This document shows, in pieces, positions 1 to 64,000 of a stretch of DNA of 64,000 nucleotides. The number at the start of each line of letters is the position of its first letter. The stretch's first letter is position 1. The stretch spans positions 124,001 to 188,000 of the forward strand of contig NZ_JAQMHX010000008.1 in NCBI RefSeq assembly GCF_028331445.1. The letters are read 5' to 3'. Source of the DNA: Candidatus Phyllobacterium onerii. Lineage in GTDB: Bacteria; Pseudomonadota; Alphaproteobacteria; Rhizobiales; Rhizobiaceae. Under the pieces are notes generated by a model. That model had not been told where the DNA came from and did no database searches. It worked only from the letters and a program-made list of their open reading frames with translations. A program made the position numbers and the translations under genes.

Positions 1-908
1 TGACAACCATCGAAGAAAAGGCGCGGGATTATAACGCCGTTGGTGCGAAGACACGCGTGCTCGACAAACGCGAGGTCGAGGCAGTCACTGGAAGCTCGCG
101 GTTCCATGGCGGTTGGTTTCATTCTGAAGCTGGGCATCTCAATGCCCTTGGGTATGCACGTGGACTGGCACGCGCCGTGATGTCGGAGGGCGGTACGGTC
201 CATACGCATTCGGCTGTGACAAAGGTCGAGCGCGAGGGTGGAGGATGGGCGGTTAAAACGGCCGAAGGCAGTGTGATCGCACACAAGGTCATCTTTGGTA
301 CCGGCGCCTATACAGCCGGTGGCTGGCCGGGCTTAGAAAACACATTCAAGATTCAGCGTGTGTTCGTGGCCGCGACACAGCCACTGAGTGACGCTGCACG
401 TAAAGCCATATTGCCGCAGAACACGACAATCCACGATGGGCGCGGCGACATTTTCGTCTACAAATACAACGCCGAAGGGCGCATCGTGGCATCGATGTTC
501 CCCATGGGCCGGCGGGGCAAGGATTTGGCGTATACCAAGCAGGTAATGACTGATCGGCTCAAATGGCTTCATCCGCAAATCGATCGAGACATCCGTTGGG
601 ACTATTTCTGGTTTGGCGAACTCGACATGCAATATCGTACAGTTCCACGCCTTTACGATTTGGCTCCGGGTGTCGTCGCGCTAACTGGACTGTCCGGGCG
701 CGGCGTGCCGACAGGCAGCATGTTAGGCGGCATTTTGTCGGAATGGGCCCTGGGCGTGCCTGACAGGGATTTGGCGCTCAAGCTTGAGCCGCTGACGGCG
801 GCGCCGTTCTACATGAATTTTGGACCGCAACTGACGCTACGCTACTACCGCGTCAGGGATTGGCTCACCGCGAAGCGGGACCGCGCCGCACTCCCACCGC
901 ACGCCTGA
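1..908 (+). CDS. FAD-dependent oxidoreductase, DAO family (5' partial)
   Basis: This is the C-terminal ~300 residues of a DAO-type (glycine/D-amino-acid oxidase) flavoenzyme, which would oxidise an amine or amino/hydroxy acid. The frame is open from base 3 and has no convincing start or ribosome site inside the window, so the N-terminal FAD-binding GxGxxG lies upstream. Visible family features are the loop with FHSEAGHLNALGYARGLA near the cut end, a VIFGTGAYT stretch, and the C-terminal flavin-contact segment VVALTGLSGRGVPTGS. It ends 138 bp before the next operon, whose operator follows it. Substrate cannot be assigned. It may belong to the same catabolic block, but that is inference. Confidence 0.8.
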   Translation, partial: TTIEEKARDYNAVGAKTRVLDKREVEAVTGSSRFHGGWFHSEAGHLNALGYARGLARAVMSEGGTVHTHSAVTKVEREGGGWAVKTAEGSVIAHKVIFGTGAYTAGGWPGLENTFKIQRVFVAATQPLSDAARKAILPQNTTIHDGRGDIFVYKYNAEGRIVASMFPMGRRGKDLAYTKQVMTDRLKWLHPQIDRDIRWDYFWFGELDMQYRTVPRLYDLAPGVVALTGLSGRGVPTGSMLGGILSEWALGVPDRDLALKLEPLTAAPFYMNFGPQLTLRYYRVRDWLTAKRDRAALPPHA

Positions 909-940
909 CACAGGCTGCATCGGCACTCGGGTGAGTCTAA

Positions 941-970
941 TTGTCAACAATTTACAATGATTGTTGACAA
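941..970. promoter_or_regulatory. Paired TTGTnnACAA operator boxes with overlapping -35
   Basis: TTGTCAACAA at 941-950 and TTGTTGACAA at 961-970 are exact reverse complements, with centres 20 bp apart (two helical turns). Each also fits the two-fold symmetric TTGTnnACAA typical of GntR/FCD operators, and each is followed by TTTACA. The second box contains a TTGACA hexamer (964-969). A weak -10 candidate TAGTTT lies 17 bp downstream at 987-992, ahead of the start at 1047. The same box recurs near 12185 and 17000. Binding by the GntR protein encoded at 17049-17804 is an inference. Confidence 0.65.
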
Positions 971-1046
971 TTTACATTCTACACCCTAGTTTTCTGACGG
1001 CGCAATATCCGGCCGAACTTTGCATATTCATCAGGAGACAAGACGC

Positions 1047-2468
1047 GTGAATTTATCTTCCGACATCACGGCACGGGCCATACGTTTTATCGAACGCACG
1101 ACCTATGAGGACCTGCCGGAAGAAGCGCTTGTCGTTGGCCGCCGCTGCATGGTTGACACCGTCGGCCTCTATCTCGCAGGCAGTCGCGAAGCGTCGGTGC
1201 GCATCCTTATCGAAGACGCCCTTGCTCAGGGAGGTCGCGAGGATGCGCCTTTGCCGGGCAACGGATCGGCGAAAGTTCCCGCATCACTCGCCGCTCGCGT
1301 TTGGGGGACTGCCGGGCATGCTCACGATTGGGACGATACGCAAGTCTCCCATGACCCGGCCCATATCTATGGTCTGTTGACCCACCCCTCCGTTCCACCC
1401 CTTACTGCCGCACTGATCATTGCCAGTGAAAAAGGCAATGTGGATGGTCGCGATCTCATGCTCGCCTTCCAGCTCGGGTTTGAAGTCGAGTGCAAGATTG
1501 CCGAGTGGATGAAGCCGCGTCACTATCGCCGCGGACATCATACGAGCGGTACGGTTGGCACCTTTGGCGCGGCAGTTGCCGCTGCCAAGCTTCTGGGATT
1601 GACGGGAGACAAGCTCGCTCATGCACTCGGATTGGCGGCAAGTTTTGCTGCTGGCATTCGGGTGAATTTCGGTACCATGACCAAGCCGCTTCATGTCGGA
1701 CGTGCGTGCGAAAACGGTGTCACTGCAGCACGTCTCGCCGCAGCTGGTTTCGAAGCGGATCCGTCCGCACTCGACGGCCCCTGGGGCTTCTTTTCGGTCA
1801 TGGGCGAGGGCTTCGACGAGGGAAAGACCGCTGCGGGCTTCGGCGCTCCTTTGACCATTATCGAGCCAGGTGTCAGCATCAAGCCATACCCATCGGGTAT
1901 TCTCACCCACCAATCCATGGACGCGATGCTGAAGCTGGTCCTGGATCACGATCTGAAACCTCAAGAGGTCGAACGCATCCGCTTCTTTGCCGGCAAAAAT
2001 ATCATCGAGCCTATTCGCTATCCAGTAGCGCAAAATCATCTCCAGGCTAAATTCTCGATGCCCGCCTTGCTCGCGATGATCGTGTTGTGCCGCCGGGCCA
2101 GTCACCATGAATTCGAGGACGCGTTTGTAGCCGGAGACGCCATGCAGGACCTGCAAGCGCGTACGGATGTCATCAACGATCTTGAGATCGATGCGCTCGG
2201 CTATGACAAGATCCGCTCGCGTATCGAGGTGATCACCAAGGACGGGCGTACCTTGATCCAATGGGCCGATGAGCGCTACCGCGGCGGGCCTTCCAACCCG
2301 ATCAGCGATTCTGGACTTCAGGATAAGTTTCGCGTGTGTGCGGAGGGCGTCATTGACACCCCTTGCCAGGATGAACTGCTGGCACTGGTCCAGAGTATCG
2401 ATAAAGGTGCTGATGTCGGAAGACTTGTTACACTCATCAGCGGCGAACGGGAACGCGTTACTGGATGA
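1047..2468 (+). CDS. MmgE/PrpD family protein (first of three)
   Basis: This 473-residue protein belongs to the MmgE/PrpD fold, which includes 2-methylcitrate dehydratase, cis-aconitate decarboxylase and iminodisuccinate epimerase. It acts in the cytosol on di- or tricarboxylic acids. The GTG at 1047 is chosen because AGGAGA lies 8 bp upstream; a TTG at 1020 has no such site. Family marks are the acidic active-site segment HAHDWDDTQ, the GTFGAAVAAA helix, NFGTMTKPLHVGRA and the lysine loop SIKPYPSGILTHQ. It resembles the copy at 15515-16930 more than the one at 5518-6888. It heads the operon with the tripartite carboxylate transporter, so it probably acts on the imported acid. The exact reaction is unknown. 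Confidence 0.88.
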   Translation: MNLSSDITARAIRFIERTTYEDLPEEALVVGRRCMVDTVGLYLAGSREASVRILIEDALAQGGREDAPLPGNGSAKVPASLAARVWGTAGHAHDWDDTQVSHDPAHIYGLLTHPSVPPLTAALIIASEKGNVDGRDLMLAFQLGFEVECKIAEWMKPRHYRRGHHTSGTVGTFGAAVAAAKLLGLTGDKLAHALGLAASFAAGIRVNFGTMTKPLHVGRACENGVTAARLAAAGFEADPSALDGPWGFFSVMGEGFDEGKTAAGFGAPLTIIEPGVSIKPYPSGILTHQSMDAMLKLVLDHDLKPQEVERIRFFAGKNIIEPIRYPVAQNHLQAKFSMPALLAMIVLCRRASHHEFEDAFVAGDAMQDLQARTDVINDLEIDALGYDKIRSRIEVITKDGRTLIQWADERYRGGPSNPISDSGLQDKFRVCAEGVIDTPCQDELLALVQSIDKGADVGRLVTLISGERERVTG

Positions 2469-2522
2469 CTTGAAGAGAGGGAAGCCGTTCTGAAGAAACG
2501 GTGCTTGAAAGGGAGAGAGACA

Positions 2523-3491
2523 ATGAATTTCATGAAATCGATCGGCGTGGCGGCGCTCGGCCTTGCCACTGCCGCTATCTTATCCAGCGCAGCGGCTAAA
2601 GCCGATCCGCTGCCCTATCCCAATAAAGTTGTGACGCTGGTAACCCATTCCAGCCCTGGCGGCGGTAGTGACGTATTCCTGCGGGAAATGACGAAGTACC
2701 TGGGCAAGTATATCGGCGCTACTTTTATCGTGGAAAATGTCCAGGGCGGCAGTGGCGCGAAAGCCATGGCACGGGTTGCGACAGCGCCAGCCGATGGTAG
2801 TGTGTTCTACGCGACGACACCGACCTATATCTACACGTCGCTGATGAGCAAGCCGCAGAATACATACAAGGACATGGATCCGCTGGTGAATATCTTCGCC
2901 GATAGTGAGGTGATTTACACACGCACCGAGGGGCCTTTCAAGTCGCTGAAAGACGTCATCGACCATGCAAAGAAGGAGCGCGGACGTTGGGGCGCGGCCA
3001 ATCCCGCATCGCTGGAACGTCAGGCAGCGGAGCAACTGAAGAAGGCGGCAGGCGTCACGCCTGCAATCGTTACCCACGAGGGTGGTGGCGACATGATGCT
3101 GAATGTTCTGAACGGCACACTCGACATCGGCATTGGCGAAATCCAGGAATTGCGCTCGCAGCTCGATGCCGGCAAGATCACTTTGCTTGCCACCTTCAAT
3201 CCTGAGCGCATTACCGAGAAGCCGGACGTACCAACTGTGAAGGAATCGGGTTTCGACGTCAGTCTGGTCAAGTTCCGTGGCCTCGCCGGACCCAAAGGTA
3301 TTCCGGAGGCCACGACTGCCATCTGGGACGAAGCTGTGAAGAAGCTGCTTGAAGATCCGGATTACAAGAAGGCCTACACGGCTGAAGTGCTCGTCCCTCA
3401 GTTTATCGCGCACAAGGACTATCCGGCTTTCATCGATAATTTCGGATCGACAACGGAAGCGTTTCTGAAGTCGACAGGCGCCATCAAATAA
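2523..3491 (+). CDS. Tripartite tricarboxylate transporter binding protein (Bug/TctC family)
   Basis: A 322-residue periplasmic substrate-binding protein of the Bug/TctC family, which delivers a carboxylate to the TctA/TctB membrane complex. The start at 2523 follows GGGAGAGA. It opens with a Sec signal peptide (basic start, hydrophobic GVAALGLATAAILSSAAA, cleavage near ADPLPYP). The mature protein starts with the family pattern YPNKVVTLVTHSSPGGGSD and includes the usual GGGDMMLNVLNGTLDIG segment that frames the ligand cleft. It lies 54 bp after the MmgE/PrpD gene and is followed by a strong hairpin before tctB, which could keep this gene's mRNA in excess. Ligand identity cannot be read from the sequence. 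Confidence 0.93.
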   Translation: MNFMKSIGVAALGLATAAILSSAAAKADPLPYPNKVVTLVTHSSPGGGSDVFLREMTKYLGKYIGATFIVENVQGGSGAKAMARVATAPADGSVFYATTPTYIYTSLMSKPQNTYKDMDPLVNIFADSEVIYTRTEGPFKSLKDVIDHAKKERGRWGAANPASLERQAAEQLKKAAGVTPAIVTHEGGGDMMLNVLNGTLDIGIGEIQELRSQLDAGKITLLATFNPERITEKPDVPTVKESGFDVSLVKFRGLAGPKGIPEATTAIWDEAVKKLLEDPDYKKAYTAEVLVPQFIAHKDYPAFIDNFGSTTEAFLKSTGAIK

Positions 3492-3493
3492 TA

Positions 3494-3531
3494 ACACGAG
3501 GGGATCGGCCATATTAGCCGCTCCCCTGTGT
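3494..3531 (+). terminator. Intercistronic hairpin after the binding-protein gene
   Basis: The arms ACACGAGGGGATCGGC (3494-3509) and GCCGCTCCCCTGTGT (3517-3531) can pair almost completely around a 7-nt loop, starting 2 bp past the stop codon of the binding-protein gene. No T-run follows, so it is more likely an mRNA-stabilising or partial-attenuation hairpin than a full terminator. Confidence 0.5.
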
Positions 3532-3548
3532 CGTATGAGGGCCACCTT

Positions 3549-4025
3549 ATGAATAAAGATCTGATCAGCGGCGTTGTCCTTCTTGCTGTCTCCGGGACGT
3601 ACTATGCTTGGTCCAGTCAAATCGCCGACAGTACCTTGTCCGACGAAGTCGGCGCGACGGGTTTGCCGCATGTGCTGTCCGTCATTCTTGCCATTCTTGC
3701 TGCCCTTTTGATCGCCCGTGCCATACTCCTCAGACGAGCCAGGACGGCGACTGCAGCAGGCACCGACGACGAGAGCGACGCCGGCTTGCCGCGTGCGATC
3801 GGGTTTCTCCTTCTGGGCGCAGCCTATGTCTTTGTCCTTCCGTTTATCGGCTATGTCGCCGGTACCGCTCTCCTGATTGGTGCCGTAGCGTTGTATGAGG
3901 GCGCGCCGCGCAACTGGGTGGTGTTGGCAGCGGCCGTTGGCGGTGCGGTGTTTTACTGGGCGATTTTCGTAAAACTGCTCGGCGTCCATCAGCCGGTAGG
4001 CTCGCTTTTTCAGGGAATGTTCTGA
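3549..4025 (+). CDS. tctB: Tripartite tricarboxylate transporter small membrane subunit TctB
   Basis: A 158-residue inner-membrane protein matching the TctB subunit. It has a first membrane segment near residues 5-22 (ISGVVLLAVSGTYYAW), a DEVGATGLPHVLSVILAILAALLI segment typical of the family, and two further hydrophobic helices near the C-terminus (GFLLLGAAYVFVLPFIGYVAGTALLIGAVALY). The ATG at 3549 gives the standard length; an in-frame GTG at 3528 is less likely. The stop codon overlaps the start of tctA (TGATG), so the two are translationally coupled. Confidence 0.88.
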   Translation: MNKDLISGVVLLAVSGTYYAWSSQIADSTLSDEVGATGLPHVLSVILAILAALLIARAILLRRARTATAAGTDDESDAGLPRAIGFLLLGAAYVFVLPFIGYVAGTALLIGAVALYEGAPRNWVVLAAAVGGAVFYWAIFVKLLGVHQPVGSLFQGMF

Positions 4026-5521
4026 TGACCACATTATGGGACATCATCCACCTCCTGACCGAGACACCACTTTTCTTCGTCGCCATTGGTGGTCTCACTT
4101 GGGGTATTCTTGGCGGCGCTCTGCCGGGCATATCCGCGTCCATCACCATGGCGCTCGTTTTGCCTTTCACCTATACGATGGACCCGGCTCAAGCGATTGC
4201 GCTCTTGGCATGCGTCTATATCGGCGCTGAATATGGCGGTTCGATCCCGGCTATTCTCATAAGGACGCCTGGAACCAACTCCTCTGCCGCCACGGTTATC
4301 GATGGCTATGAGATGAACCGGCAGGGGCGTGCCGGCGAGGCACTCGGCATCTCGCTGATGTCGGGCGTCGTTGGAAGCCTCTTTGGCCTAGCGATGCTGA
4401 TTTTGCTGACCGAGCCCCTATCCTGGCTGGCGCTTGCGTTCACGCCGCCATCCTATTTCGGCCTTGGCATCCTCGGCCTCAGCGTCATCGCCTCCATGAG
4501 CGGAGGGTCGTTGATCAAGGGCCTTGCCGCCGCGACCGTCGGATTGATGATCGCGACCGTCGGCACGGACCCAATATCCGGCGTTACCCGCTTCACCTTC
4601 GATATTCCCGATCTCCTTGGCGGTATTGAACCCGTACTCGTCATGGTTGGTCTGTTCGCACTTACGGAGCTCATGAGCCAATCCGGCTCGTCAACCGTCC
4701 TGCAATTGAACGAGACAATCAGGATCAAGCTGCCGAGCTGGTCGATGATGAACAAGCTCAAGCGCTCGCAAACCATCGGTTGCATTCTTGGATTGTTCGA
4801 GGGATTGACCCCGGGAGGCGGGGGATCCATCGCCGCGTTCATGTCCTACAACGAAGCAAAGCGCTGGTCGAAAACACCGCAGCTTTTCGGCAAGGGCTCG
4901 GAGGAAGGCGTCGCGGCGCCGGAAGCTGCCAACAATACGGTGGCAAGTACAGCGCTGATCCCGCTGCTCAGCTTCGGCATCCCGAGCTCCAATTCTACAG
5001 CCGTCCTGCTTGGCGGCTTGCTGATGCACGGGCTCATCCCCGGCCCGCGCCTTTTCGAGCAGAGCGCGCAGGTCATCGACAGTATCTATGTCGGCTCGTT
5101 CATCGCTATCATCGCGCAGATCGGTGTTGGCATGATCATTCTGCCTGCCTGTATCTGGCTGGTAAACAGACCAAGGGCTTACCGCGCCGGATTCATCTTT
5201 GCGCTGATACTGTCAGGCATCTTCACCCTGAACAACAGTCTGTTCGATCTCGGCATTGCTCTTGCACTCGGCCTGGTTGGCTATCTTATGAGGATCGCCG
5301 GTTTTCCCGTGCTGCCGATGATCCTTGGCGTCGTCCTCGGCCACATGGTGGAATCGAGCTATCGCCGGTCGCTCGTTCTGTCAGGCGGCGATCACATGAT
5401 ATTCCTTCAGGATCCGATTGCCGTGTGCCTGCTGTCGATCGCTCTCATCTTCGTCGTCTTTTCGCTTAGCCGCGAATTCCGCGATGCCCGCAAGACCAAA
5501 ATCGAGGAAGTGCATTCATGA
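4025..5521 (+). CDS. tctA: Tripartite tricarboxylate transporter large membrane subunit TctA
   Basis: A 498-residue polytopic permease of the TctA family, which couples carboxylate uptake to an ion gradient together with TctB and the binding protein. The two pseudo-symmetric signature regions are present: IPAILIRTPGTNSSAATVID near residue 75 with DGYEMNRQGRAGEALGIS after it, and the glycine/proline segment LLSFGIPSSNSTAVLLGGLL near residue 320 followed by PGPRLFE. About ten to twelve membrane helices can be seen. Start and stop overlap tctB upstream and the second MmgE/PrpD gene downstream (ATGA), making one tightly coupled unit. Confidence 0.93.
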   Translation: MTTLWDIIHLLTETPLFFVAIGGLTWGILGGALPGISASITMALVLPFTYTMDPAQAIALLACVYIGAEYGGSIPAILIRTPGTNSSAATVIDGYEMNRQGRAGEALGISLMSGVVGSLFGLAMLILLTEPLSWLALAFTPPSYFGLGILGLSVIASMSGGSLIKGLAAATVGLMIATVGTDPISGVTRFTFDIPDLLGGIEPVLVMVGLFALTELMSQSGSSTVLQLNETIRIKLPSWSMMNKLKRSQTIGCILGLFEGLTPGGGGSIAAFMSYNEAKRWSKTPQLFGKGSEEGVAAPEAANNTVASTALIPLLSFGIPSSNSTAVLLGGLLMHGLIPGPRLFEQSAQVIDSIYVGSFIAIIAQIGVGMIILPACIWLVNRPRAYRAGFIFALILSGIFTLNNSLFDLGIALALGLVGYLMRIAGFPVLPMILGVVLGHMVESSYRRSLVLSGGDHMIFLQDPIAVCLLSIALIFVVFSLSREFRDARKTKIEEVHS

Positions 5522-6888
5522 ACCATTCCGTCCCGACATCGACGCCTGTGGCGGTCAAACTGGCTGCCTTTGCCGAGGAGGCCGCGCCACCATCTGCGGT
5601 CGCTGATGTCTGCCGTCGGCTGATATTCGATATTATCGGTCTTTCCATCGCTGCAAGACACACGGACTATGTCCGCGCCGCGCTTTCCAGTGCAGTGGAT
5701 GAAGGGTCGTGCACGGCCTATGGTCATGATCGCGGTCTCGGGCTTTACGATGCCGCGCTCGTCAATGGCACAGCCGCCCACGGCGAGGACTATGACGACA
5801 CTTTTGAGGGCGGACCCATCCACGCCGGCGCGGTGATCGTCTCGGCTGTTCTGGCGATCGCCGAAAAACGCGGCCTCGATGGCAAGGCAGTGATGCGCGG
5901 CATTGCGGTTGGTTCCGAATTGATGTGCCGGATGAGCCTCGTTGCACCGCAGGCGACCCACAAGGCGGGGTTCCACCCCACGGCGATATTTGGTGCTCCC
6001 GCTGCCGCAGCCGCGGTTGGCGTCGTGCTCGGTCTCGATGCTGCAACGATTGGCAGAGCGCTCGGTATTTCCGGCAGTCTCGCGTCCGGCATCATTGAAT
6101 ATCTCGCTGATGGCAGTTCGACCAAGCGTCTGCATGCCGGAGCCGCGGCACAGGCCGGATTGCGCGCTGCCCTTCTTGCAGAGGGAGGGTTTACCGGACC
6201 TATTACTGTTTTCGATGGTTCGCACGGCTTCTACAAGGCCTTTGCTCCGTCGAAGACGCCGGATTTCGCGCCCTTGCTTGATGGACTGGGCAAAAAGTGG
6301 ATACTCGAGACGCTGGCTTTCAAGCCTTACGCGTGCGGGACCATGACCCAACCCTTTATCGACTGCGTGAGGAAGCTGGCAGCCACGGGCGTGCTGCCAG
6401 CGGACATTGTTTCCATTACTTGCAAGGTAGGCGAGGGCACCGTTCATCGCCTGTGGGAGCCACTCGCTGAAAAGCACCGGCCGCCCAACGGGTATGCCGG
6501 CAAATTCTCTACGCCCTTTTGTATGGCAGTCGGCTTCCTCGATGGTGAGGCGGGTCTCGGGCAGTTTACCAATGAGCGCGTCAAGGATCCGGACGTGCGG
6601 GCACTTGCCGCGAAGATCTCCTATGAGATCGATCCGAACGATCCTTATCCCAAAAACTTCACCGGCCACCTCAAGGCAACCCTGAAGGATGGAACCGTGC
6701 ACGAGTTCAGGCAGCCCTATATGCGCGGCGGCGCACATGAACCTTTGCCGGATGCCGAACTGGCTGCCAAGTTCGAGGCCAATCTGCGTTTCGGCGGCTT
6801 TGACAGCGGCAAGATCGCGGCATTGCGTGACACCCTCAATCAGATGGCAGAGGGTAGCAAAGTCGATTTGAGGGCGGCACGGGTATGA
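5518..6888 (+). CDS. MmgE/PrpD family protein (second of three)
   Basis: A 456-residue MmgE/PrpD protein overlapping tctA by 4 nt and the SDR gene by 4 nt. It has the family active-site segment HGEDYDDTFEGG (residue ~80), GFHPTAIFGAPAAAAAVG, the HAGAAAQAGLRAALLAE helix and the catalytic-lysine loop FKPYACGTMTQP. It is clearly more divergent from the copies at 1047 and 15515 than those are from each other, so it may act on a different intermediate. Members isomerise, dehydrate or decarboxylate carboxylic acids; which of these applies is not deducible. Confidence 0.88.
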   Translation: MNHSVPTSTPVAVKLAAFAEEAAPPSAVADVCRRLIFDIIGLSIAARHTDYVRAALSSAVDEGSCTAYGHDRGLGLYDAALVNGTAAHGEDYDDTFEGGPIHAGAVIVSAVLAIAEKRGLDGKAVMRGIAVGSELMCRMSLVAPQATHKAGFHPTAIFGAPAAAAAVGVVLGLDAATIGRALGISGSLASGIIEYLADGSSTKRLHAGAAAQAGLRAALLAEGGFTGPITVFDGSHGFYKAFAPSKTPDFAPLLDGLGKKWILETLAFKPYACGTMTQPFIDCVRKLAATGVLPADIVSITCKVGEGTVHRLWEPLAEKHRPPNGYAGKFSTPFCMAVGFLDGEAGLGQFTNERVKDPDVRALAAKISYEIDPNDPYPKNFTGHLKATLKDGTVHEFRQPYMRGGAHEPLPDAELAAKFEANLRFGGFDSGKIAALRDTLNQMAEGSKVDLRAARV

Positions 6889-7649
6889 GCGAGGACAATC
6901 GTGAACTCAAAGGACGCGTCGCGCTGGTAACGGGTGCATCGCGCAATATCGGACGTGCGATCGCGCTTGCGCTGGCCGAGGCAGGTGCTTCGATCGCCAT
7001 CGTTGCAAGGTCGGATCAAGCAGCCGCTGAATCCGTGGCGCGCGAAGTAGAAGCACACGGCAGCCGGGCCATTGTGCTTCTCGGCGACGTGGCGCAAGAG
7101 GCCAACGCGGAGCGGCTCGTCGGCAAGACTGTGGAAATTCTCGGTCGTCTCGATCTTCTAGTCAACAATGCAGCCATCCGGCGGGAGGCTCCTGTTGAAG
7201 AATTGTCGTTCGCCGATTGGCGCGAAGTAATGGGTGTGACGCTGGATGGAGCGTTCCTGATGAGCCGCGCTGCAATCCCGCATCTGATCGCAGGCGAGGG
7301 GGGAGCGATCGTTAATATCGGTGGTCTTACCGCCTATACCGGTGCGATGAACCGCGCCCATGTCATTTCAGCCAAGGCCGGGCTTGACGGGTTCACCAAG
7401 GCCTTGGCGCATGAGCTTGGCCCGCGCGGCGTCACCGTGAATCTGGTCTCGCCCGGTATGATCGATACCAATCGCGCGCATACCTCATCCGGAGGTGAGC
7501 CGGCGCACCATAGTACGACGCGTACGCTGGTCGGCCGGCGCGGAACCCCGGAAGAAGTTGCGGCTGCGGTGCTCTATCTCGCCGGCCCGACAGGGCGCTT
7601 CATAACGGGACAAACAATGCATGTGAACGGTGGGGCTTTCCTGCCTTGA
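6885..7649 (+). CDS. SDR-family protein with atypical active site
   Basis: A 254-residue short-chain dehydrogenase/reductase. The nucleotide-binding TGASRNIG near residues 17-24, the NNAA motif near 92-95 and the C-terminal GQTMHVNGG are standard. The catalytic part is not: where the usual Ser and Tyr-x-x-x-Lys are expected, it reads NIGGLTAYTG...NRAHVISAK. That places Gly147 at the Ser position and Val160 at the Tyr position, with His159 beside it and Lys164 retained. It may use a different residue as acid/base or have another role. It is coupled to the preceding gene by a 4-nt overlap and so is part of the carboxylate operon. Confidence 0.85.
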   Translation: MSEDNRELKGRVALVTGASRNIGRAIALALAEAGASIAIVARSDQAAAESVAREVEAHGSRAIVLLGDVAQEANAERLVGKTVEILGRLDLLVNNAAIRREAPVEELSFADWREVMGVTLDGAFLMSRAAIPHLIAGEGGAIVNIGGLTAYTGAMNRAHVISAKAGLDGFTKALAHELGPRGVTVNLVSPGMIDTNRAHTSSGGEPAHHSTTRTLVGRRGTPEEVAAAVLYLAGPTGRFITGQTMHVNGGAFLP

Positions 7650-7784
7650 AGCGCGGTGCGGAGTGGTCACGACAATATGTGCTGAACACGTGAAATTGCC
7701 GGTTGACTAACGCCATCAGGAAACCCAAGACGAGATCAGCGCGTATCAATTTAAAGTCGTTCAGCCAAGCAACGGACACAGCCC

Positions 7785-8345
7785 TTGACTTCTCCAGTCC
7801 CTGCCTCTCCGCTAGAAACACCACGCCTTCGTTCTCTCTTTCTCCTCTGCTTCAAGATCGGTGTCTTGAGTTTCGGTGGAGGCCTCAGCGGTTGGCTCTA
7901 CAAGGAGTTCGTTCTCAGCAAGCGCTGGATCGACGAAGAGGATTTCTCGAGCAGTCTGGCGATTTCGCAAATGCTGCCTGGTGCGAATGTGGTCAATCTG
8001 GTCATCTGCATGGGTGAACAATTGCGCGGGCCTGTGGGCGCATTGGCCTGCGTTCTTGGTTTTCTTGTCGGTCCGTTCTTTGCGGTCGTCGGTCTTTGCC
8101 AGTTGTTCGACGCCCTTGCCGGCTATCCCTTGCTGCCGGTGATTTCGGACGGTGTGGCCTTCGCTGCAATGGGCCTTTTGATCATCATGTGTGTTCATGG
8201 CGTTCGCAGGGCGATGCGATTTCCTCCATCCATTGTTACCATTGCGGTGACGGCGATACTTGTCGGGATTTTCCGCTTTCCCCTCATTCCGGTTGCTTGC
8301 GTCATCGCCCCGATCAGTGTCGCTCTGGCCTGGCGGAGAATCTGA
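7785..8345 (+). CDS. chrA: Chromate transporter (CHR) family, N-terminal-type short protein
   Basis: A 186-residue membrane protein with the CHR domain pattern LFLLCFKIGVLSFGGGLSGWLY, then FSSSLAISQMLPGANVVNLVICMG. The TTG at 7785 is the only start that keeps the N-terminal helix. It is one half of the two-gene short-chain (SCHR) form: the next gene begins 1 nt after its stop. CHR proteins export chromate, but many homologues have no tested substrate. The 135-bp gap to the SDR gene leaves it open whether this pair belongs to the carboxylate operon. Confidence 0.85.
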   Translation: MTSPVPASPLETPRLRSLFLLCFKIGVLSFGGGLSGWLYKEFVLSKRWIDEEDFSSSLAISQMLPGANVVNLVICMGEQLRGPVGALACVLGFLVGPFFAVVGLCQLFDALAGYPLLPVISDGVAFAAMGLLIIMCVHGVRRAMRFPPSIVTIAVTAILVGIFRFPLIPVACVIAPISVALAWRRI

Positions 8346-8346
8346 A

Positions 8347-8901
8347 GTGCGTTTGGATACTCTCATTGCGATCGCCCTGGTCTTCATCCCTTTTTCGCTC
8401 ACCTCGATCGGCGGCGGCGCAGCGATTGTCGCCGGTATCCAGCATGAAACGGTCACTGTTCATGCCTGGGTGAATTCCCGCGAATTTCTCGACCTGTTCG
8501 CAGTGTCGCGCGCCGCTCCCGGGCCTGGAATGATGCTTGCTACGGTGATCGGCTGGAAGGTCGCTGGCTGGCTCGGCGCTTTCGTGGCGACGCTCGCCCT
8601 CTTCGTTCCATCATCGCTGCTATGCTACTCCGTCTTCAAGTTGACAAACCACCATCGTGACAAGAAATGGCATCGCGCCATGCGCGAGGGTTTGGCGCCA
8701 GTCGGTATCGGCTTGATCATTGCCGGCGTCTTGTCGTTGTTCCGGCTGGCCGATGGAGGGATCACAGCCTTTGTAATCGCTGGGCTTTCCGGCGCAATTC
8801 TTTATTTTGCGCCAAGGTTTCCGGTCTTGGGCGTGCTGGCGCTTGGCGGCCTTGCCGCTATGTTGGCATCGACATTGAGTACCTGGGTTTCAGCCCTGTA
8901 A
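8347..8901 (+). CDS. chrA: Chromate transporter (CHR) family, C-terminal-type short protein
   Basis: A 184-residue partner of the preceding CHR gene, starting at GTG 8347, 1 nt after the upstream TGA. It has the second-half CHR signature SLTSIGGGAAIVAGIQHETV, then FLDLFAVSRAAPGPGMMLATVIGWKVAG, and five or six membrane helices. Both halves are intact with their own starts, so this is the natural two-subunit arrangement and not a frameshifted long ChrA. Its 3' end overlaps the convergent PdxA2-like gene by 12 bp. Confidence 0.85.
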   Translation: MRLDTLIAIALVFIPFSLTSIGGGAAIVAGIQHETVTVHAWVNSREFLDLFAVSRAAPGPGMMLATVIGWKVAGWLGAFVATLALFVPSSLLCYSVFKLTNHHRDKKWHRAMREGLAPVGIGLIIAGVLSLFRLADGGITAFVIAGLSGAILYFAPRFPVLGVLALGGLAAMLASTLSTWVSAL

Positions 8902-9912
8902 CGCCTTGAGCCGTTTGAACTGAACCAGCCTGCTGGCTAGTTTTATGGCGTTTTCAAACGCCCCGGTATCAGCCACGCCTTTGCCGACGATATCAAACGC
9001 CGTCCCGTGTGCCGGGGTTGTGAAGACGGTATCGAGGCCGGCAGTTACGGTCACACCCCGATTGAATCCGCGCATCTTCGTCGCGATCTGGCCCTGGTCA
9101 TGATACATGGAAAGGACGCCGTCATAGTCTCCAGCAAAAGCTTTGAGATAGACTGTGTCGGACGGGAAGGGTCCCTCGCAGTTGATGCCCTTCGCCGCCA
9201 TGGCTTCGACAGCCGGGCGAATGATCTCGATTTCCTCGGTTCCGAACAGACCGCCTTCGCCGCCGTGTGGATTGAGCGCGGCGACGGCGAGCCGTGGAGA
9301 CCCGATCCCCGCCTTCTTCATCATCGTCGTCGCCAGAACAATTGCATCTTCGATTGCTGGGCGGTTGATCTGCTCGACGGCCTGTCTGAGCGAAACGTGC
9401 GATGTGACGCGCGACATCCACTGATTGTCGAGCACATTCATCTCGCTGAAATAGCCCTTGTGGCCGAGCAGATGAGCGAACATCTTGTGCTCGTCGGGAA
9501 ATTTCCATCCGCCATCATACATCGCGCGTTTGTTGAGCGGTGCGAAGGAAACGGCGTCGACCTCACCGGCCTTGGCGAAATCGATTGCCCGGGACAATGT
9601 TTCAGCGGTTACGCGACCGGATTCCGCGCTGCCGACCCCGGGTGCATAAAGTGCGGGATCGGTGTTGGCGAGGTCGATGAGCGGTACTGCATCGTCTGAC
9701 CAATCGATCGCGGCAGGCGACGCATAACGCTTATAGGAAAACGATACCCCAGCCTGACGCATCCCGAGATCTATCACCCGGGCATCGCCAACAACGACAA
9801 GCCTGGCTGTGCTCGACATCCGCCGGTCGTGCAGAATTCGCGCGGTTTGCTCCGGACCGATTCCCGTGCAATCACCTGGTGTCAGGGCAATGATCGGCAG
9901 TTCTGTGCTCAT
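8890..9912 (-). CDS. PdxA/PdxA2-like 4-phosphate dehydrogenase
   Basis: A 340-residue member of the PdxA family (4-hydroxythreonine-4-phosphate dehydrogenase; the PdxA2 branch oxidises D-threonate/D-erythronate 4-phosphates). Seen are the N-terminal ITALTPGD-like segment IIALTPGDCTGIGPEQ, SFAPLNKRAMYDGG, the HGGEGGLFGTEE motif, the metal/substrate segment MYHDQGQIATKM, and TPAHGTAFDIVGKG. The usual GHTE is replaced by PDEHKMFAHLLG, which favours PdxA2 over vitamin B6 synthesis. It overlaps the upstream dehydrogenase gene by 4 nt as the last gene of a three-gene minus-strand operon. No kinase (DUF1537) gene is visible nearby to make the phosphorylated substrate. Confidence 0.82.
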   Translation of the reverse strand: MSTELPIIALTPGDCTGIGPEQTARILHDRRMSSTARLVVVGDARVIDLGMRQAGVSFSYKRYASPAAIDWSDDAVPLIDLANTDPALYAPGVGSAESGRVTAETLSRAIDFAKAGEVDAVSFAPLNKRAMYDGGWKFPDEHKMFAHLLGHKGYFSEMNVLDNQWMSRVTSHVSLRQAVEQINRPAIEDAIVLATTMMKKAGIGSPRLAVAALNPHGGEGGLFGTEEIEIIRPAVEAMAAKGINCEGPFPSDTVYLKAFAGDYDGVLSMYHDQGQIATKMRGFNRGVTVTAGLDTVFTTPAHGTAFDIVGKGVADTGAFENAIKLASRLVQFKRLKALQG

Positions 9913-11012
9913 GACGCCCTCGAGGAACTTGAATTGGACGATGAAAGCGCCTCGGCGACCGCTCTTCCGCAGGAAATTGTATTTGCTGTGCCGCCGAGAT
10001 CACCGGTCCGCGAAGAGGGATCGGCGAGCACCACCTCGATTGCATCAATAATAGCTGCCGCCGCCTGCGGGTGACCGAGATGCTCCAGCATCATGGCGCC
10101 CGCCCAAATCTGCCCGATCGGGTTGGCGATGCCCTTGCCGGCGATATCCGGCGCCGAACCATGTACCGGCTCGAACAGCGATGGAAAATTGCGTTCGGGA
10201 TTGATGTTGCCGGAAGGCGCGATGCCGATGGTTCCCGTGCAGGCAGGGCCAAGGTCCGAGAGGATATCGCCGAAAAGATTGGATGCCACGACGACATCGA
10301 AGCGGTCGGGGTTGAGCACGAAGTGCGCGCAAAGAATATCGATGTGAAACTTGTCCCAGCGCACGTCGGCGTAGGACTTTGCCATCTCTTCCACCCGCTC
10401 GTCCCAATAGGGCATGGTGATCGAAATGCCGTTGGATTTGGTCGCCGACGTCAAGTGCTTCTTGCCACGACTCTGGGCGAGATCGAAGGCAAAACGGAGA
10501 ATCCGGTCGACGCCGATGCGGCTCATCACCGTCTCCTGAACGACGATCTCCCGCTCGGTCCCGGGGTACATCTTGCCACCGATCGAAGAATATTCGCCCT
10601 CGGTATTTTCCCGGACGACAAAGAAATCGATATCGCCCGGCTTGCGGCCTGCCAATGGTGACGGCACTCCTGGCATAAGCCGCACGGGACGCAGGTTTAC
10701 GTATTGGTCGAACTCGCGCCGGAACTGCAGGAGCGAGCCCCACAGCGAGACATGGTCGGGCACAGTCTCCGGCCAGCCGACGGCGCCGAAGAAGATCGCA
10801 TCGTGGCCGCCGATCTGCGCTTTCCAGTCCTCGGGCATCATGCGGCCGTGCTTCGCGTAATAATCGCACGAGGCAAAGTCGAAAGTGTCGAACTTCAAAT
10901 CGAGGTCGAATTTGTCCGCGGCGGTTTCGAGAACGCGCAATCCTTCCGGGACTACCTCTTTTCCGATGCCGTCGCCGGCAATCACCGCAATCTTGAGACT
11001 GTTGGCTGGCAT
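9909..11012 (-). CDS. Tartrate/D-malate dehydrogenase-like (isopropylmalate dehydrogenase family)
   Basis: A 367-residue NAD-dependent beta-decarboxylating dehydrogenase, closest in pattern to TtuC/YeaU (tartrate dehydrogenase/decarboxylase, D-malate dehydrogenase). Seen are the N-terminal GDGIGKEVVPEGLRVL, VNLRPVRLMPGV, FFVVRENTEGEYSSIGG (substrate and metal region), the DILSDLG aspartates and the NAD loop PVHGSAPDIAGKGIANP. The C-terminus carries an unusual serine run. It sits between a close paralogue upstream (12-bp gap) and the PdxA2-like gene downstream (4-nt overlap). It probably decarboxylates a hydroxy-dicarboxylate. Confidence 0.87.
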   Translation of the reverse strand: MPANSLKIAVIAGDGIGKEVVPEGLRVLETAADKFDLDLKFDTFDFASCDYYAKHGRMMPEDWKAQIGGHDAIFFGAVGWPETVPDHVSLWGSLLQFRREFDQYVNLRPVRLMPGVPSPLAGRKPGDIDFFVVRENTEGEYSSIGGKMYPGTEREIVVQETVMSRIGVDRILRFAFDLAQSRGKKHLTSATKSNGISITMPYWDERVEEMAKSYADVRWDKFHIDILCAHFVLNPDRFDVVVASNLFGDILSDLGPACTGTIGIAPSGNINPERNFPSLFEPVHGSAPDIAGKGIANPIGQIWAGAMMLEHLGHPQAAAAIIDAIEVVLADPSSRTGDLGGTANTISCGRAVAEALSSSNSSSSRAS

Positions 11013-11024
11013 CTTGTTTCCTTC

Positions 11025-12101
11025 CTATTCGTTGTCGCCGAGAATTGCCGCACAGACCGCCTCCGTGACCGTGTCCGTCGTGGCATTGCCGCGAAGGTCC
11101 GGTGTGTGAAGTGCCGGGTCAGCGGTGACCCGTTCGATGGCGCGCATGAGCCTTGCCGCGGCCTTGGGCTCGCCGAGATGTTCGAGCATCATCACCGCCG
11201 ACCAGAATGTACCCACCGGGTTAGCAATGCCCTTGCCGGTGATATCGAAGGCGGAGCCATGGATGGGTTCGAACATCGAAGGAAAGCGCCCTTCGGGATT
11301 GAGGTTTGCGGTCGGTGCAATGCCGATCGATCCGGCGAGTGCGGCGGCTAGGTCAGAGAGAATATCGGCATGAAGGTTTGTGGCGACGATCGTATCGAGC
11401 GATCGCGGATTGAGCGTCATGCGTACGGTCATGGCGTCGACCAGCATCTTGTCCCAGGTGACGTCGGGAAAATCGCCCGCAACCTCCCGGGCGATCTCAT
11501 CCCACAATACCATGCCATGGCGCTGAGCATTCGATTTGGTGACGACGGTCAGGAGCTTGCGCGGCCGCGATTGCGCCAGCTGAAAGGCAAAGCGCATGAT
11601 GCGGGATACGCCGGCGCGCGTGAAGATCGAGACTTCCGTAGCCACCTCTTCCGGCAGGCCCCGGTGTGAGCGGCCGCCTTGGCCGGCATACTCTCCCTCG
11701 GAATTCTCGCGGACGATGACCCAATCGAGATCCTCGGCAGTAACACCTCGTAACGGGCTTTCGATACCCGGCAGAATGCGGGTCGGGCGTACATTGGCGT
11801 ATTGGTCGAAAGGCTGGCAAATGGCGAGGCGCAGGCCCCATAGCGTCAAGTGATCAGGAACGTCTGGCGCACCCACCGCACCGAAGTAGATAGCGTCGAA
11901 AGCTTTCAATTTGTCGATGCCGCCCTCGGGCATCAGGACACCATTCGCCTTGTAGAAATCCGATCCCCAAGGGAAATTCTCGACATCGACAGTGAAATTG
12001 CCATCGCGGATTGCGCAGGCATCAAGGACACGAAGCCCGGCGGCAACAACCTCCTTGCCGATGCCATCACCGGGAATGGCTGCAATCTTGTGTGTCTTCA
12101 T
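11025..12101 (-). CDS. Tartrate/D-malate dehydrogenase-like (isopropylmalate dehydrogenase family), paralogue
   Basis: A 358-residue paralogue of the downstream dehydrogenase. The ATG ending at 12101 is preceded by AAGGAG at good spacing; an upstream in-frame start at 12131 adds a proline-rich stretch and is less likely. It keeps GDGIGKEVVAAGLRVLD, VRPTRILPGIESPL, WVIVRENSEGEYAGQGG, and EPIHGSAFDITGKGIANPVG. In that last loop the common SAPD is SAFD. It is the first gene of a three-gene unit reading away from the operator at 12171-12194. Two tandem TtuC-like enzymes suggest either two stereoisomers or two sequential acids, which is inference. Confidence 0.87.
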   Translation of the reverse strand: MKTHKIAAIPGDGIGKEVVAAGLRVLDACAIRDGNFTVDVENFPWGSDFYKANGVLMPEGGIDKLKAFDAIYFGAVGAPDVPDHLTLWGLRLAICQPFDQYANVRPTRILPGIESPLRGVTAEDLDWVIVRENSEGEYAGQGGRSHRGLPEEVATEVSIFTRAGVSRIMRFAFQLAQSRPRKLLTVVTKSNAQRHGMVLWDEIAREVAGDFPDVTWDKMLVDAMTVRMTLNPRSLDTIVATNLHADILSDLAAALAGSIGIAPTANLNPEGRFPSMFEPIHGSAFDITGKGIANPVGTFWSAVMMLEHLGEPKAAARLMRAIERVTADPALHTPDLRGNATTDTVTEAVCAAILGDNE

Positions 12102-12170
12102 TGATTGACTCCTTGGCGGCGCATTTGGCAATTCCGTTTCGATATACTCGGATGACGATTTTTTTCATGA

Positions 12171-12194
12171 TTGTCAATTATAAATTGTTGACAA
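12171..12194. promoter_or_regulatory. Divergent operator with TTGTnnACAA box
   Basis: TTGTTGACAA (12185-12194) is identical to the second box of the operator at 961-970 and is likewise followed by TTTACA. With TTGTCAA at 12171-12177 it also forms a 7-bp inverted repeat. It lies in the 166-bp gap between the divergent dehydrogenase operon (start 12101, minus) and the dehalogenase-like gene (start 12268, plus), so one bound repressor could govern both. No clear -10 element was found on either strand. Confidence 0.55.
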
Positions 12195-12267
12195 TTTACA
12201 GAAATGGGCATGACGTGATCTCCAGAATATCCTGCATGATTGATAGCAAGCGAGAAGGAGAAATGCG

Positions 12268-13221
12268 ATGTCGCTGACAGAGTCGATGTCCAAGGTGCCC
12301 CCGTTCTTTGAAGAAAAGGGAAAGCTGATGCACGGTTTCCGCTATGAGCGGATACGAACTGCGGGCGCCGAGATCAATGTAGCGATCGGTGGTGAGGGGC
12401 CACCGCTTTTGTTGTTGCATGGCAATCCGCTGACACATGTCAGCTGGCACAGGATCGCGCCGGCGCTCGCCAAAAGTTTTACTGTTGTTGCCCCGGATCT
12501 GCGCGGTTATGGCGACAGTTCGAAGCCTGATGGAGGAGACGATCATTCGGCTTACTCATTCCGTGCTATGGCTCAGGACAATGCTGAAGTCATGTCTCAC
12601 TTTGGCTTCGAGAGGTTTCAGGTTGCCGGACATGATCGCGGTGCGCGCGCTGCTTTCCGTATGGCGCTCGATTTTCCCGATCGCGTTGAGCGGCTGGCTT
12701 CGCTTGATATCGTGCCCACATATCATGCCCTTACCAACGTTACGCTCGGCTGGGGGCTCGAAGCCTATCATTGGTTTTTCATGGCGCAGAAGGCGCCGTT
12801 CCCTGAAAAGCTGCTGACGGCTGACCTTGACTACTACATCGACTACAAACTCAACAAGAAAGGCGTCGGCCTTGAAATCTTCAGCCCGGAAGCGATGGCT
12901 GAATACAAGCGCTGTACCACGCCTGAGCAGATCCATGCTGTATGCGAAGACTATCGGGCGACTGTCAGCGTCGATCTCGCCATGGACACGGCAGACTTCG
13001 GCAATCGCAAGATCGACTGTCCGGTCCTGGTTCTGTGGGGTTCCAACAGTCATTGTGGGCGTCATTTCGCTCCGCTTGAGGCGTGGCGGCCCTGGGCTCC
13101 CGACATGCGAGGATGGGCGATGCCAACCGGCCATTATCCGGCTGAACAACGTCCAGATCTTGTCTATGACGCGTTTTGGAAATTCTTCAACGGCCAGGAG
13201 CCGGAAGAGATCAAGGCTTAA
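12268..13221 (+). CDS. Fluoroacetate/haloacetate dehalogenase-like alpha/beta hydrolase
   Basis: A 317-residue alpha/beta hydrolase with all the hallmark residues of fluoroacetate dehalogenases. These are the HGNPLTHVSWH oxyanion region, DLRGYGDSSKP, nucleophile Asp123 in GHDRGAR with the carboxylate-binding Arg124 and Arg127, acid Asp147 (SLDIVPT), the halide-pocket pair His168-Trp169, a Tyr at 229, and catalytic His289 (TGHYPAE). The spacings from Asp123 to Asp147 and to His168 match those I recall for the characterised enzyme. RBS GAAGGAG is upstream. It would hydrolyse the C-halogen bond of a small haloacid to the hydroxyacid. The true substrate is unproven, since close relatives cleave chloroacetate or esters. 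It diverges from the dehydrogenase operon. Confidence 0.8.
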   Translation: MSLTESMSKVPPFFEEKGKLMHGFRYERIRTAGAEINVAIGGEGPPLLLLHGNPLTHVSWHRIAPALAKSFTVVAPDLRGYGDSSKPDGGDDHSAYSFRAMAQDNAEVMSHFGFERFQVAGHDRGARAAFRMALDFPDRVERLASLDIVPTYHALTNVTLGWGLEAYHWFFMAQKAPFPEKLLTADLDYYIDYKLNKKGVGLEIFSPEAMAEYKRCTTPEQIHAVCEDYRATVSVDLAMDTADFGNRKIDCPVLVLWGSNSHCGRHFAPLEAWRPWAPDMRGWAMPTGHYPAEQRPDLVYDAFWKFFNGQEPEEIKA

Positions 13222-13260
13222 TTCACGACTGCGCTGTAGGCGGCAGAAGTGGCGCTGTTA

Positions 13261-13295
13261 CCCTCCCCTTGTGGGGAGGGAGGCTGCGAAGCAGC
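13261..13295. repeat. Palindromic intergenic repeat with CCCCTTGTGGGG core
   Basis: CCCTCCCC-TTGT-GGGGAGGG (13261-13280) is a perfect 8-bp stem, followed by GCTGC-GAA-GCAGC (13283-13295). It sits between convergent genes and could terminate both. The same CCCCTTGTGGGG core occurs in the larger element at 59787-59963, which suggests a dispersed repeat family. Such repeats are common in Hyphomicrobiales genomes, as general knowledge. Confidence 0.6.
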
Positions 13296-13325
13296 AGTGA
13301 GGGGTCTTAGAACGAACTTGGCGAA

Positions 13326-14396
13326 CTAACCCAGTGCCGCAATAATTCCCTTTGTCATTCCGGCGGTGTCGGCGGTCCCCTTGATGTCGCGGGTACGCGT
13401 GGCGGGGTCGCCGAGTGCCGTAGCGATTGCTTTCTCCATGATGGATGCTGCCTCGACGGCCTGAGCTATCTTGCGGTTATGGCCTAGCCACTCGATCATC
13501 ATCCGTGCGGATTCGATCATGGCGAATGGGTTGGCTATGCCCTTGCCGGCGATGTCGGGAGCCGAGCCGTGCGTGGCCTGCGCCATGGCCAGGTTGCCCT
13601 CGCCGATACACAGGCCTGGCGCCATGCCGAGACCGCCAACGAGTCCCGCCGCTTCGTCCGTCAGTATGTCGCCGAACATGTTGGTGGTAACGATAACGTC
13701 GAAACTCTGCGGATCCCGAATGAGACGCATCGCCATGGTGTCGACGATAACCTCGTCGACAGTCACCTCGGGAAATTCCTTGGCGACCCGGTGGCACTCC
13801 TCGACAAACATGCCGCAACCGAGCTTGAACACAGTGTTCTTGTGGACAAGCGTTAGTCGTTTCTTACGTTGCTGCGCGATTTCGAATGCCGCCCGTGCCA
13901 CACGCGATGAGCCCACGCGCGTTATGACGCGAACCGAGATCGTCACATCTTCCGTCGGCCGGAATTCGCCAGAGCCGGCAACCACGTTGCGGTCGGGCTG
14001 AAACCCTTCATTGTTCTCTCGCACAATAACGAGGTCGATACCCTCATGAATCGCCCCGAGTCCAGGAAAGGACTTCGTCGGACGGACATTGGCGAATAGG
14101 TTGAAGCCCTTGCGCATGATTGGGTGCGGATTGATGGCTCCTGGAACTTTTGGATAGGCCTGATGCCCGATCGGACCGAGAATGAAGCCATCCATCTTCG
14201 AAAGCGTTTCCATCGTGCCTTCAGGAAAAGTCGAGCCGTGCGTGTCAAGCGCCGACCGACCGATCGGCATCGGCCGCCAATCGATTTGCAGACCCGTCTT
14301 GGCAGCAGCTGCGCGCGTCACTTCGACCGCTGCCGGCACGATTTCATGGCCGATGTCATCGCCGTTTAGAATGCCGATCACGAGATGGCTTGTCAT
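13326..14396 (-). CDS. Isocitrate/isopropylmalate dehydrogenase family protein
   Basis: A 356-residue third member of the beta-decarboxylating dehydrogenase family. It has VRPTKSFPGL, DLVIVRENNEGFQPDRN, a K-N-T loop (LVHKNTVFKLGCGMF), the metal aspartates DILTDEAAGL, and the NAD loop ATHGSAPDIAGKGIANP. The N-terminal loop reads LNGDDIGHEIV where the family has GDGIG, so the central glycine is Asp. It is more like isopropylmalate/isocitrate enzymes than the two TtuC-like proteins. It is last of the unit starting with the third MmgE/PrpD gene, just after the AbrB-type membrane protein. Substrate unknown. Confidence 0.85.
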   Translation of the reverse strand: MTSHLVIGILNGDDIGHEIVPAAVEVTRAAAAKTGLQIDWRPMPIGRSALDTHGSTFPEGTMETLSKMDGFILGPIGHQAYPKVPGAINPHPIMRKGFNLFANVRPTKSFPGLGAIHEGIDLVIVRENNEGFQPDRNVVAGSGEFRPTEDVTISVRVITRVGSSRVARAAFEIAQQRKKRLTLVHKNTVFKLGCGMFVEECHRVAKEFPEVTVDEVIVDTMAMRLIRDPQSFDVIVTTNMFGDILTDEAAGLVGGLGMAPGLCIGEGNLAMAQATHGSAPDIAGKGIANPFAMIESARMMIEWLGHNRKIAQAVEAASIMEKAIATALGDPATRTRDIKGTADTAGMTKGIIAALG

Positions 14397-14408
14397 GGAA
14401 CAATCCTT

Positions 14409-15503
14409 TCAATCAGAGGATGCGTCGAGGCGACGCGAAAAGGTTTCAAATATCCGAAACGTGAAGAGGATCGTCGTCATCACGACAGCAATCCGCGTGA
14501 TCTGGAATGCGGTCACGGTCGTGGCATCGAGATGCATTCCCGTAGCGGTGAGGGCCATTTCAGTGACCCCTGCCGGCGCCACGGCAAGCAGGCTCGTGAC
14601 GAACGAAAGGCCCGTCGCCGCCGAAAGCGCCAAGGCTATTGCCATGGCAACAGCAAGCAGGAACGCTGTGGTCACGAGAGCTGAAGAGGTTACCCGCCAT
14701 AGCCTGCCGAGCAGCGATCGTCTGAAGCGGCAGCCGAGCCAGACACCGATGACGACCTGCGCTATCGTCAGGACAATCGACGGAACCGCAAAAGGGCCAA
14801 AGCCAAAGCCTGAGACGATCGCGCCAATAGCCGCGGGAACAAGCAGCCAGCTATTGGGCAGCTTGAACCGTCGCACCAGAAATGCAGCGGCAGCGCCCAC
14901 GACGAACAGGGCAACGAGCGGTATTGCTTCGCCCCGAAACGGTATTGGCGCGAGATGAATGCCGCCATCCTCGCCAAAGATCGTTACGAGGAATGGAACG
15001 ATTGTCACAATCGATGTAACGCGGATCAGATGGACGACAGCGACAGTATCACTGTCCGCGTTCTTCTGATGGGCGACGACAGCCATCTCCGCAAGGCCGG
15101 CAGCGGCCGTAGCGAAGAAGGCGGTCTTGCGATCGGTGCCGGCAAGCTTTTGCAACAACAGCGCTGCAACCATTGTGGCGATAATCGTCAAGACGGTTGC
15201 TAGCAACATGAGCGGCAGCAGTTTCGCGATTGCAATGACCACGACGGGAACAAAGCGCAAGCCGATAGCCAGCCCGACTGCCACCTGGCCGAGCTCCCGG
15301 CCATAAGGCAATGCAGCAAGTGGTGCGCCCAAGATGGAGGCGCTGCCGCACGCCAGAAGCGGGCCCAGCAGATAGGGGAGCGGCATCGAGACGCTTCTAG
15401 CGATAGAAGCTCCTGCGATGCCGATCAGCAATGCCAGACCCATTCTCGCGAGGGTGCGGTCGAAGACACGCGGACCGCCACCCAATGTTCCCGAGTCTGG
15501 CAT
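14409..15503 (-). CDS. AbrB-family membrane protein (putative transporter/regulator)
   Basis: A 364-residue polytopic membrane protein matching the duplicated AbrB family (the membrane AbrB, unrelated to the Bacillus DNA-binding protein). Repeat one starts at RSVSMPLPYLLGPLLACG and repeat two at RFKLPNSWLLVPAAIGAIVSG; each half has about five helices with conserved Pro and Gly. It lies between an MmgE/PrpD gene and a dehydrogenase gene in one minus-strand unit (gaps 11 and 12 bp). A role in moving the same carboxylate is plausible but unproven, as the family has no settled substrate. Confidence 0.8.
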   Translation of the reverse strand: MPDSGTLGGGPRVFDRTLARMGLALLIGIAGASIARSVSMPLPYLLGPLLACGSASILGAPLAALPYGRELGQVAVGLAIGLRFVPVVVIAIAKLLPLMLLATVLTIIATMVAALLLQKLAGTDRKTAFFATAAAGLAEMAVVAHQKNADSDTVAVVHLIRVTSIVTIVPFLVTIFGEDGGIHLAPIPFRGEAIPLVALFVVGAAAAFLVRRFKLPNSWLLVPAAIGAIVSGFGFGPFAVPSIVLTIAQVVIGVWLGCRFRRSLLGRLWRVTSSALVTTAFLLAVAMAIALALSAATGLSFVTSLLAVAPAGVTEMALTATGMHLDATTVTAFQITRIAVVMTTILFTFRIFETFSRRLDASSD

Positions 15504-15514
15504 GATGGATTTCG

Positions 15515-16930
15515 TCAGGCGACGGAGATAAGACGCGCTGACAGATCGTCGAGCGTGCGTAGGTTTTCCAGCCCGCGCACCAGTTCGACGATCTCATCCG
15601 CTTTGCTGCGGGACATCCCTGCGAACTCGGCGTTTTCACGGAACTTGCCTGCTACCTCGTCATAGCTCATAGGGAATGCCGGGCTGCCCTTACCGAAATC
15701 GGCGCGGCCGGAAATCTTGCGGCCATCCTTGAGTTCGATATCGATCAGCGTTGTCATGAGATGATAACCCGCTGCTTCGGCCTCGTCGTCTATAACGAAA
15801 TCCACCTTCTCGATCATCGCCTTGACGTCCTCGCGTTCGACTGCGGCGTCCGTAAACTCGTTGAGGCCGGCGCGGCCTTCAAGCAGCAGGATCGCCATGC
15901 AGAATTCCATGGAGAATTTCGCCTGCAGTTCATCCTTGGGACGATGATGGATCAAGGCATTCGGCATATTGGAATTGGTGCCAACGCGTACATGCTTCAC
16001 GTCCTCGGCGCGAATACCATGCTCTTTGATCAATCGCAGCATTTCGGTCATTCCGGGGTGGGTGAGGGAGCCCGACGGATGCGGTTTGATAGAGATGCCA
16101 GGATTGGCGAAGGTCCAGGGGGCGCCCAGCTTGTCGAAGATTGCACTCTGGTCGTAGCCGCCGCCCGCTGCCGCAAAGAACCCGCGCGGTGCCTCGAGTA
16201 TCCGAGGCGTGGCGGTCCAGCCGTAGGAAGCGAACTGTGCCGCCGCTACGCCACTTTCCGAAGAACGTCCGGCATGGAATGGCTTTGTCATCGTGCCGAA
16301 ATTCTCGCGCAAACCCGCGGACTGGCTGCCCGCAATCGATAGCGCACGCTGCGTGGTCGCAACGTCGAAGCCCATTAGTCTGGCACTCGCTGCGGCGGCG
16401 GCGAAAGTTCCACATGTAGCTGTCGCGTGAAAGCCTGTCTGGTAGTGACGGGGCGCGATTGCTTCGGCGATCTTGCATTCGACCTCGACGCCGAGATGGT
16501 ATGCCAGCATGAAGTCCTTGCCGGAAGACCTGACAAGTTCGCCGATCGCAAAGGCAGCTGGCAAGGCAGGCGCCGTCGGATGTGTGAGCAGGCCATAGAC
16601 ACGGTCTTTGGCGACGGCCAATTGTGTGTCGTCATAATCATCCGCGTGGATGCCAACACCGTTGGCAAATGCAGCGAACCGAGGTGCTACCTTGCGGCCA
16701 CCGCCGATAACGGTCGCGGCGCCGTCAGCAAGCCCGAGATCTCCGAGATGCTGGCGAACGAGTTCGCCGCTTTTGGCGACCGAACCGGACAGTGCAAGAC
16801 CGAAGCCGTCGAGTATCGATTTCTTGCCTAACTCGATAACTTCCGTCGAAAGATCGGCAAATGCTGTCTCGACCACGAATTCGGCCACGTATTTCGTCAG
16901 CTCGATATCGACTGCCTTGTTCTGATTCAT
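15515..16930 (-). CDS. MmgE/PrpD family protein (third of three)
   Basis: A 471-residue MmgE/PrpD protein, close paralogue of the one at 1047-2468. The two share HADDYDDTQ/HAHDWDDTQ, YGLLTHPTAPALPAA, LGVEVECKIAE, NFGTMTKPFHAGRSSE and SIKPHPSGSLTHPGMTEM in the same order. First gene of the unit with the AbrB-type protein and the isopropylmalate-type dehydrogenase; a TTGTCAACAG box lies 70 bp upstream. Having one close pair plus one divergent copy in a single cluster suggests different stereoisomers or steps of one pathway, which is inference. Confidence 0.88.
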   Translation of the reverse strand: MNQNKAVDIELTKYVAEFVVETAFADLSTEVIELGKKSILDGFGLALSGSVAKSGELVRQHLGDLGLADGAATVIGGGRKVAPRFAAFANGVGIHADDYDDTQLAVAKDRVYGLLTHPTAPALPAAFAIGELVRSSGKDFMLAYHLGVEVECKIAEAIAPRHYQTGFHATATCGTFAAAAASARLMGFDVATTQRALSIAGSQSAGLRENFGTMTKPFHAGRSSESGVAAAQFASYGWTATPRILEAPRGFFAAAGGGYDQSAIFDKLGAPWTFANPGISIKPHPSGSLTHPGMTEMLRLIKEHGIRAEDVKHVRVGTNSNMPNALIHHRPKDELQAKFSMEFCMAILLLEGRAGLNEFTDAAVEREDVKAMIEKVDFVIDDEAEAAGYHLMTTLIDIELKDGRKISGRADFGKGSPAFPMSYDEVAGKFRENAEFAGMSRSKADEIVELVRGLENLRTLDDLSARLISVA

Positions 16931-16999
16931 CCCAAATCCTCTTATGTCACGTCTGTCTTGAGTAAATTCTCAAATCGACTGTGCTGGGAGGATTGTTAA

Positions 17000-17009
17000 T
17001 TGTCAACAG
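17000..17009. promoter_or_regulatory. TTGTnnACAA-type operator upstream of third MmgE/PrpD unit
   Basis: TTGTCAACAG matches the boxes at 941-950 and 12185-12194 in 9 of 10 positions and is preceded by TTGTTAA (16993-16999), so partly repeated. On the minus strand it contains TTGACA, a candidate -35 for the operon starting at 16930. It lies just past the end of the GntR gene at 17049. Confidence 0.5.
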
Positions 17010-17048
17010 TTTTGTGTTTGCAAAAGCCTCGAGCCATCGTGGACTGGA

Positions 17049-17804
17049 TCAAGTTTCGTCAGTGGACCTCTCGTCGCTCGTTTTGCGCGATTGTTTCTCA
17101 AGCTGTTCAACCGGGCCCGGCTGTCCAGCCTGACGGGTACGTACGATGCCATTGAGAATATGGGTGCGCGCAGCGATGAGACTGCGGACAGGGTCGCGCG
17201 CTTCGAGCGCATCGACAATTGCACGATGTTCCTCGTTGGAGATGTGAAGCACATCGTGGCTGGAAAGCGCGCGATAGCGCTGGATATGCAACTCGCGCAC
17301 AAAGCTCTGATAGATGAGTTCGAGGCGATTGTTCCCGGCCATATGCGTGATCTGCTTATGGAACTCAAGATTAACCGGGTAGTAGATGTGCACGTCGCCG
17401 AGCTCGACAATCTCATCCATGCGTTGCAACAGCGCGCGAAGGATGGCGATCTCGGCGTCAGTCACTCGCTCCGCCAGCATCATGGCCATGCATCCGAAGA
17501 CGCCGGCCCGGGCTTCCGACAGGTCCTGGGCTTCGTCATTGGTAAGCGCCCGGATAAAGAAGCCGCGGTTGGGGATAATCTCGATAAGTCCCATGGCGGC
17601 CAACGCGCTGCAGGCCTCGCGGATTGGTCCGCGGCTCACACCGAGGCGCTGGGAAAGACCGTTTTCGTTCACCCGTTCGTTGGGCTTGAGCTCGCCATCA
17701 ATGATCATCCGCTCGATCTCGGCCTGTACAACGTTGGCGAGCGAACGGGTGCGAAGGAAATCGATCGCGGATAAATTGTGCGGGGCGTTCGTTATCTCTG
17801 ACAT
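17049..17804 (-). CDS. GntR-family transcriptional regulator, FadR/FCD subfamily
   Basis: A 251-residue regulator with an N-terminal winged helix (residues ~15-75; LKPNERVNENGLSQRLGVSRGPIREACSALAAMGLIEIIPNRGFFI) and a C-terminal FCD ligand-binding domain. The FCD has metal-site-type histidines in NLEFHKQITHMAGNNRL and EEHRAIVDALEARD. The start ending at 17804 has no clear ribosome site; an in-frame TTG at 17843 is an alternative. FCD regulators usually sense carboxylic acids and bind TTGTnnACAA-type sites, exactly the box found at three promoters of this block. It is therefore the likely repressor of the carboxylate regulon. It lies downstream of the ABC permease gene and may be cotranscribed with it. 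Confidence 0.88.
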   Translation of the reverse strand: MSEITNAPHNLSAIDFLRTRSLANVVQAEIERMIIDGELKPNERVNENGLSQRLGVSRGPIREACSALAAMGLIEIIPNRGFFIRALTNDEAQDLSEARAGVFGCMAMMLAERVTDAEIAILRALLQRMDEIVELGDVHIYYPVNLEFHKQITHMAGNNRLELIYQSFVRELHIQRYRALSSHDVLHISNEEHRAIVDALEARDPVRSLIAARTHILNGIVRTRQAGQPGPVEQLEKQSRKTSDERSTDET

Positions 17805-17899
17805 GCGCAAGCCATCGTGAAGGTTCCAGTATAAGCGGAGCAAGAACCTTGCGGATTGCTCCTCCAGCCTCGTTTAGCAGCAATTCCCGCGATTGGCGA

Positions 17900-17917
17900 C
17901 CCTGCCGACTGGCAGGG
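17900..17917 (-). terminator. Hairpin after the ABC permease gene
   Basis: CCCTGCC-GACT-GGCAGGG is a perfect 7-bp stem starting 2 nt past the minus-strand stop of the permease gene (17920). There is no T-run, so termination strength is uncertain. It may separate the ABC transporter operon from the GntR gene downstream. Confidence 0.4.
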
Positions 17918-17919
17918 CT

Positions 17920-19659
17920 CTAGCCTCGCGTATTCATTTGCGAACCACCAAGTACCGGAACCCGGTTGGCGATAAACACCACGGCAAAAGAAGCGGCAAG
18001 GAGAATGATGCCGAGAACACAGATCGCCCCGAGATCGCCGCTCTCGTTAAGATCGTAGATGATGACCGAGACAAGCTTGGTGTTTGCGGTAGTCAGCAGG
18101 ATTGTTGCGGAGAGTTCGCGGATTGTGCCGACGAAAACGAAGCACCAGGCCGCGACGACGCTCGTCCGCAGCAACGGAGCTGTGATGTCCCAGAGCGTTC
18201 TCAACCGTGAAGCGCCCACGATACGGCCGGCTTCCTCCAATTCCGGATGGACGCCGGAAAAGGCCGAAGACATCTGTTGATAACCCGCCGGGAGTTCGAT
18301 TGTCATGAAAGCGATGAGGAGGATCCAGATCGTTCCATAAAGTTGGAATGTCGGATTGGCATAGCTGAGGAACAGGCCAACGCCGAGGACGATGCCCGGG
18401 ATCGCAACTGGAGCCGTGGCAAGAACGCCGAGGAAACCAGAACCCGGAACCGAGCGGCGGATCACCAGATACGATACGATCAGCGCAATGGCGGTGACGG
18501 CAGTCGCTGTCAGAAATCCAAGGAGAAACGTATTGCGAAGGGCAAGCTGTGTCGCCGAGAATTCAAACAGCACGAACCGCCAATGGCTCAACGTCAGCGT
18601 GCTGAGGTTAATCGGGTCGCCAACAGTGCCAGTGAATGCCGTCTTGATAATAGCCAGATACGGCAAGATGATCGTCAGGCTGAGCACACAGAAAACGAAG
18701 GCGATGGCTGGCCATTTCCACGGGCCGAGTTCGGTGATCCTTGGCGTGCCGCTCTTGCCGCCGAGAACCGTGTAGCCCTTGCGTCCAAGGATCGATTTCT
18801 GTGCGCGTAGAAGAATGACGGTAATAATCAGCAAAGGCAGCGCAGCGGCAGCCGCGAGGCCGAGACGCGGTGGAAACTGAAAAAGGCTCCAGATTTTTGT
18901 GGTGATAACGTGAAAGCCGGCAGGCAATGCGAGGATCGCCGGGGAGCCAAACATCGTCAGGGCCTGCAGAATGGCGATCAAAGTTCCCGCAAGCATGGCC
19001 GGAAGTACCAGGGGAATCGTCACCTTCCGCAACGTGGTCATCGATTTGCCGCCGAGAATTGAAGAAGCATCCTCGAGATCGGATGGAACCTTGTCGAGTG
19101 CGTTCGCCACAAGCGTGAAAACGTAGGGGAAGGTGAAGCAGGCGATGGCAAAGACGAGGCCACTGAACGTATAGATGTTCACCAGATACTCGGATGCTTC
19201 AAGCCCGAAGACACTCCTGTACATGATATTGACAATGCCGCTGTTTGGCGCAGCCAATATCTCGTAGGCGATAGCACCAAGAAAGGGCGGAGTGACGAAC
19301 GACGCTGTTACCAGCATGCGGATTGTCCGTCTGCCGGGTAAGTCCGTGCGCGCAACAAGCCATGCCATCGGCGTTGCGATGATGCAGGCGAGGACGCCAA
19401 CGGCCAAGGCCATCCCGATCGCAAGGCCGTAAGCGCGAAGAAGGGTCGGGTCGGCGACGAGGGCAATGTAATTGGCGAAGGTGGCGCCCGCGCCGGTATC
19501 GCTGCGAAAGCTATAGTAGACGAGCCAGAATAATGGCAGGAGAACCAAGACACTCAGGACAAGCGTCAACAGAGCGAAGGTCGGCCATGAAAAATCGATG
19601 CTGCGGCGCCGACCCTGAACCGGCAAAGCTTGAACCTGAATGTCACTGGTCATGATCAA
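17920..19659 (-). CDS. Ferric/polyamine-type ABC transporter permease (two fused permease domains)
   Basis: A 579-residue inner-membrane permease of the FbpB/AfuB type, with two binding-protein-dependent transport domains in one chain and about twelve helices. Both EAA loops are visible: DLEDASSILGGKSMTTLRKVTIPLVLPAML in the first half and ELEEAGRIVGASRLRTLWDITAPLL in the second. The start at 19659 is 2 nt past the stop of the binding-protein gene, so translation is coupled. The gene order ATPase, binding protein, permease is on one strand. Homologues carry ferric iron, thiamine, aminophosphonates or polyamines; substrate is open. Confidence 0.88.
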   Translation of the reverse strand: MIMTSDIQVQALPVQGRRRSIDFSWPTFALLTLVLSVLVLLPLFWLVYYSFRSDTGAGATFANYIALVADPTLLRAYGLAIGMALAVGVLACIIATPMAWLVARTDLPGRRTIRMLVTASFVTPPFLGAIAYEILAAPNSGIVNIMYRSVFGLEASEYLVNIYTFSGLVFAIACFTFPYVFTLVANALDKVPSDLEDASSILGGKSMTTLRKVTIPLVLPAMLAGTLIAILQALTMFGSPAILALPAGFHVITTKIWSLFQFPPRLGLAAAAALPLLIITVILLRAQKSILGRKGYTVLGGKSGTPRITELGPWKWPAIAFVFCVLSLTIILPYLAIIKTAFTGTVGDPINLSTLTLSHWRFVLFEFSATQLALRNTFLLGFLTATAVTAIALIVSYLVIRRSVPGSGFLGVLATAPVAIPGIVLGVGLFLSYANPTFQLYGTIWILLIAFMTIELPAGYQQMSSAFSGVHPELEEAGRIVGASRLRTLWDITAPLLRTSVVAAWCFVFVGTIRELSATILLTTANTKLVSVIIYDLNESGDLGAICVLGIILLAASFAVVFIANRVPVLGGSQMNTRG

Positions 19660-20706
19660 TTATGTCCCGAAATACTTTTCATAGTTGGCTTTGATGGTGG
19701 GAATCTCGGGCTCGAGTTTCTCAGGATCCGAATGCAGAATCTTGATCTTCGACAAAGGCGTGCGATCCGCCTTTTCCTTGACGCCCGGGTGGAATGATCT
19801 CAGCCCGCCGAAATCACTGTTGAGCTGCTGCGCATCGAGCGAAAAGAGAAATGCGTAGAATAGTTTGGCGGCGTTCGGGTTGGGGGCCTGTTTCAGCACC
19901 GCTGCATTACCGACGGCAAGCGGTGTGCCTTCGTCCGGGTAAACGATCTTGATGGGTTTTCCCTCGTCGATGAGCCGGAAGACGTTGTATTCATTGCCAT
20001 CGACTTCGAGCGCCCGTTCGCCCTGAGCGAGCTTCTTCGGAGGCTCGGTCGAAGATTGCACCTGCATTATGTTTTGCTTGCCGAGCTTTTCGAAATAATC
20101 CCAGCCAAGAAGCTGGCTCAACACGAATGTCGAGGTCATGACCGTGCCGCTATAACCCGGGTGGGCCTTGACCATCTTGTCCTTGAAACGGGGATCAAGC
20201 AGATCTTCCCATGTCTTCGGGGCATCGGCATCCTTCATAAGGTCGGTACGGTAGGCGATGACGGATAGATGCGCGCGGTAGGCGGCGAAGTTACCGTCCG
20301 GGTCGCGCTCATCGGCCGGCCACTTGTCGGCCACTTCTTGGGGCACCATTGGTGCAAGCCAGCCCTGGCGCTTGAAATATTCGAAATGCACTGCATCGGA
20401 GGTTTCGATCACATCGGCATTGTAGATGCCGGTCGAGTATTCCTGACCGATGCGCTGGAAGACGCGTTCGGATCCGGCGCGCTCTACTTGTACCGCGATG
20501 CCCGGGTACTTGGATTTGAAGAGCTCGGCGAGCTTTTCGGCCACCGCGACGTCGGTAGCGGTATAGAACACCACCTTGCCTTCAGCCTTGGCGGCTGCTT
20601 CGAGCTCGGGGGTAATCTGATACGGTGCCGGTGCTTCAGCCCAGGCGGCGGGTGAGGCCGCCAGTCCTGTAGCCAAGAGCGCGGCAGATAGAGCTTTCTT
20701 CCACAT
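19660..20706 (-). CDS. ABC transporter substrate-binding protein, family 1 (ferric-type fold)
   Basis: A 348-residue periplasmic binding protein. The ATG ending at 20706 follows GGGAGGAA and starts a Sec signal peptide (MWKKALSAALLATGLAA, cleavage near AWAEA). The mature chain has EGKVVFYTATDVAVAEKLAELF and IYNADVIETSDAVHFEYFKRQGWL, typical of the FbpA/AfuA-like group. I do not find the paired Tyr-Tyr that binds iron in FbpA, so an iron ligand is doubtful and a small organic or phosphonate ligand is possible. It is the middle gene of the operon with the ATPase (14 bp upstream) and the fused permease. Confidence 0.87.
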   Translation of the reverse strand: MWKKALSAALLATGLAASPAAWAEAPAPYQITPELEAAAKAEGKVVFYTATDVAVAEKLAELFKSKYPGIAVQVERAGSERVFQRIGQEYSTGIYNADVIETSDAVHFEYFKRQGWLAPMVPQEVADKWPADERDPDGNFAAYRAHLSVIAYRTDLMKDADAPKTWEDLLDPRFKDKMVKAHPGYSGTVMTSTFVLSQLLGWDYFEKLGKQNIMQVQSSTEPPKKLAQGERALEVDGNEYNVFRLIDEGKPIKIVYPDEGTPLAVGNAAVLKQAPNPNAAKLFYAFLFSLDAQQLNSDFGGLRSFHPGVKEKADRTPLSKIKILHSDPEKLEPEIPTIKANYEKYFGT

Positions 20707-20720
20707 GCATAGTTCCTCCC

Positions 20721-21788
20721 TTATTGTGCGAGCGCCCGGCATTTCTCTGGTGGGAAATGCAGCCATACTTCTTGGCCAACCGGGATCGCAACGTTGACTG
20801 GCGCGACTGTGCGCACCGTTTCTCCACCAGCGATTGAAACGAGATAGTCCCGGTGCGAACCGAGATAGATTTGCCGCGTGACTGTGCCGACCGTCACATT
20901 CGTGTCGGCACTCTTGGGCTTGGCCGATGACAGTTCGATGTCATGATGCCGAACTGAAACTGCCGTTTTTCCGGAAGCCGCGGTGCTGCCGCTGCCGCAT
21001 CGGAGCACAAGCCCGCCTTCGCCAACAACGCTATCCTTATCGCCGCGGGTGCCGCTGAGAATATTTGTGCCGCCAATGAAGCGCGCGACAAATTCAGTCT
21101 CCGGACGTTCGTAGATATCTTCCGGCGAACCCGCCTGCTCGATACGGCCGTCATTCATGACGACGATCATGTCGGCGGTGGTCATTGCTTCCGCCTGATC
21201 GTGCGTCACATAAACTGTCGTGTAGCGAAACTCGTCGTGAAGCCGGCGGATCTCAAAGCGCATTTCCTCGCGCAGATTGGCGTCGAGGTTTGAAAGCGGC
21301 TCATCCAGTAGCAGGATTTCGGGCTTGATGACCAGCGCTCGCGCTAGCGATACGCGCTGCTGCTGGCCGCCGGAGAGTTCACCCGGATAGCGATTTTCCA
21401 GCGGAAGGAGTTGTGTGGCCGACAGGATCGTCCGGACGCTCTTGGTCACCTCCGATTGTGGAAGACGCCGCAGCTTCAGGCCGTAAGCCACATTCTCGAA
21501 AACCGTCATGTGCGGCCACAGCGCGTAGCTCTGGAAGATCATCGACATGTTGCGCCCCTCGGGCGGAACGGTCGAGTGTGCTGAAGATATGGTCTTTCCG
21601 CCGACGCGTATCTCGCCAGCATTAGCGGGAACGAAGCCCGCGATAAGCCTTAGCGTTGTGGTCTTGCCGCAGCCCGAGGGCCCAAGAAGGCAGACGAGTT
21701 TGCCTTTGTCGACGGCTAGATTGACGCCTTTGACAACCGTAAGCGAACCATAGCTCTTGGTCAGGCCGTCTAATTCCAGGAATGCCAT
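20721..21788 (-). CDS. ABC transporter ATP-binding protein (FbpC/PotA type)
   Basis: A 355-residue ATPase with Walker A GPSGCGKTTTLR near residue 36, Q-loop IFQSYALWPHMTVFENVAYGL, signature LSGGQQQRVSLARAL, Walker B ILLLDEPLSNLD, switch histidine in YVTHDQAEAM, and a C-terminal TOBE-type regulatory domain (after residue ~235). RBS GGGAGGTGG precedes the ATG. It powers the downstream binding protein and fused permease. The promoter region is shared with the divergent second GntR gene. Confidence 0.92.
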   Translation of the reverse strand: MAFLELDGLTKSYGSLTVVKGVNLAVDKGKLVCLLGPSGCGKTTTLRLIAGFVPANAGEIRVGGKTISSAHSTVPPEGRNMSMIFQSYALWPHMTVFENVAYGLKLRRLPQSEVTKSVRTILSATQLLPLENRYPGELSGGQQQRVSLARALVIKPEILLLDEPLSNLDANLREEMRFEIRRLHDEFRYTTVYVTHDQAEAMTTADMIVVMNDGRIEQAGSPEDIYERPETEFVARFIGGTNILSGTRGDKDSVVGEGGLVLRCGSGSTAASGKTAVSVRHHDIELSSAKPKSADTNVTVGTVTRQIYLGSHRDYLVSIAGGETVRTVAPVNVAIPVGQEVWLHFPPEKCRALAQ

Positions 21789-21810
21789 TCCACCTCCCGA
21801 GTGTTCACGG

Positions 21811-21826
21811 AACCGACAGGTCGGTT
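21811..21826. promoter_or_regulatory. Inverted repeat in the ABC operon leader
   Basis: AACCGAC-AG-GTCGGTT is a perfect 7-bp inverted repeat 23 bp upstream of the ATPase start (minus strand). It may be an operator or a leader hairpin near the ribosome site. No regulator can be named. Confidence 0.4.
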
Positions 21827-21872
21827 TTCCGCTGATATTGGCTTCACGGAAACGTACGGAGCAAATTGAAGA

Positions 21873-21952
21873 CTGTCAACAGATTACTATTTTCAACTTC
21901 TTCACATTGAGTTGTAGGATTTTTCGGAGAGCTAGTGCTGTCCTGTTGACAG
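21873..21952. promoter_or_regulatory. Two CTGTnnACAG boxes over divergent -35 elements
   Basis: CTGTCAACAG (21873-21882) and its exact reverse complement CTGTTGACAG (21943-21952) have centres 70 bp apart. The first contains TTGACA for the minus-strand ABC operon; the second contains TTGACA (21946-21951) for the plus-strand GntR gene, with a -10 candidate TATCTA at 21969-21974 after a 17-bp spacer. The boxes differ from the region-1 type only at the outer base pair (C/G instead of T/A). Likely operators of the GntR protein starting at 22013. Confidence 0.6.
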
Positions 21953-21963
21953 ATATCCTACAA
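21912..21963. promoter_or_regulatory. Inverted repeat TTGTAGGAT / ATCCTACAA
   Basis: TTGTAGGAT (21912-21920) and ATCCTACAA (21955-21963) form a perfect 9-bp inverted repeat with a 34-bp spacer. The right arm falls between the -35 and -10 candidates of the GntR promoter. This could be a second operator for a different regulator in the same control region. Confidence 0.45.
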
Positions 21964-22012
21964 GTGGTTATCTAGTCCAAGCTGCATCACCACCGAGATT
22001 GGAATCCGCATA

Positions 22013-22744
22013 ATGGCATTCAAATCCCTCAAGCCTCTGCACCGCGCGCCTTTGTTGCATGTGTCGGTGCAAGAAAGCTTGCGGGCTTACATCAACGAAA
22101 ATGGCCTGGAAGCAGGGGCGCCGATGCCGCCCGAAGGCGAACTGGCCAGCCAGCTCGGCGTCAGCCGGAACTCGCTGCGCGAAGGCATCAAGGCATTGGA
22201 GTCGGTTGGTGTTCTGGAGTCGCGGCGAGGTGTTGGCGTCTTCGTCAAGGCTTTCTCCTTCGAGCCGCTACTTGATAATCTTGCCTATGGCTTGGGCGGG
22301 GCGCTGCGCCAGATCGAGGAAGTGCTGGAGATACGCAGAACGCTCGAAGTCGGCTTGATCGCCAAAACGCTGCAGAAAATTACTGACGAAGATATTCGGG
22401 AGCTACGGCAGGTGGTGGCCCGCATGCGTGTCCATGCCGAGCGCAATGAAGCATTTGTCGACGAAGACAGGCTTTTCCACCGGCTGCTTTTCCGCTGTCA
22501 GGAAAATGAGACGCTCGTGCGGCTCATCGAGGTGTTCTGGCTCGCGTTCTACAAGGCATCCGATTTCGTCAATCTCGAAAATACAGATCCGATGGCGACA
22601 TGGCGCGATCATGAGGCGATCGTTGACGCAGTCGAGGCAAGAAATCTCGAAGACGCGCGCAACCGCCTCGACAGTCATTACGAGGGGATCGCTCGGGTGA
22701 TTGCACATAACAAAACCAATACGTTCAATGGGAGGATACCATGA
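22013..22744 (+). CDS. GntR-family transcriptional regulator, FadR/FCD subfamily (second)
   Basis: A 243-residue regulator with an N-terminal winged helix (SVQESLRAYINENGLEAGAPMPPEGELASQLGVSRNSLREGIKALESVGVLESRRGVGVFV) and an FCD effector domain from about residue 90 (EVLEIRRTLEVGLI...EDRLFHRLLF...DHEAIVDAVEARNLE). It is the first gene of the dipeptide-type ABC operon and overlaps the next gene by 4 nt. It is divergent from the ferric-type ABC operon. It probably autoregulates through the two CTGTnnACAG boxes upstream and senses the imported compound or its breakdown product. Confidence 0.88.
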   Translation: MAFKSLKPLHRAPLLHVSVQESLRAYINENGLEAGAPMPPEGELASQLGVSRNSLREGIKALESVGVLESRRGVGVFVKAFSFEPLLDNLAYGLGGALRQIEEVLEIRRTLEVGLIAKTLQKITDEDIRELRQVVARMRVHAERNEAFVDEDRLFHRLLFRCQENETLVRLIEVFWLAFYKASDFVNLENTDPMATWRDHEAIVDAVEARNLEDARNRLDSHYEGIARVIAHNKTNTFNGRIP

Positions 22745-24321
22745 AACTACGAATGATCGCTTCGGCACTGGCATTGTCTGCTGCGCTGATCGGAAACGTA
22801 ACGTTGGCGCCGTCCGCCACACAGGCTGCAACGCTGTCTGGTGGGTTCGATGTCGGCCCCGGAGGGTTCCAGGGCAACTTCAACCCGCTGGCTGCTACGG
22901 CCGGGTTCACATGGCTCAGTGTCTATTTCGAGCCGCTAGTCACCTATGACGACAAACTTCAGAAGGTCGTCGGTGTGCTGGCGGACAGCTACGAAGTCAG
23001 TCCGGATCAAATGACATATACGTTCAAGCTTGCGGACGCCAAATGGCACGACGGCAAGCCCTTCACCGCCAAGGACGCGAAGTTCACCATGGGTCTGGCC
23101 ATGGACGCGAAGTCGGGCTCGGTGCTTGCTGCCAGGTTGAAAGCAGTCTCATCGGTCGAAGCTCCGGATGATCACACCCTGATCGTCAAGCTGAGCGCCC
23201 CAAGCGCAAGCACTCTCGACACAATGACCAAGGTGATGATGCTGCCCGAACATGCACTGGCATCGATACCGGCAGATCAACTCGCCAAGAATAGCTGGTG
23301 GTCTACCTCGCCAATCGGGACCGGACCTTTCAAGTTCACCAAATACGTCACCGATCAATATGTGGAACTTGCCGCCAACACCGATTATCGCGGCGGCAAA
23401 CCGGCACTCGAGCGGGTGATCAACCGATACTTCTCCAATCCGGCAGCCGCTATTGCCGCCCTTCGCGCCGGTGAAATCCAGTTCACCTATGTCGACTCCA
23501 ATGATGTGTCGACATTCAAGGGCGATGAAGCTTTCAAGGTCATCGAAGGTGACAGCTTCGTCGTCAACTATCTTGGTTTCAATCATGAGTCACCGATCTG
23601 GAAAGATCCGCGGGTCCGCAAGGCGGTGATGTATGCGATCAACCGCGATGCAATTATCAAGAGCCTCTACGCAGGTGCCGCCAAGCCGGCAAATTGCGCC
23701 TATGTCGCCGACCAGCTGATCCCGCAGGGTATTGACCCCTACGCCTACGATCCGGAAAAGGCGAAGCAACTTCTGGATGAAGCCGGATGGTCGCAAATCA
23801 ATGGTGACAAGCCGATTACCCTTCTGACCTACTACACGACGCCTCTCGCGACCAACGTGCTCGCCGCCGTGCAGGCCATGCTTTCGCAGGTTGGGATCAA
23901 TGTCGTGCCGCGCGCCGTCGATACACCGACTTACAACAGCATCGTCTTGAATCCGAAGCCGGATGTCGCGCAGTTCCAGCTAGTCTATGCCGGTCTCCAA
24001 AACGGACCTGACGCCGGCAGCATCAATGTCGGTCTCAATGAAAAGCAGATCCCGCCAGCAGGTCCCAATGTGGTGCGCGCACGTATGCCGGAACTCAACA
24101 AGGCGCTGGATGCTGCTCTCGCAGAGCCCGATGCCGCCAAACGTGACGGCCGGTATCAGGATGTCTGCAAGGTCATGAATTCCGATCTGCCCTGGGCGAC
24201 GCTGTGGGTGGCGAACCGCTATGGTGTTGTGTCGTCAAAGGTCAAGGATTTCATCTGGACGCCGGCACCGGGTGGTGGCCCTTATCAGGCTCATCCGGAA
24301 AAATGGTCACTCGGCGAATAA
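22741..24321 (+). CDS. Dipeptide/oligopeptide-type ABC substrate-binding protein (family 5)
   Basis: A 526-residue family 5 extracellular binding protein with a Sec signal peptide (residues 1-30, cleavage near TQAATLSGG). Typical segments are YEVSPDQMTYTFKLADAKWHDGKPFTAKDAKF and NHESPIWKDPRVRKAVMYAINRDAII. Relatives bind peptides, opines, glutathione or sugar-acid conjugates. ATG overlaps the GntR stop. A strong hairpin follows the stop codon before the first permease gene. Confidence 0.9.
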   Translation: MKLRMIASALALSAALIGNVTLAPSATQAATLSGGFDVGPGGFQGNFNPLAATAGFTWLSVYFEPLVTYDDKLQKVVGVLADSYEVSPDQMTYTFKLADAKWHDGKPFTAKDAKFTMGLAMDAKSGSVLAARLKAVSSVEAPDDHTLIVKLSAPSASTLDTMTKVMMLPEHALASIPADQLAKNSWWSTSPIGTGPFKFTKYVTDQYVELAANTDYRGGKPALERVINRYFSNPAAAIAALRAGEIQFTYVDSNDVSTFKGDEAFKVIEGDSFVVNYLGFNHESPIWKDPRVRKAVMYAINRDAIIKSLYAGAAKPANCAYVADQLIPQGIDPYAYDPEKAKQLLDEAGWSQINGDKPITLLTYYTTPLATNVLAAVQAMLSQVGINVVPRAVDTPTYNSIVLNPKPDVAQFQLVYAGLQNGPDAGSINVGLNEKQIPPAGPNVVRARMPELNKALDAALAEPDAAKRDGRYQDVCKVMNSDLPWATLWVANRYGVVSSKVKDFIWTPAPGGGPYQAHPEKWSLGE

Positions 24322-24347
24322 TCGCCCGCGCCTGATCACGGTTCGAG

Positions 24348-24367
24348 GGGTGGCGCTGGCCACCCCG
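24348..24367 (+). terminator. Intercistronic hairpin after the binding-protein gene
   Basis: GGGGTGGC-GCTG-GCCACCCC is a perfect 8-bp stem in the 62-bp gap between the binding-protein and permease genes, with no T-run. As at 3494-3531, it sits exactly where excess binding protein over permease would be set by partial termination or mRNA protection. Confidence 0.5.
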
Positions 24368-24383
24368 GCAAAACGGAACGAAT

Positions 24384-25343
24384 ATGCTTCAATACAGTCT
24401 TCGACGTCTGCTGATAGGAGTAGGCATGCTCCTTGCCTTGAGCGTGCTTATCTTCTTGCTGTTGCGTCTCACTCCCGGTGATCCGATCGATGCCTATATC
24501 GATCCGAACATCCCGATGTCGCCAGAGCAGCTTTCCGAGCTGCGCAGCCAGCTTGGGCTCGACAGACCCTTGCCGGTTCAATATCTGGCATGGCTGCAAC
24601 AGGCCGTTACGGGAAATCTCGGCTTCTCGATCAAGCGCCAGGATCAGCCGGTGCTGGATCTGGTGCTGTCGCGCATCGGTCCCACAGTGCTGTTGATGGG
24701 GTCGGCATTGGTTATCGCGATTATCGCGGGGATCGTCACTGGTGTCATCAGCGCGGTGCGGCGGAACTCGCCGGTGGACCTCTCATTCTCGGTATTTGCA
24801 CTCGTCGGCATTTCGAGCCCGGCATTTCTGAGCGCGCTGATCGGCCTCTACGTATTCGCCGTTCGCCTGGGATGGGCCCCGTCAGGCGGCATGCTGACAC
24901 CGGGTGCGGAATTTTCAGTCGCAGACCTGCTCCATCATTTGATCCTACCCGCGGCGCTTCTTTCAATCGCTCAGGCTGCCTTGATCATGCGCTATATGCG
25001 CTCTTCGCTGCTTGAAGTTCTCAATCAGGATTACGTGCGTACGGCGCGGGCGAAGGGCGTCAAGGAATTCTGGGTCATCGCCAAGCATGCGTTGCGCAAT
25101 GCCTTGCTGCCTGTGGTGACGGTCATCGGCTCGACCATCGGTCTCGCGATCGGCGGCGCGATTTTCATCGAGAGTGTGTTCAATTGGCCGGGCATGGGGC
25201 TGTTGCTGGTGAATGCCGTCGAGACGCGCGACTACCCGGTCATCATGGGCGCGACGCTGATTATCGGGGCCTGTGTGATCGTGGTCAACCTTTTGACCGA
25301 CATTACCTATGCGGTCATCGATCCGCGCATCAAGGTGGGTTGA
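24384..25343 (+). CDS. Dipeptide-type ABC permease (DppB family)
   Basis: A 319-residue inner-membrane permease. The N-terminal [34 protein letters not shown] is the DppB hallmark, and the EAA loop reads [30 protein letters not shown]. Six helices. Next gene starts 1 nt after its stop. Confidence 0.92.
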
Positions 25344-25344
25344 G

Positions 25345-26220
25345 ATGCTTGCACGCACCCCTTCCCACAGTCCAGGTCCGATGGCGCGCGCATTCCACCG
25401 CTTCGGCCACAACAAGGCCGCGCTGTTCGGCGTTTGCATCATTATGCCGATGCTCGCGATGATCCTGTCCTATCCGCTGTGGTGGACATTCAAGCCGAAC
25501 GACATCGATCTTCTCGCCATGAACAGCGGACCGACGGCTACCCATTGGTTCGGGACCGATGGTGTTGGCCGAGATGTTTTCGTGCGTGTTCTGGAGGGCG
25601 GCCGCATTTCCCTCCTGGTGGCGGTGGCCTCGACAATCATCTCGGCGATCATCGGGTTTCTGGTCGGTGCGATCTCGGCGCTTGCCGGTCGCTGGGCCGA
25701 TGCTGTCACCATGCGCTTCGTCGATCTGGTCATGACCCTCCCGCCGGTCATTTTCCTGCTGGTGCTGGCGTCGATTGCCGGTACTGGCATCTGGCCAACG
25801 GTGCTCGTCATCTCGCTGCTGTCATGGCCACTCCTTTCGCGCATGATCCGCTCGAGGCTGCTTGAACTACGGGAGCGGGATTTTGTTCTGGCGTCGCGTG
25901 GCATGGGAGCAGGGCTCGGACATCTCCTGTTCCGGCATGGCCTGCCGAACTCCATCGATATCCTCGTCGTCTATGCGACGCTGCAGATCGCCAATGCGAT
26001 CCTTCTCGAGGCCGGACTGTCATTCCTCGGTCTCGGTATTGCACCACCCGCCGCCAGCTGGGGCAACATGCTCAACGCAGCGCGCTCGACGGCCGTGCTC
26101 GAACAATTTCCCTGGCAATGGCTGTTCCCCGGTGGGGCGCTGATCCTTGCCGTCCTAGCAATCAACTTCATTGGCGATGGTCTAAGGGATGCCTTCGATC
26201 CTCGCGCCGAACTGAACTGA
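25345..26220 (+). CDS. Dipeptide-type ABC permease (DppC family)
   Basis: A 291-residue partner permease. The ATG at 25345, one base after the upstream TGA, is preferred to an overlapping in-frame start at 25309. Typical DppC segments are [27 protein letters not shown] and the EAA loop [23 protein letters not shown], then [23 protein letters not shown]. It forms the channel with the preceding protein. Confidence 0.92.
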
Positions 26221-26238
26221 CAAAGAAAGAAAGCGAAA

Positions 26239-27156
26239 ATGACCAAATTTCATGGGGTTGTTCCTCCCGTCGTAACACCTCTCAATCCGGATTTCACGGT
26301 AGATTACCCGTCCTACACCCGCGTGCTCGAGCATTTGCTCGGCGCGGGCTGCCACGGCGTATTCGTGCTCGGATCGACCAGCGAAGTGGTGTTCCATAAC
26401 GAAAAGATCAGGCAGGAAATTCTCGAACACTCGGTCAAGGTCGTCAATGGCCGCGTGCCGGTCATTGCTGGCGTTCTCGATGCAACGACCGACAACGTCA
26501 TCGGCCACGCCAAGGTCGCAAAGGCAGCGGGTGCTGCTGCCGTCGTCGTGACGGCACCATACTACACTGTCACCAGCCAGCCCGAGATCATTGACCATTT
26601 TCGCTATATCAAGGATGCCGTCGACATTCCGCTTGTCGCCTACGATATCCCGGCGTGCGTCCACGCCAAGCTGGCTCGATCGACAGTGACGACGCTGGCC
26701 AGGGAAGGCACCATTATCGGCCTCAAGGATTCAAGCGGCGATGATGGCAATTTCCGTTACGCCTTGCTGGATCTCGCCGAGCACAAGGACATCTTCCTGA
26801 TGACAGGCTCCGAGATCGTCGTCGACAATGCGCTGTCGATGGGCGCGCACGGCGTCGTCCCGGGTCTCGCCAATGTGGATCCGCACGGCTACGTCCGCCT
26901 GTGGGATGCGGCGCAGCGCGGCGATTGGACGGCGGCGCGCAAGGAGCAGGAACGGCTCTGTCGCCTGTTCGAGATCGTTTGGGTGGCCCAAAGCCGCGTC
27001 AGTGGCGGCGCGTCCGGCGTGGGCGGTTTCAAGACCGCCATGCGCAGCCTTGGCATCATTGACACGAACGTCATGCCGAGGCCGAGACAGGCACTCGATG
27101 CTGCAGAATCCGCCAAGATTGACGCGATCCTGCGCTCTACCGGGCTGCTCGGCTGA
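26239..27156 (+). CDS. Dihydrodipicolinate synthase/N-acetylneuraminate lyase family protein (first)
   Basis: A 305-residue class I aldolase/lyase of the DapA/NanA family. Visible are the GSTSE loop (usual GTTGE), the tyrosine segment [10 protein letters not shown] and the Schiff-base lysine in [10 protein letters not shown]. The gene is embedded between the permease and ATPase genes of the ABC importer. So it most likely acts on the imported compound, cleaving or dehydrating a 2-keto acid, rather than on lysine biosynthesis. Exact substrate (for example a keto-deoxy sugar acid, hydroxyproline product or sialic acid) is not readable. Confidence 0.87.
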
Positions 27157-27164
27157 GAGCGGAT

Positions 27165-28187
27165 ATGGACGAGCGCATCAATCCCATTCTCGACATTCGC
27201 GGGCTGCGGACAATCTTCCGTACCCGCGGCGGCGAGATTACCGCAGTCGATGGTATCGACCTATCGGTCGCTGCCGGCGAAACCGTTGCGCTTGTCGGCG
27301 AATCCGGTTCCGGCAAATCCGTGACCAGCCTGTCGGTTATGGGCTTGTTGACCCGCAATGTCGGTGCGATTGCCGCCGGGAGTATCCACTTCAAGAGCAA
27401 GGATGGCGCTGTGCGTGATCTCGTCCCGCTGGATGAAGAACAGATGCGGAGAATCCGCGGCGATGACATCGGCATGGTGTTCCAGGAGCCGATGTCCAGT
27501 CTCAATCCGGTGTTTACCGTGGGTGACCAGATCGCCGAACCGCTCCGCATCCATCGCAATGCCGACCGGAAATCGGCGATGAATTCGGCGGTCGGACTTC
27601 TCGATCAAGTGGGCATCCCCGATGCCAAGCGCCGGGCGGGACAGTATCCGCACGAGCTTTCGGGCGGCATGCGGCAGCGCGCGACGATCGCTATGGCGCT
27701 TGCCTGCGATCCGACATTGCTGATTGCCGACGAACCGACGACGGCGCTCGACGTGACTATCCAGGCGCAAATACTCGATCTTCTGATCACGCTGCAGCGT
27801 GAACGCGGCATGGGCATGCTTTTCGTCACCCACAATCTCGGCGTGGTGGCCGAGATCGCCCATCGCGTCGCGGTCATGTATGCCGGGCGCATCGTGGAGG
27901 AGGGCCCTGTCTGTGAGGTTTTCCGCAATCCGCGCCATCCCTATACGCTGGGACTTCTGGCGTCGATGCCCCGGCTCGGCGACGCAACACGTATGAAGCA
28001 GGCTGGGCAGAAATTGGCGGCTATTCCGGGCGTTGTCCCCAGTCTTGCTGACATGCCGGACGGATGCGCATTTTCGCCGCGCTGCAGCTATGCAATCGAT
28101 GCCTGTCGCACAGCAGTGCCCCCGCTCGCCGAGGTCAATGCGATGCATCGGAGCCGCTGCATACGATGGCAGGAGGTGGGTCGATGA
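27165..28187 (+). CDS. Dipeptide-type ABC ATP-binding protein (DppD family)
   Basis: A 340-residue ATPase with Walker [13 protein letters not shown] near residue 45, Q-loop [20 protein letters not shown], signature [15 protein letters not shown], Walker [15 protein letters not shown], and the C-terminal oligopeptide-ABC extension with cysteines ([16 protein letters not shown]). It overlaps the next ATPase gene by 4 nt. Confidence 0.93.
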
Positions 28188-29140
28188 GCCCTGCGCCATT
28201 CCTCACCGTCTGCGATCTGGCCAAACACTACGTCTCCCGCGGCACGAAACTCAATATCCTGGAAGGCATTTCCTTCGATATCGCCAAGGGGGAGGTGGTT
28301 GGACTGGTCGGAGAATCCGGCAGCGGCAAGACGACGATCGGCCGTTCGGTCCTGCGTCTGGTCGAGCCTTCTTCCGGTAGCGTAAAATTCGACGGCACGG
28401 AATTGACAACACTTTCGGCCGCGCAGATGCGGCGAACGCGGCCCCGCATGCAGTATATATTCCAGGATCCATTTGCCAGCCTGTCGCCGCGCATGACCAT
28501 TGGCGAGATTTTGACCGAAGGTCTCAAAATTCAGGGCATCGGCACCCGCAAGGAACGCATGGACCGGGCGCGAAACGCCCTCGTGCAGGTCGATCTTCCT
28601 GCCGATGCCGTCAACCGCTATGCACATGAGTTTTCCGGCGGACAACGTCAGCGGATCGGTATCGCACGCGCGTTGACACTCGCACCGGAGTTCATTGTCG
28701 CGGACGAGCCTGTTTCTGCACTCGATGTGTCGATCCAGGCGCAGGTCATCAATCTCCTGCGCGATCTGCAGCAACGGCTCGGATTGACCATGCTGTTCAT
28801 CTCACACGATCTGGCGGTGGTCGAATATATCTGTGACCGGGTCATCGTGCTCTATCTTGGCCGGATCATGGAGATCGCTTCAAGCGCTGACCTTTATGCG
28901 CGGCCGCAACACCCGTATACGCGGGCTTTGCTGTCCGCGATCCCATCGCCGGATCCGGATGCGCCCCGCAACAGGCAGATCCTGAAGGGTGATATTCCAA
29001 GCCCGGCCACTCCGCCGAGCGGCTGTGTATTCCGGACACGTTGCCCGGTGGCGCTGGAGGCCTGTGCCCATACGGTGCCCGAGTTGCGCGAAGTTTCGCC
29101 TGGTCAATTCAAGGCCTGCATCCGTGATGATTTGAACTAG
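28184..29140 (+). CDS. Dipeptide-type ABC ATP-binding protein (DppF family)
   Basis: A 318-residue second ATPase. Start at 28184 is set by AGGAGGTGG just upstream and by the ATGA overlap with the preceding gene. Walker [15 protein letters not shown]-loop [20 protein letters not shown], signature [15 protein letters not shown], Walker [15 protein letters not shown], and the C-terminal [15 protein letters not shown] motif. It completes the five-component importer. Confidence 0.93.
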
Positions 29141-29149
29141 GAGCGCAAT

Positions 29150-30079
29150 GTGAAATCAGGCCAACACACGATCAGCGGCAATTGGGCCAGTCTGCTCCTG
29201 CCTGTCGAAGCGGACGACAGCATCGAATTCAGCAAGCTTGGCGTTGAAATCGATATCCTGATCGACGCGAAGGTCGACGGTATCTACTCCAACGGCACCG
29301 CAGGCGAATTCCACAACCAGACCGAAGAAGAGTTCGATCGCATCCAGCTGATGCTGGCCGAGCGTTGTCGAAAAGCGGGCATGCTCTTCATCATCGGTGC
29401 CTGTCAGCCCGATCCAATGATCATGCTGAACCGTGTCCGTAGCGCAGCTACACTGGCCCCCGCTGCCATTCAGGTCATCTTGCCGGATTGGTGGCCGCTG
29501 ACCGACGGGGAGGCGATCGACTATCTCAACAGGGCGTTCGAGATTGCCAACGGAATTCCACTTATCCTCTACAACCCACCCCATGCAAAACGAGTTCTTT
29601 CGCCAAAAGAACTCGGTGCGATATTGGCTGGAGCGCCGGGCGTGGTTGGTGTGAAACTCGCAGATGGCGATGCAAACTGGTACGTCGAGACACGCAAGCA
29701 TCTGAGCGGCGTCTCGCTTTTTGTGCCGGGGCATCATCTCGCGACGGGCATCAGGGAAGGGGTGGCGGCAGGGGCGTTCTCCAACGTCGCCTGCCTTAGT
29801 CCACGCGGCGCGCAGCGTTGGACCGACCTTATGCAAACCAACATTGATGCTGCCATTGAAACCGAACAGCGGATCTGCAAATTCATGGCTCAGCACATTG
29901 TGCCATTCCGGCAGAAGTCCGGCTATTCAAATGCTGCGCTGGATAAATTGCTGTGCGCGATAGGCAATTGGGGACCCGTGAGCACGCGGTTGCGTTTCCC
30001 CTATCGCTGGATCGGCGAAGACGAAGCTCAACGCCTGCGCGCTGTCGCGAAACAGGAACTGGGCGACATCATGATTTGA
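29150..30079 (+). CDS. Dihydrodipicolinate synthase/N-acetylneuraminate lyase family protein (second)
   Basis: A 309-residue DapA/NanA-family protein starting at GTG 29150, 10 bp after the last ATPase gene and preceded by AGGAGC. It has YSNGTAGEF (the GTTGE equivalent), the tyrosine motif ILYNPPHAKRV and the lysine in VGVKLADGDANW. It is clearly distinct in sequence from the copy at 26239. Two different lyases in one importer operon suggest two successive or alternative aldol cleavages of the imported compound. It is probably the last gene of the operon. Confidence 0.85.
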   Translation: MKSGQHTISGNWASLLLPVEADDSIEFSKLGVEIDILIDAKVDGIYSNGTAGEFHNQTEEEFDRIQLMLAERCRKAGMLFIIGACQPDPMIMLNRVRSAATLAPAAIQVILPDWWPLTDGEAIDYLNRAFEIANGIPLILYNPPHAKRVLSPKELGAILAGAPGVVGVKLADGDANWYVETRKHLSGVSLFVPGHHLATGIREGVAAGAFSNVACLSPRGAQRWTDLMQTNIDAAIETEQRICKFMAQHIVPFRQKSGYSNAALDKLLCAIGNWGPVSTRLRFPYRWIGEDEAQRLRAVAKQELGDIMI

Positions 30080-30095
30080 TGAGCAGCTGACCCAT

Positions 30096-30311
30096 CTATT
30101 TCGGAGCGTGCGACTGCACCACTTTCTTGCATTCGGGTGTGAGCTTGTCCAATTGCTTGGCTAGACATTCGATAACCCGCCCGCCACCAGGCATGACGCC
30201 GGTACAATATTTCTGAAAGTCCGCCATGCATGCCGCACGTTCGGCAGCAGTGTGCGCCATGGCCGAGCTGCAAAACATCCCAATTCCAATGACAGTCAAA
30301 ATCATCCGCAT
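30096..30311 (-). CDS. Small exported cysteine-rich repeat protein
   Basis: A 71-residue protein with a signal peptide (MRMILTVIGIGMFCSSAMA) and a short mature domain with four cysteines (ERAACMADFQKYCTGVMPGGGRVIECLAKQ...LTPECKK). The pattern fits the short Cys-rich repeat found in Golgi glycoprotein 1 and in small exported proteins of Rhizobiales. Alternative starts exist at 30314 (GTG) and 30305 (ATG). Function unknown. It is convergent with the preceding operon. Confidence 0.65.
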   Translation of the reverse strand: MRMILTVIGIGMFCSSAMAHTAAERAACMADFQKYCTGVMPGGGRVIECLAKQLDKLTPECKKVVQSHAPK

Positions 30312-30409
30312 CACAACCCCCTACAATTTTTTATGGAGAGCTATCTCTCAGATACGGAATAACGTAGCATCGATCATGCGTTTTCTGCAAAGGCCAATTG
30401 GGGGACATA

Positions 30410-31612
30410 ATGGCCGGAATAAGTGGATTGCACACACGGCAATTTGAACGCTCTTTCGGCGCTCGCCGGAGGTTAGGCTTTGCCTGCATCACATTATTCG
30501 GGCTAGCATTAGCTGGCTGTAATCAAGAAAACTCTTACGTTCCGCCGCCGCCACCTAAGGTCGATGTGGCGCTTCCGGTAAAACAGAACGTCACGCCCTA
30601 TCTCGAGGTGACGGGTAGTACTGCAGCAGTTAATCAGACTGCGCTGGTTGCACGGGTACAGGGCTTTATCGAGGAAATCGAGTACAATGACGGGGATGCG
30701 GTAAAAGCCGGCACCACACTCTTCGTCATCGAGCCCGAATCCTATCAGCTAGCATTAAACCAGGCGAATGCTGCAAAGGCATCAGCCGACGCGTCTGTAA
30801 AGTTATCGCAGGCGGAATACGAACGTCAGGCAGCGCTCGTGGCCAAAACCTTCGCTACACAGCAGGATCTGCAGAAGGCGGAGGCGCAACGTGAAGCCGA
30901 CCTGGCCATTCAGCAACAGGCGGCATCCAATGTCCAGCAGGCCCAGCTCAATCTCAGTTATACGCAGGTGAAAGCGCCGTTCGACGGTGTCGCCACCGCG
31001 CGGCTGGTGTCGATAGGCGAACTTGTTATAGCGTCCACCACGGCGCTTACGACGGTCGTCCAGCTCAATCCCATCTACGTCAATTTCAACGTCAGTGAGA
31101 AGGACGTGCTGCGTATCCGCGCTGCTATGGCGAAACACGGAATGACCGCGCAGGATTTGAAAAAGGTTCCCGCCGAAGTCGGTACGCAAAGCGAAACCGG
31201 TTTCCCGCATGTGGGGACGCTCGACTATGTGGCGCCAACCATCACGGCGTCCACCGGCATGCTGGCAGTCCGTGCCGTTTTGCCAAATGCAGAGCGGCAA
31301 TTGCTGCCGGGCTACTTCGTACGAGTCCGCGTTCCCTTGTTCGAAGAGCCGGGGATGCTGCTGGTGCCGGATCGCGCCATTGGCAGTGATCAGAGCGGGC
31401 GCTATGTCCTGGTTGCCGGCAAGAATGATGTCGTCGAGCAGCGCAAGGTAGAAATCGGTCAATTGGTTGGCGAATTGCGTGTCGTGACAACTGGCATCCA
31501 GCCGGAAGACCGCATCGTCGTCTCGGGCCTGCTGTCGGCCATACCCGGCCAGAAGATAGAGCCGCAGTTGAAGGATCTTAGCGCCGTTGCGGCGAATGGC
31601 GCAGCGCAATGA
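30410..31612 (+). CDS. RND efflux periplasmic adaptor (membrane fusion protein)
   Basis: A 400-residue AcrA/BepD-type adaptor, probably a lipoprotein (lipobox LALAGC, Cys37). Domains in order: proline-rich linker, barrel-sandwich start VTGSTAAVNQTALVARVQGFIEEIEYNDGDAVKAGTTLF, an alpha-helical hairpin rich in Ala/Gln (residues ~95-160), then VKAPFDGVATARLVSIGELV and the beta-barrel and membrane-proximal parts. The ATG at 30410 follows GGGGAC. It overlaps the pump gene by 4 nt. It links the pump to an outer-membrane TolC-type channel, which is not encoded nearby. Confidence 0.93.
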   Translation: MAGISGLHTRQFERSFGARRRLGFACITLFGLALAGCNQENSYVPPPPPKVDVALPVKQNVTPYLEVTGSTAAVNQTALVARVQGFIEEIEYNDGDAVKAGTTLFVIEPESYQLALNQANAAKASADASVKLSQAEYERQAALVAKTFATQQDLQKAEAQREADLAIQQQAASNVQQAQLNLSYTQVKAPFDGVATARLVSIGELVIASTTALTTVVQLNPIYVNFNVSEKDVLRIRAAMAKHGMTAQDLKKVPAEVGTQSETGFPHVGTLDYVAPTITASTGMLAVRAVLPNAERQLLPGYFVRVRVPLFEEPGMLLVPDRAIGSDQSGRYVLVAGKNDVVEQRKVEIGQLVGELRVVTTGIQPEDRIVVSGLLSAIPGQKIEPQLKDLSAVAANGAAQ

Positions 31613-34600
31613 TCTCGAAGTTCTTCATAGAACGGCCCGTGCTGGCCAATGTGATCGCCATCCTCATGGTGGTCATCGGCTTTGTTTCGCTGTATTCGCT
31701 GCCGGTCGCGCAATACCCGAATGTCGTGCCGCCAACTGTCCAGGTCACGACCCGCTATCCCGGAGCCAGCGCCCGCACGCTGATCGATACGGTCGCATTG
31801 CCGATCGAGCAGCAGGTGAACGGCGTCGAGGACATGCTCTACATGCAGTCTTACGCGGCCTCTGACGGCAGCTATGCGCTCACGGTCACATTCGCCATCG
31901 GCACCGATCTCGACGCAGCACAAGTGCTTGTACAAAACCGTGTCTCTGCCGCGTTGGCCTCGCTGCCGCAATCGGTGCAGGTGCAGGGTGTCAACGTTCA
32001 GAAGAAGTCGACGTCGATCCTCGAAATCGTCACGCTGACCTCGCCGGACAGCAGTCACGACAGCCTTTATCTCAGCAACTACGCTACCATAGCGCTCAAG
32101 GATGAAATTGCCCGAATTCCTGGCGTTGGCAATGTTACGGTATTCGGCGCGGGCCAATATTCAATGCGTATCTGGCTCGATCCCGACAAGATGCAGGCAC
32201 GCGGCTTGACGGCGCAGGACGTCATCCAGTCGCTGCAGCAGCAGAGCGAACAGGTGACCGCCGGTCAGGTAGGCATGCCGCCTGCGCCGGAAAATCAATC
32301 CTTCCAATATACGATCAATGTCGAGAGCCGACTTAATGATCCCGACGCGTTTGGTGCGGTCATCGTCAAGACCGACGCCAATGGCGGCATGACGCGCGTG
32401 CGCGATATCGGCCGTGTTGAGCTCGGTGCGCAGACCTATAGTCAGGTGTTCCGGCTCGATGGAGCGGATTCCGCGGGCCTTGCGATTTTCCTGTCTCCTG
32501 GTGCCAATGCACTTGACGTTGCCAAGAGCGTAAGCGCCAAAATGAAGACGCTTGCTGCCGGATTTCCGCAGGGCGTTGCCTATTCCATTCCATTCGACAC
32601 GACGACCTTCGTCAGCCAGGCAATCGGCGAGGTCTACAAGACCTTGTTCGAGGCGGCGCTTCTGGTGCTGATCGTCATTCTCGTCTTCCTGCAGGACTGG
32701 CGCGCCATGCTGGTGCCCGCGACGACTGTTCCTGTGACCATCATCGGCGCTTTCGCAGCGATGGCTGCCATGGGATTCTCGGTCAACCTCTCGACCCTGT
32801 TCGCCATCGTGCTGGCAATCGGCATCGTCGTCGACGACGCGATCGTCGTGGTCGAAAGCGCCTCGCACAATATGGAGCGCGGCATGTCGGGCCATGACGC
32901 GGCCATCAGCGCGATGGATATGCTCTTCGGACCGATCGTCGGCATCACGCTCGTTCTCATGGCTGTGTTTCTGCCCGCCGCGTTTCTACCGGGTATCACC
33001 GGCCAGATATTTTCGCAGTTTGCTCTCGTTATTGCAGCCACTGCATTCATCAGTGCCATCAACGCTGCAACGTTGAAGCCCACCCAGTGCGCCATGTGGT
33101 TGCGGCCCCCGGTGCCGCCGGAAAAACGCAATTTCTTTTTTCGCGGCTTCAATGCAGTCTACCAGCGCCTGGAAAACGGCTATGTCCGTGTGATCGGTTC
33201 GATGGTAGCGCGCAGTGGCCTCATGGCGGTCATCGCTCTCGCCATCATCGCCGCCGCTGGTTACGGCATGTCGCGTGCGCCAACTGGCTTTCTGCCCATC
33301 GAGGATCAGGGTTATCTTCTGGCAGCGGTGCAACTGCCGGATGGCGCTGCCCTTGGCCGCACGGAAAAGTCATTGGAGGAACTGGGGAAGGTTGCGAAGG
33401 AAACGCCGGGCGTCTCCCAGGTCATCACCATTGCCGGCATCTCTGCCCTTGACAATAATTCAGCGCTCGCCAATGCGGGCCTTGCCTACATCATGCTCGA
33501 TGACTGGAGCAAGCGCGGCCCTGGCGAGGACCTGGCCTCCCTCTACAAAACGCTCAACGCGAAACTCAAAGGCGTGGGCGAGGGCAGGGTGCTCGTTCTT
33601 CCACCGCCGCCGATCCAGGGCATCGGCAATGCCGGCGGGTTCACCATGCAGACTGAACTGCGCGACGGCAGTTTCGACCTCGCCAAACTGCAGAGCCTGA
33701 CCAATGCCATAGTGAAAGCGGCTGAATCCCAGTCGGGTATTCAAAGCATCAATGCACCTTTTCAGGCCAATGCGCCGCAATATACCGTGGAGATCGATCG
33801 CGAGAAGATCGAGTCTCTCCAGCTGACGACCGATCTGGTTTTCGATACCCTCGCAAGCTATCTCGGCTCGAGCTATGTCGCTCAATTCAACAAGTTCGGC
33901 CGCGTGTTCCAGATTTATGTCCAGGGGGATGCACAATTCCGCCTGACGCCGGACAGCATCAACAACCTGACTGTGCGCAACAAGAATGGCGACATGATCT
34001 CGCTCGGAACGGTGTTGACCATCATACCGAGCGTCGGACCCTCTTTGATCAGTCTCTATAATCTCTATCCTTCGGCCTCGATCGTCGGCGTACCAGCGGC
34101 GACATTTTCGTCCGGCGAGGCGATGAACCTCATGGAAGAGATCGCGGCCGCCACTCTGCCGAATGGCACGAGCTACGAGTGGACGGCGCTGTCGTATCAG
34201 GAGAAGCTGGTCGGCAACCAGATGATCCTGGTCTTCGCTCTTGCGCTGTTGCTGGTCTATCTGGTGCTGGCCGGGCAATATGAAAGCTGGATTGCTCCGG
34301 TATCGGTGCTGCTTGCTGCGCCGTTGTCTCTGATCGGTCCCGTTTCCATTTTCCTGGGTCTGCATGTCGCGATCAATCTCTATGTGCAGATCGGCCTTAT
34401 TCTGCTCCTTGCGCTTTCAGCCAAGAATGCCATCCTCATCGTCGAAATGGCGCGCGAATTGCGTGCGTCGGGAAAATCGATCATCGATTCCGCGACGGGC
34501 GCGGCGCGGGCTCGCTTCCGGCCGATCCTGATGACCTCGTTTGCATTCATCCTCGGTGTTGCGCCGCTGGTATTTGCGACCGGGGCCGGCGCGAGCGCCC

Positions 34601-34755
34601 GCAAGTCTATCGGCATCACTGTCTTCAGTGGCATGATCGCCTCGACCTGTCTTGCTGTCCTCTTCGTTCCTTCTTTCTTTGTCGTCATGCAGCGCTTTGA
34701 AGAGTGGCGTGCCACGCGCAAGCGTCCGGCCGAAGTAAAGGTGTTGGACACTTGA
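31609..34755 (+). CDS. RND multidrug efflux pump, HAE1/AcrB family
   Basis: A 1048-residue inner-membrane proton-driven pump of standard length. It starts with MISKFFIERPVLANVIAILMVV, has the two large periplasmic loops, and keeps the proton-relay aspartates in helix 4 (IVLAIGIVVDDAIVVVESA) and the lysine region in helix 10 (LILLLALSAKNAILIVEMA). It resembles Brucella BepE and AcrB-type multidrug pumps. No regulator gene is adjacent, which is unusual for such pumps. Confidence 0.95.
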   Translation: MISKFFIERPVLANVIAILMVVIGFVSLYSLPVAQYPNVVPPTVQVTTRYPGASARTLIDTVALPIEQQVNGVEDMLYMQSYAASDGSYALTVTFAIGTDLDAAQVLVQNRVSAALASLPQSVQVQGVNVQKKSTSILEIVTLTSPDSSHDSLYLSNYATIALKDEIARIPGVGNVTVFGAGQYSMRIWLDPDKMQARGLTAQDVIQSLQQQSEQVTAGQVGMPPAPENQSFQYTINVESRLNDPDAFGAVIVKTDANGGMTRVRDIGRVELGAQTYSQVFRLDGADSAGLAIFLSPGANALDVAKSVSAKMKTLAAGFPQGVAYSIPFDTTTFVSQAIGEVYKTLFEAALLVLIVILVFLQDWRAMLVPATTVPVTIIGAFAAMAAMGFSVNLSTLFAIVLAIGIVVDDAIVVVESASHNMERGMSGHDAAISAMDMLFGPIVGITLVLMAVFLPAAFLPGITGQIFSQFALVIAATAFISAINAATLKPTQCAMWLRPPVPPEKRNFFFRGFNAVYQRLENGYVRVIGSMVARSGLMAVIALAIIAAAGYGMSRAPTGFLPIEDQGYLLAAVQLPDGAALGRTEKSLEELGKVAKETPGVSQVITIAGISALDNNSALANAGLAYIMLDDWSKRGPGEDLASLYKTLNAKLKGVGEGRVLVLPPPPIQGIGNAGGFTMQTELRDGSFDLAKLQSLTNAIVKAAESQSGIQSINAPFQANAPQYTVEIDREKIESLQLTTDLVFDTLASYLGSSYVAQFNKFGRVFQIYVQGDAQFRLTPDSINNLTVRNKNGDMISLGTVLTIIPSVGPSLISLYNLYPSASIVGVPAATFSSGEAMNLMEEIAAATLPNGTSYEWTALSYQEKLVGNQMILVFALALLLVYLVLAGQYESWIAPVSVLLAAPLSLIGPVSIFLGLHVAINLYVQIGLILLLALSAKNAILIVEMARELRASGKSIIDSATGAARARFRPILMTSFAFILGVAPLVFATGAGASARKSIGITVFSGMIASTCLAVLFVPSFFVVMQRFEEWRATRKRPAEVKVLDT

Positions 34756-34795
34756 GTTTACGACCTGTGATCAACGTAGCAGCGAATTTCCAACC

Positions 34796-35560
34796 ATGAG
34801 TGCCCTTGCAATCGGCGGCGTTACATTCATATGCCTGTCGTTTGCTGTTGTGGCGGGAATATTTCTTCGTGACCACCTGCCAGAACATCACCTGAGTACG
34901 GATTCAAAGGAGGCAATCAAGCTTGCTACGGCAGTGGTCGGAACATTGTCAGCACTTGCGGTCGGGTTTTTGATCGCATCGGCAAAGACGGCATTCGATG
35001 ACGCCGAGGCGGAGCTGAGAACATCGGTGGCGCGCGTCGTCCTTCTCGACCGGGTCATGTCGCATTACGGTCCCGAAACCAAGGAGGCGCGGCGTCTGCT
35101 TGCGGAACTGGTGAGCTCGCGGCTGCAGGATGCCTGGGTCGACCAGGACCATGATGATACAACGCCGGACGCCCGCAGAAGCGACCTCGGTATCGAGCCT
35201 GTTCAGGATGAATTGCGAGCCCTTTCTCCCGAAACCGACGCCAAGCGCCAGCTGCAAGCGCGTGCCATCGCGATAAGCGGGGAGATTGCGGAGGCGCATT
35301 GGTTACTTCTCGAGAAAGGAGGCGAGGGTTTGCCCCAGGCTTTCCTTGTAATCCTTGTCTTCTGGCTTGCGTTGCTCTTTTTCACGTTCGGGCTTTTGGC
35401 ACCGGCCAACGCCACGGTCATTGGCATGTTATTCGTGTGCGCTCTCTCGGTCGGAGGAGCAATATTTCTGATTATCGACATGGCTCACCCATATCTCGGC
35501 ATTATTCAGGTGTCCGATGCTCCGCTGCGGACCGCGCTTGCGCATCTGGGGAGAAATTGA
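34796..35560 (+). CDS. DUF4239 (bestrophin-like) membrane protein
   Basis: A 254-residue membrane protein with an N-terminal helix (LAIGGVTFICLSFAVVAGIF), the DUF4239 signature TAVVGTLSALAVGFLIASAKTAFDDAE, a helical soluble stretch, and two C-terminal helices (AFLVILVFWLALLFFTFGLL and NATVIGMLFVCALSVGGAIFLIIDM). The family resembles bestrophin channels in layout. No function is established. Confidence 0.72.
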   Translation: MSALAIGGVTFICLSFAVVAGIFLRDHLPEHHLSTDSKEAIKLATAVVGTLSALAVGFLIASAKTAFDDAEAELRTSVARVVLLDRVMSHYGPETKEARRLLAELVSSRLQDAWVDQDHDDTTPDARRSDLGIEPVQDELRALSPETDAKRQLQARAIAISGEIAEAHWLLLEKGGEGLPQAFLVILVFWLALLFFTFGLLAPANATVIGMLFVCALSVGGAIFLIIDMAHPYLGIIQVSDAPLRTALAHLGRN

Positions 35561-35572
35561 AACCTCACCATG

Positions 35573-35598
35573 GCGGCTGAAATTTTCCCTGCAGCCGC
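35573..35598 (+). terminator. Possible hairpin after the DUF4239 gene
   Basis: GCGGCTG (35573-35579) can pair with CAGCCGC (35592-35598) across a 12-nt loop, 12 bp past the stop codon. No T-run follows. Weak evidence. Confidence 0.3.
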
Positions 35599-35740
35599 GG
35601 GCTAAGACCTGTTTTGTGATAGGATGTTTGAAAACAACAGCGTAGCATGTGAGGGGAAGTCACTCTCACTCGGGGACGATGATCGGGCAGGGTATCAAAA
35701 CCATACCGCGCATATTGAAGCGCCTCATCGGGAGTAGGCG

Positions 35741-37453
35741 GTGAAGATCCTGCGTCGATCCGCGGACCGCTGGGGCATCGCTGCCATCCCGGCATTTTTA
35801 CGGCGTCTTGGTCTTATGCTTCCGGACGGAAAAGCGTTGCCGCCCGACGTGCCGATGAACGCCCCTGCACTCCCGCTTTTGCCGTATGGTCTCTTGTTGC
35901 TCATGAGTGTTGGCGTCATCATAACGGTGTTCGTCGTAGGCGTTGTCGAGAGCCGGGACCGGATGGTCTTGCAATCGAAAATCCAGTTGCGCCAGAAGAC
36001 TGCCCTGCTCGAAGCCTATGTCAGCAAGATACTCGAGGCGAACGACATGGTGCTTCAGGGTATTTCGTCCGAGGTTGAACCGATGTCATGGCCGGAAATT
36101 GCTTCCTCAGAGCGTCTGATCAGATTTTTGGCTACCCAGAAGCAATTTCTGAAGCACTCGGGCGTTATTGCCCTTGTAGACCGCGACGGCAAACTCGTTT
36201 CTACCAGCGAAGGCCATCGCAGTAGTTCCCTTGATGTGAACGACCGGGATTATTTCCGCTATCATCGGGATCATCCATCGGACGTCACATTTATAGGCGA
36301 CCCGTTGATTGGCCGCGTGTACGGGCAACCGTCCTTGACTATGAGCAAGGCTCTACGCCAGCCAGACGGGAAGTTCGACGGCTTGATACTGATCACGATG
36401 CCGATCGAGTATTTCACCAGATTGTTCGATGGAGCGGCTTCTCCCTCGGACGCTGCTCAATTCCTGCGCGGGAACGGGGAAGTCGTGGTGAACGTCCCGT
36501 TCTGGGAAGGCGGCGCAATCGTACCTGATTGGTTTCGACAGGCGACAGCCGGGAATCCGGTGTCGGGTGAGATGCACCACGTTTCTTCCTCGGAAGGCAT
36601 CGACCGGCTGGTGGCCTACCGAAAGGTCGAAGGTTTCCCATTCTACGTAACCTACGGTATTGACGAGAATGCGCTGCTTGCTGGCTGGCGGCAGTCGGTA
36701 CGCGTCTACGGTACCGTTCTGGCTATCGCCCTTGCAGCGTTTCTCGCCACAGCCTGGCTGGCACGACGCCGTTCGATTGCGTTGATGTATTCGAACGAGT
36801 CGCTGCGCGAAGTCAGCGAGCGCCTTCTGGTTTCACAGGATGAGGAGCGCCGTTCCATTGCCAGGGATCTTCACGATTCCACGGGCCAACACCTGATCGG
36901 CGCGGCCATGGAATTGGCGAACGTAAAATCCTTGCTGCCCGATAATGACGGCGAAACCTCGCGGGCGCTGGCGCGCACATCGAAACTCATTTCGCAAAGT
37001 AATGAGGAGCTTCGGACACTATCCTATCTGTTGCATCCTCCGATGCTTGACGAATCCGGCCTTCCAAATGCTCTTGAGCTACTCGTCGTGGGTTTTGAGG
37101 AGCGAAGCGGACTGGAAATCGAACTGAGGGTCGATCCCGTATTGGCGACAAAACGACCCCCGCCGGATGTTGAACTCACCATTTTCCGTATTGTCCAAGA
37201 AGCGTTGACCAATATTTACCGTCATTCCCACGCCGCCAAGGCAACGATCAGGCTGATCCGCCAGGGGAGCGAGCCCGATACGATCCTGTCGCTCACCGTC
37301 AAGGATGACGGTGTCGGCATCGAAAGGCGAAAGCGCCGGAATGTCGGCGTTGGTCTTTCCGGCATGGAGGCGCGGCTTCGCCCGCTCGACGGCACGATTG
37401 ATATTTCGACTGGAAGAAAGGGCACCACGATTTCGGTGAGAGTGCGCGGCTAG
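35741..37453 (+). CDS. NarX-type sensor histidine kinase
   Basis: A 570-residue membrane sensor. Helix one (LPYGLLLLMSVGVIITVFVVGVV, residues ~45-67), a periplasmic Cache-like domain (about 80-315, with SEGHRSSSLDVNDRDYFRYH), helix two (YGTVLAIALAAFLATAWLARRR), a HisKA_3 box with phospho-acceptor His378 in ARDLHDSTGQ, and an HATPase_c domain with NIYRHSHAAKA and DDGVGIERR. It starts at GTG 35741 after GGGAG. It has no response regulator beside it; the NarL-type regulator at 48907-49539 is the only candidate partner in the window. The stop TAG overlaps the convergent gene's stop. Confidence 0.9.
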   Translation: MKILRRSADRWGIAAIPAFLRRLGLMLPDGKALPPDVPMNAPALPLLPYGLLLLMSVGVIITVFVVGVVESRDRMVLQSKIQLRQKTALLEAYVSKILEANDMVLQGISSEVEPMSWPEIASSERLIRFLATQKQFLKHSGVIALVDRDGKLVSTSEGHRSSSLDVNDRDYFRYHRDHPSDVTFIGDPLIGRVYGQPSLTMSKALRQPDGKFDGLILITMPIEYFTRLFDGAASPSDAAQFLRGNGEVVVNVPFWEGGAIVPDWFRQATAGNPVSGEMHHVSSSEGIDRLVAYRKVEGFPFYVTYGIDENALLAGWRQSVRVYGTVLAIALAAFLATAWLARRRSIALMYSNESLREVSERLLVSQDEERRSIARDLHDSTGQHLIGAAMELANVKSLLPDNDGETSRALARTSKLISQSNEELRTLSYLLHPPMLDESGLPNALELLVVGFEERSGLEIELRVDPVLATKRPPPDVELTIFRIVQEALTNIYRHSHAAKATIRLIRQGSEPDTILSLTVKDDGVGIERRKRRNVGVGLSGMEARLRPLDGTIDISTGRKGTTISVRVRG

Positions 37454-37803
37454 TCGGGAGTACGTTGAAGTTCCCCGATGTCGCGTTGATCGCGCTCTAG
37501 AAAGAAGTTGAGGAAGGTGCGGACCACTGCGATCGCCGCAATGCGGCCGATGTCGTCCCAGGCCGGAGTGATCGAGGTTTCGAGTATATCGGCTGCAAGC
37601 TGGAACGTCAGTCCCGCCACCAGCCAACGTGAATAGCGCATCCACACGTGCCGGACCGCATGATGCCCTTCCGGGTGCGAAAACATTACCCTGGTGCCGT
37701 TGATAAATGCATCCACCGTGCCGATCGCGATGATGATCAACGCGAAAATGTCGATGATCGAGACGATTGGTTCCGTAAGCTGGATCAACAGGTCCCTGAG
37801 CAT
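37450..37803 (-). CDS. DUF1622 small membrane protein
   Basis: A 117-residue protein with three hydrophobic segments (IVSIIDIFALIIIAIGTVDAF, WLVAGLTFQLAADILET, IGRIAAIAVVRTFLNFFLERD), the pattern of the DUF1622 family of unknown function. It lies 8 bp downstream of the formylglycine-generating enzyme gene on the same strand, so may be the last gene of the sulfatase cassette. Confidence 0.72.
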   Translation of the reverse strand: MLRDLLIQLTEPIVSIIDIFALIIIAIGTVDAFINGTRVMFSHPEGHHAVRHVWMRYSRWLVAGLTFQLAADILETSITPAWDDIGRIAAIAVVRTFLNFFLERDQRDIGELQRTPD

Positions 37804-37811
37804 CGCGCGTC

Positions 37812-38783
37812 TTATCCTTCGCTACCAAGCCGGACGATACAGCGGAAACCGAGATGTGAGATCGAGGTATCGACGGGCTGCGACATGCGCGCCGCCGGTC
37901 TGTAACGCCGGCAATAGTTCGGTGCGCAAAGGTGCGAGCCGCCCTTGGTCACCCTTCGCGCGACCTTCATAGAAGGTTGACGCGGATCAAAGCTTTCCTC
38001 AAGCGTGCCGCCACGCGGATTGTCCGCTGTGCAACAGGGGCTCGTTATCTTGCCGTGCTCACGATACCAGTCAGTCGTCCACTCCCAGACATTGCCTGCC
38101 ATATCGTAAAGACCATAGCCATTGGCCGGAAATGACCCCACCGGAGACGTATACTCGTATCCGTCGTCGAGCGTATTCCGATAAGGAAAGTTGCCCTGCC
38201 AGGTATTAGCCATGTGCTTTCCGCCCGGGGTAAACTCATTGCCCCAGACATATTCGGCCCCGTCCTGGCCACCGCAGGCGGCGAATTCCCATTCCGCTTC
38301 GGTGGGCAATTCCTTGCCGACCCAGCGGCAATAGGTTTCGACATCCTCATAGGCGACATGGACGACGGGATGATCGGAGAGTTTCTTGATTGTGCTGGCG
38401 GGACCGCGCGGGTTGCGCCAATTGGCACCCCGCACATACACCCACCAATTGAAATGATTGCTCATGTCGACTGGGGACGAGGGTTTCTTGAACATTGTCG
38501 AGGACGGCGCCAGCATTTCCGGCAAAGCGCCCGGATAGTCTTCTGGGTTGGCCGGCCTTTCAGCCAGCGTCACATAACCGGTCGCCTCGACAAAACGGGC
38601 AAAGTCGCGGTTGGTCACGGTAAACTTGTCCATCCAGAAACCATTGACCCGGACCCTGTGCGCAGGGGCTTCCTCGGGGTAGTGGTTGTCCGAACCCATG
38701 CGACATTCGCCGCCTGGAATCCACACCATGTTGTCGAAGGGAGCGGTCCTGGGTTGCATTCGTTCCGGTTGGTCGAGCATCAT
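37812..38783 (-). CDS. Formylglycine-generating enzyme (sulfatase-activating, SUMF1 type)
   Basis: A 323-residue FGE-sulfatase domain protein that oxidises the active-site cysteine of a sulfatase to formylglycine, using O2. It starts with MVWIPGGECRMGSDNHYPEEAPAHRVRVNGFWMDKF and has the family core GYGLYDMAGNVWEWTTDWY. Both catalytic cysteines are present, Cys286 and Cys291 in GGSHLCAPNYCRRYR, so it is a true FGE and not a generic SUMF-fold protein. The chosen start (38783) overlaps the upstream transporter stop as ATGA and follows CCGGAGATG. Its client is almost certainly the arylsulfatase two genes upstream. Confidence 0.92.
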   Translation of the reverse strand: MMLDQPERMQPRTAPFDNMVWIPGGECRMGSDNHYPEEAPAHRVRVNGFWMDKFTVTNRDFARFVEATGYVTLAERPANPEDYPGALPEMLAPSSTMFKKPSSPVDMSNHFNWWVYVRGANWRNPRGPASTIKKLSDHPVVHVAYEDVETYCRWVGKELPTEAEWEFAACGGQDGAEYVWGNEFTPGGKHMANTWQGNFPYRNTLDDGYEYTSPVGSFPANGYGLYDMAGNVWEWTTDWYREHGKITSPCCTADNPRGGTLEESFDPRQPSMKVARRVTKGGSHLCAPNYCRRYRPAARMSQPVDTSISHLGFRCIVRLGSEG

Positions 38784-39646
38784 TTCATCTCCGGACGCAG
38801 CGCATGAATGCGAGTGCGCCATCTCACGTAGGGTATCGAGACGATAGCACCAATGACAAGATGGTAAAGCACGACCGCCATGACGGCCTTCTCGTCGGGA
38901 AAATTCAAACTTGCTATGGCAAGCGCAACACCAGGATGCCGCGTTCCCGTGGCGAGTGCCAGCACCGTACGGTCATCCGGATCGGGACCACCAAGGAAGT
39001 GACCGAGGGCAACGCCGATAAGCGTGAACAGCACGAGCATGATGACAATTCCGTTTCCGATCAACGCCCAGATGGCATGCGAGGCGATGAACAGGACCGG
39101 TACGACTGCGACGATCAAAAGCAGCGTTGCAAACCGGGAGATCGGGCGTTCGATGCGGCTTGCAAGGTCCGGCGCAAGATGGCGGATGATGACACCCGCT
39201 ACCAACGGAACGATTATGGAGATCAGCACAACGGAAGCGATAGCGCTTGCGGGTTCGTGCATATCGATGTTGAACGAACTCCCGAGGAGACTGATGGCGA
39301 GGGGAACGAGAACAATTGAAACCAGTGCCGTCGCTACCAACAAGCCGATCGTATAGGAGGCCGAGCCGCCGGCCTTTTCCTGCTTTCCCGGTAGCACCGG
39401 CGGAACCGGAGAAATGGCAAGCGTAACAAGCGCGATCTTGATGGCCGGATGGAGATTGAACAGCAGCGACAACAGCACCGCAACCGCGAGCATGAAAATA
39501 TTCATGGAGAGAATTGAACGGACGAAAAGACTTGGCCTGCGGAACAGGTACGTCACGTCATCGAAGGTCGCACGCAATCCAAGTGCGAAGACAATGAGAA
39601 ACATGCTCGCATTGATCGCGAATCCGATGATCTGCGCCGGCGTCAT
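38780..39646 (-). CDS. Bile acid:sodium symporter (BASS) family transporter
   Basis: A 288-residue membrane protein with about nine helices, beginning MTPAQIIGFAINASMFLIVFALGLRATFDDVTYLFRRP. The conserved TLAISPVPPVLPGKQ and ATGTRHPGVALAIASL segments correspond to BASS-family crossover regions. It lies between the arylsulfatase and its activating enzyme. Import of a sulfated organic anion or export of a product is a fair guess, not shown. Confidence 0.78.
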   Translation of the reverse strand: MTPAQIIGFAINASMFLIVFALGLRATFDDVTYLFRRPSLFVRSILSMNIFMLAVAVLLSLLFNLHPAIKIALVTLAISPVPPVLPGKQEKAGGSASYTIGLLVATALVSIVLVPLAISLLGSSFNIDMHEPASAIASVVLISIIVPLVAGVIIRHLAPDLASRIERPISRFATLLLIVAVVPVLFIASHAIWALIGNGIVIMLVLFTLIGVALGHFLGGPDPDDRTVLALATGTRHPGVALAIASLNFPDEKAVMAVVLYHLVIGAIVSIPYVRWRTRIHALRPEMK

Positions 39647-39675
39647 GTCTCTTTCCCTCGCCGATTGACGGGTGG

Positions 39676-39701
39676 CGGGCGGCTGTCTTGAGAAAGCCGC
39701 C
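39676..39701 (-). terminator. Intercistronic hairpin after the arylsulfatase gene
   Basis: GGGCGGCT (39676-39683) and AGCCGCCC (39694-39701) form a perfect 8-bp stem around a 10-nt loop, about 12 bp past the minus-strand stop of the arylsulfatase gene. Without a T-run it may only reduce read-through into the transporter gene. Confidence 0.42.
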
Positions 39702-39712
39702 CGTTATAATCT

Positions 39713-41290
39713 CTAATTGAACTTGCCGCTGGTAGCTTCGGACATTTTTGCGAGTGCGTCATCAATCGTGAAGCTCGCTGCCTTCTGACTAGGCGGAAAA
39801 TCCTTGAACGTCGCTGCGAATCTGTCGGCAATCGTGTAGGCACCGAACAGGATATAATCGTGGTGGAGGAACCAGTCATAGTATGAGTTCGATGTAATGT
39901 CGGCGCGTTCGTAGGGGTCGGTCCTGAGGTTGAACAGCTTCGGAAGTCGCAGCGGTATGAACGGCTCCGCCCATACCTGCAGTGTGCCCGGGCAACGCTG
40001 TTCCATGAAGACGACTTTCCAATTGTCGTAGCGGATACCGAGAACATCGCCGTCGTCACTGAAATAGACGAAGAGCTTGCGGGGACTGCTAGCCTCTTCA
40101 CCCGTGAGGTAGGGCAGCAGATTATAACCGTCGATATGGTTCTTGAATGGCTTGCCGTTGGCGGTGTAGCCCTTCTTGAGCTTGTCCATCACGTTGGGAT
40201 CGCCGGCCATGGCAAGGAAGGTTGGCAGCCAGTCATGGTGTTGTACGATCTCGTTTGAAACAGATCCCGCCTTGATCTTTCCTGGCCAACGCACCAGCAG
40301 CGGGACGCGGAATGCACCTTCCCAATTGGTATTCTTCTCGCTCCGGAACGGTGTCATGCCTCCATCCGGCCAAGAATTCATGTGGGGTCCGTTGTCGGTC
40401 GAATACATGACGAACGTATCTTCGGCGATGCCAAGCTCGTCGAGATAGTCGAGCATGTCGCCGACGTTCTTGTCATGATCGATCATCGTATCATGATAGG
40501 GAGACTGCCAGCGTCCGGCCTGTCCGAGACTCGACTTTTTCGTATGTGTGAACAGGTGCATGTGTGTGGTGTTGAGCCAGACAAAGAACGGCTTGCCGGC
40601 GCTGTTCTGGCGCTTGATGAAATCCTTGGCCGCATCGACGAAGTCTTCGTCGCAGGTTTCCATGCGTTTGGTGGTCAGTGGTCCGGTGTCCTTGATCTTC
40701 TGCTTCCCCACTTTGCCCCAGCGCTTTTCTTCCGTGGGATCGTCCTTGTCCTGCGCCCAGGAATGGAGCACGCCACGCGGTCCAATGCTTGCACGCAGGC
40801 CGGGGAAGTCTTTCTCCGGGAAGTAGTCGTACATTTCCGGCTCTTCCTCGGCATTGAGGTGATAGAGATTGCCGTAGAATTCATCGAAACCATGGACCGT
40901 CGGCAGGAACTTGTTGAGATCTCCCAGGTGGTTCTTGCCAAATTGTCCTGTCGCGTAGCCCTGGTTTTTCAAAAGATCGGCAATCGTCACAATCTCGGGT
41001 TGTAGCCCGGCCGATGCACCTGGAATGCCTACCTTGGATAGACCGGTACGATAGGCGCTCTGTCCGGTGATGAAGGAAGACCTTCCGGCGGTACACGACT
41101 GCTCACCATAGCTGTCGGTGAACATCATACCTTCCTTGGCGAGGCGATCGATATTCGGCGTCTGATATCCCATCAGGCCGCGGCTGTAGCAACTCAGATT
41201 GGAGATGCCGATATCGTCGCCCCAGATAACGAGAATATTGGGCTGACCGCCAACCTTCTTTGGTTTGCCGCTCTTTTTATCTTTAGCCAA
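39713..41290 (-). CDS. Arylsulfatase (formylglycine type I sulfatase)
   Basis: A 525-residue sulfatase. The start is TTG 41290, because AGAGGAG lies 8-9 bp upstream and longer starts would run into the preceding gene. It has the metal-binding DD pair at residues 25-26 (ILVIWGDDIG), the formylglycine motif Cys66-Thr-Ala-Gly-Arg (a CxAxR variant), GYATGQFGKNHLGD, and the second metal site YSTDNGPH. No signal peptide is visible (lysine-rich, hydrophilic start), so it should act in the cytosol on an imported sulfate ester. Its activating enzyme and a transporter lie directly downstream. Confidence 0.93.
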   Translation of the reverse strand: MAKDKKSGKPKKVGGQPNILVIWGDDIGISNLSCYSRGLMGYQTPNIDRLAKEGMMFTDSYGEQSCTAGRSSFITGQSAYRTGLSKVGIPGASAGLQPEIVTIADLLKNQGYATGQFGKNHLGDLNKFLPTVHGFDEFYGNLYHLNAEEEPEMYDYFPEKDFPGLRASIGPRGVLHSWAQDKDDPTEEKRWGKVGKQKIKDTGPLTTKRMETCDEDFVDAAKDFIKRQNSAGKPFFVWLNTTHMHLFTHTKKSSLGQAGRWQSPYHDTMIDHDKNVGDMLDYLDELGIAEDTFVMYSTDNGPHMNSWPDGGMTPFRSEKNTNWEGAFRVPLLVRWPGKIKAGSVSNEIVQHHDWLPTFLAMAGDPNVMDKLKKGYTANGKPFKNHIDGYNLLPYLTGEEASSPRKLFVYFSDDGDVLGIRYDNWKVVFMEQRCPGTLQVWAEPFIPLRLPKLFNLRTDPYERADITSNSYYDWFLHHDYILFGAYTIADRFAATFKDFPPSQKAASFTIDDALAKMSEATSGKFN

Positions 41291-41324
41291 CTTGTAACTC
41301 CTCTTTGAATGATTACTCCAGGAA

Positions 41325-41807
41325 TCAGCTGCCCGTTCCGTCCTGAAATGGGCCGATATCAAAGACCATGCTTGCGACAGCGAAGAGACCGATAAGAAGC
41401 AGGATTACTGCTGTCACCAGTGTATACGAAACCGGATAGCGGCTCTCCCCGTGAACAATACCATCAGCCACCATTTCCTCGCGGGTACGTCGAAGTTCGA
41501 GCATGAACTGCGTGTGATAGATGATGCCGATCACAAGCATGCATATGCCGAGAAGGACAAGCGCCAGTCCGAAACTGCGCGGTGCCCCGGCATGGGTGAG
41601 TGTGCCGGCATCGCGCAACTTCTCGAAGAACTGGAATATTGTAAATCCAAAGCCGATCAGTGAGAGGGAAGTGCGTATCACCGACATCAAGGTGCGGTCG
41701 GCGCTCATGCGGGTCCGCTGGAACGACATTCCAGTACGACGTGCGGACAAGTCCACCGAAATCACGTCGGACGGAGATTTTGAATTCGCATGTTCCATGA
41801 AGATCAT
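41325..41807 (-). CDS. DUF202 membrane protein
   Basis: A 160-residue protein carrying the DUF202 signature (SADRTLMSVIRTSLSLIGFGFTIFQFFEKL), then two more helices (FGLALVLLGICMLVIGIIYHTQFM and VSYTLVTAVILLLIGLFAVASMVF). It is the likely first gene of the sulfatase cassette, 34 bp ahead of the arylsulfatase start. Start uncertain between 41807, 41798 and further upstream. Function of DUF202 is unknown. Confidence 0.72.
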   Translation of the reverse strand: MIFMEHANSKSPSDVISVDLSARRTGMSFQRTRMSADRTLMSVIRTSLSLIGFGFTIFQFFEKLRDAGTLTHAGAPRSFGLALVLLGICMLVIGIIYHTQFMLELRRTREEMVADGIVHGESRYPVSYTLVTAVILLLIGLFAVASMVFDIGPFQDGTGS

Positions 41808-42111
41808 TGGCCTTGTTCGTCGCGAGCACGTTCGCCACTGGAATGCACGTTTGTAAGTACGTAACGGTAACAAAGGCTGGGGCAGAACGCGCGGAGCGAC
41901 ACCTCCACTCGATAATGATCAGAATATTTTCCGCCCCTTAGGACCTGTCCCCGCGGTCTTTACAGTAACGTACTCCCGCGGCGAGCATCAATTATGCACT
42001 ATTGTCCGACAGAAACCGGGCGTTCTGCACAACTGCCGGTTCGCCTGCCTTTTCGCGGCATATAACTCGAATGGATTAGTTTACGACGGGAGCGGAGGTT
42101 CAGCATCGGCA
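41808..42111. other. Intergenic region, 304 bp, with GTAAC-type motifs
   Basis: No gene is supported here. It holds the promoter region of the DUF202/sulfatase unit, the 41853-41871 motif cluster and a related sequence TTACAGTAACGTACT at 41960-41974. Otherwise nothing recognisable. Confidence 0.5.
41853..41871. promoter_or_regulatory. GTAAC-repeat motif upstream of the DUF202/sulfatase unit
   Basis: GTAAGTACGTAAC (41853-41865) followed by GGTAAC. Read on the minus strand, toward the gene starting at 41807, it is GTTACGTACTTAC, identical over 13 bp to 49608-49620 and followed in both places by five bases and TGCA. It lies 46-58 bp ahead of the start codon. Probably a shared regulator site. 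Confidence 0.55.
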
Positions 42112-42378
42112 ATGTCAACGGCTTCATCCCAAAGGGGACTCTGGAAATTGATGCTCAAATTGCCCGCGATGCGCGGGCAGCTGCAGATGCTCAGTACCCG
42201 GAATTCTACTTTGGTAAGCCTCTGCGACGCCTTCGACGAAGCGAGTTCAACCCTTGACCGCTTGCGGAGAAATGGCTCCTCGGACGACAGACTGTTGGTG
42301 GAGTACGAGACCTTGTGTTCCGATATCGAAAACGAAGTTATTGATATTTGCATTGCGGCGCGCAGCAAAATGCCTTGA
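42112..42378 (+). CDS. Small hypothetical helical protein
   Basis: An 88-residue predicted soluble helical protein (SQRGLWKLMLKLPAMRGQLQMLS..., DAFDEASSTLDRLRR, DDRLLVEYETLCSDIENEVIDICIAARSK). ATG at 42112 has GGAGG 13 bp upstream, a little far. No motif recognised. An overlapping minus-strand frame exists but has poorer context. I prefer this strand because of the ribosome site and the amphipathic helix pattern. Confidence 0.45.
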   Translation: MSTASSQRGLWKLMLKLPAMRGQLQMLSTRNSTLVSLCDAFDEASSTLDRLRRNGSSDDRLLVEYETLCSDIENEVIDICIAARSKMP

Positions 42379-42530
42379 CCAATCAATCTGACGTAGCTCT
42401 TTGTTTCCTGATCAATCCTGTTTAAACTAAGTGTCTCAGTATAATTCCGGTGCAACCTGGGGTATTCACCCTATGGCTTCTTGGCCTGTTCCGTTCAATT
42501 CTGTTCCAGGCTGAAGCACGGGGGTCTGCC

Positions 42531-44276
42531 ATGGAAGTTGACGTCAATATCGACGCAACGGAAACCGAAGAGGTCACCGAACAGGAGGCGAAGCAGGAAT
42601 TGGACAGGCTCTTGTCCGATCCCCAGTTTCACTCGACCGATCGCAACAGGAATTTCCTTCGATTTGTAGCCAGCGAATTGTTCGAGGGTCGTGCTGCTGC
42701 GGTGAAGGCCTATACGATCGCCGTCGATGTGTTCGGTCGCCCCTGCAGCTTTGATCCCACCACGGATCCAATTGTCCGCATAGAAGCGACACGGCTTCGC
42801 GCCTCTCTTGCCCAATATTATGAGGCTCACGCCGAAGAAGGCAGCGTCCGCATCGAGCTGCCGCGCGGACGCTATATTCCTGTTTTTACCAAGGCCCCAC
42901 CTCAGACTGAAACTCTCGACGAGGCCGACCTTCTTGATGCACCCGAAATCGGGAGTACAAATTCCAGCTGGAAGAGCAGGGTCTTTGATCGACGGCTCGT
43001 TCTTGCAGGACTTGTAGCGGTCGCTTGTGGTTTCCTGTGGTTTCTTTCCGTAAGGGGCCCTGTTTATTCGGAAAAGCCAAATGTTGCCATTGAAATGAAA
43101 TTGGCCGGTGACCATACGGACATCGAGGCAGGGCTCATCCGCGATTATCTGATGACGGCCCTGTCGCAGTATCAGACGCTCAAGCTTGCGGCAGGAGACA
43201 CGGCGTCGGAAACGGACGGAATCCGATCGGTAGCCGGGTCCCTGTTTGGTTCCGAAAGTCGAATGGATACTCGCTATCATGTGATCCTCAAATATCACCC
43301 TGACGATCACGACCGTGCGGTGTGGTGGCAGGTTGTCAATCCTGCGACGGGAGAAGCCTTGCGTTCTGGAGTCGAGCGCGTCGAGATGGGCAGGAGGCCG
43401 GGTATCGACGTTCGCTACGAACTGATTACGGACCTCGCAAACCGGTTCGTCGGCACACGCGGCGTGATCAACAGCCTGGAGTTGACGCGTGAACTGAGGT
43501 CGCCGACGTTTGGCAATGGCTGCGTTCTGCGGTCTGCCGTGGCTCTCGAACAGCTTGATACAGGCCTGTTACAAGAGGTGCAAACTTGCCTTGGTACATC
43601 GCTGGTGGACGCACCGAACAATCCAGACATCAACGCCGAACTCGCAATCGTCAATCTTGAGCTGGACGCGCCTGAAGCGCCGACCGAATTGACTGCGCAG
43701 GCACTGACGCTGGCAAATAAAGCCGTTTCGCTCGCCCCCATGTCCGACCGCGCCGGATATGCGCAAATGCTGGCACAATTCCGCAATGGTCAGACGGAAG
43801 CGGCGTTCGTGTCCGGATATCGTGCAATGGGACTCAATCCCGGCAATAGCCTCATCCCGGCCCGGCTAGGAGCTATGCTATTCGCCGTAGGCCGATGGGC
43901 GGAAGGTGTGGGAATGGCAGTCAAAGCCGGGATGGTCGATGGCGCCGCGCCCAGCGATGCCGGCCTCACGCTTGCGCTTGATGCTTACCGGCGCGGAGAA
44001 TTTGCGGAAGCGCTGCTTCGTGTGCAGCAGATGGGCAGGTCGGAAAACTATATTGCCAACATTCTCGAACTTGCGGCAGCGGGCCAGATGAAAAATGCCG
44101 CAGATATAAACGAAGCGACAAAACAGCTGAACGTCAAGCGCAAGCACTTCTCCGCGTCGTTCCGCTCCGATATGGCGGCCCGCCACTATTCGCCGGAGAT
44201 CGTCGACCAGCTTGGAGCCGGCTTGACGAAGGCAGGTTTTGTTCTGCCTGCTCCAGTGGCTGACGCATCCAACTAA
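42531..44276 (+). CDS. Membrane-anchored TPR protein with N-terminal DNA-binding-like domain
   Basis: A 581-residue protein. Residues ~15-125 carry the domain RLLSDPQFHSTDRNRNFLRFVASELFEGRAAAVKAYTIAVDVFGR...FDPTTDPIVRIEATRLRASLAQYY, common in alphaproteobacterial proteins often labelled adenylate cyclase, although no cyclase domain is present here. One membrane helix follows (LVLAGLVAVACGFLWFLSV, ~159-177), then an envelope-side part and TPR-like alpha-helical repeats. The ATG at 42531 is preferred to the GTG at 42450. It may couple cytosolic regulation to the envelope; function unproven. Confidence 0.7.
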   Translation: MEVDVNIDATETEEVTEQEAKQELDRLLSDPQFHSTDRNRNFLRFVASELFEGRAAAVKAYTIAVDVFGRPCSFDPTTDPIVRIEATRLRASLAQYYEAHAEEGSVRIELPRGRYIPVFTKAPPQTETLDEADLLDAPEIGSTNSSWKSRVFDRRLVLAGLVAVACGFLWFLSVRGPVYSEKPNVAIEMKLAGDHTDIEAGLIRDYLMTALSQYQTLKLAAGDTASETDGIRSVAGSLFGSESRMDTRYHVILKYHPDDHDRAVWWQVVNPATGEALRSGVERVEMGRRPGIDVRYELITDLANRFVGTRGVINSLELTRELRSPTFGNGCVLRSAVALEQLDTGLLQEVQTCLGTSLVDAPNNPDINAELAIVNLELDAPEAPTELTAQALTLANKAVSLAPMSDRAGYAQMLAQFRNGQTEAAFVSGYRAMGLNPGNSLIPARLGAMLFAVGRWAEGVGMAVKAGMVDGAAPSDAGLTLALDAYRRGEFAEALLRVQQMGRSENYIANILELAAAGQMKNAADINEATKQLNVKRKHFSASFRSDMAARHYSPEIVDQLGAGLTKAGFVLPAPVADASN

Positions 44277-44311
44277 AAGTAACGTCTCTTGGCTACGAAA
44301 ACCTGGAGGGT

Positions 44312-44596
44312 TCACTTCCAAGGTTCGATTTTCGTTACCTTGCTGTTGTCGGCGTTCATGGTCAGACTGTATTGCGCGAACGTCGTTTTGTCATCGCAGG
44401 TCACCTGCACGATCGTGGGGCCGCCAGCAGATCGAACCTTGTCGATCCTGGCATCGGTGATCCTGTCGCACCAGAACCCCGCATTGCGGATGGCACGGGC
44501 CGTTTGCCGCTGGAGCATGCGCGATTGCAGCGGCTCGGCTGCGGTAATCTCGGAGGCGCAGAGCAAGATCAAAAGAGCTGGCAGTATGCGTTTCAT
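44312..44596 (-). CDS. Small exported hypothetical protein
   Basis: A 94-residue protein with a clear signal peptide (MKRILPALLILLCASEITA) and a compact mature part with two cysteines (NAGFWCDRITD and QVTCDDKTTFAQYS). No family recognised. It is convergent with the TPR gene, 35 bp away. Expression may be controlled by the 27-bp palindrome at 44680-44706, 84 bp ahead of its start. Confidence 0.65.
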   Translation of the reverse strand: MKRILPALLILLCASEITAAEPLQSRMLQRQTARAIRNAGFWCDRITDARIDKVRSAGGPTIVQVTCDDKTTFAQYSLTMNADNSKVTKIEPWK

Positions 44597-44906
44597 CGGT
44601 AAGCCTGCTTCAGTATTTTGCCGGAATGGGCGCGAGAAAAGCCTTCAGGCAACAAAGATGCGTCGAGGCCGAATTTCTTGCAACGATGTTACTGTAACAT
44701 CGTTGCTGCAGGCGCTATTTTGGACCAGCATCGCCAAGGGCACGGGGTTGCCTCCCTTCCCCTTGCCCCGCCCGGGCGGGACCGGCGATTGACGAATTCG
44801 CTCTCCCTTGCACCCACCGCGAAGTCGGGCAGTTACGGACGCGCTCGGGCCCCCATATAGTCGACGGAACTGTGAACTTTCGCTGCCGGAACAGGAGTTT
44901 GCGATA
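44597..44906. other. Intergenic region, 310 bp, with two palindromes
   Basis: Divergent control region between the small exported protein (minus) and the lytic transglycosylase (plus). It holds the 27-bp palindrome at 44680-44706 and a GC palindrome CCCGCCCGGGCGGG at 44767-44780. No gene seen. Confidence 0.5.
44680..44706. promoter_or_regulatory. Perfect 27-bp palindrome
   Basis: The arms GCAACGATGTTAC and GTAACATCGTTGC are exact reverse complements around a single central T. The core GTTACTGTAAC resembles the GTTAC repeats at 41853 and 49608, and TTACAGTAAC at 41960. It lies in a divergent promoter region, so a dimeric regulator's operator is likelier than a terminator. Confidence 0.6.
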
Positions 44907-46355
44907 ATGCCCAAGTTGTCTCTTGTTCGTGCACTTTTCCGGCTGGTGGCGCTGGTCTCCTGTATTCTGGCAGTGGAAGCTCACTCAGCAGAAAAAAGCC
45001 TGATTCACCAACATCTGCTCGACCTCGATGGCATGATGCAGCGGCGGATCGTGCGGGTTCTTGTCCCATACAGCAAGACGATCTACTTCATCGACAAGGG
45101 CAAGCAATATGGTACAGCCGTCGAGTTTGGCACGGCGCTGGAAACTGCGCTCAATATCGGCAGGAAAAAAGAGATAAACCGTGTCCATGTCGTTTTCATC
45201 CCGACAGCGCGCGACCGGCTGTTGCCTGCGCTGAATGAAGGGTTGGGCGATATCGTCATGGCCAATCTGACGATAACGCCTGAGCGCCTCAAACAGGTCG
45301 ATTTTACCATTCCCATCTATGACAAGGCCAGTGAGGTTCTCGTCGCCAGTCCTTCCTCCGATGAGGTTTTCCATCTCGACGATCTCTCTGGCAAGCAGAT
45401 CGCGGTGCGTGAGACGAGCAGCTATTACGAGCATCTTCTAAAGCTGAACCAGGACCTGAAGTCGCGCGGCAAGGACGAGATCAAGTTACAGATAATGGAC
45501 GAAAACCTTGAGGATGAGGATCTCCTCGAAATGGTAAACGCCGATCTGCTGCACTATACCATCGTCGACCAGTACAAGGCTGCGATCTGGTCGACGATTT
45601 TCACCGATATCAAGGTACGCGACGACATCGAGATTTCGAGCGACGGCCAGATCGCCTGGGCAATCCGCAAGAACAGCCCCCAGCTCAAGAAAGAGCTGGA
45701 CGTTTTTGTTGCCGCGCATCGCGTTGGCACTGCCTTTGGCAATATTCTGAGGAACACTTATTTCAAGAGCGACCGGATACTGCAGCGCGCCTATTCGGGC
45801 GACGACGTGGAAAAATTCAAACGGCTTGTCGAGATTTTTCGCAAGCACGGGAAAACCTATTCGTTCGACTATCTTATGCTGATGGCGCAAGGCTACCAGG
45901 AATCGAAGCTCGACCAGTCAAAACGCAGCCCGCGCGGCGCCGTGGGCATCATGCAACTTTTACCGGCGACGGCCCGGGACAAGGCGGTTGGTATCGATGG
46001 CATCGACAAGAATGAGGACCGTAACGTCGAGGCTGGGTCGAAATATTTGCGCTATTTGATGGATACATATCTCGACAATCCGGGAATGAATGAGCGCGAC
46101 AGACAATTACTGGCTTTCGCGGCTTATAATGCCGGCCCCGGAAACCTGAAGAAGTTCCAGGACAGGGCTGTGCAGCTCGGCCTTGACCCGGATATCTGGT
46201 TCGGCAATGTCGAAAATGCCGCCGCCGCTATCGTCGGTCGAGAGACGGTGCAATATGTGGGGAATATCTACAAATACTATGTCGCATATTCGATGCTGGT
46301 TGATCGGGTGCACGAAAATGCCAATGCCCTAAGCGTCGGAGCCAAGGGAGGCTAG
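44907..46355 (+). CDS. Membrane-bound lytic transglycosylase F-like protein
   Basis: A 482-residue periplasmic protein with a signal peptide (LSLVRALFRLVALVSCILAVEAHS). It has an N-terminal family 3 solute-binding domain (residues ~50-275; RIVRVLVPYSKTIYF, LGDIVMANLTITPERLKQVDFTIPIY) and a C-terminal SLT domain with catalytic Glu332 in QGYQESKLDQ, then RGAVGIMQLLPATA and FAAYNAGPGNLKKF. This is the MltF layout, cutting peptidoglycan between MurNAc and GlcNAc. ATG at 44907 follows AGGAG. No outer-membrane lipobox is seen, so it may be soluble. Confidence 0.88.
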   Translation: MPKLSLVRALFRLVALVSCILAVEAHSAEKSLIHQHLLDLDGMMQRRIVRVLVPYSKTIYFIDKGKQYGTAVEFGTALETALNIGRKKEINRVHVVFIPTARDRLLPALNEGLGDIVMANLTITPERLKQVDFTIPIYDKASEVLVASPSSDEVFHLDDLSGKQIAVRETSSYYEHLLKLNQDLKSRGKDEIKLQIMDENLEDEDLLEMVNADLLHYTIVDQYKAAIWSTIFTDIKVRDDIEISSDGQIAWAIRKNSPQLKKELDVFVAAHRVGTAFGNILRNTYFKSDRILQRAYSGDDVEKFKRLVEIFRKHGKTYSFDYLMLMAQGYQESKLDQSKRSPRGAVGIMQLLPATARDKAVGIDGIDKNEDRNVEAGSKYLRYLMDTYLDNPGMNERDRQLLAFAAYNAGPGNLKKFQDRAVQLGLDPDIWFGNVENAAAAIVGRETVQYVGNIYKYYVAYSMLVDRVHENANALSVGAKGG

Positions 46356-46359
46356 AGCT

Positions 46360-47541
46360 CTAAAGCAGCAACAGACGCTTCAGAATCGGAGCCAGCTCCT
46401 TCATCGGCAGCTGCGTCAGACCGATCGCCACGAATGGGAGCAGGGCAGCGGCGGAGACGGGCACAAGCGTCGATCGCGTCACCAGCATCGGTGAGAGCTT
46501 TTTCGCCGCATCGTAGAGCTTGCCTGGATCGGGTATTTCATCGCCTTTGATGGTTTTTTCGCCACCGCCGACAACGTTCTTGCCAAGCGTGTTACGCTCG
46601 GATTGCCGTTGATAGTCGGTTGCCCGTGCGGATGCTGCGAGTAACGTTTGTCGCTTGAGCTTTCCGAGCACACGGGCAAAGCCGATCAGCGGTACGCCGA
46701 AATAGGCTAATATAACGGCGAGCCAAAGACCCATGACAGAGCCAAATGCGGTTGCTGTAACTGTTCCGTGCAAGACTTGGTGCGTCAAAGTGCCGGCGAC
46801 GACGCTACTTACCGCGATGGTGAACAGAATATAGCCGTTGGGATAGCGGCCGACGAAACTCAGACCGGCGTGACCGTCAGGATGCGTTGCCACAAGCCTT
46901 GTCCCGAGCCTTGAAAAATCACGCAGCAATAGCGCCCACACGATGTGCCGCAATACCGCACGCAAGAGTAGAAACCAGAAAAGCGTGTTGCTGATGACGA
47001 TGGACCACCAAGCCGCAAGACTGAGGGATCGTCCCTCATCGTTGATTGTCATGGCCCAGGACGAGGATGCTTGTTCCTGCATGTTCGATATCAGGAATAT
47101 CGATGCAAGGATGGCAAGCGTCAAACAGATAATTTCTCCCAGTCGTGCGTCGAGACGCTCACTTGCTTTGCGAATTGCCGCCTTGGCGTACACAAGTGAC
47201 TTCTCGTCAAGGAGGTGGCCTGTAAAGAAGTATCTCACCGCGTCACTCAGGTGGTTCTCTATCTGTGTTTCGGCAAAAATGAACAGCCCGATCGCCAGAA
47301 AGAAACGTGCGAAGGTGCCGGGATCGAGTAAATATGGACGCGCTTCCAGCATCCCGAAAGCCGTGCCCGCGACGAGGGTCAACAGAAGTGGTATACCCCA
47401 CGCAATCGCCATGAATATCAACGCGCGCGGCAGGGGCTTGAGATCGATTCCGTCAAGCAGATGTGTTTTCAGCTGCAAGTTGTAAAACGGCCCTCCGCGA
47501 AACACGAGGAAGGCCGGATCGTTGTCCTGGTCGAGCGCCAT
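46360..47541 (-). CDS. Polytopic membrane protein of unknown function
   Basis: A 393-residue protein with about six or seven membrane helices: near residues 42-65 (MAIAWGIPLLLTLVAGTAFG), 85-97, 135-150 (LTLAILASIFLI), 180-200 (WSIVISNTLFWFLLL), 235-255, 270-290 and a C-terminal one. The soluble stretch after residue 300 is polar. I recognise no family. It lies 7 bp downstream of the lipoprotein hydrolase gene and is last in the unit headed by the response regulator. That suggests an envelope role, but nothing specific. Confidence 0.7.
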   Translation of the reverse strand: MALDQDNDPAFLVFRGGPFYNLQLKTHLLDGIDLKPLPRALIFMAIAWGIPLLLTLVAGTAFGMLEARPYLLDPGTFARFFLAIGLFIFAETQIENHLSDAVRYFFTGHLLDEKSLVYAKAAIRKASERLDARLGEIICLTLAILASIFLISNMQEQASSSWAMTINDEGRSLSLAAWWSIVISNTLFWFLLLRAVLRHIVWALLLRDFSRLGTRLVATHPDGHAGLSFVGRYPNGYILFTIAVSSVVAGTLTHQVLHGTVTATAFGSVMGLWLAVILAYFGVPLIGFARVLGKLKRQTLLAASARATDYQRQSERNTLGKNVVGGGEKTIKGDEIPDPGKLYDAAKKLSPMLVTRSTLVPVSAAALLPFVAIGLTQLPMKELAPILKRLLLL

Positions 47542-47548
47542 TGTCCGC

Positions 47549-48832
47549 CTAGTAGCTAAGCTCGGGCGTGGGCGACTTGCTGTGCAAAGTCTCGTTCAAC
47601 CTGTCGGATTTAGGACGTCTGTATTCGATCTTGTTGCCCTCGAGCACGGTGAGCGGGGCGGTGACGGTCGTGGCGGCGACTTTGCCCACGGTGCCGACGC
47701 TTCCCGCCACAACCGCCGTCACGCCGTCAGCGAAGGAAACGTCTGAATCGGTAAGCGTCTGTCCCGTCACGAGCCGCTGTCCGATGAGCTGGACGATCTC
47801 CGGGCTCTCGGCGAATTTGCCGTGGCGCAGTCCGTCATCGGTTTTGACCTGGGTCAGATCCACGACGGTTATTCCGGCCGCTTCCAGCTTGGTCTTGTAA
47901 GGCTCCGCCGCCGGATTGATCGCACCAAGGCGATCGACGTCGCCCGAGATCAACCGCGACACCTTCAAGGCCCTGTCGTCCTGCGACACGAAGATGGTGA
48001 TTTTCGGCTTGTCCTTGCCAAGTTCGTTCCATTGCCTTGCGAAGACATCGACATCGATATCGGGTGAGGCAAGGATCACATTCTTTATCTTGGGCTGCAC
48101 CCGGCCATCGCGTATCGCCATCTGCCGCAGCGATTCCATGGCGAGCCATGTTCCCATCGAGTGGGCCATGACCGTGATTTCCTTGACGTCCTTGTCCTTG
48201 GCAAGCGTTTGCAGTCCCTGTTCAAGCGCAGTACGCGAGAAGTTGGTGCTCTCCTTGTCGTAATTATAATCGAATACGCGTGCTCTCGAAGGCCAGGTGA
48301 ACAGGATTGGCGTTACCTGCGCCTTGGAATCGTGGATGATCTGGGCGAAGCGGAAAACCGAATCTTCGTAGCGGTTGTTGAAACCATGGACGAAGACCAT
48401 CGCATGCCCATTAACGACATGCTGGCGGAACCAGGCGCGTCCCTCTTCGGGGGAATGCAGTTGCTGCACTTTTGTCACGGCAAAGTCCGTTTCCGGATTC
48501 GGCGGTACCTTTTTCGGCCACTGGACTGTTCCCGCTTTGCGCTTGGCATCGGAAGGGATAGATACGGTGATATCCGTCAAATAAGGCGTCGGGCTGCGCT
48601 CCCCTGTAAACAACGTCGCCGGATCGTGCGAGGGGACGCGGCTGGTAACGACGAGCATGTCGACCGTTGAACCACCCGTTGCACCCGTCACGGCCACCGG
48701 AGCCATTACGCCTTTGGCATGCCCGGCGCAACCGGCCAATGCGAGCGTGAGCAAGAGCCCAAGCACCGGCAGTGCGGCCCGGGGACTGCGGGATGGCCGC
48801 GGCAGCTGAGCTGCTTCGGAGGTATGGTTCAT
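47549..48832 (-). CDS. Lipoprotein alpha/beta hydrolase, DUF900 family
   Basis: A 427-residue predicted lipoprotein (lipobox LALAGC, Cys35) with a DUF900 esterase/lipase-like fold. It has the strand VNGHAMVFVHGFNNRYEDSVFR, and the nucleophile elbow VMAHSMGTWLAMESL (HSMG, a GxSxG variant with Ala-His before Ser). The start ending at 48832 gives a normal lipoprotein signal. An ATG at 48904, 2 nt after the response-regulator stop, is a serious alternative given likely coupling. Substrate unknown; a tail after residue ~330 is rich in Val/Thr. Confidence 0.78.
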   Translation of the reverse strand: MNHTSEAAQLPRPSRSPRAALPVLGLLLTLALAGCAGHAKGVMAPVAVTGATGGSTVDMLVVTSRVPSHDPATLFTGERSPTPYLTDITVSIPSDAKRKAGTVQWPKKVPPNPETDFAVTKVQQLHSPEEGRAWFRQHVVNGHAMVFVHGFNNRYEDSVFRFAQIIHDSKAQVTPILFTWPSRARVFDYNYDKESTNFSRTALEQGLQTLAKDKDVKEITVMAHSMGTWLAMESLRQMAIRDGRVQPKIKNVILASPDIDVDVFARQWNELGKDKPKITIFVSQDDRALKVSRLISGDVDRLGAINPAAEPYKTKLEAAGITVVDLTQVKTDDGLRHGKFAESPEIVQLIGQRLVTGQTLTDSDVSFADGVTAVVAGSVGTVGKVAATTVTAPLTVLEGNKIEYRRPKSDRLNETLHSKSPTPELSY

Positions 48833-48906
48833 GTCGATGCTTTCACTCGAGGAAATTGCGGCGGGTGAGTCATGGTAGTGCTTGGCCATTTTGCGCGAAA
48901 CCATCG

Positions 48907-49539
48907 TCAAGCCTCGATCAACCGGTTTCTTATGGCATATCGAACAAGGGCCGCGGTGGATTTGGCATCCAGTTTCCGCATTGCAGCCGCACGGTGGCTT
49001 TCGACGGTCTTCTCGCTGAGGCCAAGCACCGCAGCCGTCTCCTTGTTGCTATGGCCCTCGGCAATCAGTTTGACCACTGCCGTTTCGCGAGAGGTGAGAA
49101 TACTCGACGTAGCATCGGATTTAGCGAGATAGGATGACACGAGCATGTCAGACACCGTCTTGGTAAAGAACGGCTGGCGGTGCTCCAATGCTTCCACTGC
49201 CTGGATGAGATATTGCGTGGCATCGGATTTCAGCAAATAGCCGCGTACGCCCGCTTCAAGAATGTTGCGCAGCAGAGCTTCATTGTCGTGCTGGGTAAAT
49301 ATCAGGACCTCGGTCTTCGGACTGTGCAGCCGGATTTGTCGCGCCGCTTCCACACCATTGATGAACGGCAAGGCGTAGTCGAGAATGACGATTTCCGGTT
49401 CGGTCAGTCGTGCCTGTCCGACAGCGTCCCGCCCGTCGGCTGCTTCGCCGACGATTTCCCAGCGATCCCGCTTCGACAGGATCGCTTTCACGCCTTGCCG
49501 GACGATCTCATGGTCATCCGCGATCAGAATCCTCGTCAT
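48907..49539 (-). CDS. NarL/FixJ-type response regulator
   Basis: A 210-residue regulator. Receiver domain with acidic pair Asp8-Asp9, phospho-acceptor Asp54 (IVILDYALPF), Thr in LIFTQHD and Lys in YLLKSD; C-terminal LuxR-type helix-turn-helix (SSILTSRETAVVKLIAEGHSNKETAAVLGLSEKTVESHRAAAMRKL). No kinase is adjacent; the HisKA_3 kinase at 35741 is the matching type. It heads the operon with the lipoprotein hydrolase and membrane protein and diverges from the osmolyte-binding-protein operon. The 13-bp motif at 49608-49620 lies between them. Confidence 0.9.
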   Translation of the reverse strand: MTRILIADDHEIVRQGVKAILSKRDRWEIVGEAADGRDAVGQARLTEPEIVILDYALPFINGVEAARQIRLHSPKTEVLIFTQHDNEALLRNILEAGVRGYLLKSDATQYLIQAVEALEHRQPFFTKTVSDMLVSSYLAKSDATSSILTSRETAVVKLIAEGHSNKETAAVLGLSEKTVESHRAAAMRKLDAKSTAALVRYAIRNRLIEA

Positions 49540-49577
49540 ACCACCCCACGCGTCCGAATGGACTCTTAAGTTCTACA

Positions 49578-49595
49578 CCGGAAACGCTTTTCCGG
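49578..49595. promoter_or_regulatory. Small inverted repeat in divergent promoter
   Basis: CCGGAAA (49578-49584) and TTTCCGG (49589-49595) with a CGCT loop, 39 bp ahead of the response-regulator start. It could be a leader hairpin or operator. Confidence 0.3.
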
Positions 49596-49607
49596 CAAAA
49601 ATTAACA

Positions 49608-49620
49608 GTTACGTACTTAC
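49608..49620. promoter_or_regulatory. GTTACGTACTTAC motif in divergent promoter
   Basis: Identical over 13 bp to the minus-strand reading of 41853-41865 and likewise followed by five bases and TGCA (49626-49629). It lies 55 bp ahead of the binding-protein start (49675) and 69 bp ahead of the response-regulator start (49539). A binding site of the neighbouring NarL-type regulator is a reasonable inference. Confidence 0.55.
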
Positions 49621-49674
49621 GATAATGCAGTCGATGCTTGCTAATGCCGATCATATCATGTGGGAGCGTGGCAG

Positions 49675-50646
49675 ATGAGGCAACGATTAACGAAGCTCGG
49701 TCAATTTGCGGGATTGGTCCTGTCAGTCTGGATCACGTTTCCCGCGACTTCAATTGCAGCCGATCTGGTTGTCGCCATGCCGAATTGGCCGTCGGGCCAG
49801 GTTACCGCAAACATCATCAAGACAACCCTCGAAGCGAATATGCATATGAGCGTCGACGTCGAGGAGATGGGGACGATGACCGCTTTCGCCGGGCTTGCTT
49901 CCGGGGAGGTCGATGTCCATCCGGAGGTCTGGCTGCCGAACCTCAATTCACTGGTGGAGAAATACGGCGATAAAGTCCAACTCGCGGATTTCGGCGTCCC
50001 CGCCTGGCAGGGCATTTGCACGACCAAGCAGACAGTCGATAAAACGGGCATCCATGCGGTCGCAGATCTTCTCGATCCGAAAAAGACCGCAGCTTTCGAC
50101 ACGGACGGCGATGGCCAGGGAGAGATGTGGATTGGCGCCGAGACGTGGTCATCCACAGTCATCGAACGTATTCGGGCCAACAGTTATGGTTATGCCAAGA
50201 CAATGCGGCTTCTCGAAATGCCGGAGGAAATGGGCATGGCGGCGGTCGATGCGGCCGAGGCGACAGACAAGCCGATCATATTTGCGTGCTATAGCCCCCA
50301 TGTCGTCTTCAAGCTGCATGACATCGTCAAGCTTGATGAGCCCGCCCACGATGCGTCCAAGTGGCATGTAATCCTGCCTGCGGACGATCCTGATTGGCTG
50401 GCCAAATCGAGTGCACCCGTTGCCTGGGATGCCGCACGCTTTCACATCGCCTACTCGAAGGCATTGGCTACGAAGAGTCCGCAAGTGACCAAGTTCCTTG
50501 AAAACATCGATTTCACGCCCGACGAAATCACCGAGATGAGCTATGCGGTCGAAGTCGACCGCCAGCCCCCAGCCGACTACGCCAAGGCATGGGTCGGAAA
50601 ACATGCGGACCGGGTGCAAAAATGGTTGAAGGGGACGGCGAAATGA
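49675..50646 (+). CDS. Glycine betaine/osmolyte-type ABC substrate-binding protein (OpuAC domain)
   Basis: A 323-residue periplasmic binding protein with a signal peptide (LTKLGQFAGLVLSVWITFPATSIAA). The OpuAC pattern is seen in VVAMPNWPSGQVTANIIKTTLE, GEVDVHPEVWLPN and CYSPHVVFKLHDIVKLDEP. The ATG at 49675 follows GGGAG. No permease or ATPase gene is beside it; instead an L,D-transpeptidase gene overlaps its stop by 4 nt. So it is either an orphan binding protein or a sensor-type receptor. Ligand (betaine, choline or related) not determinable. Confidence 0.85.
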   Translation: MRQRLTKLGQFAGLVLSVWITFPATSIAADLVVAMPNWPSGQVTANIIKTTLEANMHMSVDVEEMGTMTAFAGLASGEVDVHPEVWLPNLNSLVEKYGDKVQLADFGVPAWQGICTTKQTVDKTGIHAVADLLDPKKTAAFDTDGDGQGEMWIGAETWSSTVIERIRANSYGYAKTMRLLEMPEEMGMAAVDAAEATDKPIIFACYSPHVVFKLHDIVKLDEPAHDASKWHVILPADDPDWLAKSSAPVAWDAARFHIAYSKALATKSPQVTKFLENIDFTPDEITEMSYAVEVDRQPPADYAKAWVGKHADRVQKWLKGTAK

Positions 50647-51332
50647 AAAGAAGTTCCGCATCGTTTCTTGGTATGCAGTCAGCCATTTTTCTGGCTGTAG
50701 CAGGATTATTCATTGGTGGTATCGCGGCCGGACTGGCCCAGGTTCCAAAGACGCAGATCTACGATACGAAGACCCGGACCTGGATCGCCTATGACAGCAA
50801 GAAAGCCCGCAAATATTACGCGGCGAACGGTCAGGTGCCCGAGGCATTCCGCAAGCAGATGGTTCCGTTCCGGACCGCTGAAAAACCGGGAACCATCATC
50901 ATCGATGGCAACCAGCATTTCCTTTATCTCGTCAAAGGTGGTGGTCAGGCCGTTCGATATGGCATTGGCGTTGGCCGCGACGGTTTCGGATGGGCGGGTA
51001 TAGTGCGCGTCGGGCGTATAGCCGAATGGCCAACCTGGACGCCGCCCGCCGAGATGGTCGCGCGTGACCCGAATGCCGTGAAGTTCGCAGGGGGAATGCC
51101 CGGTGGTCCCGACAATCCACTCGGAGCACGTGCGCTTTATCTCTATGAGGGCGATCAGGACACGATCTATCGCATCCACGGCACGCCGGAGCCCTGGTCT
51201 ATCGGGCTCAATGTGTCGTCGGGCTGCATCAGAATGAACAATGAAGACATTGTCGATCTGGCTTCACAGATCCAGGTCGGAGCGAAAGTGATCGTGCTCA
51301 TGCAGGGCGCGTCACTCTACAAAGGTGTTTGA
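50643..51332 (+). CDS. L,D-transpeptidase (YkuD domain)
   Basis: A 229-residue periplasmic enzyme that forms or edits 3-3 peptidoglycan crosslinks or anchors proteins to the wall. It has a signal-anchor (MQSAIFLAVAGLFIGGIAAGLA), the ErfK/YbiS/YhnG-type N-part (GTIIIDGNQHFLYLVKGGGQAVRYGIGVGR), and the YkuD active site with His179 (IHGTPEP) and Cys195 (SSGCIRM). ATG at 50643 overlaps the upstream stop. RBS GAAGGGG lies in the upstream coding end. Confidence 0.92.
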   Translation: MKRSSASFLGMQSAIFLAVAGLFIGGIAAGLAQVPKTQIYDTKTRTWIAYDSKKARKYYAANGQVPEAFRKQMVPFRTAEKPGTIIIDGNQHFLYLVKGGGQAVRYGIGVGRDGFGWAGIVRVGRIAEWPTWTPPAEMVARDPNAVKFAGGMPGGPDNPLGARALYLYEGDQDTIYRIHGTPEPWSIGLNVSSGCIRMNNEDIVDLASQIQVGAKVIVLMQGASLYKGV

Positions 51333-51355
51333 GTAGCAAAGTCAGGGGGAAAACG

Positions 51356-51688
51356 ATGCTTTGCAGATCAGGTCGAGGACATTTGAAAAATATCAACTTC
51401 ATTATGGTCGCGAGTGGTATATTTGCGCTGGCAGGATGTGTGTCGGACAACAGCCCCACACCCGAAAACATGGCAAGAAACACGGCGCAGACGGCACCAG
51501 CCGATTTGCAATTGGCCTGCGCCAGCGCTTCGGCGACAAAGTTTGGCGGCGACAGCGCGACGGTCCTTCCCGTGAGTTCGGCGGCGGTGGATGGCGGTAG
51601 ATATCAGATCATCCTCGACTCCAAAGGTCAGCGTTCGACTTGCCTGATCGATTCCACCGGAGCCGTCCTGTCTGTGGAAAAAGTTTGA
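51356..51688 (+). CDS. Small lipoprotein
   Basis: A 110-residue predicted lipoprotein; ATG at 51356 follows AGGGGGAAAACG. Lipobox ALAGC with Cys28. The mature part has a cysteine pair (LQLACAS and QRSTCLIDS) and a beta-rich look (ATVLPVSSAAVDGGRYQIILDSKGQ). I recognise no named family. 23 bp after the L,D-transpeptidase gene, likely same operon. Confidence 0.7.
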   Translation: MLCRSGRGHLKNINFIMVASGIFALAGCVSDNSPTPENMARNTAQTAPADLQLACASASATKFGGDSATVLPVSSAAVDGGRYQIILDSKGQRSTCLIDSTGAVLSVEKV

Positions 51689-51764
51689 TGCCCTAACGAA
51701 CCGACTGCAAGCAATTACCGGGGTGCTGCACGTCATCAGAACGTGGAATTTGAGGAGAGCCGCT

Positions 51765-53258
51765 ATGTCATTGCACCAAAAAACGATTGCCGTGGTCGCT
51801 TCGGCAGCGCTGCTGATGTGTGGGCCGGGCATGCAGGCTTGGACGCAGACGCAGCCTGCGCCCGCCGCAATAGCGCCGGCCGCACCTGTGGCACCGGCGC
51901 CTGCACTACTGACTGCGGCAGAGCTGCAAACGCTGACCGCGCGCATCGCGCTCTATCCCGACGACCTTGTGGCTCTCGTGCTTTCGGCCGCGCTCAACCC
52001 TCTACAGATCGTCCAGGCGGCGCGGTTTCAGGATCAGGCGAAGGCAAAGCCGGATGCGAAACCCGATCCATCATGGGACGGAAGCGTCATATCGCTTCTC
52101 AACTATCCAACAGTCCTCACGATGATGAACGACGATCTCGAATGGACGCAGCAACTGGGTGAGGCGGTTGTCAGTCAGCAGAAAGACGTGCTTGTGGCCA
52201 TACAGGAACTCCGCGACAAGGCAGTGGACAACGGTACGATCAAGTCAAATGACAAGGTTGTCGTGGAAACGAATAACGACAACAACGTCATCATCCGTCC
52301 TGCCAAAAAGGAAGTGACGTACGTTCCGACCTATGATCCCGTCATCCTGACCAGCCCGACCTATGTTGCGACGACCCCGATCGTTTATGGCGATCCTTAC
52401 CCTTCATATTATTATCCTTACGCTCCCTATTGGAGCGGATTTATCACCGGAGCGGTTTTCGGTGCGGCGGTCGACTGGGATAATTGGCACTCATGGGGAG
52501 GTAATGACGTCGACATCGACATCGGTGAAATCAATCGCAACGATTTCCACTTTGACAAAAACAATATCAATAATCTCAATTTCGATAGCAGCAAATTCAA
52601 TTTCGACCGGGATTCCATCACGAACAATGTTCGTGAGAACAGGGGAAATCGGCTCGATTTGAGAGAGAATGGCGGTGGCAACCTCGGTAACCTTGGCGGG
52701 CTTGCAGGTGCCGGGCTCGCAGGCGCCGCGGGTGGCGCACTCGGATCAAGGATACAGAGCAGCGATGTACGCCGCGATGTGCAGAACCAGCTGAAGCAAA
52801 GGGATGGCGGCAACTTCGCCGACAATCGTCCTGGTCAAGGTGCAAATCGTCCAGCCAATCGCGATATCGGGCAAGGCGCAGGAGCGGGAAACCGCAACAT
52901 CGGACAAGGCGCGGGCAACCGCAACATTGGACAAGGTGCAGGGGCCGCCAACAGACCTAACGCCAACCGCCCGGATCGACCTCGGCAACAGCCGGCAGGC
53001 GGCCGAGTCGATAACCGTCCGAGGCAGCCAAGTGCACTCGGCAATTATGGCTCCGGTCGGGATGCCCGTGCCTCGTCCCAGCGCGGCAATGCCAGCCTGG
53101 GCGGCGGCGGAGGACGTCCCAGAGCCCAGGGTGGCGGTGGTGCCAGGGTCCAGGGTGGCGGCCAGCGCGCCAGGGGCGGTGGCGGCCCCAGGGTGCAACG
53201 CGGCGGCGGAGGCAGAGGCGGCGGAGGTCGAGGTGGCGGAGGCCGTGGCCGTCGGTGA
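51765..53258 (+). CDS. DUF3300 protein with long Gly/Asn/Arg-rich tail
   Basis: A 497-residue exported protein; ATG at 51765 follows GAGGAGAG. Signal peptide (KTIAVVASAALLMCGPGMQA), an Ala/Pro linker, then the DUF3300 domain (residues ~55-210; LTARIALYPDDLVALVLSAALNPLQIVQAARF, TYVPTYDPVI). The middle is Asn/Asp-rich (DVDIDIGEINRNDFHFDK). From about residue 340 the tail is low-complexity: NRNIGQGAG repeats, then Gly-Gly-Arg runs to the end, giving a strongly basic C-terminus. It pairs with the DUF2950 gene, a known genomic association. Function unknown; the tail may bind polyanions or cell wall. Confidence 0.85.
   Translation: MSLHQKTIAVVASAALLMCGPGMQAWTQTQPAPAAIAPAAPVAPAPALLTAAELQTLTARIALYPDDLVALVLSAALNPLQIVQAARFQDQAKAKPDAKPDPSWDGSVISLLNYPTVLTMMNDDLEWTQQLGEAVVSQQKDVLVAIQELRDKAVDNGTIKSNDKVVVETNNDNNVIIRPAKKEVTYVPTYDPVILTSPTYVATTPIVYGDPYPSYYYPYAPYWSGFITGAVFGAAVDWDNWHSWGGNDVDIDIGEINRNDFHFDKNNINNLNFDSSKFNFDRDSITNNVRENRGNRLDLRENGGGNLGNLGGLAGAGLAGAAGGALGSRIQSSDVRRDVQNQLKQRDGGNFADNRPGQGANRPANRDIGQGAGAGNRNIGQGAGNRNIGQGAGAANRPNANRPDRPRQQPAGGRVDNRPRQPSALGNYGSGRDARASSQRGNASLGGGGGRPRAQGGGGARVQGGGQRARGGGGPRVQRGGGGRGGGGRGGGGRGRR
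52884..52937 (+). repeat. Tandem 27-bp repeat inside the DUF3300 gene
   Basis: Two near-identical 27-bp units (52884-52910 and 52911-52937) each encode nine residues ending NRNIGQG, with degenerate copies on both sides. In frame, so copy number could vary without disrupting the gene. Confidence 0.7.
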
Positions 53259-53300
53259 CCTGTCAAAGCCATCACCATTCCTTGTGAAGGGATTACGAAA

Positions 53301-54230
53301 ATGTATCGCTCGATTTTGAAATTACTTCTCGCTTCCGCATTCCTTTCGATAGCGGCAACGTCTCCTTTGATTGCGGCAGAGCCTTCGCTTCAACGTTTCG
53401 TTGGCGCAAAGTCGGAAACTTTCAAGGAACCTGGGGAGGCACTCGATGCTCTGAAGAAGGATCTCGGTGCCAAGGATGTCGACGCTTTGGCCAAGGTTCT
53501 TGGTCTGAATGCCGAAGCGGCCAAGAAATCGGATGACTTCGATGATCGTTTAACCGACCTCCAGAAGGCCTCCGGGGAGCGCGCCGAACTGAAAGACCGG
53601 AAAGATGGCAGCAAGGAAGTCATTCTTGGCAAGCTCGCATGGCCATTTCCTTTCCCCTTGGTCAAGCAGGACGCCGGCTGGCAGTTCGATACGAAGAAGG
53701 GGCTGGAGGAAATTCTGGCGCGGCGAATCGGTGAGAACGAAACCGCGGCAATAGAGACATTGCGTAATTATATCCTCGCCCAAACTGCATACGCGCAGGA
53801 GGATCACGATGGTGATGGCGTGCTCGAATTTGCTCAGAAGCTGATCAGTGAAGAAGGAAAGCACGACGGGCTCTACTGGAAATCGGACGGCGGCGAGGAA
53901 AGTCCTGCCGGGAGTTTTGGAGATGATGCCAAGATCGAAGCCAGCGCGAAGTCAGACCGGGGCTATTTCGGTTATCGCTACCGGATACTCAAAGGCCAGG
54001 GCAGCAACATTGCCGGCGGCAAGTATGATTTTGTCATCAATGGCAACATGATCGCCGGACATGCCTTGATCGCCTGGCCGGCAATATATGGCGAAACCGG
54101 AATCAAGACTTTCGTCGTCAGTCATCATGGGACCATTTACGAAAAGGACCTCGGACCGGCTACCGACAAGATGGTTAAAGAGATAAGGTCATTCAATCCG
54201 GATCATACATGGGATTCGGTTGACGACTGA
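53301..54230 (+). CDS. DUF2950 exported protein
   Basis: A 309-residue periplasmic protein with a signal peptide (ILKLLLASAFLSIAATSPLIAA). DUF2950 marks: PEEAL-like EPGEALDALKKDLGAKD near residue 45, GWQFDTKKGLEEILARRIGENETAAIETLRNYILAQ, and YRILKGQGSNIAGGKYDFVINGNMIAGHALIAWP. It is 42 bp after the DUF3300 gene and probably works with it. No activity is known. Confidence 0.85.
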   Translation: MYRSILKLLLASAFLSIAATSPLIAAEPSLQRFVGAKSETFKEPGEALDALKKDLGAKDVDALAKVLGLNAEAAKKSDDFDDRLTDLQKASGERAELKDRKDGSKEVILGKLAWPFPFPLVKQDAGWQFDTKKGLEEILARRIGENETAAIETLRNYILAQTAYAQEDHDGDGVLEFAQKLISEEGKHDGLYWKSDGGEESPAGSFGDDAKIEASAKSDRGYFGYRYRILKGQGSNIAGGKYDFVINGNMIAGHALIAWPAIYGETGIKTFVVSHHGTIYEKDLGPATDKMVKEIRSFNPDHTWDSVDD

Positions 54231-54256
54231 TCGCGACGTTCAAAAGGGGGACAGCG

Positions 54257-55045
54257 ATGAAACTTTTTAATACTTTGGCACCGGCGCTTGCGGCTGGTTT
54301 GCTGTTTGCAAGCCCGGTCTCAGCCGCCGATATTACTTCGCCGATGGCGCCGGAACTCAAGCAAATCGAAAAGGATGGTTGGACCTTTGCGGTCAGCCCC
54401 TATTTCTGGGCAGCGGGCATGTCCGGCGATACGGGTCTTTTCGGCCTGCCCACGGTGCACATGGACATGGACTTTGGCGATATCCTCAAGGAGCTCGATT
54501 TTGCCGCCATGGCCATTGGCGAGGCGCGCTATGATCGCTACAGCATTTTCACCGATATCATGTACACGAAGATCTCCAGTGGCCGGGGCACGCCGCGAGG
54601 GATTATCGCGGACAATGTCAGCGTGACCTCCGAAACCTTTGCCGGGCTCGTCGGCGCTGGGTATTCCGTGCTGCAGAGCGAAAGAGGCAACCTCGATGTT
54701 GTCGCCGGGTTGAGGATATGGAATGCCAGCACCGAGATTGCGTTTAGTGGCGGCATTCTCGACGGTGTGAAGCGTGAAGACAGCGCGACTTGGGTCGATG
54801 GCCTCGGCGGCATTCGCGCCAAATATTCGATCACCGACAAGGTGTATTTTACCGGCTGGGGTCTTGTTGGCGGCGGCGGTGCCGATGTCGACTGGGATGT
54901 TGCCGGTGGCATCGGCTACAGTTTCAACGAAAAGGTTTCAGCCGTAGCCGGCTATCGTGCGCTTGGCGTCGATTACAGCAATGACGGTTTTGTCATGAAT
55001 GTCGTCGAGCAGGGACCGATCTTCGGCGTCGTCATGCATTTCTGA
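54257..55045 (+). CDS. Outer-membrane beta-barrel protein
   Basis: A 262-residue protein with a signal peptide (LAPALAAGLLFASPVSAA), amphipathic beta strands (WTFAVSPYFWAAGMSG, YSIFTDIMYTKISS, TSETFAGLVGAGYSVL, KVYFTGWGLVGGG) and a terminal Phe in VVMHF, as outer-membrane barrels have. 26 bp after DUF2950 with GGGGGAC upstream. Probably last of the operon. Not a recognised porin. Confidence 0.78.
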   Translation: MKLFNTLAPALAAGLLFASPVSAADITSPMAPELKQIEKDGWTFAVSPYFWAAGMSGDTGLFGLPTVHMDMDFGDILKELDFAAMAIGEARYDRYSIFTDIMYTKISSGRGTPRGIIADNVSVTSETFAGLVGAGYSVLQSERGNLDVVAGLRIWNASTEIAFSGGILDGVKREDSATWVDGLGGIRAKYSITDKVYFTGWGLVGGGGADVDWDVAGGIGYSFNEKVSAVAGYRALGVDYSNDGFVMNVVEQGPIFGVVMHF

Positions 55046-55056
55046 CAGCCAAGCCA

Positions 55057-55073
55057 GCCCGCAGCGCGCGGGC
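55057..55073. terminator. Hairpin between convergent genes
   Basis: GCCCGC-AGCGC-GCGGGC, a perfect 6-bp GC stem, 11 bp after the barrel-protein stop and 15 bp before the end of the convergent gene. No T-run. May limit read-through both ways. Confidence 0.4.
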
Positions 55074-55088
55074 GGCAAGGCTCGAACA

Positions 55089-55505
55089 TCACATGTCGCA
55101 CTTCTTGTAGGTAACATACATATTATCGCCGAAGGGGTCGAACCTCTGAAACGTGTTGGCGTCGACGATCTTGAACGTCTGCGTCATATCACTTTCGATC
55201 ATCGAATCGGTGCATGACAATGTCGCCGACAGGCGGTCTTTCTGTTTCTTCACGCTCTTTGTCGTGCACACTGCGTTCTGTCCAGTGACCTTGCTGCCGC
55301 TGATCAGCAATCCTGTCGATGTGGACGACGTGCGGTCCTTGAACTCGATTGTCTTGCCGACCTTCTTGAACGTATCTTCGCATTTGGTGCCGTTCATGGT
55401 CCAGGCGCCCTGCAGTTCCTTGATCGTTGCCGCCATGACGCCGGTTGTCAGGCAGAAACCGAGGACACCGCCCGCCAATATGACTTTGCCGAATTTGCTT
55501 TTCAT
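55089..55505 (-). CDS. Exported hypothetical protein
   Basis: A 138-residue protein with a signal peptide (KVILAGGVLGFCLTTGVMAA) and a single small beta-rich domain beginning ELQGAWTMNGTKCEDTF, with cysteines at NAVCTTK, LSCTDS and the terminal KKCDM. The start of the mature part resembles lipocalin-like exported proteins. No family assigned. ATG at 55505 has GGAGCAAATTCG upstream. Confidence 0.68.
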   Translation of the reverse strand: MKSKFGKVILAGGVLGFCLTTGVMAATIKELQGAWTMNGTKCEDTFKKVGKTIEFKDRTSSTSTGLLISGSKVTGQNAVCTTKSVKKQKDRLSATLSCTDSMIESDMTQTFKIVDANTFQRFDPFGDNMYVTYKKCDM

Positions 55506-55616
55506 CGAATTTGCTCCGGGATCCGTTTCACCTTGGCAACAATAGATGTTCGTCTTCGCGCTGGGAATGCAGCGGCGGTGAATATACGGCTACGATACTG
55601 TAAATGCGTCTTCTTT

Positions 55617-56726
55617 TTAAGGAGCTGCAAGCAGAAGCACGAAAGCAATGAAGACGACCAGATGCACCATTCCGGTCAGCACCGTGGTGCGTCCCGTTCC
55701 GAAACTGTGAATGCTGATCGAAAGGACCAGCGCCAGTAGGACCGTATCGCCCGCCGAAAGGCCGAGCGTGAGTTGCCGGCCGGTGATAATGCTTGCCATG
55801 CCGACCGCCGGGATTGTCAGCCCGATTGTAGCCAGGGCCGAACCGAGCGCAATGTTGAGGCTGCGCTGCAATTCATTGTTGAGCGCGGCACGAATGGCGG
55901 CCAAGCCTTCAGGCAGAAGCACCAGTGTCGCGATAAATGCGCCGACGATGGAATCGCTCTGCGCGACATTCAGTGCCGCAAGGCCATCTTCGATGCCGAC
56001 GGCGACCTGTTCGGCGAGCAGGACAATGCCAACCAGTCCGATCACCAGGAAAATTGCATTCGCAAAAAGTGCTCGGTTGGATTGATTTCCAGCATGGATC
56101 CCTGCATATGCAGCGCTTTCGTCAAGAAAGTCTTCGCGCTGGCGCACCGTCTGCGCAAACACGAAACTCGCATAGAGCAGCACCGAACAGAAGCTGACGA
56201 AGACGAGCTGCACAGTAGAAAAGCTGCCCGGATCCGTCGAAAGTGTATAATTGGGCAGAACGAGCGTCAGCACCGTCAGGGCGGTCAGGACCGAAAGGAT
56301 GGCGCTTGTTCCCTGCCGTTTCAGGTCCTGCTGGTGATGCTGCCATGCTCCAAGCGTAAGACAGAGGCCGACGACACCCGCGCAGACGATCATGACCGTC
56401 GAGAACACCGACTCGCGCGCCAGCGTTGGGTTGTTTGCACCATGCAGCATCATCGAGACGATGATCGAAACCTCCACCGTCGTTACAGCAAAGGTGAGCA
56501 GCAGCGTTCCGTAGGGCTGGCCAAGACGGAACGCCAGAGCCTCCGCATGTTCGAGGACGACGAATACGGTGACGAGCAAAATTGCGAGGGTGATCAGTGA
56601 AACGAGAACTGTTACCCAGGCATGACTATGGCCGCCCGGAACACCAAAGAGCTGCACAGCAATGGCAAGTGCCAGCGCTCCGAGCGGTACCAGATATGAC
56701 GAAGCCGGTATGTGGCGCGAGATCAT
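55617..56726 (-). CDS. Calcium/proton antiporter (ChaA/CaCA family)
   Basis: A 369-residue membrane protein with eleven helices in two halves. The first acidic signature is LTFAVTTVEVSIIVSMML (residue ~75); the second is LVLLPEGLAAIRAALNNELQRSLNIALGSALATIGLTIP, which matches ChaA of E. coli well; then HSFGTGRTTVLTGMVHL near the end. It exchanges cytosolic Ca2+ (or Na+/K+) for H+. Start chosen at 56726 rather than 56756 because the extra residues add nothing conserved. Confidence 0.88.
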   Translation of the reverse strand: MISRHIPASSYLVPLGALALAIAVQLFGVPGGHSHAWVTVLVSLITLAILLVTVFVVLEHAEALAFRLGQPYGTLLLTFAVTTVEVSIIVSMMLHGANNPTLARESVFSTVMIVCAGVVGLCLTLGAWQHHQQDLKRQGTSAILSVLTALTVLTLVLPNYTLSTDPGSFSTVQLVFVSFCSVLLYASFVFAQTVRQREDFLDESAAYAGIHAGNQSNRALFANAIFLVIGLVGIVLLAEQVAVGIEDGLAALNVAQSDSIVGAFIATLVLLPEGLAAIRAALNNELQRSLNIALGSALATIGLTIPAVGMASIITGRQLTLGLSAGDTVLLALVLSISIHSFGTGRTTVLTGMVHLVVFIAFVLLLAAP

Positions 56727-56813
56727 GGGCGCTGTTCCAAATGAGCGAATTGGCAAATCACACTAGCTTGAGGTGTCCGGCTCAACCATAGACCGATCGA
56801 ATTAAAATCGCGT

Positions 56814-58875
<2,062 letters not shown>

Positions 58876-58879
<4 letters not shown>

Positions 58880-59751
58880 GACGCGGCGCCTTTCCCGCGG
58901 CGCGACAGCCATGTCAGCGCGTACAAACCAACGAACGACGCCAGAAACAGGATGACGGAAGCGGCGATTGCCTTGCCGATCGCGCCTTGCTTGAAGAAGG
59001 CCTCGTAGATGTAGATCGGCAGCGATGTGGTCGAACCGCCGGGACCACTGCCGGTTAGCGTATAGACGTTGTCGAATACGCGAAATCCGTCGATAAACCG
59101 GATGAAAAAAGTGAAGATGAGGGTTGGCCGCATCAGGGGCAATTCAATTGCCGTCAAGATTTGGCGAGCGGAAGCACCATCGATGGCCGAGGCTTCACGC
59201 ACATCGTTCGGAATGGCCCGGTAGGCGGTGTAGAAGAGTAGCAATGCGAATGGTGTCCACTGCAACGTCTCGACGACGACAAGGGTCCAGAAGGCATTTT
59301 CCGCATTGAGGAATGACGGGCTGTCGCCAAACCACAGATACAGATAGTACGGCACAGGGCCGACGAACTCGTGCAGCACGAGCCGGTACATCAGTCCGAT
59401 CATTGCCGGTGCAACCATCAGTGGCAACATCAGCGGCGCCATGAGCCATGAGCGCTTCTCGATCAGAGGCGACAGGAACACGGCAAGCCCGAGACCGAGC
59501 ACACATTCCAGAATTGCCGTGATCACGCCGAAGCGCAGTGAAAACCAGCTGGCCCGCCAGAATTGTCCATCGCCGAGCACCTCGCCGTAGTTCCCGAAAC
59601 CGACGATTTCCGGGCTGCGCAAATTCGTGAAACTGACACGCGAAAGGCTGTAGACGAGATCGATCAGGATCGGAAATCCAAGGAAAAGCAGGAGAAACCC
59701 GACCAGCGGGCTCGCAAAAATTCTCCAGCCTTTGTGGTCCAAATTGACCAT
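58876..59751 (-). CDS. Sugar ABC transporter permease (MalF type)
   Basis: A 291-residue permease starting at 59751 after AAAGGAAAACC. EAA loop DVREASAIDGASARQILTAIELPLMRPTLIF, then GFRVFDNVYTLTGSGPGGST. It forms the channel with the MalG-type protein. No ATPase gene is found in this operon, so a shared MsmX/UgpC-like ATPase must serve it. Confidence 0.9.
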
Positions 59752-59786
59752 GGTTTTCCTTTGCAAATGGTCTGGAATAAGATGCC

Positions 59787-59963
59787 TATCTCCCCCCTTG
59801 TGGGGGAGAAAGGATTTTCCTGGATTTAGCCCTTGCTAAATCCTTGGAAAATCCAAGAGAGGGGATGTGAAATGCACCAGAAAAATCCCCTCTCTTGCGA
59901 TTTCTAGCACTTAGCAAGCGCTAAGATGCTGAAATCGCTTTCTCTCCCACAAGGGAAGAGATA
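59787..59963. repeat. 177-bp compound palindromic element with three hairpins
   Basis: An outer imperfect stem (59787-59812 with 59938-59963) encloses three hairpins: 59812-59830/59835-59854; 59855-59866/59885-59896, a perfect 12-bp stem with AAGAGAGGGGAT; and 59897-59915/59920-59938. Folded, it makes a four-way junction. The ends carry CCCCTTGTGGGG, as in the repeat at 13261. It sits between the binding-protein gene and the permease gene of the sugar operon. Confidence 0.65.
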
Positions 59964-59977
59964 CCGCGGCGGGAGGC

Positions 59978-61303
59978 TTAAGGCTTCAGCAGTTTCTCCA
60001 TGCCAGCCTTTGTGTTGGCAAGCGCTTCGTCCAAGGTTTCCTGCCCCGACCAGTAGCCGGTGAATTCCTTCGCCTGCAGTTCGTAAACCGGGAAGGCATT
60101 GGCTGATGTGGCACCGGTCATGACATAGCCATAGGCGCCGGCATATTGACCGAGCGTAACGAGATCCGGTCGCTCCTTGGCAATCTTTGCCGCAACATCG
60201 GGCAGGAGCGCAGGCGAACCGCCGCTGCGGGCATAAAGCAAGGCCGCGTCCTCGGTCGCGAGCCATTGGAGGAACTTCGCCGCACCTGCCTTGTTCTTGG
60301 CATTCTTGTTGATACCAAGCCCGAGGCCATGAATATGGTCAGCCCGGACGGCCGAGCCCGCTGGTGGCGCAACGATACCGACATTCTCGGCAACCGCCGG
60401 GGATTTGGCGGGATCGGTGAGTTCGCTGGCTGCAGCATTCCACTGCAGTGCCGTCGCCACCTGACCGGAGCCGAACGCGGCATTCGTTTCAGCATATTCG
60501 TAGGATAGCGAATCCTTCGGCGAAGCACCCGCATCGTAGAGCTTCTTGTAAAGTTCCAGCGCCGTCCGGTAGGCCGGAGAGTCGATGGTGATATTACCCG
60601 AAGCATCCATCCAGTCGCCGCCATTGGCACGCGCCACGGATTGCCACACCATGATGTTGAAGAGGAGGTTCTTCATCTGGAGTACCGTGCCGTAGCGAAC
60701 CGGGCTTTCGGGATTTACGGACTTTGCGAAATAGAGTGCGGTCGCCGCCCAGTCATCCCAGGTCCAGCTGTCGGGCGCTTTTGGCTCCAGGCGTTTGCCG
60801 AGATATTTCTCGCTGATCTCGGCATATTTGGCCTTGGCTGCCGGGTCCGCGAGCAGGGCGTCGACGAGGTCCTTGCGGTAATACATGAAGTGCAGGGAGA
60901 GATCGGTCGGAACGCCGTATTGCTTGCCATCGAACTGCATGGTCTTCAGCACCGACTCGCCAAATACCTTGGCGGCATCCGGGCCAAGGTCGACAGGCTC
61001 CATGTAGGACGCGTAGCGGCCGATCGAATATGTCGCGAGAAGATTAATGTCGAAGGCGCTCGATCCTGCCGCCATGTCGGCCTGTAGTTTGTCGTAGAAG
61101 CCATCGCGGCTATAGAAAAGCAGTTCAACTTTATCTGTGTTGGCAACGCCGCTTTGTGCGTTGTAGGCTTCGGCAACTGCGCGCAACGCGGTTTCTTCCG
61201 AACCGCCCGGCCATCCCAGAACGGTAACCGCGGCGTTGGCCGCGCCCAAGGAGGTGGTAATCAGTGCGAGAGCCGATAAAGTGATTTTTGTAAATTTAAG
61301 CAT
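59978..61303 (-). CDS. Sugar ABC transporter substrate-binding protein (family 1)
   Basis: A 441-residue periplasmic binding protein with a signal peptide (ITLSALALITTSLGAANAA). It starts TVLGWPGGSEETALRAVAEAYNAQSG, and has DFDLNLLATYS-like AFDINLLATYSIGRYASYMEPVDL and DDWAATALYFAKSVNPES, typical of the carbohydrate family. Only 3 bp separate it from the NanE-NanK fusion gene, so it likely binds sialic acid or ManNAc-type sugar (inferred). Confidence 0.88.
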   Translation of the reverse strand: MLKFTKITLSALALITTSLGAANAAVTVLGWPGGSEETALRAVAEAYNAQSGVANTDKVELLFYSRDGFYDKLQADMAAGSSAFDINLLATYSIGRYASYMEPVDLGPDAAKVFGESVLKTMQFDGKQYGVPTDLSLHFMYYRKDLVDALLADPAAKAKYAEISEKYLGKRLEPKAPDSWTWDDWAATALYFAKSVNPESPVRYGTVLQMKNLLFNIMVWQSVARANGGDWMDASGNITIDSPAYRTALELYKKLYDAGASPKDSLSYEYAETNAAFGSGQVATALQWNAAASELTDPAKSPAVAENVGIVAPPAGSAVRADHIHGLGLGINKNAKNKAGAAKFLQWLATEDAALLYARSGGSPALLPDVAAKIAKERPDLVTLGQYAGAYGYVMTGATSANAFPVYELQAKEFTGYWSGQETLDEALANTKAGMEKLLKP

Positions 61304-61306
61304 GTT

Positions 61307-62845
61307 CTAGCCTCCAATAATTGAGTTGGATTGTGCAATGGCGAGATCCGCCGCGCCGATCACCCCCGCGTGACGGCCGAGACCGGCACTCACTAGGGTT
61401 GGACGCAGCGATATTTTGGGAAATGTAAATGCACCCCGAACCTGATCGATATAGCCTTCTGCAAGCCCGATCCCGCCGCCAATGACGATGCATTTCGGAT
61501 CAAGCGCCAGCTGTATGTTCTGGCAGAGTATAGCGAGTCTGCGGGCGGAAATTGCGATAATATGCGATGCCCAGGGCGCGCCGGACCTCGCTGCGGCGAA
61601 GATGGCAGGCGCCTCCAGCTCATAGCCCGCCTTGCAGGCTTCCGCATTCATCCAGTGGCCGGAAATGCTGTCTTCGAGCGGTCGGTGCGAGCATTCGAAG
61701 TAGCCCTGAAACAAGCCGAAATGACCGGCGGTTCCCTGCAAGAGCCGGCCGTTGATGACGATGCCGCCGCCAATGCCGGTCGAGATCGTGAGGAACACCA
61801 TGTCCTTCTGTGCGCCAGCGCCAAACCGGTGCTCGCCCCAGGCGGCACATTGCGCATCGTTGACTGCAATTGCATCAACGCCGAACGTACCGCGCAACCT
61901 GTCGATGAGCGGATAGCCTTGCGGTAGATTGAGCGTTGCCGGATTTAGTGCCTGCCAATTTCCGTCGACGACAATCCCTGTAACGGCGGCAGCGACCCGC
62001 CCATAGGAGCCGCGCCAGTTGGAGACCTTTGCGGCGATGACGTCGATCCAGCCGTCGGGACCAAGATTGTGATCGGTAGCAAATTGGACCTCCTCGATGA
62101 CTTTGCCTTCTTTCACCAGACACACCATCGTCTTGGTCCCGCCGATATCGATCGCAAGCACGGCTTGGTTGGCTCTGCGTGCCAACCCGGCATCGATTGC
62201 CTGCTTGAACCACGAGGTGACATGCTCGGTGCGGGTGATCGCGGAGCCGACGACAACGCTGAATGCCCCTCGGTGAACTGCCTCCGCTGCCTGCTCGGGC
62301 GTCCTGATACGGCCCTCTGCGATCACATGGGGGATCAGTTTCCGCAGTCCGGCGATCAGCTCGAAATCTGGCGCATCGGGAACCGGTCCGCCCGTATAAC
62401 CGGACAGCGTCGACCCGACACAATCGGCACCCGCGGCCAGCGCGGCGCGACCATCCTCGACCGACGAACAGTCCGCCATTGCCAAAGCGCCTTTGGCGTG
62501 AATGGCCGTAATGATATCTGCGACCGTATCGGGCCGCGGCCGCGATGTTGCGTCGAACGCGACAATCTGTGCGCCGGCATCTACCAGCGCCACCGCGTCG
62601 GCCACATGGGGCGTGATGCGGACGGGCGACGTTTCAAGATCTTTTTTAACGATGCCGATGATCGGCGCGTCCGTCACCTGGCGGACCGCTCGCACATATT
62701 CCACCGATTCGATCCTGAGTGCGCTTGCACCTCCGGCGATCGCCGCCAAGGCAAACGCCGTGACCATTTCGGCACGGTCCATCGGGCCGTCCGGAACCGG
62801 CTGGCAGGAGACGATAAGGCTGCGTTCGATATCCCCGATTTTCAC
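61307..62845 (-). CDS. nanEK: Fused ManNAc-6-phosphate epimerase / ManNAc kinase
   Basis: A 512-residue bifunctional protein. Residues ~1-225 are the NanE epimerase TIM barrel (LIVSCQPVPDGPMDRAEMVTAFALAA, GIVKKD, AFDATSRPRP, ADCSSVEDG, AEGRIRTPEQAAEAVHRGAFSVVVGSAITR). Residues ~230-512 are a ROK kinase (LAIDIGGTKTMVCLV; catalytic region AVNDAQCAAWGEHRFGAG; STGIGGGIVINGRLL). Together they turn ManNAc into GlcNAc-6-P in sialic acid use. The ROK zinc motif CxCGxxGCxE is absent: the region reads GYFECSHRPLEDSISG. First gene of the sugar-import operon, 70 bp after the repressor gene. Confidence 0.92.
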   Translation of the reverse strand: MKIGDIERSLIVSCQPVPDGPMDRAEMVTAFALAAIAGGASALRIESVEYVRAVRQVTDAPIIGIVKKDLETSPVRITPHVADAVALVDAGAQIVAFDATSRPRPDTVADIITAIHAKGALAMADCSSVEDGRAALAAGADCVGSTLSGYTGGPVPDAPDFELIAGLRKLIPHVIAEGRIRTPEQAAEAVHRGAFSVVVGSAITRTEHVTSWFKQAIDAGLARRANQAVLAIDIGGTKTMVCLVKEGKVIEEVQFATDHNLGPDGWIDVIAAKVSNWRGSYGRVAAAVTGIVVDGNWQALNPATLNLPQGYPLIDRLRGTFGVDAIAVNDAQCAAWGEHRFGAGAQKDMVFLTISTGIGGGIVINGRLLQGTAGHFGLFQGYFECSHRPLEDSISGHWMNAEACKAGYELEAPAIFAAARSGAPWASHIIAISARRLAILCQNIQLALDPKCIVIGGGIGLAEGYIDQVRGAFTFPKISLRPTLVSAGLGRHAGVIGAADLAIAQSNSIIGG

Positions 62846-62884
62846 TTCAAAATCCTCGCTTATGGCGAGAACGATATCCAGTTC

Positions 62885-62916
62885 ATACCAGATTGCAACC
62901 AGTCAAAAACTGGTAT
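62885..62916. promoter_or_regulatory. Operator of the NanE-NanK operon
   Basis: ATACCAG (62885-62891) and CTGGTAT (62910-62916) form an inverted repeat in the 70-bp gap ahead of the fusion gene; the right half reaches the stop codon of the repressor gene. An 11-bp copy, AACTGGTATTA, recurs at 63734-63744 before the repressor gene. It fits a GntR/HutC-type operator. Confidence 0.6.
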
Positions 62917-63665
62917 TAGCGACTTAACTCCGTAACGAAATCGTAAAGATCGCCGCGATACCTTGTTTCGGTAAATTCCACGGGCTGGTCGTCGGCAAGG
63001 AAACAACGCCGTTCAATGATAAGCAGCGGTGCGCCGGCCGCACATTTCAAGAGCTCGCTGTCACGGACCGAAGCAGGCCGCGAACGTAACCGTTGTATGG
63101 CTCGCTGGGGCAACGCGTTGCGCTTTGCCAGTGCCTCGTACAGGGAATCGCCAACGAGTTCGGGTGATGGCAGAAACCTTGCCGGAACGACTGCAGTCTC
63201 GTAGGCGGCAGGCTCCCCGTCAGCAGTTCGTATCCGTTTCAAGCGAATGACGTCTGCATTCGGCGGTAAGGCGAGCGCCATCGCTTCCGCCGGAGATGGC
63301 CGGCTGATTTCCTTGGAAATCCAGATACATCCGGGTTCAAGCCCCCGTGCAACCATATCCTCGGAAAAGCTCGCGAGGGTCGAAAGCGATTTCTCGACGG
63401 GAACGCTCACTTCAGTCTTCGCGCCATGCCGCCGCCGCAGATGGCCATCCTGGATAAGAAGTTCCAGGGCCTTCCTGACGGTCACACGCGAAAGCGAAAG
63501 AGCCTCTGCCACGGCCCGCTCGCCTGGAAGAGTAGAGCCTCGTTTTATGCGATTGCTGATGATGAGGTCCTGCAGCGCCATCTTCAATTTCTTGTGCAGC
63601 GGAATTCCAGTTTCGAACGCATCGATTCGCGATCGGATCTCCGCTAACAGCTGCTGGCGTTCCAT
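62916..63665 (-). CDS. GntR-family repressor, HutC/UTRA subfamily
   Basis: A 249-residue regulator with an N-terminal winged helix (MALQDLIISNRIKRGSTLPGERAVAEALSLSRVTVRKALELLIQDGHLRRRHGAKTEV) and a UTRA sugar-sensing domain (KSLSTLASFSEDMVARGLEPGCIWI, RLKRIRTADGEPAAYETAVVPARFLP, FTETRYRGDLYDF). UTRA proteins of this sort respond to phosphorylated amino sugars. Probable repressor of the downstream NanE-NanK/sugar-ABC operon via the ACTGGTATTA sites, and of itself. ATG at 63665 follows GGAGAG. Confidence 0.9.
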   Translation of the reverse strand: MERQQLLAEIRSRIDAFETGIPLHKKLKMALQDLIISNRIKRGSTLPGERAVAEALSLSRVTVRKALELLIQDGHLRRRHGAKTEVSVPVEKSLSTLASFSEDMVARGLEPGCIWISKEISRPSPAEAMALALPPNADVIRLKRIRTADGEPAAYETAVVPARFLPSPELVGDSLYEALAKRNALPQRAIQRLRSRPASVRDSELLKCAAGAPLLIIERRCFLADDQPVEFTETRYRGDLYDFVTELSR

Positions 63666-64000
63666 GATCTCTCCTTGCCAGCGGTCTTTCCAAGGGCTGG
63701 ATTTTCACCCTCGCATTATTTTTTTGGAAATCCAACTGGTATTATCGTATGGGCAGTTCCGGAGATGAAGAGGGCGGAATAGTTGATTTTGCGTAGCAGG
63801 TTCTCATTTCTGCGGAGCTCTTATATGGAATAGTGCCATTTTCGCAGAGGGACATCCGATTCTTGCGCAAAAATCCTTGAATCCGGAACGGTTTTTGCTA
63901 CGCAGGATTGAAATTTAGGTGTGACCAGTTGTAACTGCGGGGGTTCAAACACAATCGAACGATCTATTGCAATTTCCTGCGGATCGACCTTTTGTGAAAT
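63666..64000. other. Intergenic region to the window end, 335 bp
   Basis: No gene is supported. It holds the AACTGGTATTA box (63734-63744), an A/T-rich stretch near 63716-63725 that may hold the repressor promoter, and TGCGTAGCA (63790-63798) with its reverse complement TGCTACGCA (63896-63904). Nothing else is recognised. Confidence 0.4.
63734..63744. promoter_or_regulatory. AACTGGTATTA box ahead of the repressor gene
   Basis: Identical over 11 bp to 62908-62918 and 69 bp upstream of the GntR/UTRA start, consistent with autoregulation. Only one half-site is seen here. Confidence 0.5.

Follow-up and report, generated by a model that had tools for sequence, protein, structure and literature searches.

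How does a sulfate ester reach a sulfatase that stays inside the cell? A cytosolic sulfatase needs an entry route for its ester, and for Pseudomonas AtsA, which we take to be a cytosolic Cys-type arylsulfatase, the linked transport genes are presumably those of an ABC uptake system. The locus described here, on contig 8 of the 6.0-Mb genome of Candidatus Phyllobacterium onerii, likewise combines a Cys-type sulfatase that appears to be cytosolic with a transporter, but offers a candidate carrier of an unexpected type: a protein of the BASS fold, accompanied by DUF202 and DUF1622 proteins instead of ABC components. We read this row of genes as an accessory operon that may serve the intracellular use of sulfated organic anions, with the BASS-fold protein as the importer, and put the probability of this reading at slightly under one half. 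In the following, the window denotes the whole stretch of DNA that was analysed, 64,000 nucleotides in length.

Open reading frames and Pfam matches in the window reveal an operon-like row of five genes on the minus strand, in the order DUF202, sulfatase, BASS, formylglycine-generating enzyme (FGE) and DUF1622, with intergenic distances of 34, 66, -4 and 8 bases. The DUF202 gene, encoding a small membrane protein (PF02656, 50 bits), occupies 41325..41873 and probably starts at an ATG at 41807. The gene for the 525-aa sulfatase lies at 39713..41290, with a TTG start preceded by AGAGGAG, and that for the 288-aa transporter at 38780..39646. The stop codon of the transporter gene and the start codon of the FGE gene (37812..38783; PF03781, 294.5 bits) share the bases ATGA, and the FGE start is preceded by GGAG; a longer FGE reading, from 38822, is possible. 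The row ends with a 117-aa small membrane protein of the DUF1622 family (37450..37803; PF07784, 71 bits). All five proteins score above the respective Pfam cut-offs, and the five frames are open and their motifs intact, which rules out a pseudogene in the window. The sequence-only reading had described just such a same-direction cassette with short gaps; the coordinates that it gave, 37450-41807, are roughly right, in that the DUF202 frame reaches 41873 and its ATG at 41807 yields that end. The end of the DUF1622 gene overlaps by 4 bases with the end of a plus-strand histidine kinase gene (35741-37453), whose product has a cache-like domain below the Pfam cut-off, and a kinase also adjoins the cassette in Phyllobacterium trifolii.

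The sulfatase falls into PF00884 (184 bits, cut-off 25) and aligns with solved arylsulfatases, best with 7aj0 (E 2e-50). Like other type I (formylglycine) sulfatases, which are arylsulfatase A-like, it has the motif cysteine, Cys66 of C66TAGR70, at the position and in the CxAxR context claimed before, together with the catalytic residues: R70 is present, as are D25, D26, K119, H121, H243/H245, D299, N300 and K319, which we take to be metal and sulfate ligands. In a relative from another genome (G378; L208 7703-9310), the motif reads STAGR instead of CTAGR, a Ser-type motif within a Cys-type branch. The FGE matches solved FGEs over nearly its whole length (E 3e-75), shows no notable difference from the FGE/SUMF1 family and has both of its active-site cysteines, C299 and C304 in the 336-aa reading, aligned with those of the solved enzymes, as had been stated of the activator. 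From these family relationships, we infer sulfatase and formylglycine-generating activity, respectively.

The cassette had also been called self-contained, which proves too strong. PF00884 matches occur at 13 places in this genome (two, on contig 35, overlap and could belong to a single gene), FGE matches at two, one of them outside the row, and four further sulfatases have 47-59% identity to the one in the row; two, located on contigs 3 and 18 (L073, L075), start without a signal peptide. Consequently, the row is not the sole sulfatase set of the organism, and its FGE may act on other enzymes as well. Moreover, some genomes with such sulfatases lack a row-type BASS gene, as detailed below.

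Relatives of the BASS gene are rare. Counting the genome of the window, we found them at E<=1e-20, a threshold that misses more distant members, in 6/398 genomes of a phylum sample, 6/199 of a family sample and 3/385 of a class sample. The two other genomes listed under the same genus yielded none at this threshold, and four named Phyllobacterium records carry one: the nearest named copies are those of P. trifolii, Phyllobacterium sp. KW56 and P. bourgognense (93-98%), and a further one lies on a plasmid of P. zundukense. A collection made by transporter searches comprised 25 BASS genes in 24 loci, which we merged into 20 groups, the five Phyllobacterium copies forming one and two near-identical copies another; of 15 plasmid records with a relative, 7 were opened. 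The groups include Pseudaminobacter, Paraburkholderia and the cyanobacteria Leptolyngbya, Sphaerospermopsis and Nostoc.

Within 6 kb of the BASS gene, a sulfatase ORF is found in 13 of the 20 groups (in L051 a 129-aa fragment, in L068 an ORF of 362 aa), and 11 of these 13 have it on the BASS strand. By chance, about 2-4% would be expected for each group (about 2-3% from the 13 sulfatase places of the 6-Mb genome of the window), so that the return of a sulfatase in 13 of 20 groups from a search with the transporter alone rules out a chance neighbourhood. The row is more than a product of chance also because it, or parts of it, repeats across other families and phyla. FGE, DUF1622 and DUF202 genes each occur within 6 kb in 8/20 groups (DUF202 in one of them on the opposite strand only), and in 8/20 groups FGE and sulfatase both lie near the BASS gene on its strand; in 7/20, none of the four partners is found within 6 kb. 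The composition varies as well: in Leptolyngbya, DUF202 and BASS domains are fused in one protein of 480 aa; in Paraburkholderia, a radical-SAM sulfatase maturase adjoins the sulfatase in place of an FGE; in Enterovirga, the BASS gene adjoins a sulfatase-like fragment; and on a Nostoc plasmid (L058), FGE, a 786-aa sulfatase and BASS stand beside genes for alkanesulfonate uptake and a monooxygenase. The class of sulfatase differs among groups, several having one of about 780 aa. The row is accessory, and in P. zundukense (L052) it is borne on a 394-kb plasmid, where the sulfatase sequence falls into two pieces and the ORF for FGE is a short one; no gene is listed there for either, in a collection whose gene table is incomplete. 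The DUF1622 gene of P. bourgognense (L049) matches in two short pieces only and is likely broken.

Seen from the other components, the association is looser. When loci of other genomes were collected on the basis of similarity to the sulfatase, none of the 58 held a BASS gene, so that most relatives of the row sulfatase appear to do without one, and two BASS-bearing genomes of the phylum sample (G226, G526) have no close sulfatase, only other sulfatase genes. DUF1622 occurs in 29 of the 398 phylum-sample genomes, including all six with a BASS relative (that of the window among them), and its neighbours in this sample showed no common theme. Among the matches listed from a limited literature collection, none could be recognised, by its title or the start of its abstract, as an account of this row.

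No hydrophobic 15-mer precedes the core of the row sulfatase, which points to the lack of a Sec or Tat signal, in agreement with the sequence-only reading; the assignment was made by a hydropathy criterion rather than with a trained predictor. In a part of PMC3920027, Cys-type sulfatases are said to be typically cytosolic, a statement that the many signal-bearing Cys-type sulfatases found here do not fit as a general rule. Using the longest ORFs, we classed CTAGR sulfatases by the 15-residue stretch of highest hydrophobicity ahead of the core. Among 75 of them, 15 of the 16 beside a BASS, DUF202 or DUF1622 gene lack a signal peptide, compared with 6 of the 59 others (Fisher 3e-10), the remaining 53 having Sec- or Tat-like N-termini; the two sets were sampled differently, the first mostly by transporter searches, the second by sulfatase searches. 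One entry (L181), whose longest ORF extends upstream of the likely ATG, was corrected by hand; uncorrected, the counts without and with a signal are 5 and 54 outside cassettes, and 15 and 1 inside. Thirty further entries were left out (fragments, sulfatases of the ~780-aa class, full-length sequences that missed the pattern, and the P. zundukense copy, which is broken). By eye, seven CTAGR and one STAGR sulfatase among these have a signal-like N-terminus, all outside cassettes, so that dropping them did not favour the import reading.

Five of the six signal-less sulfatases outside cassettes belong to genomes with a BASS gene elsewhere (two in G000, one in G277, two in G547), and the sixth to a genome (G403) whose BASS relatives are two canonical ones only. 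On the genome level, a signal-less sulfatase is present in 4/4 BASS-bearing genomes of the phylum sample versus 1/33 others (p 8e-5; 37 genomes with 59 sulfatases after 7 entries were dropped; threshold 1.05, applied to the last 75 residues); this table covers 37 of the 45 sulfatase-bearing genomes, several with some of their sulfatases only, and G226 and G526, being without a close sulfatase, stand outside it. The sequences are related, and on their tree about six changes are needed for either trait; owing to these few independent lineages, tree-controlled paired tests had at most three informative pairs, with one against in a few pairings, and none was significant. A strict dependence of cytosolic sulfatases on a row-type BASS protein is ruled out by two genomes without any BASS relative at E<=0.001, G135 and G068, the latter with a signal-less sulfatase beside DUF202 and FGE. 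Outside the CTAGR comparison, four ~780-aa sulfatases beside BASS genes, two in L069 and one each in L071 and L056, likewise lack a signal at the start (three of the four as judged by eye, in a class without a comparison set). In the cassettes of Leptolyngbya (L054) and Nostoc (L058), the sulfatase beside the BASS gene has a signal-like N-terminus.

The transporter is predicted to adopt a BASS fold with a basic cross-over. It matches PF01758 (SBF) with 56.5 bits (cut-off 24.3), and the best of five models built from a six-sequence input (pLDDT 81, pTM 0.80; mean pLDDT of the other four, 43 to 62) superimposes on bacterial ASBT with a TM-score of 0.80 and a Z-score of 29 (rmsd 2.8 over 275 residues; Z 26-29 among the bacterial ASBT structures) and also matches NTCP. 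Its helices break at 79-84 and 235-237, the site of the cross-over in BASS proteins. The row-type proteins thus resemble the Neisseria and Yersinia ASBT, NTCP and PanS in fold and broken helices, but differ from them in the residues at this site. In a part of PMC10645422, Ser114 and Asn115 are given as sodium ligands of Neisseria ASBT, and pantoate is placed between the N-termini of TM4b and TM9b, contacting Asn265. An alignment of the 25 BASS genes, including that of the window, in a register that agrees with a separate pairwise alignment, has Asn at the Asn115 site in 0/25 and Pro in 23/25, Ser at the Ser114 site in 2/25, and His (19/25; H237 in the window) or Asn (6/25) at the Asn265 site. 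Presumably, Glu260 and Gln264 are further sodium ligands of the Neisseria protein; their sites have Glu in 0/25 and Gln in 0/25, the latter being Arg in all 25 (R236). In addition, 22 of the 25 have Lys or Arg at position 87 or 88 (K88). With the Asn, Glu and Gln of the sodium site replaced, the usual sodium coupling is unlikely.

We propose that the row would work as follows. The FGE would convert Cys66 of the sulfatase to formylglycine in the cytosol, where the sulfatase would remain and hydrolyse sulfate esters. By an elevator movement of its fold, the BASS-fold protein would bring in the sulfated anion, probably with the help of the DUF202 and DUF1622 proteins, whose roles we guess; that the direction is inward and the substrate an organosulfate are likewise guesses. 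Sodium ions order the helix cross-over in ASBT; here, the invariant arginine (R236), the His/Asn (H237) and, in most proteins, the Lys/Arg at 87/88 may take their place and hold the anionic group. Coupling would then differ from the usual sodium symport and, at a guess, be proton-driven or an exchange. An importer role accounts for three findings: FGE and sulfatase genes keep the transporter company, signal peptides tend to be missing from the sulfatases concerned, and the cross-over is basic. More tentatively, the Arg-type proteins could be a sodium-independent branch of the BASS fold that evolved into organosulfate importers, each forming a membrane complex in which DUF202 and DUF1622 are subunits, and exported sulfatases could lose their signal when a genome gains the importer; we regard this wider proposition as somewhat doubtful.

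These observations have to be weighed against other roles for the transporter. The simplest reading of the earlier proposal, which saw the BASS protein as a possible importer of a sulfated steroid-like or organic anion, would be a bile-acid-type symporter with the usual coupling to sodium that supplies an arylsulfatase of the common kind. The SBF match and the clear fold suit it, but the Asn, Glu and Gln missing at the cross-over of all 25 proteins are kept in Yersinia ASBT and in both canonical BASS proteins of G403, and the score against TIGR00841 (bile acid:sodium symporter subfamily) is 65 bits, far below the cut-off of 326; we consider such a symporter very improbable. What gains support from the comparison is an importer for a cytosolic sulfatase, by virtue of the link between BASS genes and signal-less sulfatases, whereas sodium-coupled, bile-acid-like uptake does not, and nothing points to steroids. 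It is conceivable, if unlikely, that the protein instead moves a reaction product, exporting sulfate or taking up or exporting the small anion freed by desulfation, with the basic cross-over, devoid of sodium ligands, as a small-anion site. The signal-bearing sulfatases in the two cyanobacterial cassettes, which the import of intact esters leaves unexplained, are better accommodated by a product carrier, as it suits the cytosolic and the exported enzymes of cyanobacterial cassettes alike, and the presence of a CLC-type channel gene in L070 and, in the window, of a bestrophin-like gene would fit as well. Fold neighbours past ASBT and NTCP also include the bicarbonate transporter SbtA (Z ~17), but a common fold shows no substrate; an ester outside the cell would still have to enter before a cytosolic enzyme could act on it, and import is the simplest reading of the correlation between the cassette and the absence of signal peptides.

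Alternatively, BASS, DUF202 and DUF1622 may constitute a module of the membrane or envelope that is simply carried along with sulfatases by accessory replicons; the substrate of the sulfatase would then be an internal metabolite. Several observations would be in keeping with this: DUF1622 stands mostly alone elsewhere, with a sulfatase ORF within 6 kb at 5 of the 30 places fetched out of 31 (two of the five in one region of G277); single cassette loci adjoin mechanosensitive and chloride channels, HAD hydrolases or DUF1254/DUF1214 proteins; and the BASS genes in two loci opened from six haloarchaeal records have no sulfatase. Yet the same-strand adjacency of BASS, FGE and sulfatase in 8/20 groups, cyanobacteria included, exceeds what joint travel needs, and we deem this explanation rather improbable.

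Should the Arg-type proteins indeed be organosulfate importers, such a complex would let bacteria keep their sulfatases in the cytosol. The row also gives reason to look at DUF202 and DUF1622, two uncharacterised families of small membrane proteins.

Several other genes of the window and of the related loci deserve mention. On the plus strand, 42450-44276 encodes a 608-aa protein without a Pfam match, by eye perhaps a regulator, with relatives in five loci with such sulfatases (the window, L047, L050, L059 and L070). A protein with a solute-binding domain and a lytic transglycosylase domain (MltF-like; 44808-46355, plus strand) has relatives near the cassette in the window, L047, L064 and L071. 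DUF1254/DUF1214 proteins are encoded near sulfatase or FGE genes in L070 (2258-3673) and L131 (9200-10693), with a relative in L126. Finally, ARAGORN reports a tRNA-Ala with anticodon AGC at 11252-11336 on the plus strand; this anticodon is unusual in bacteria, and the match may be a false hit.
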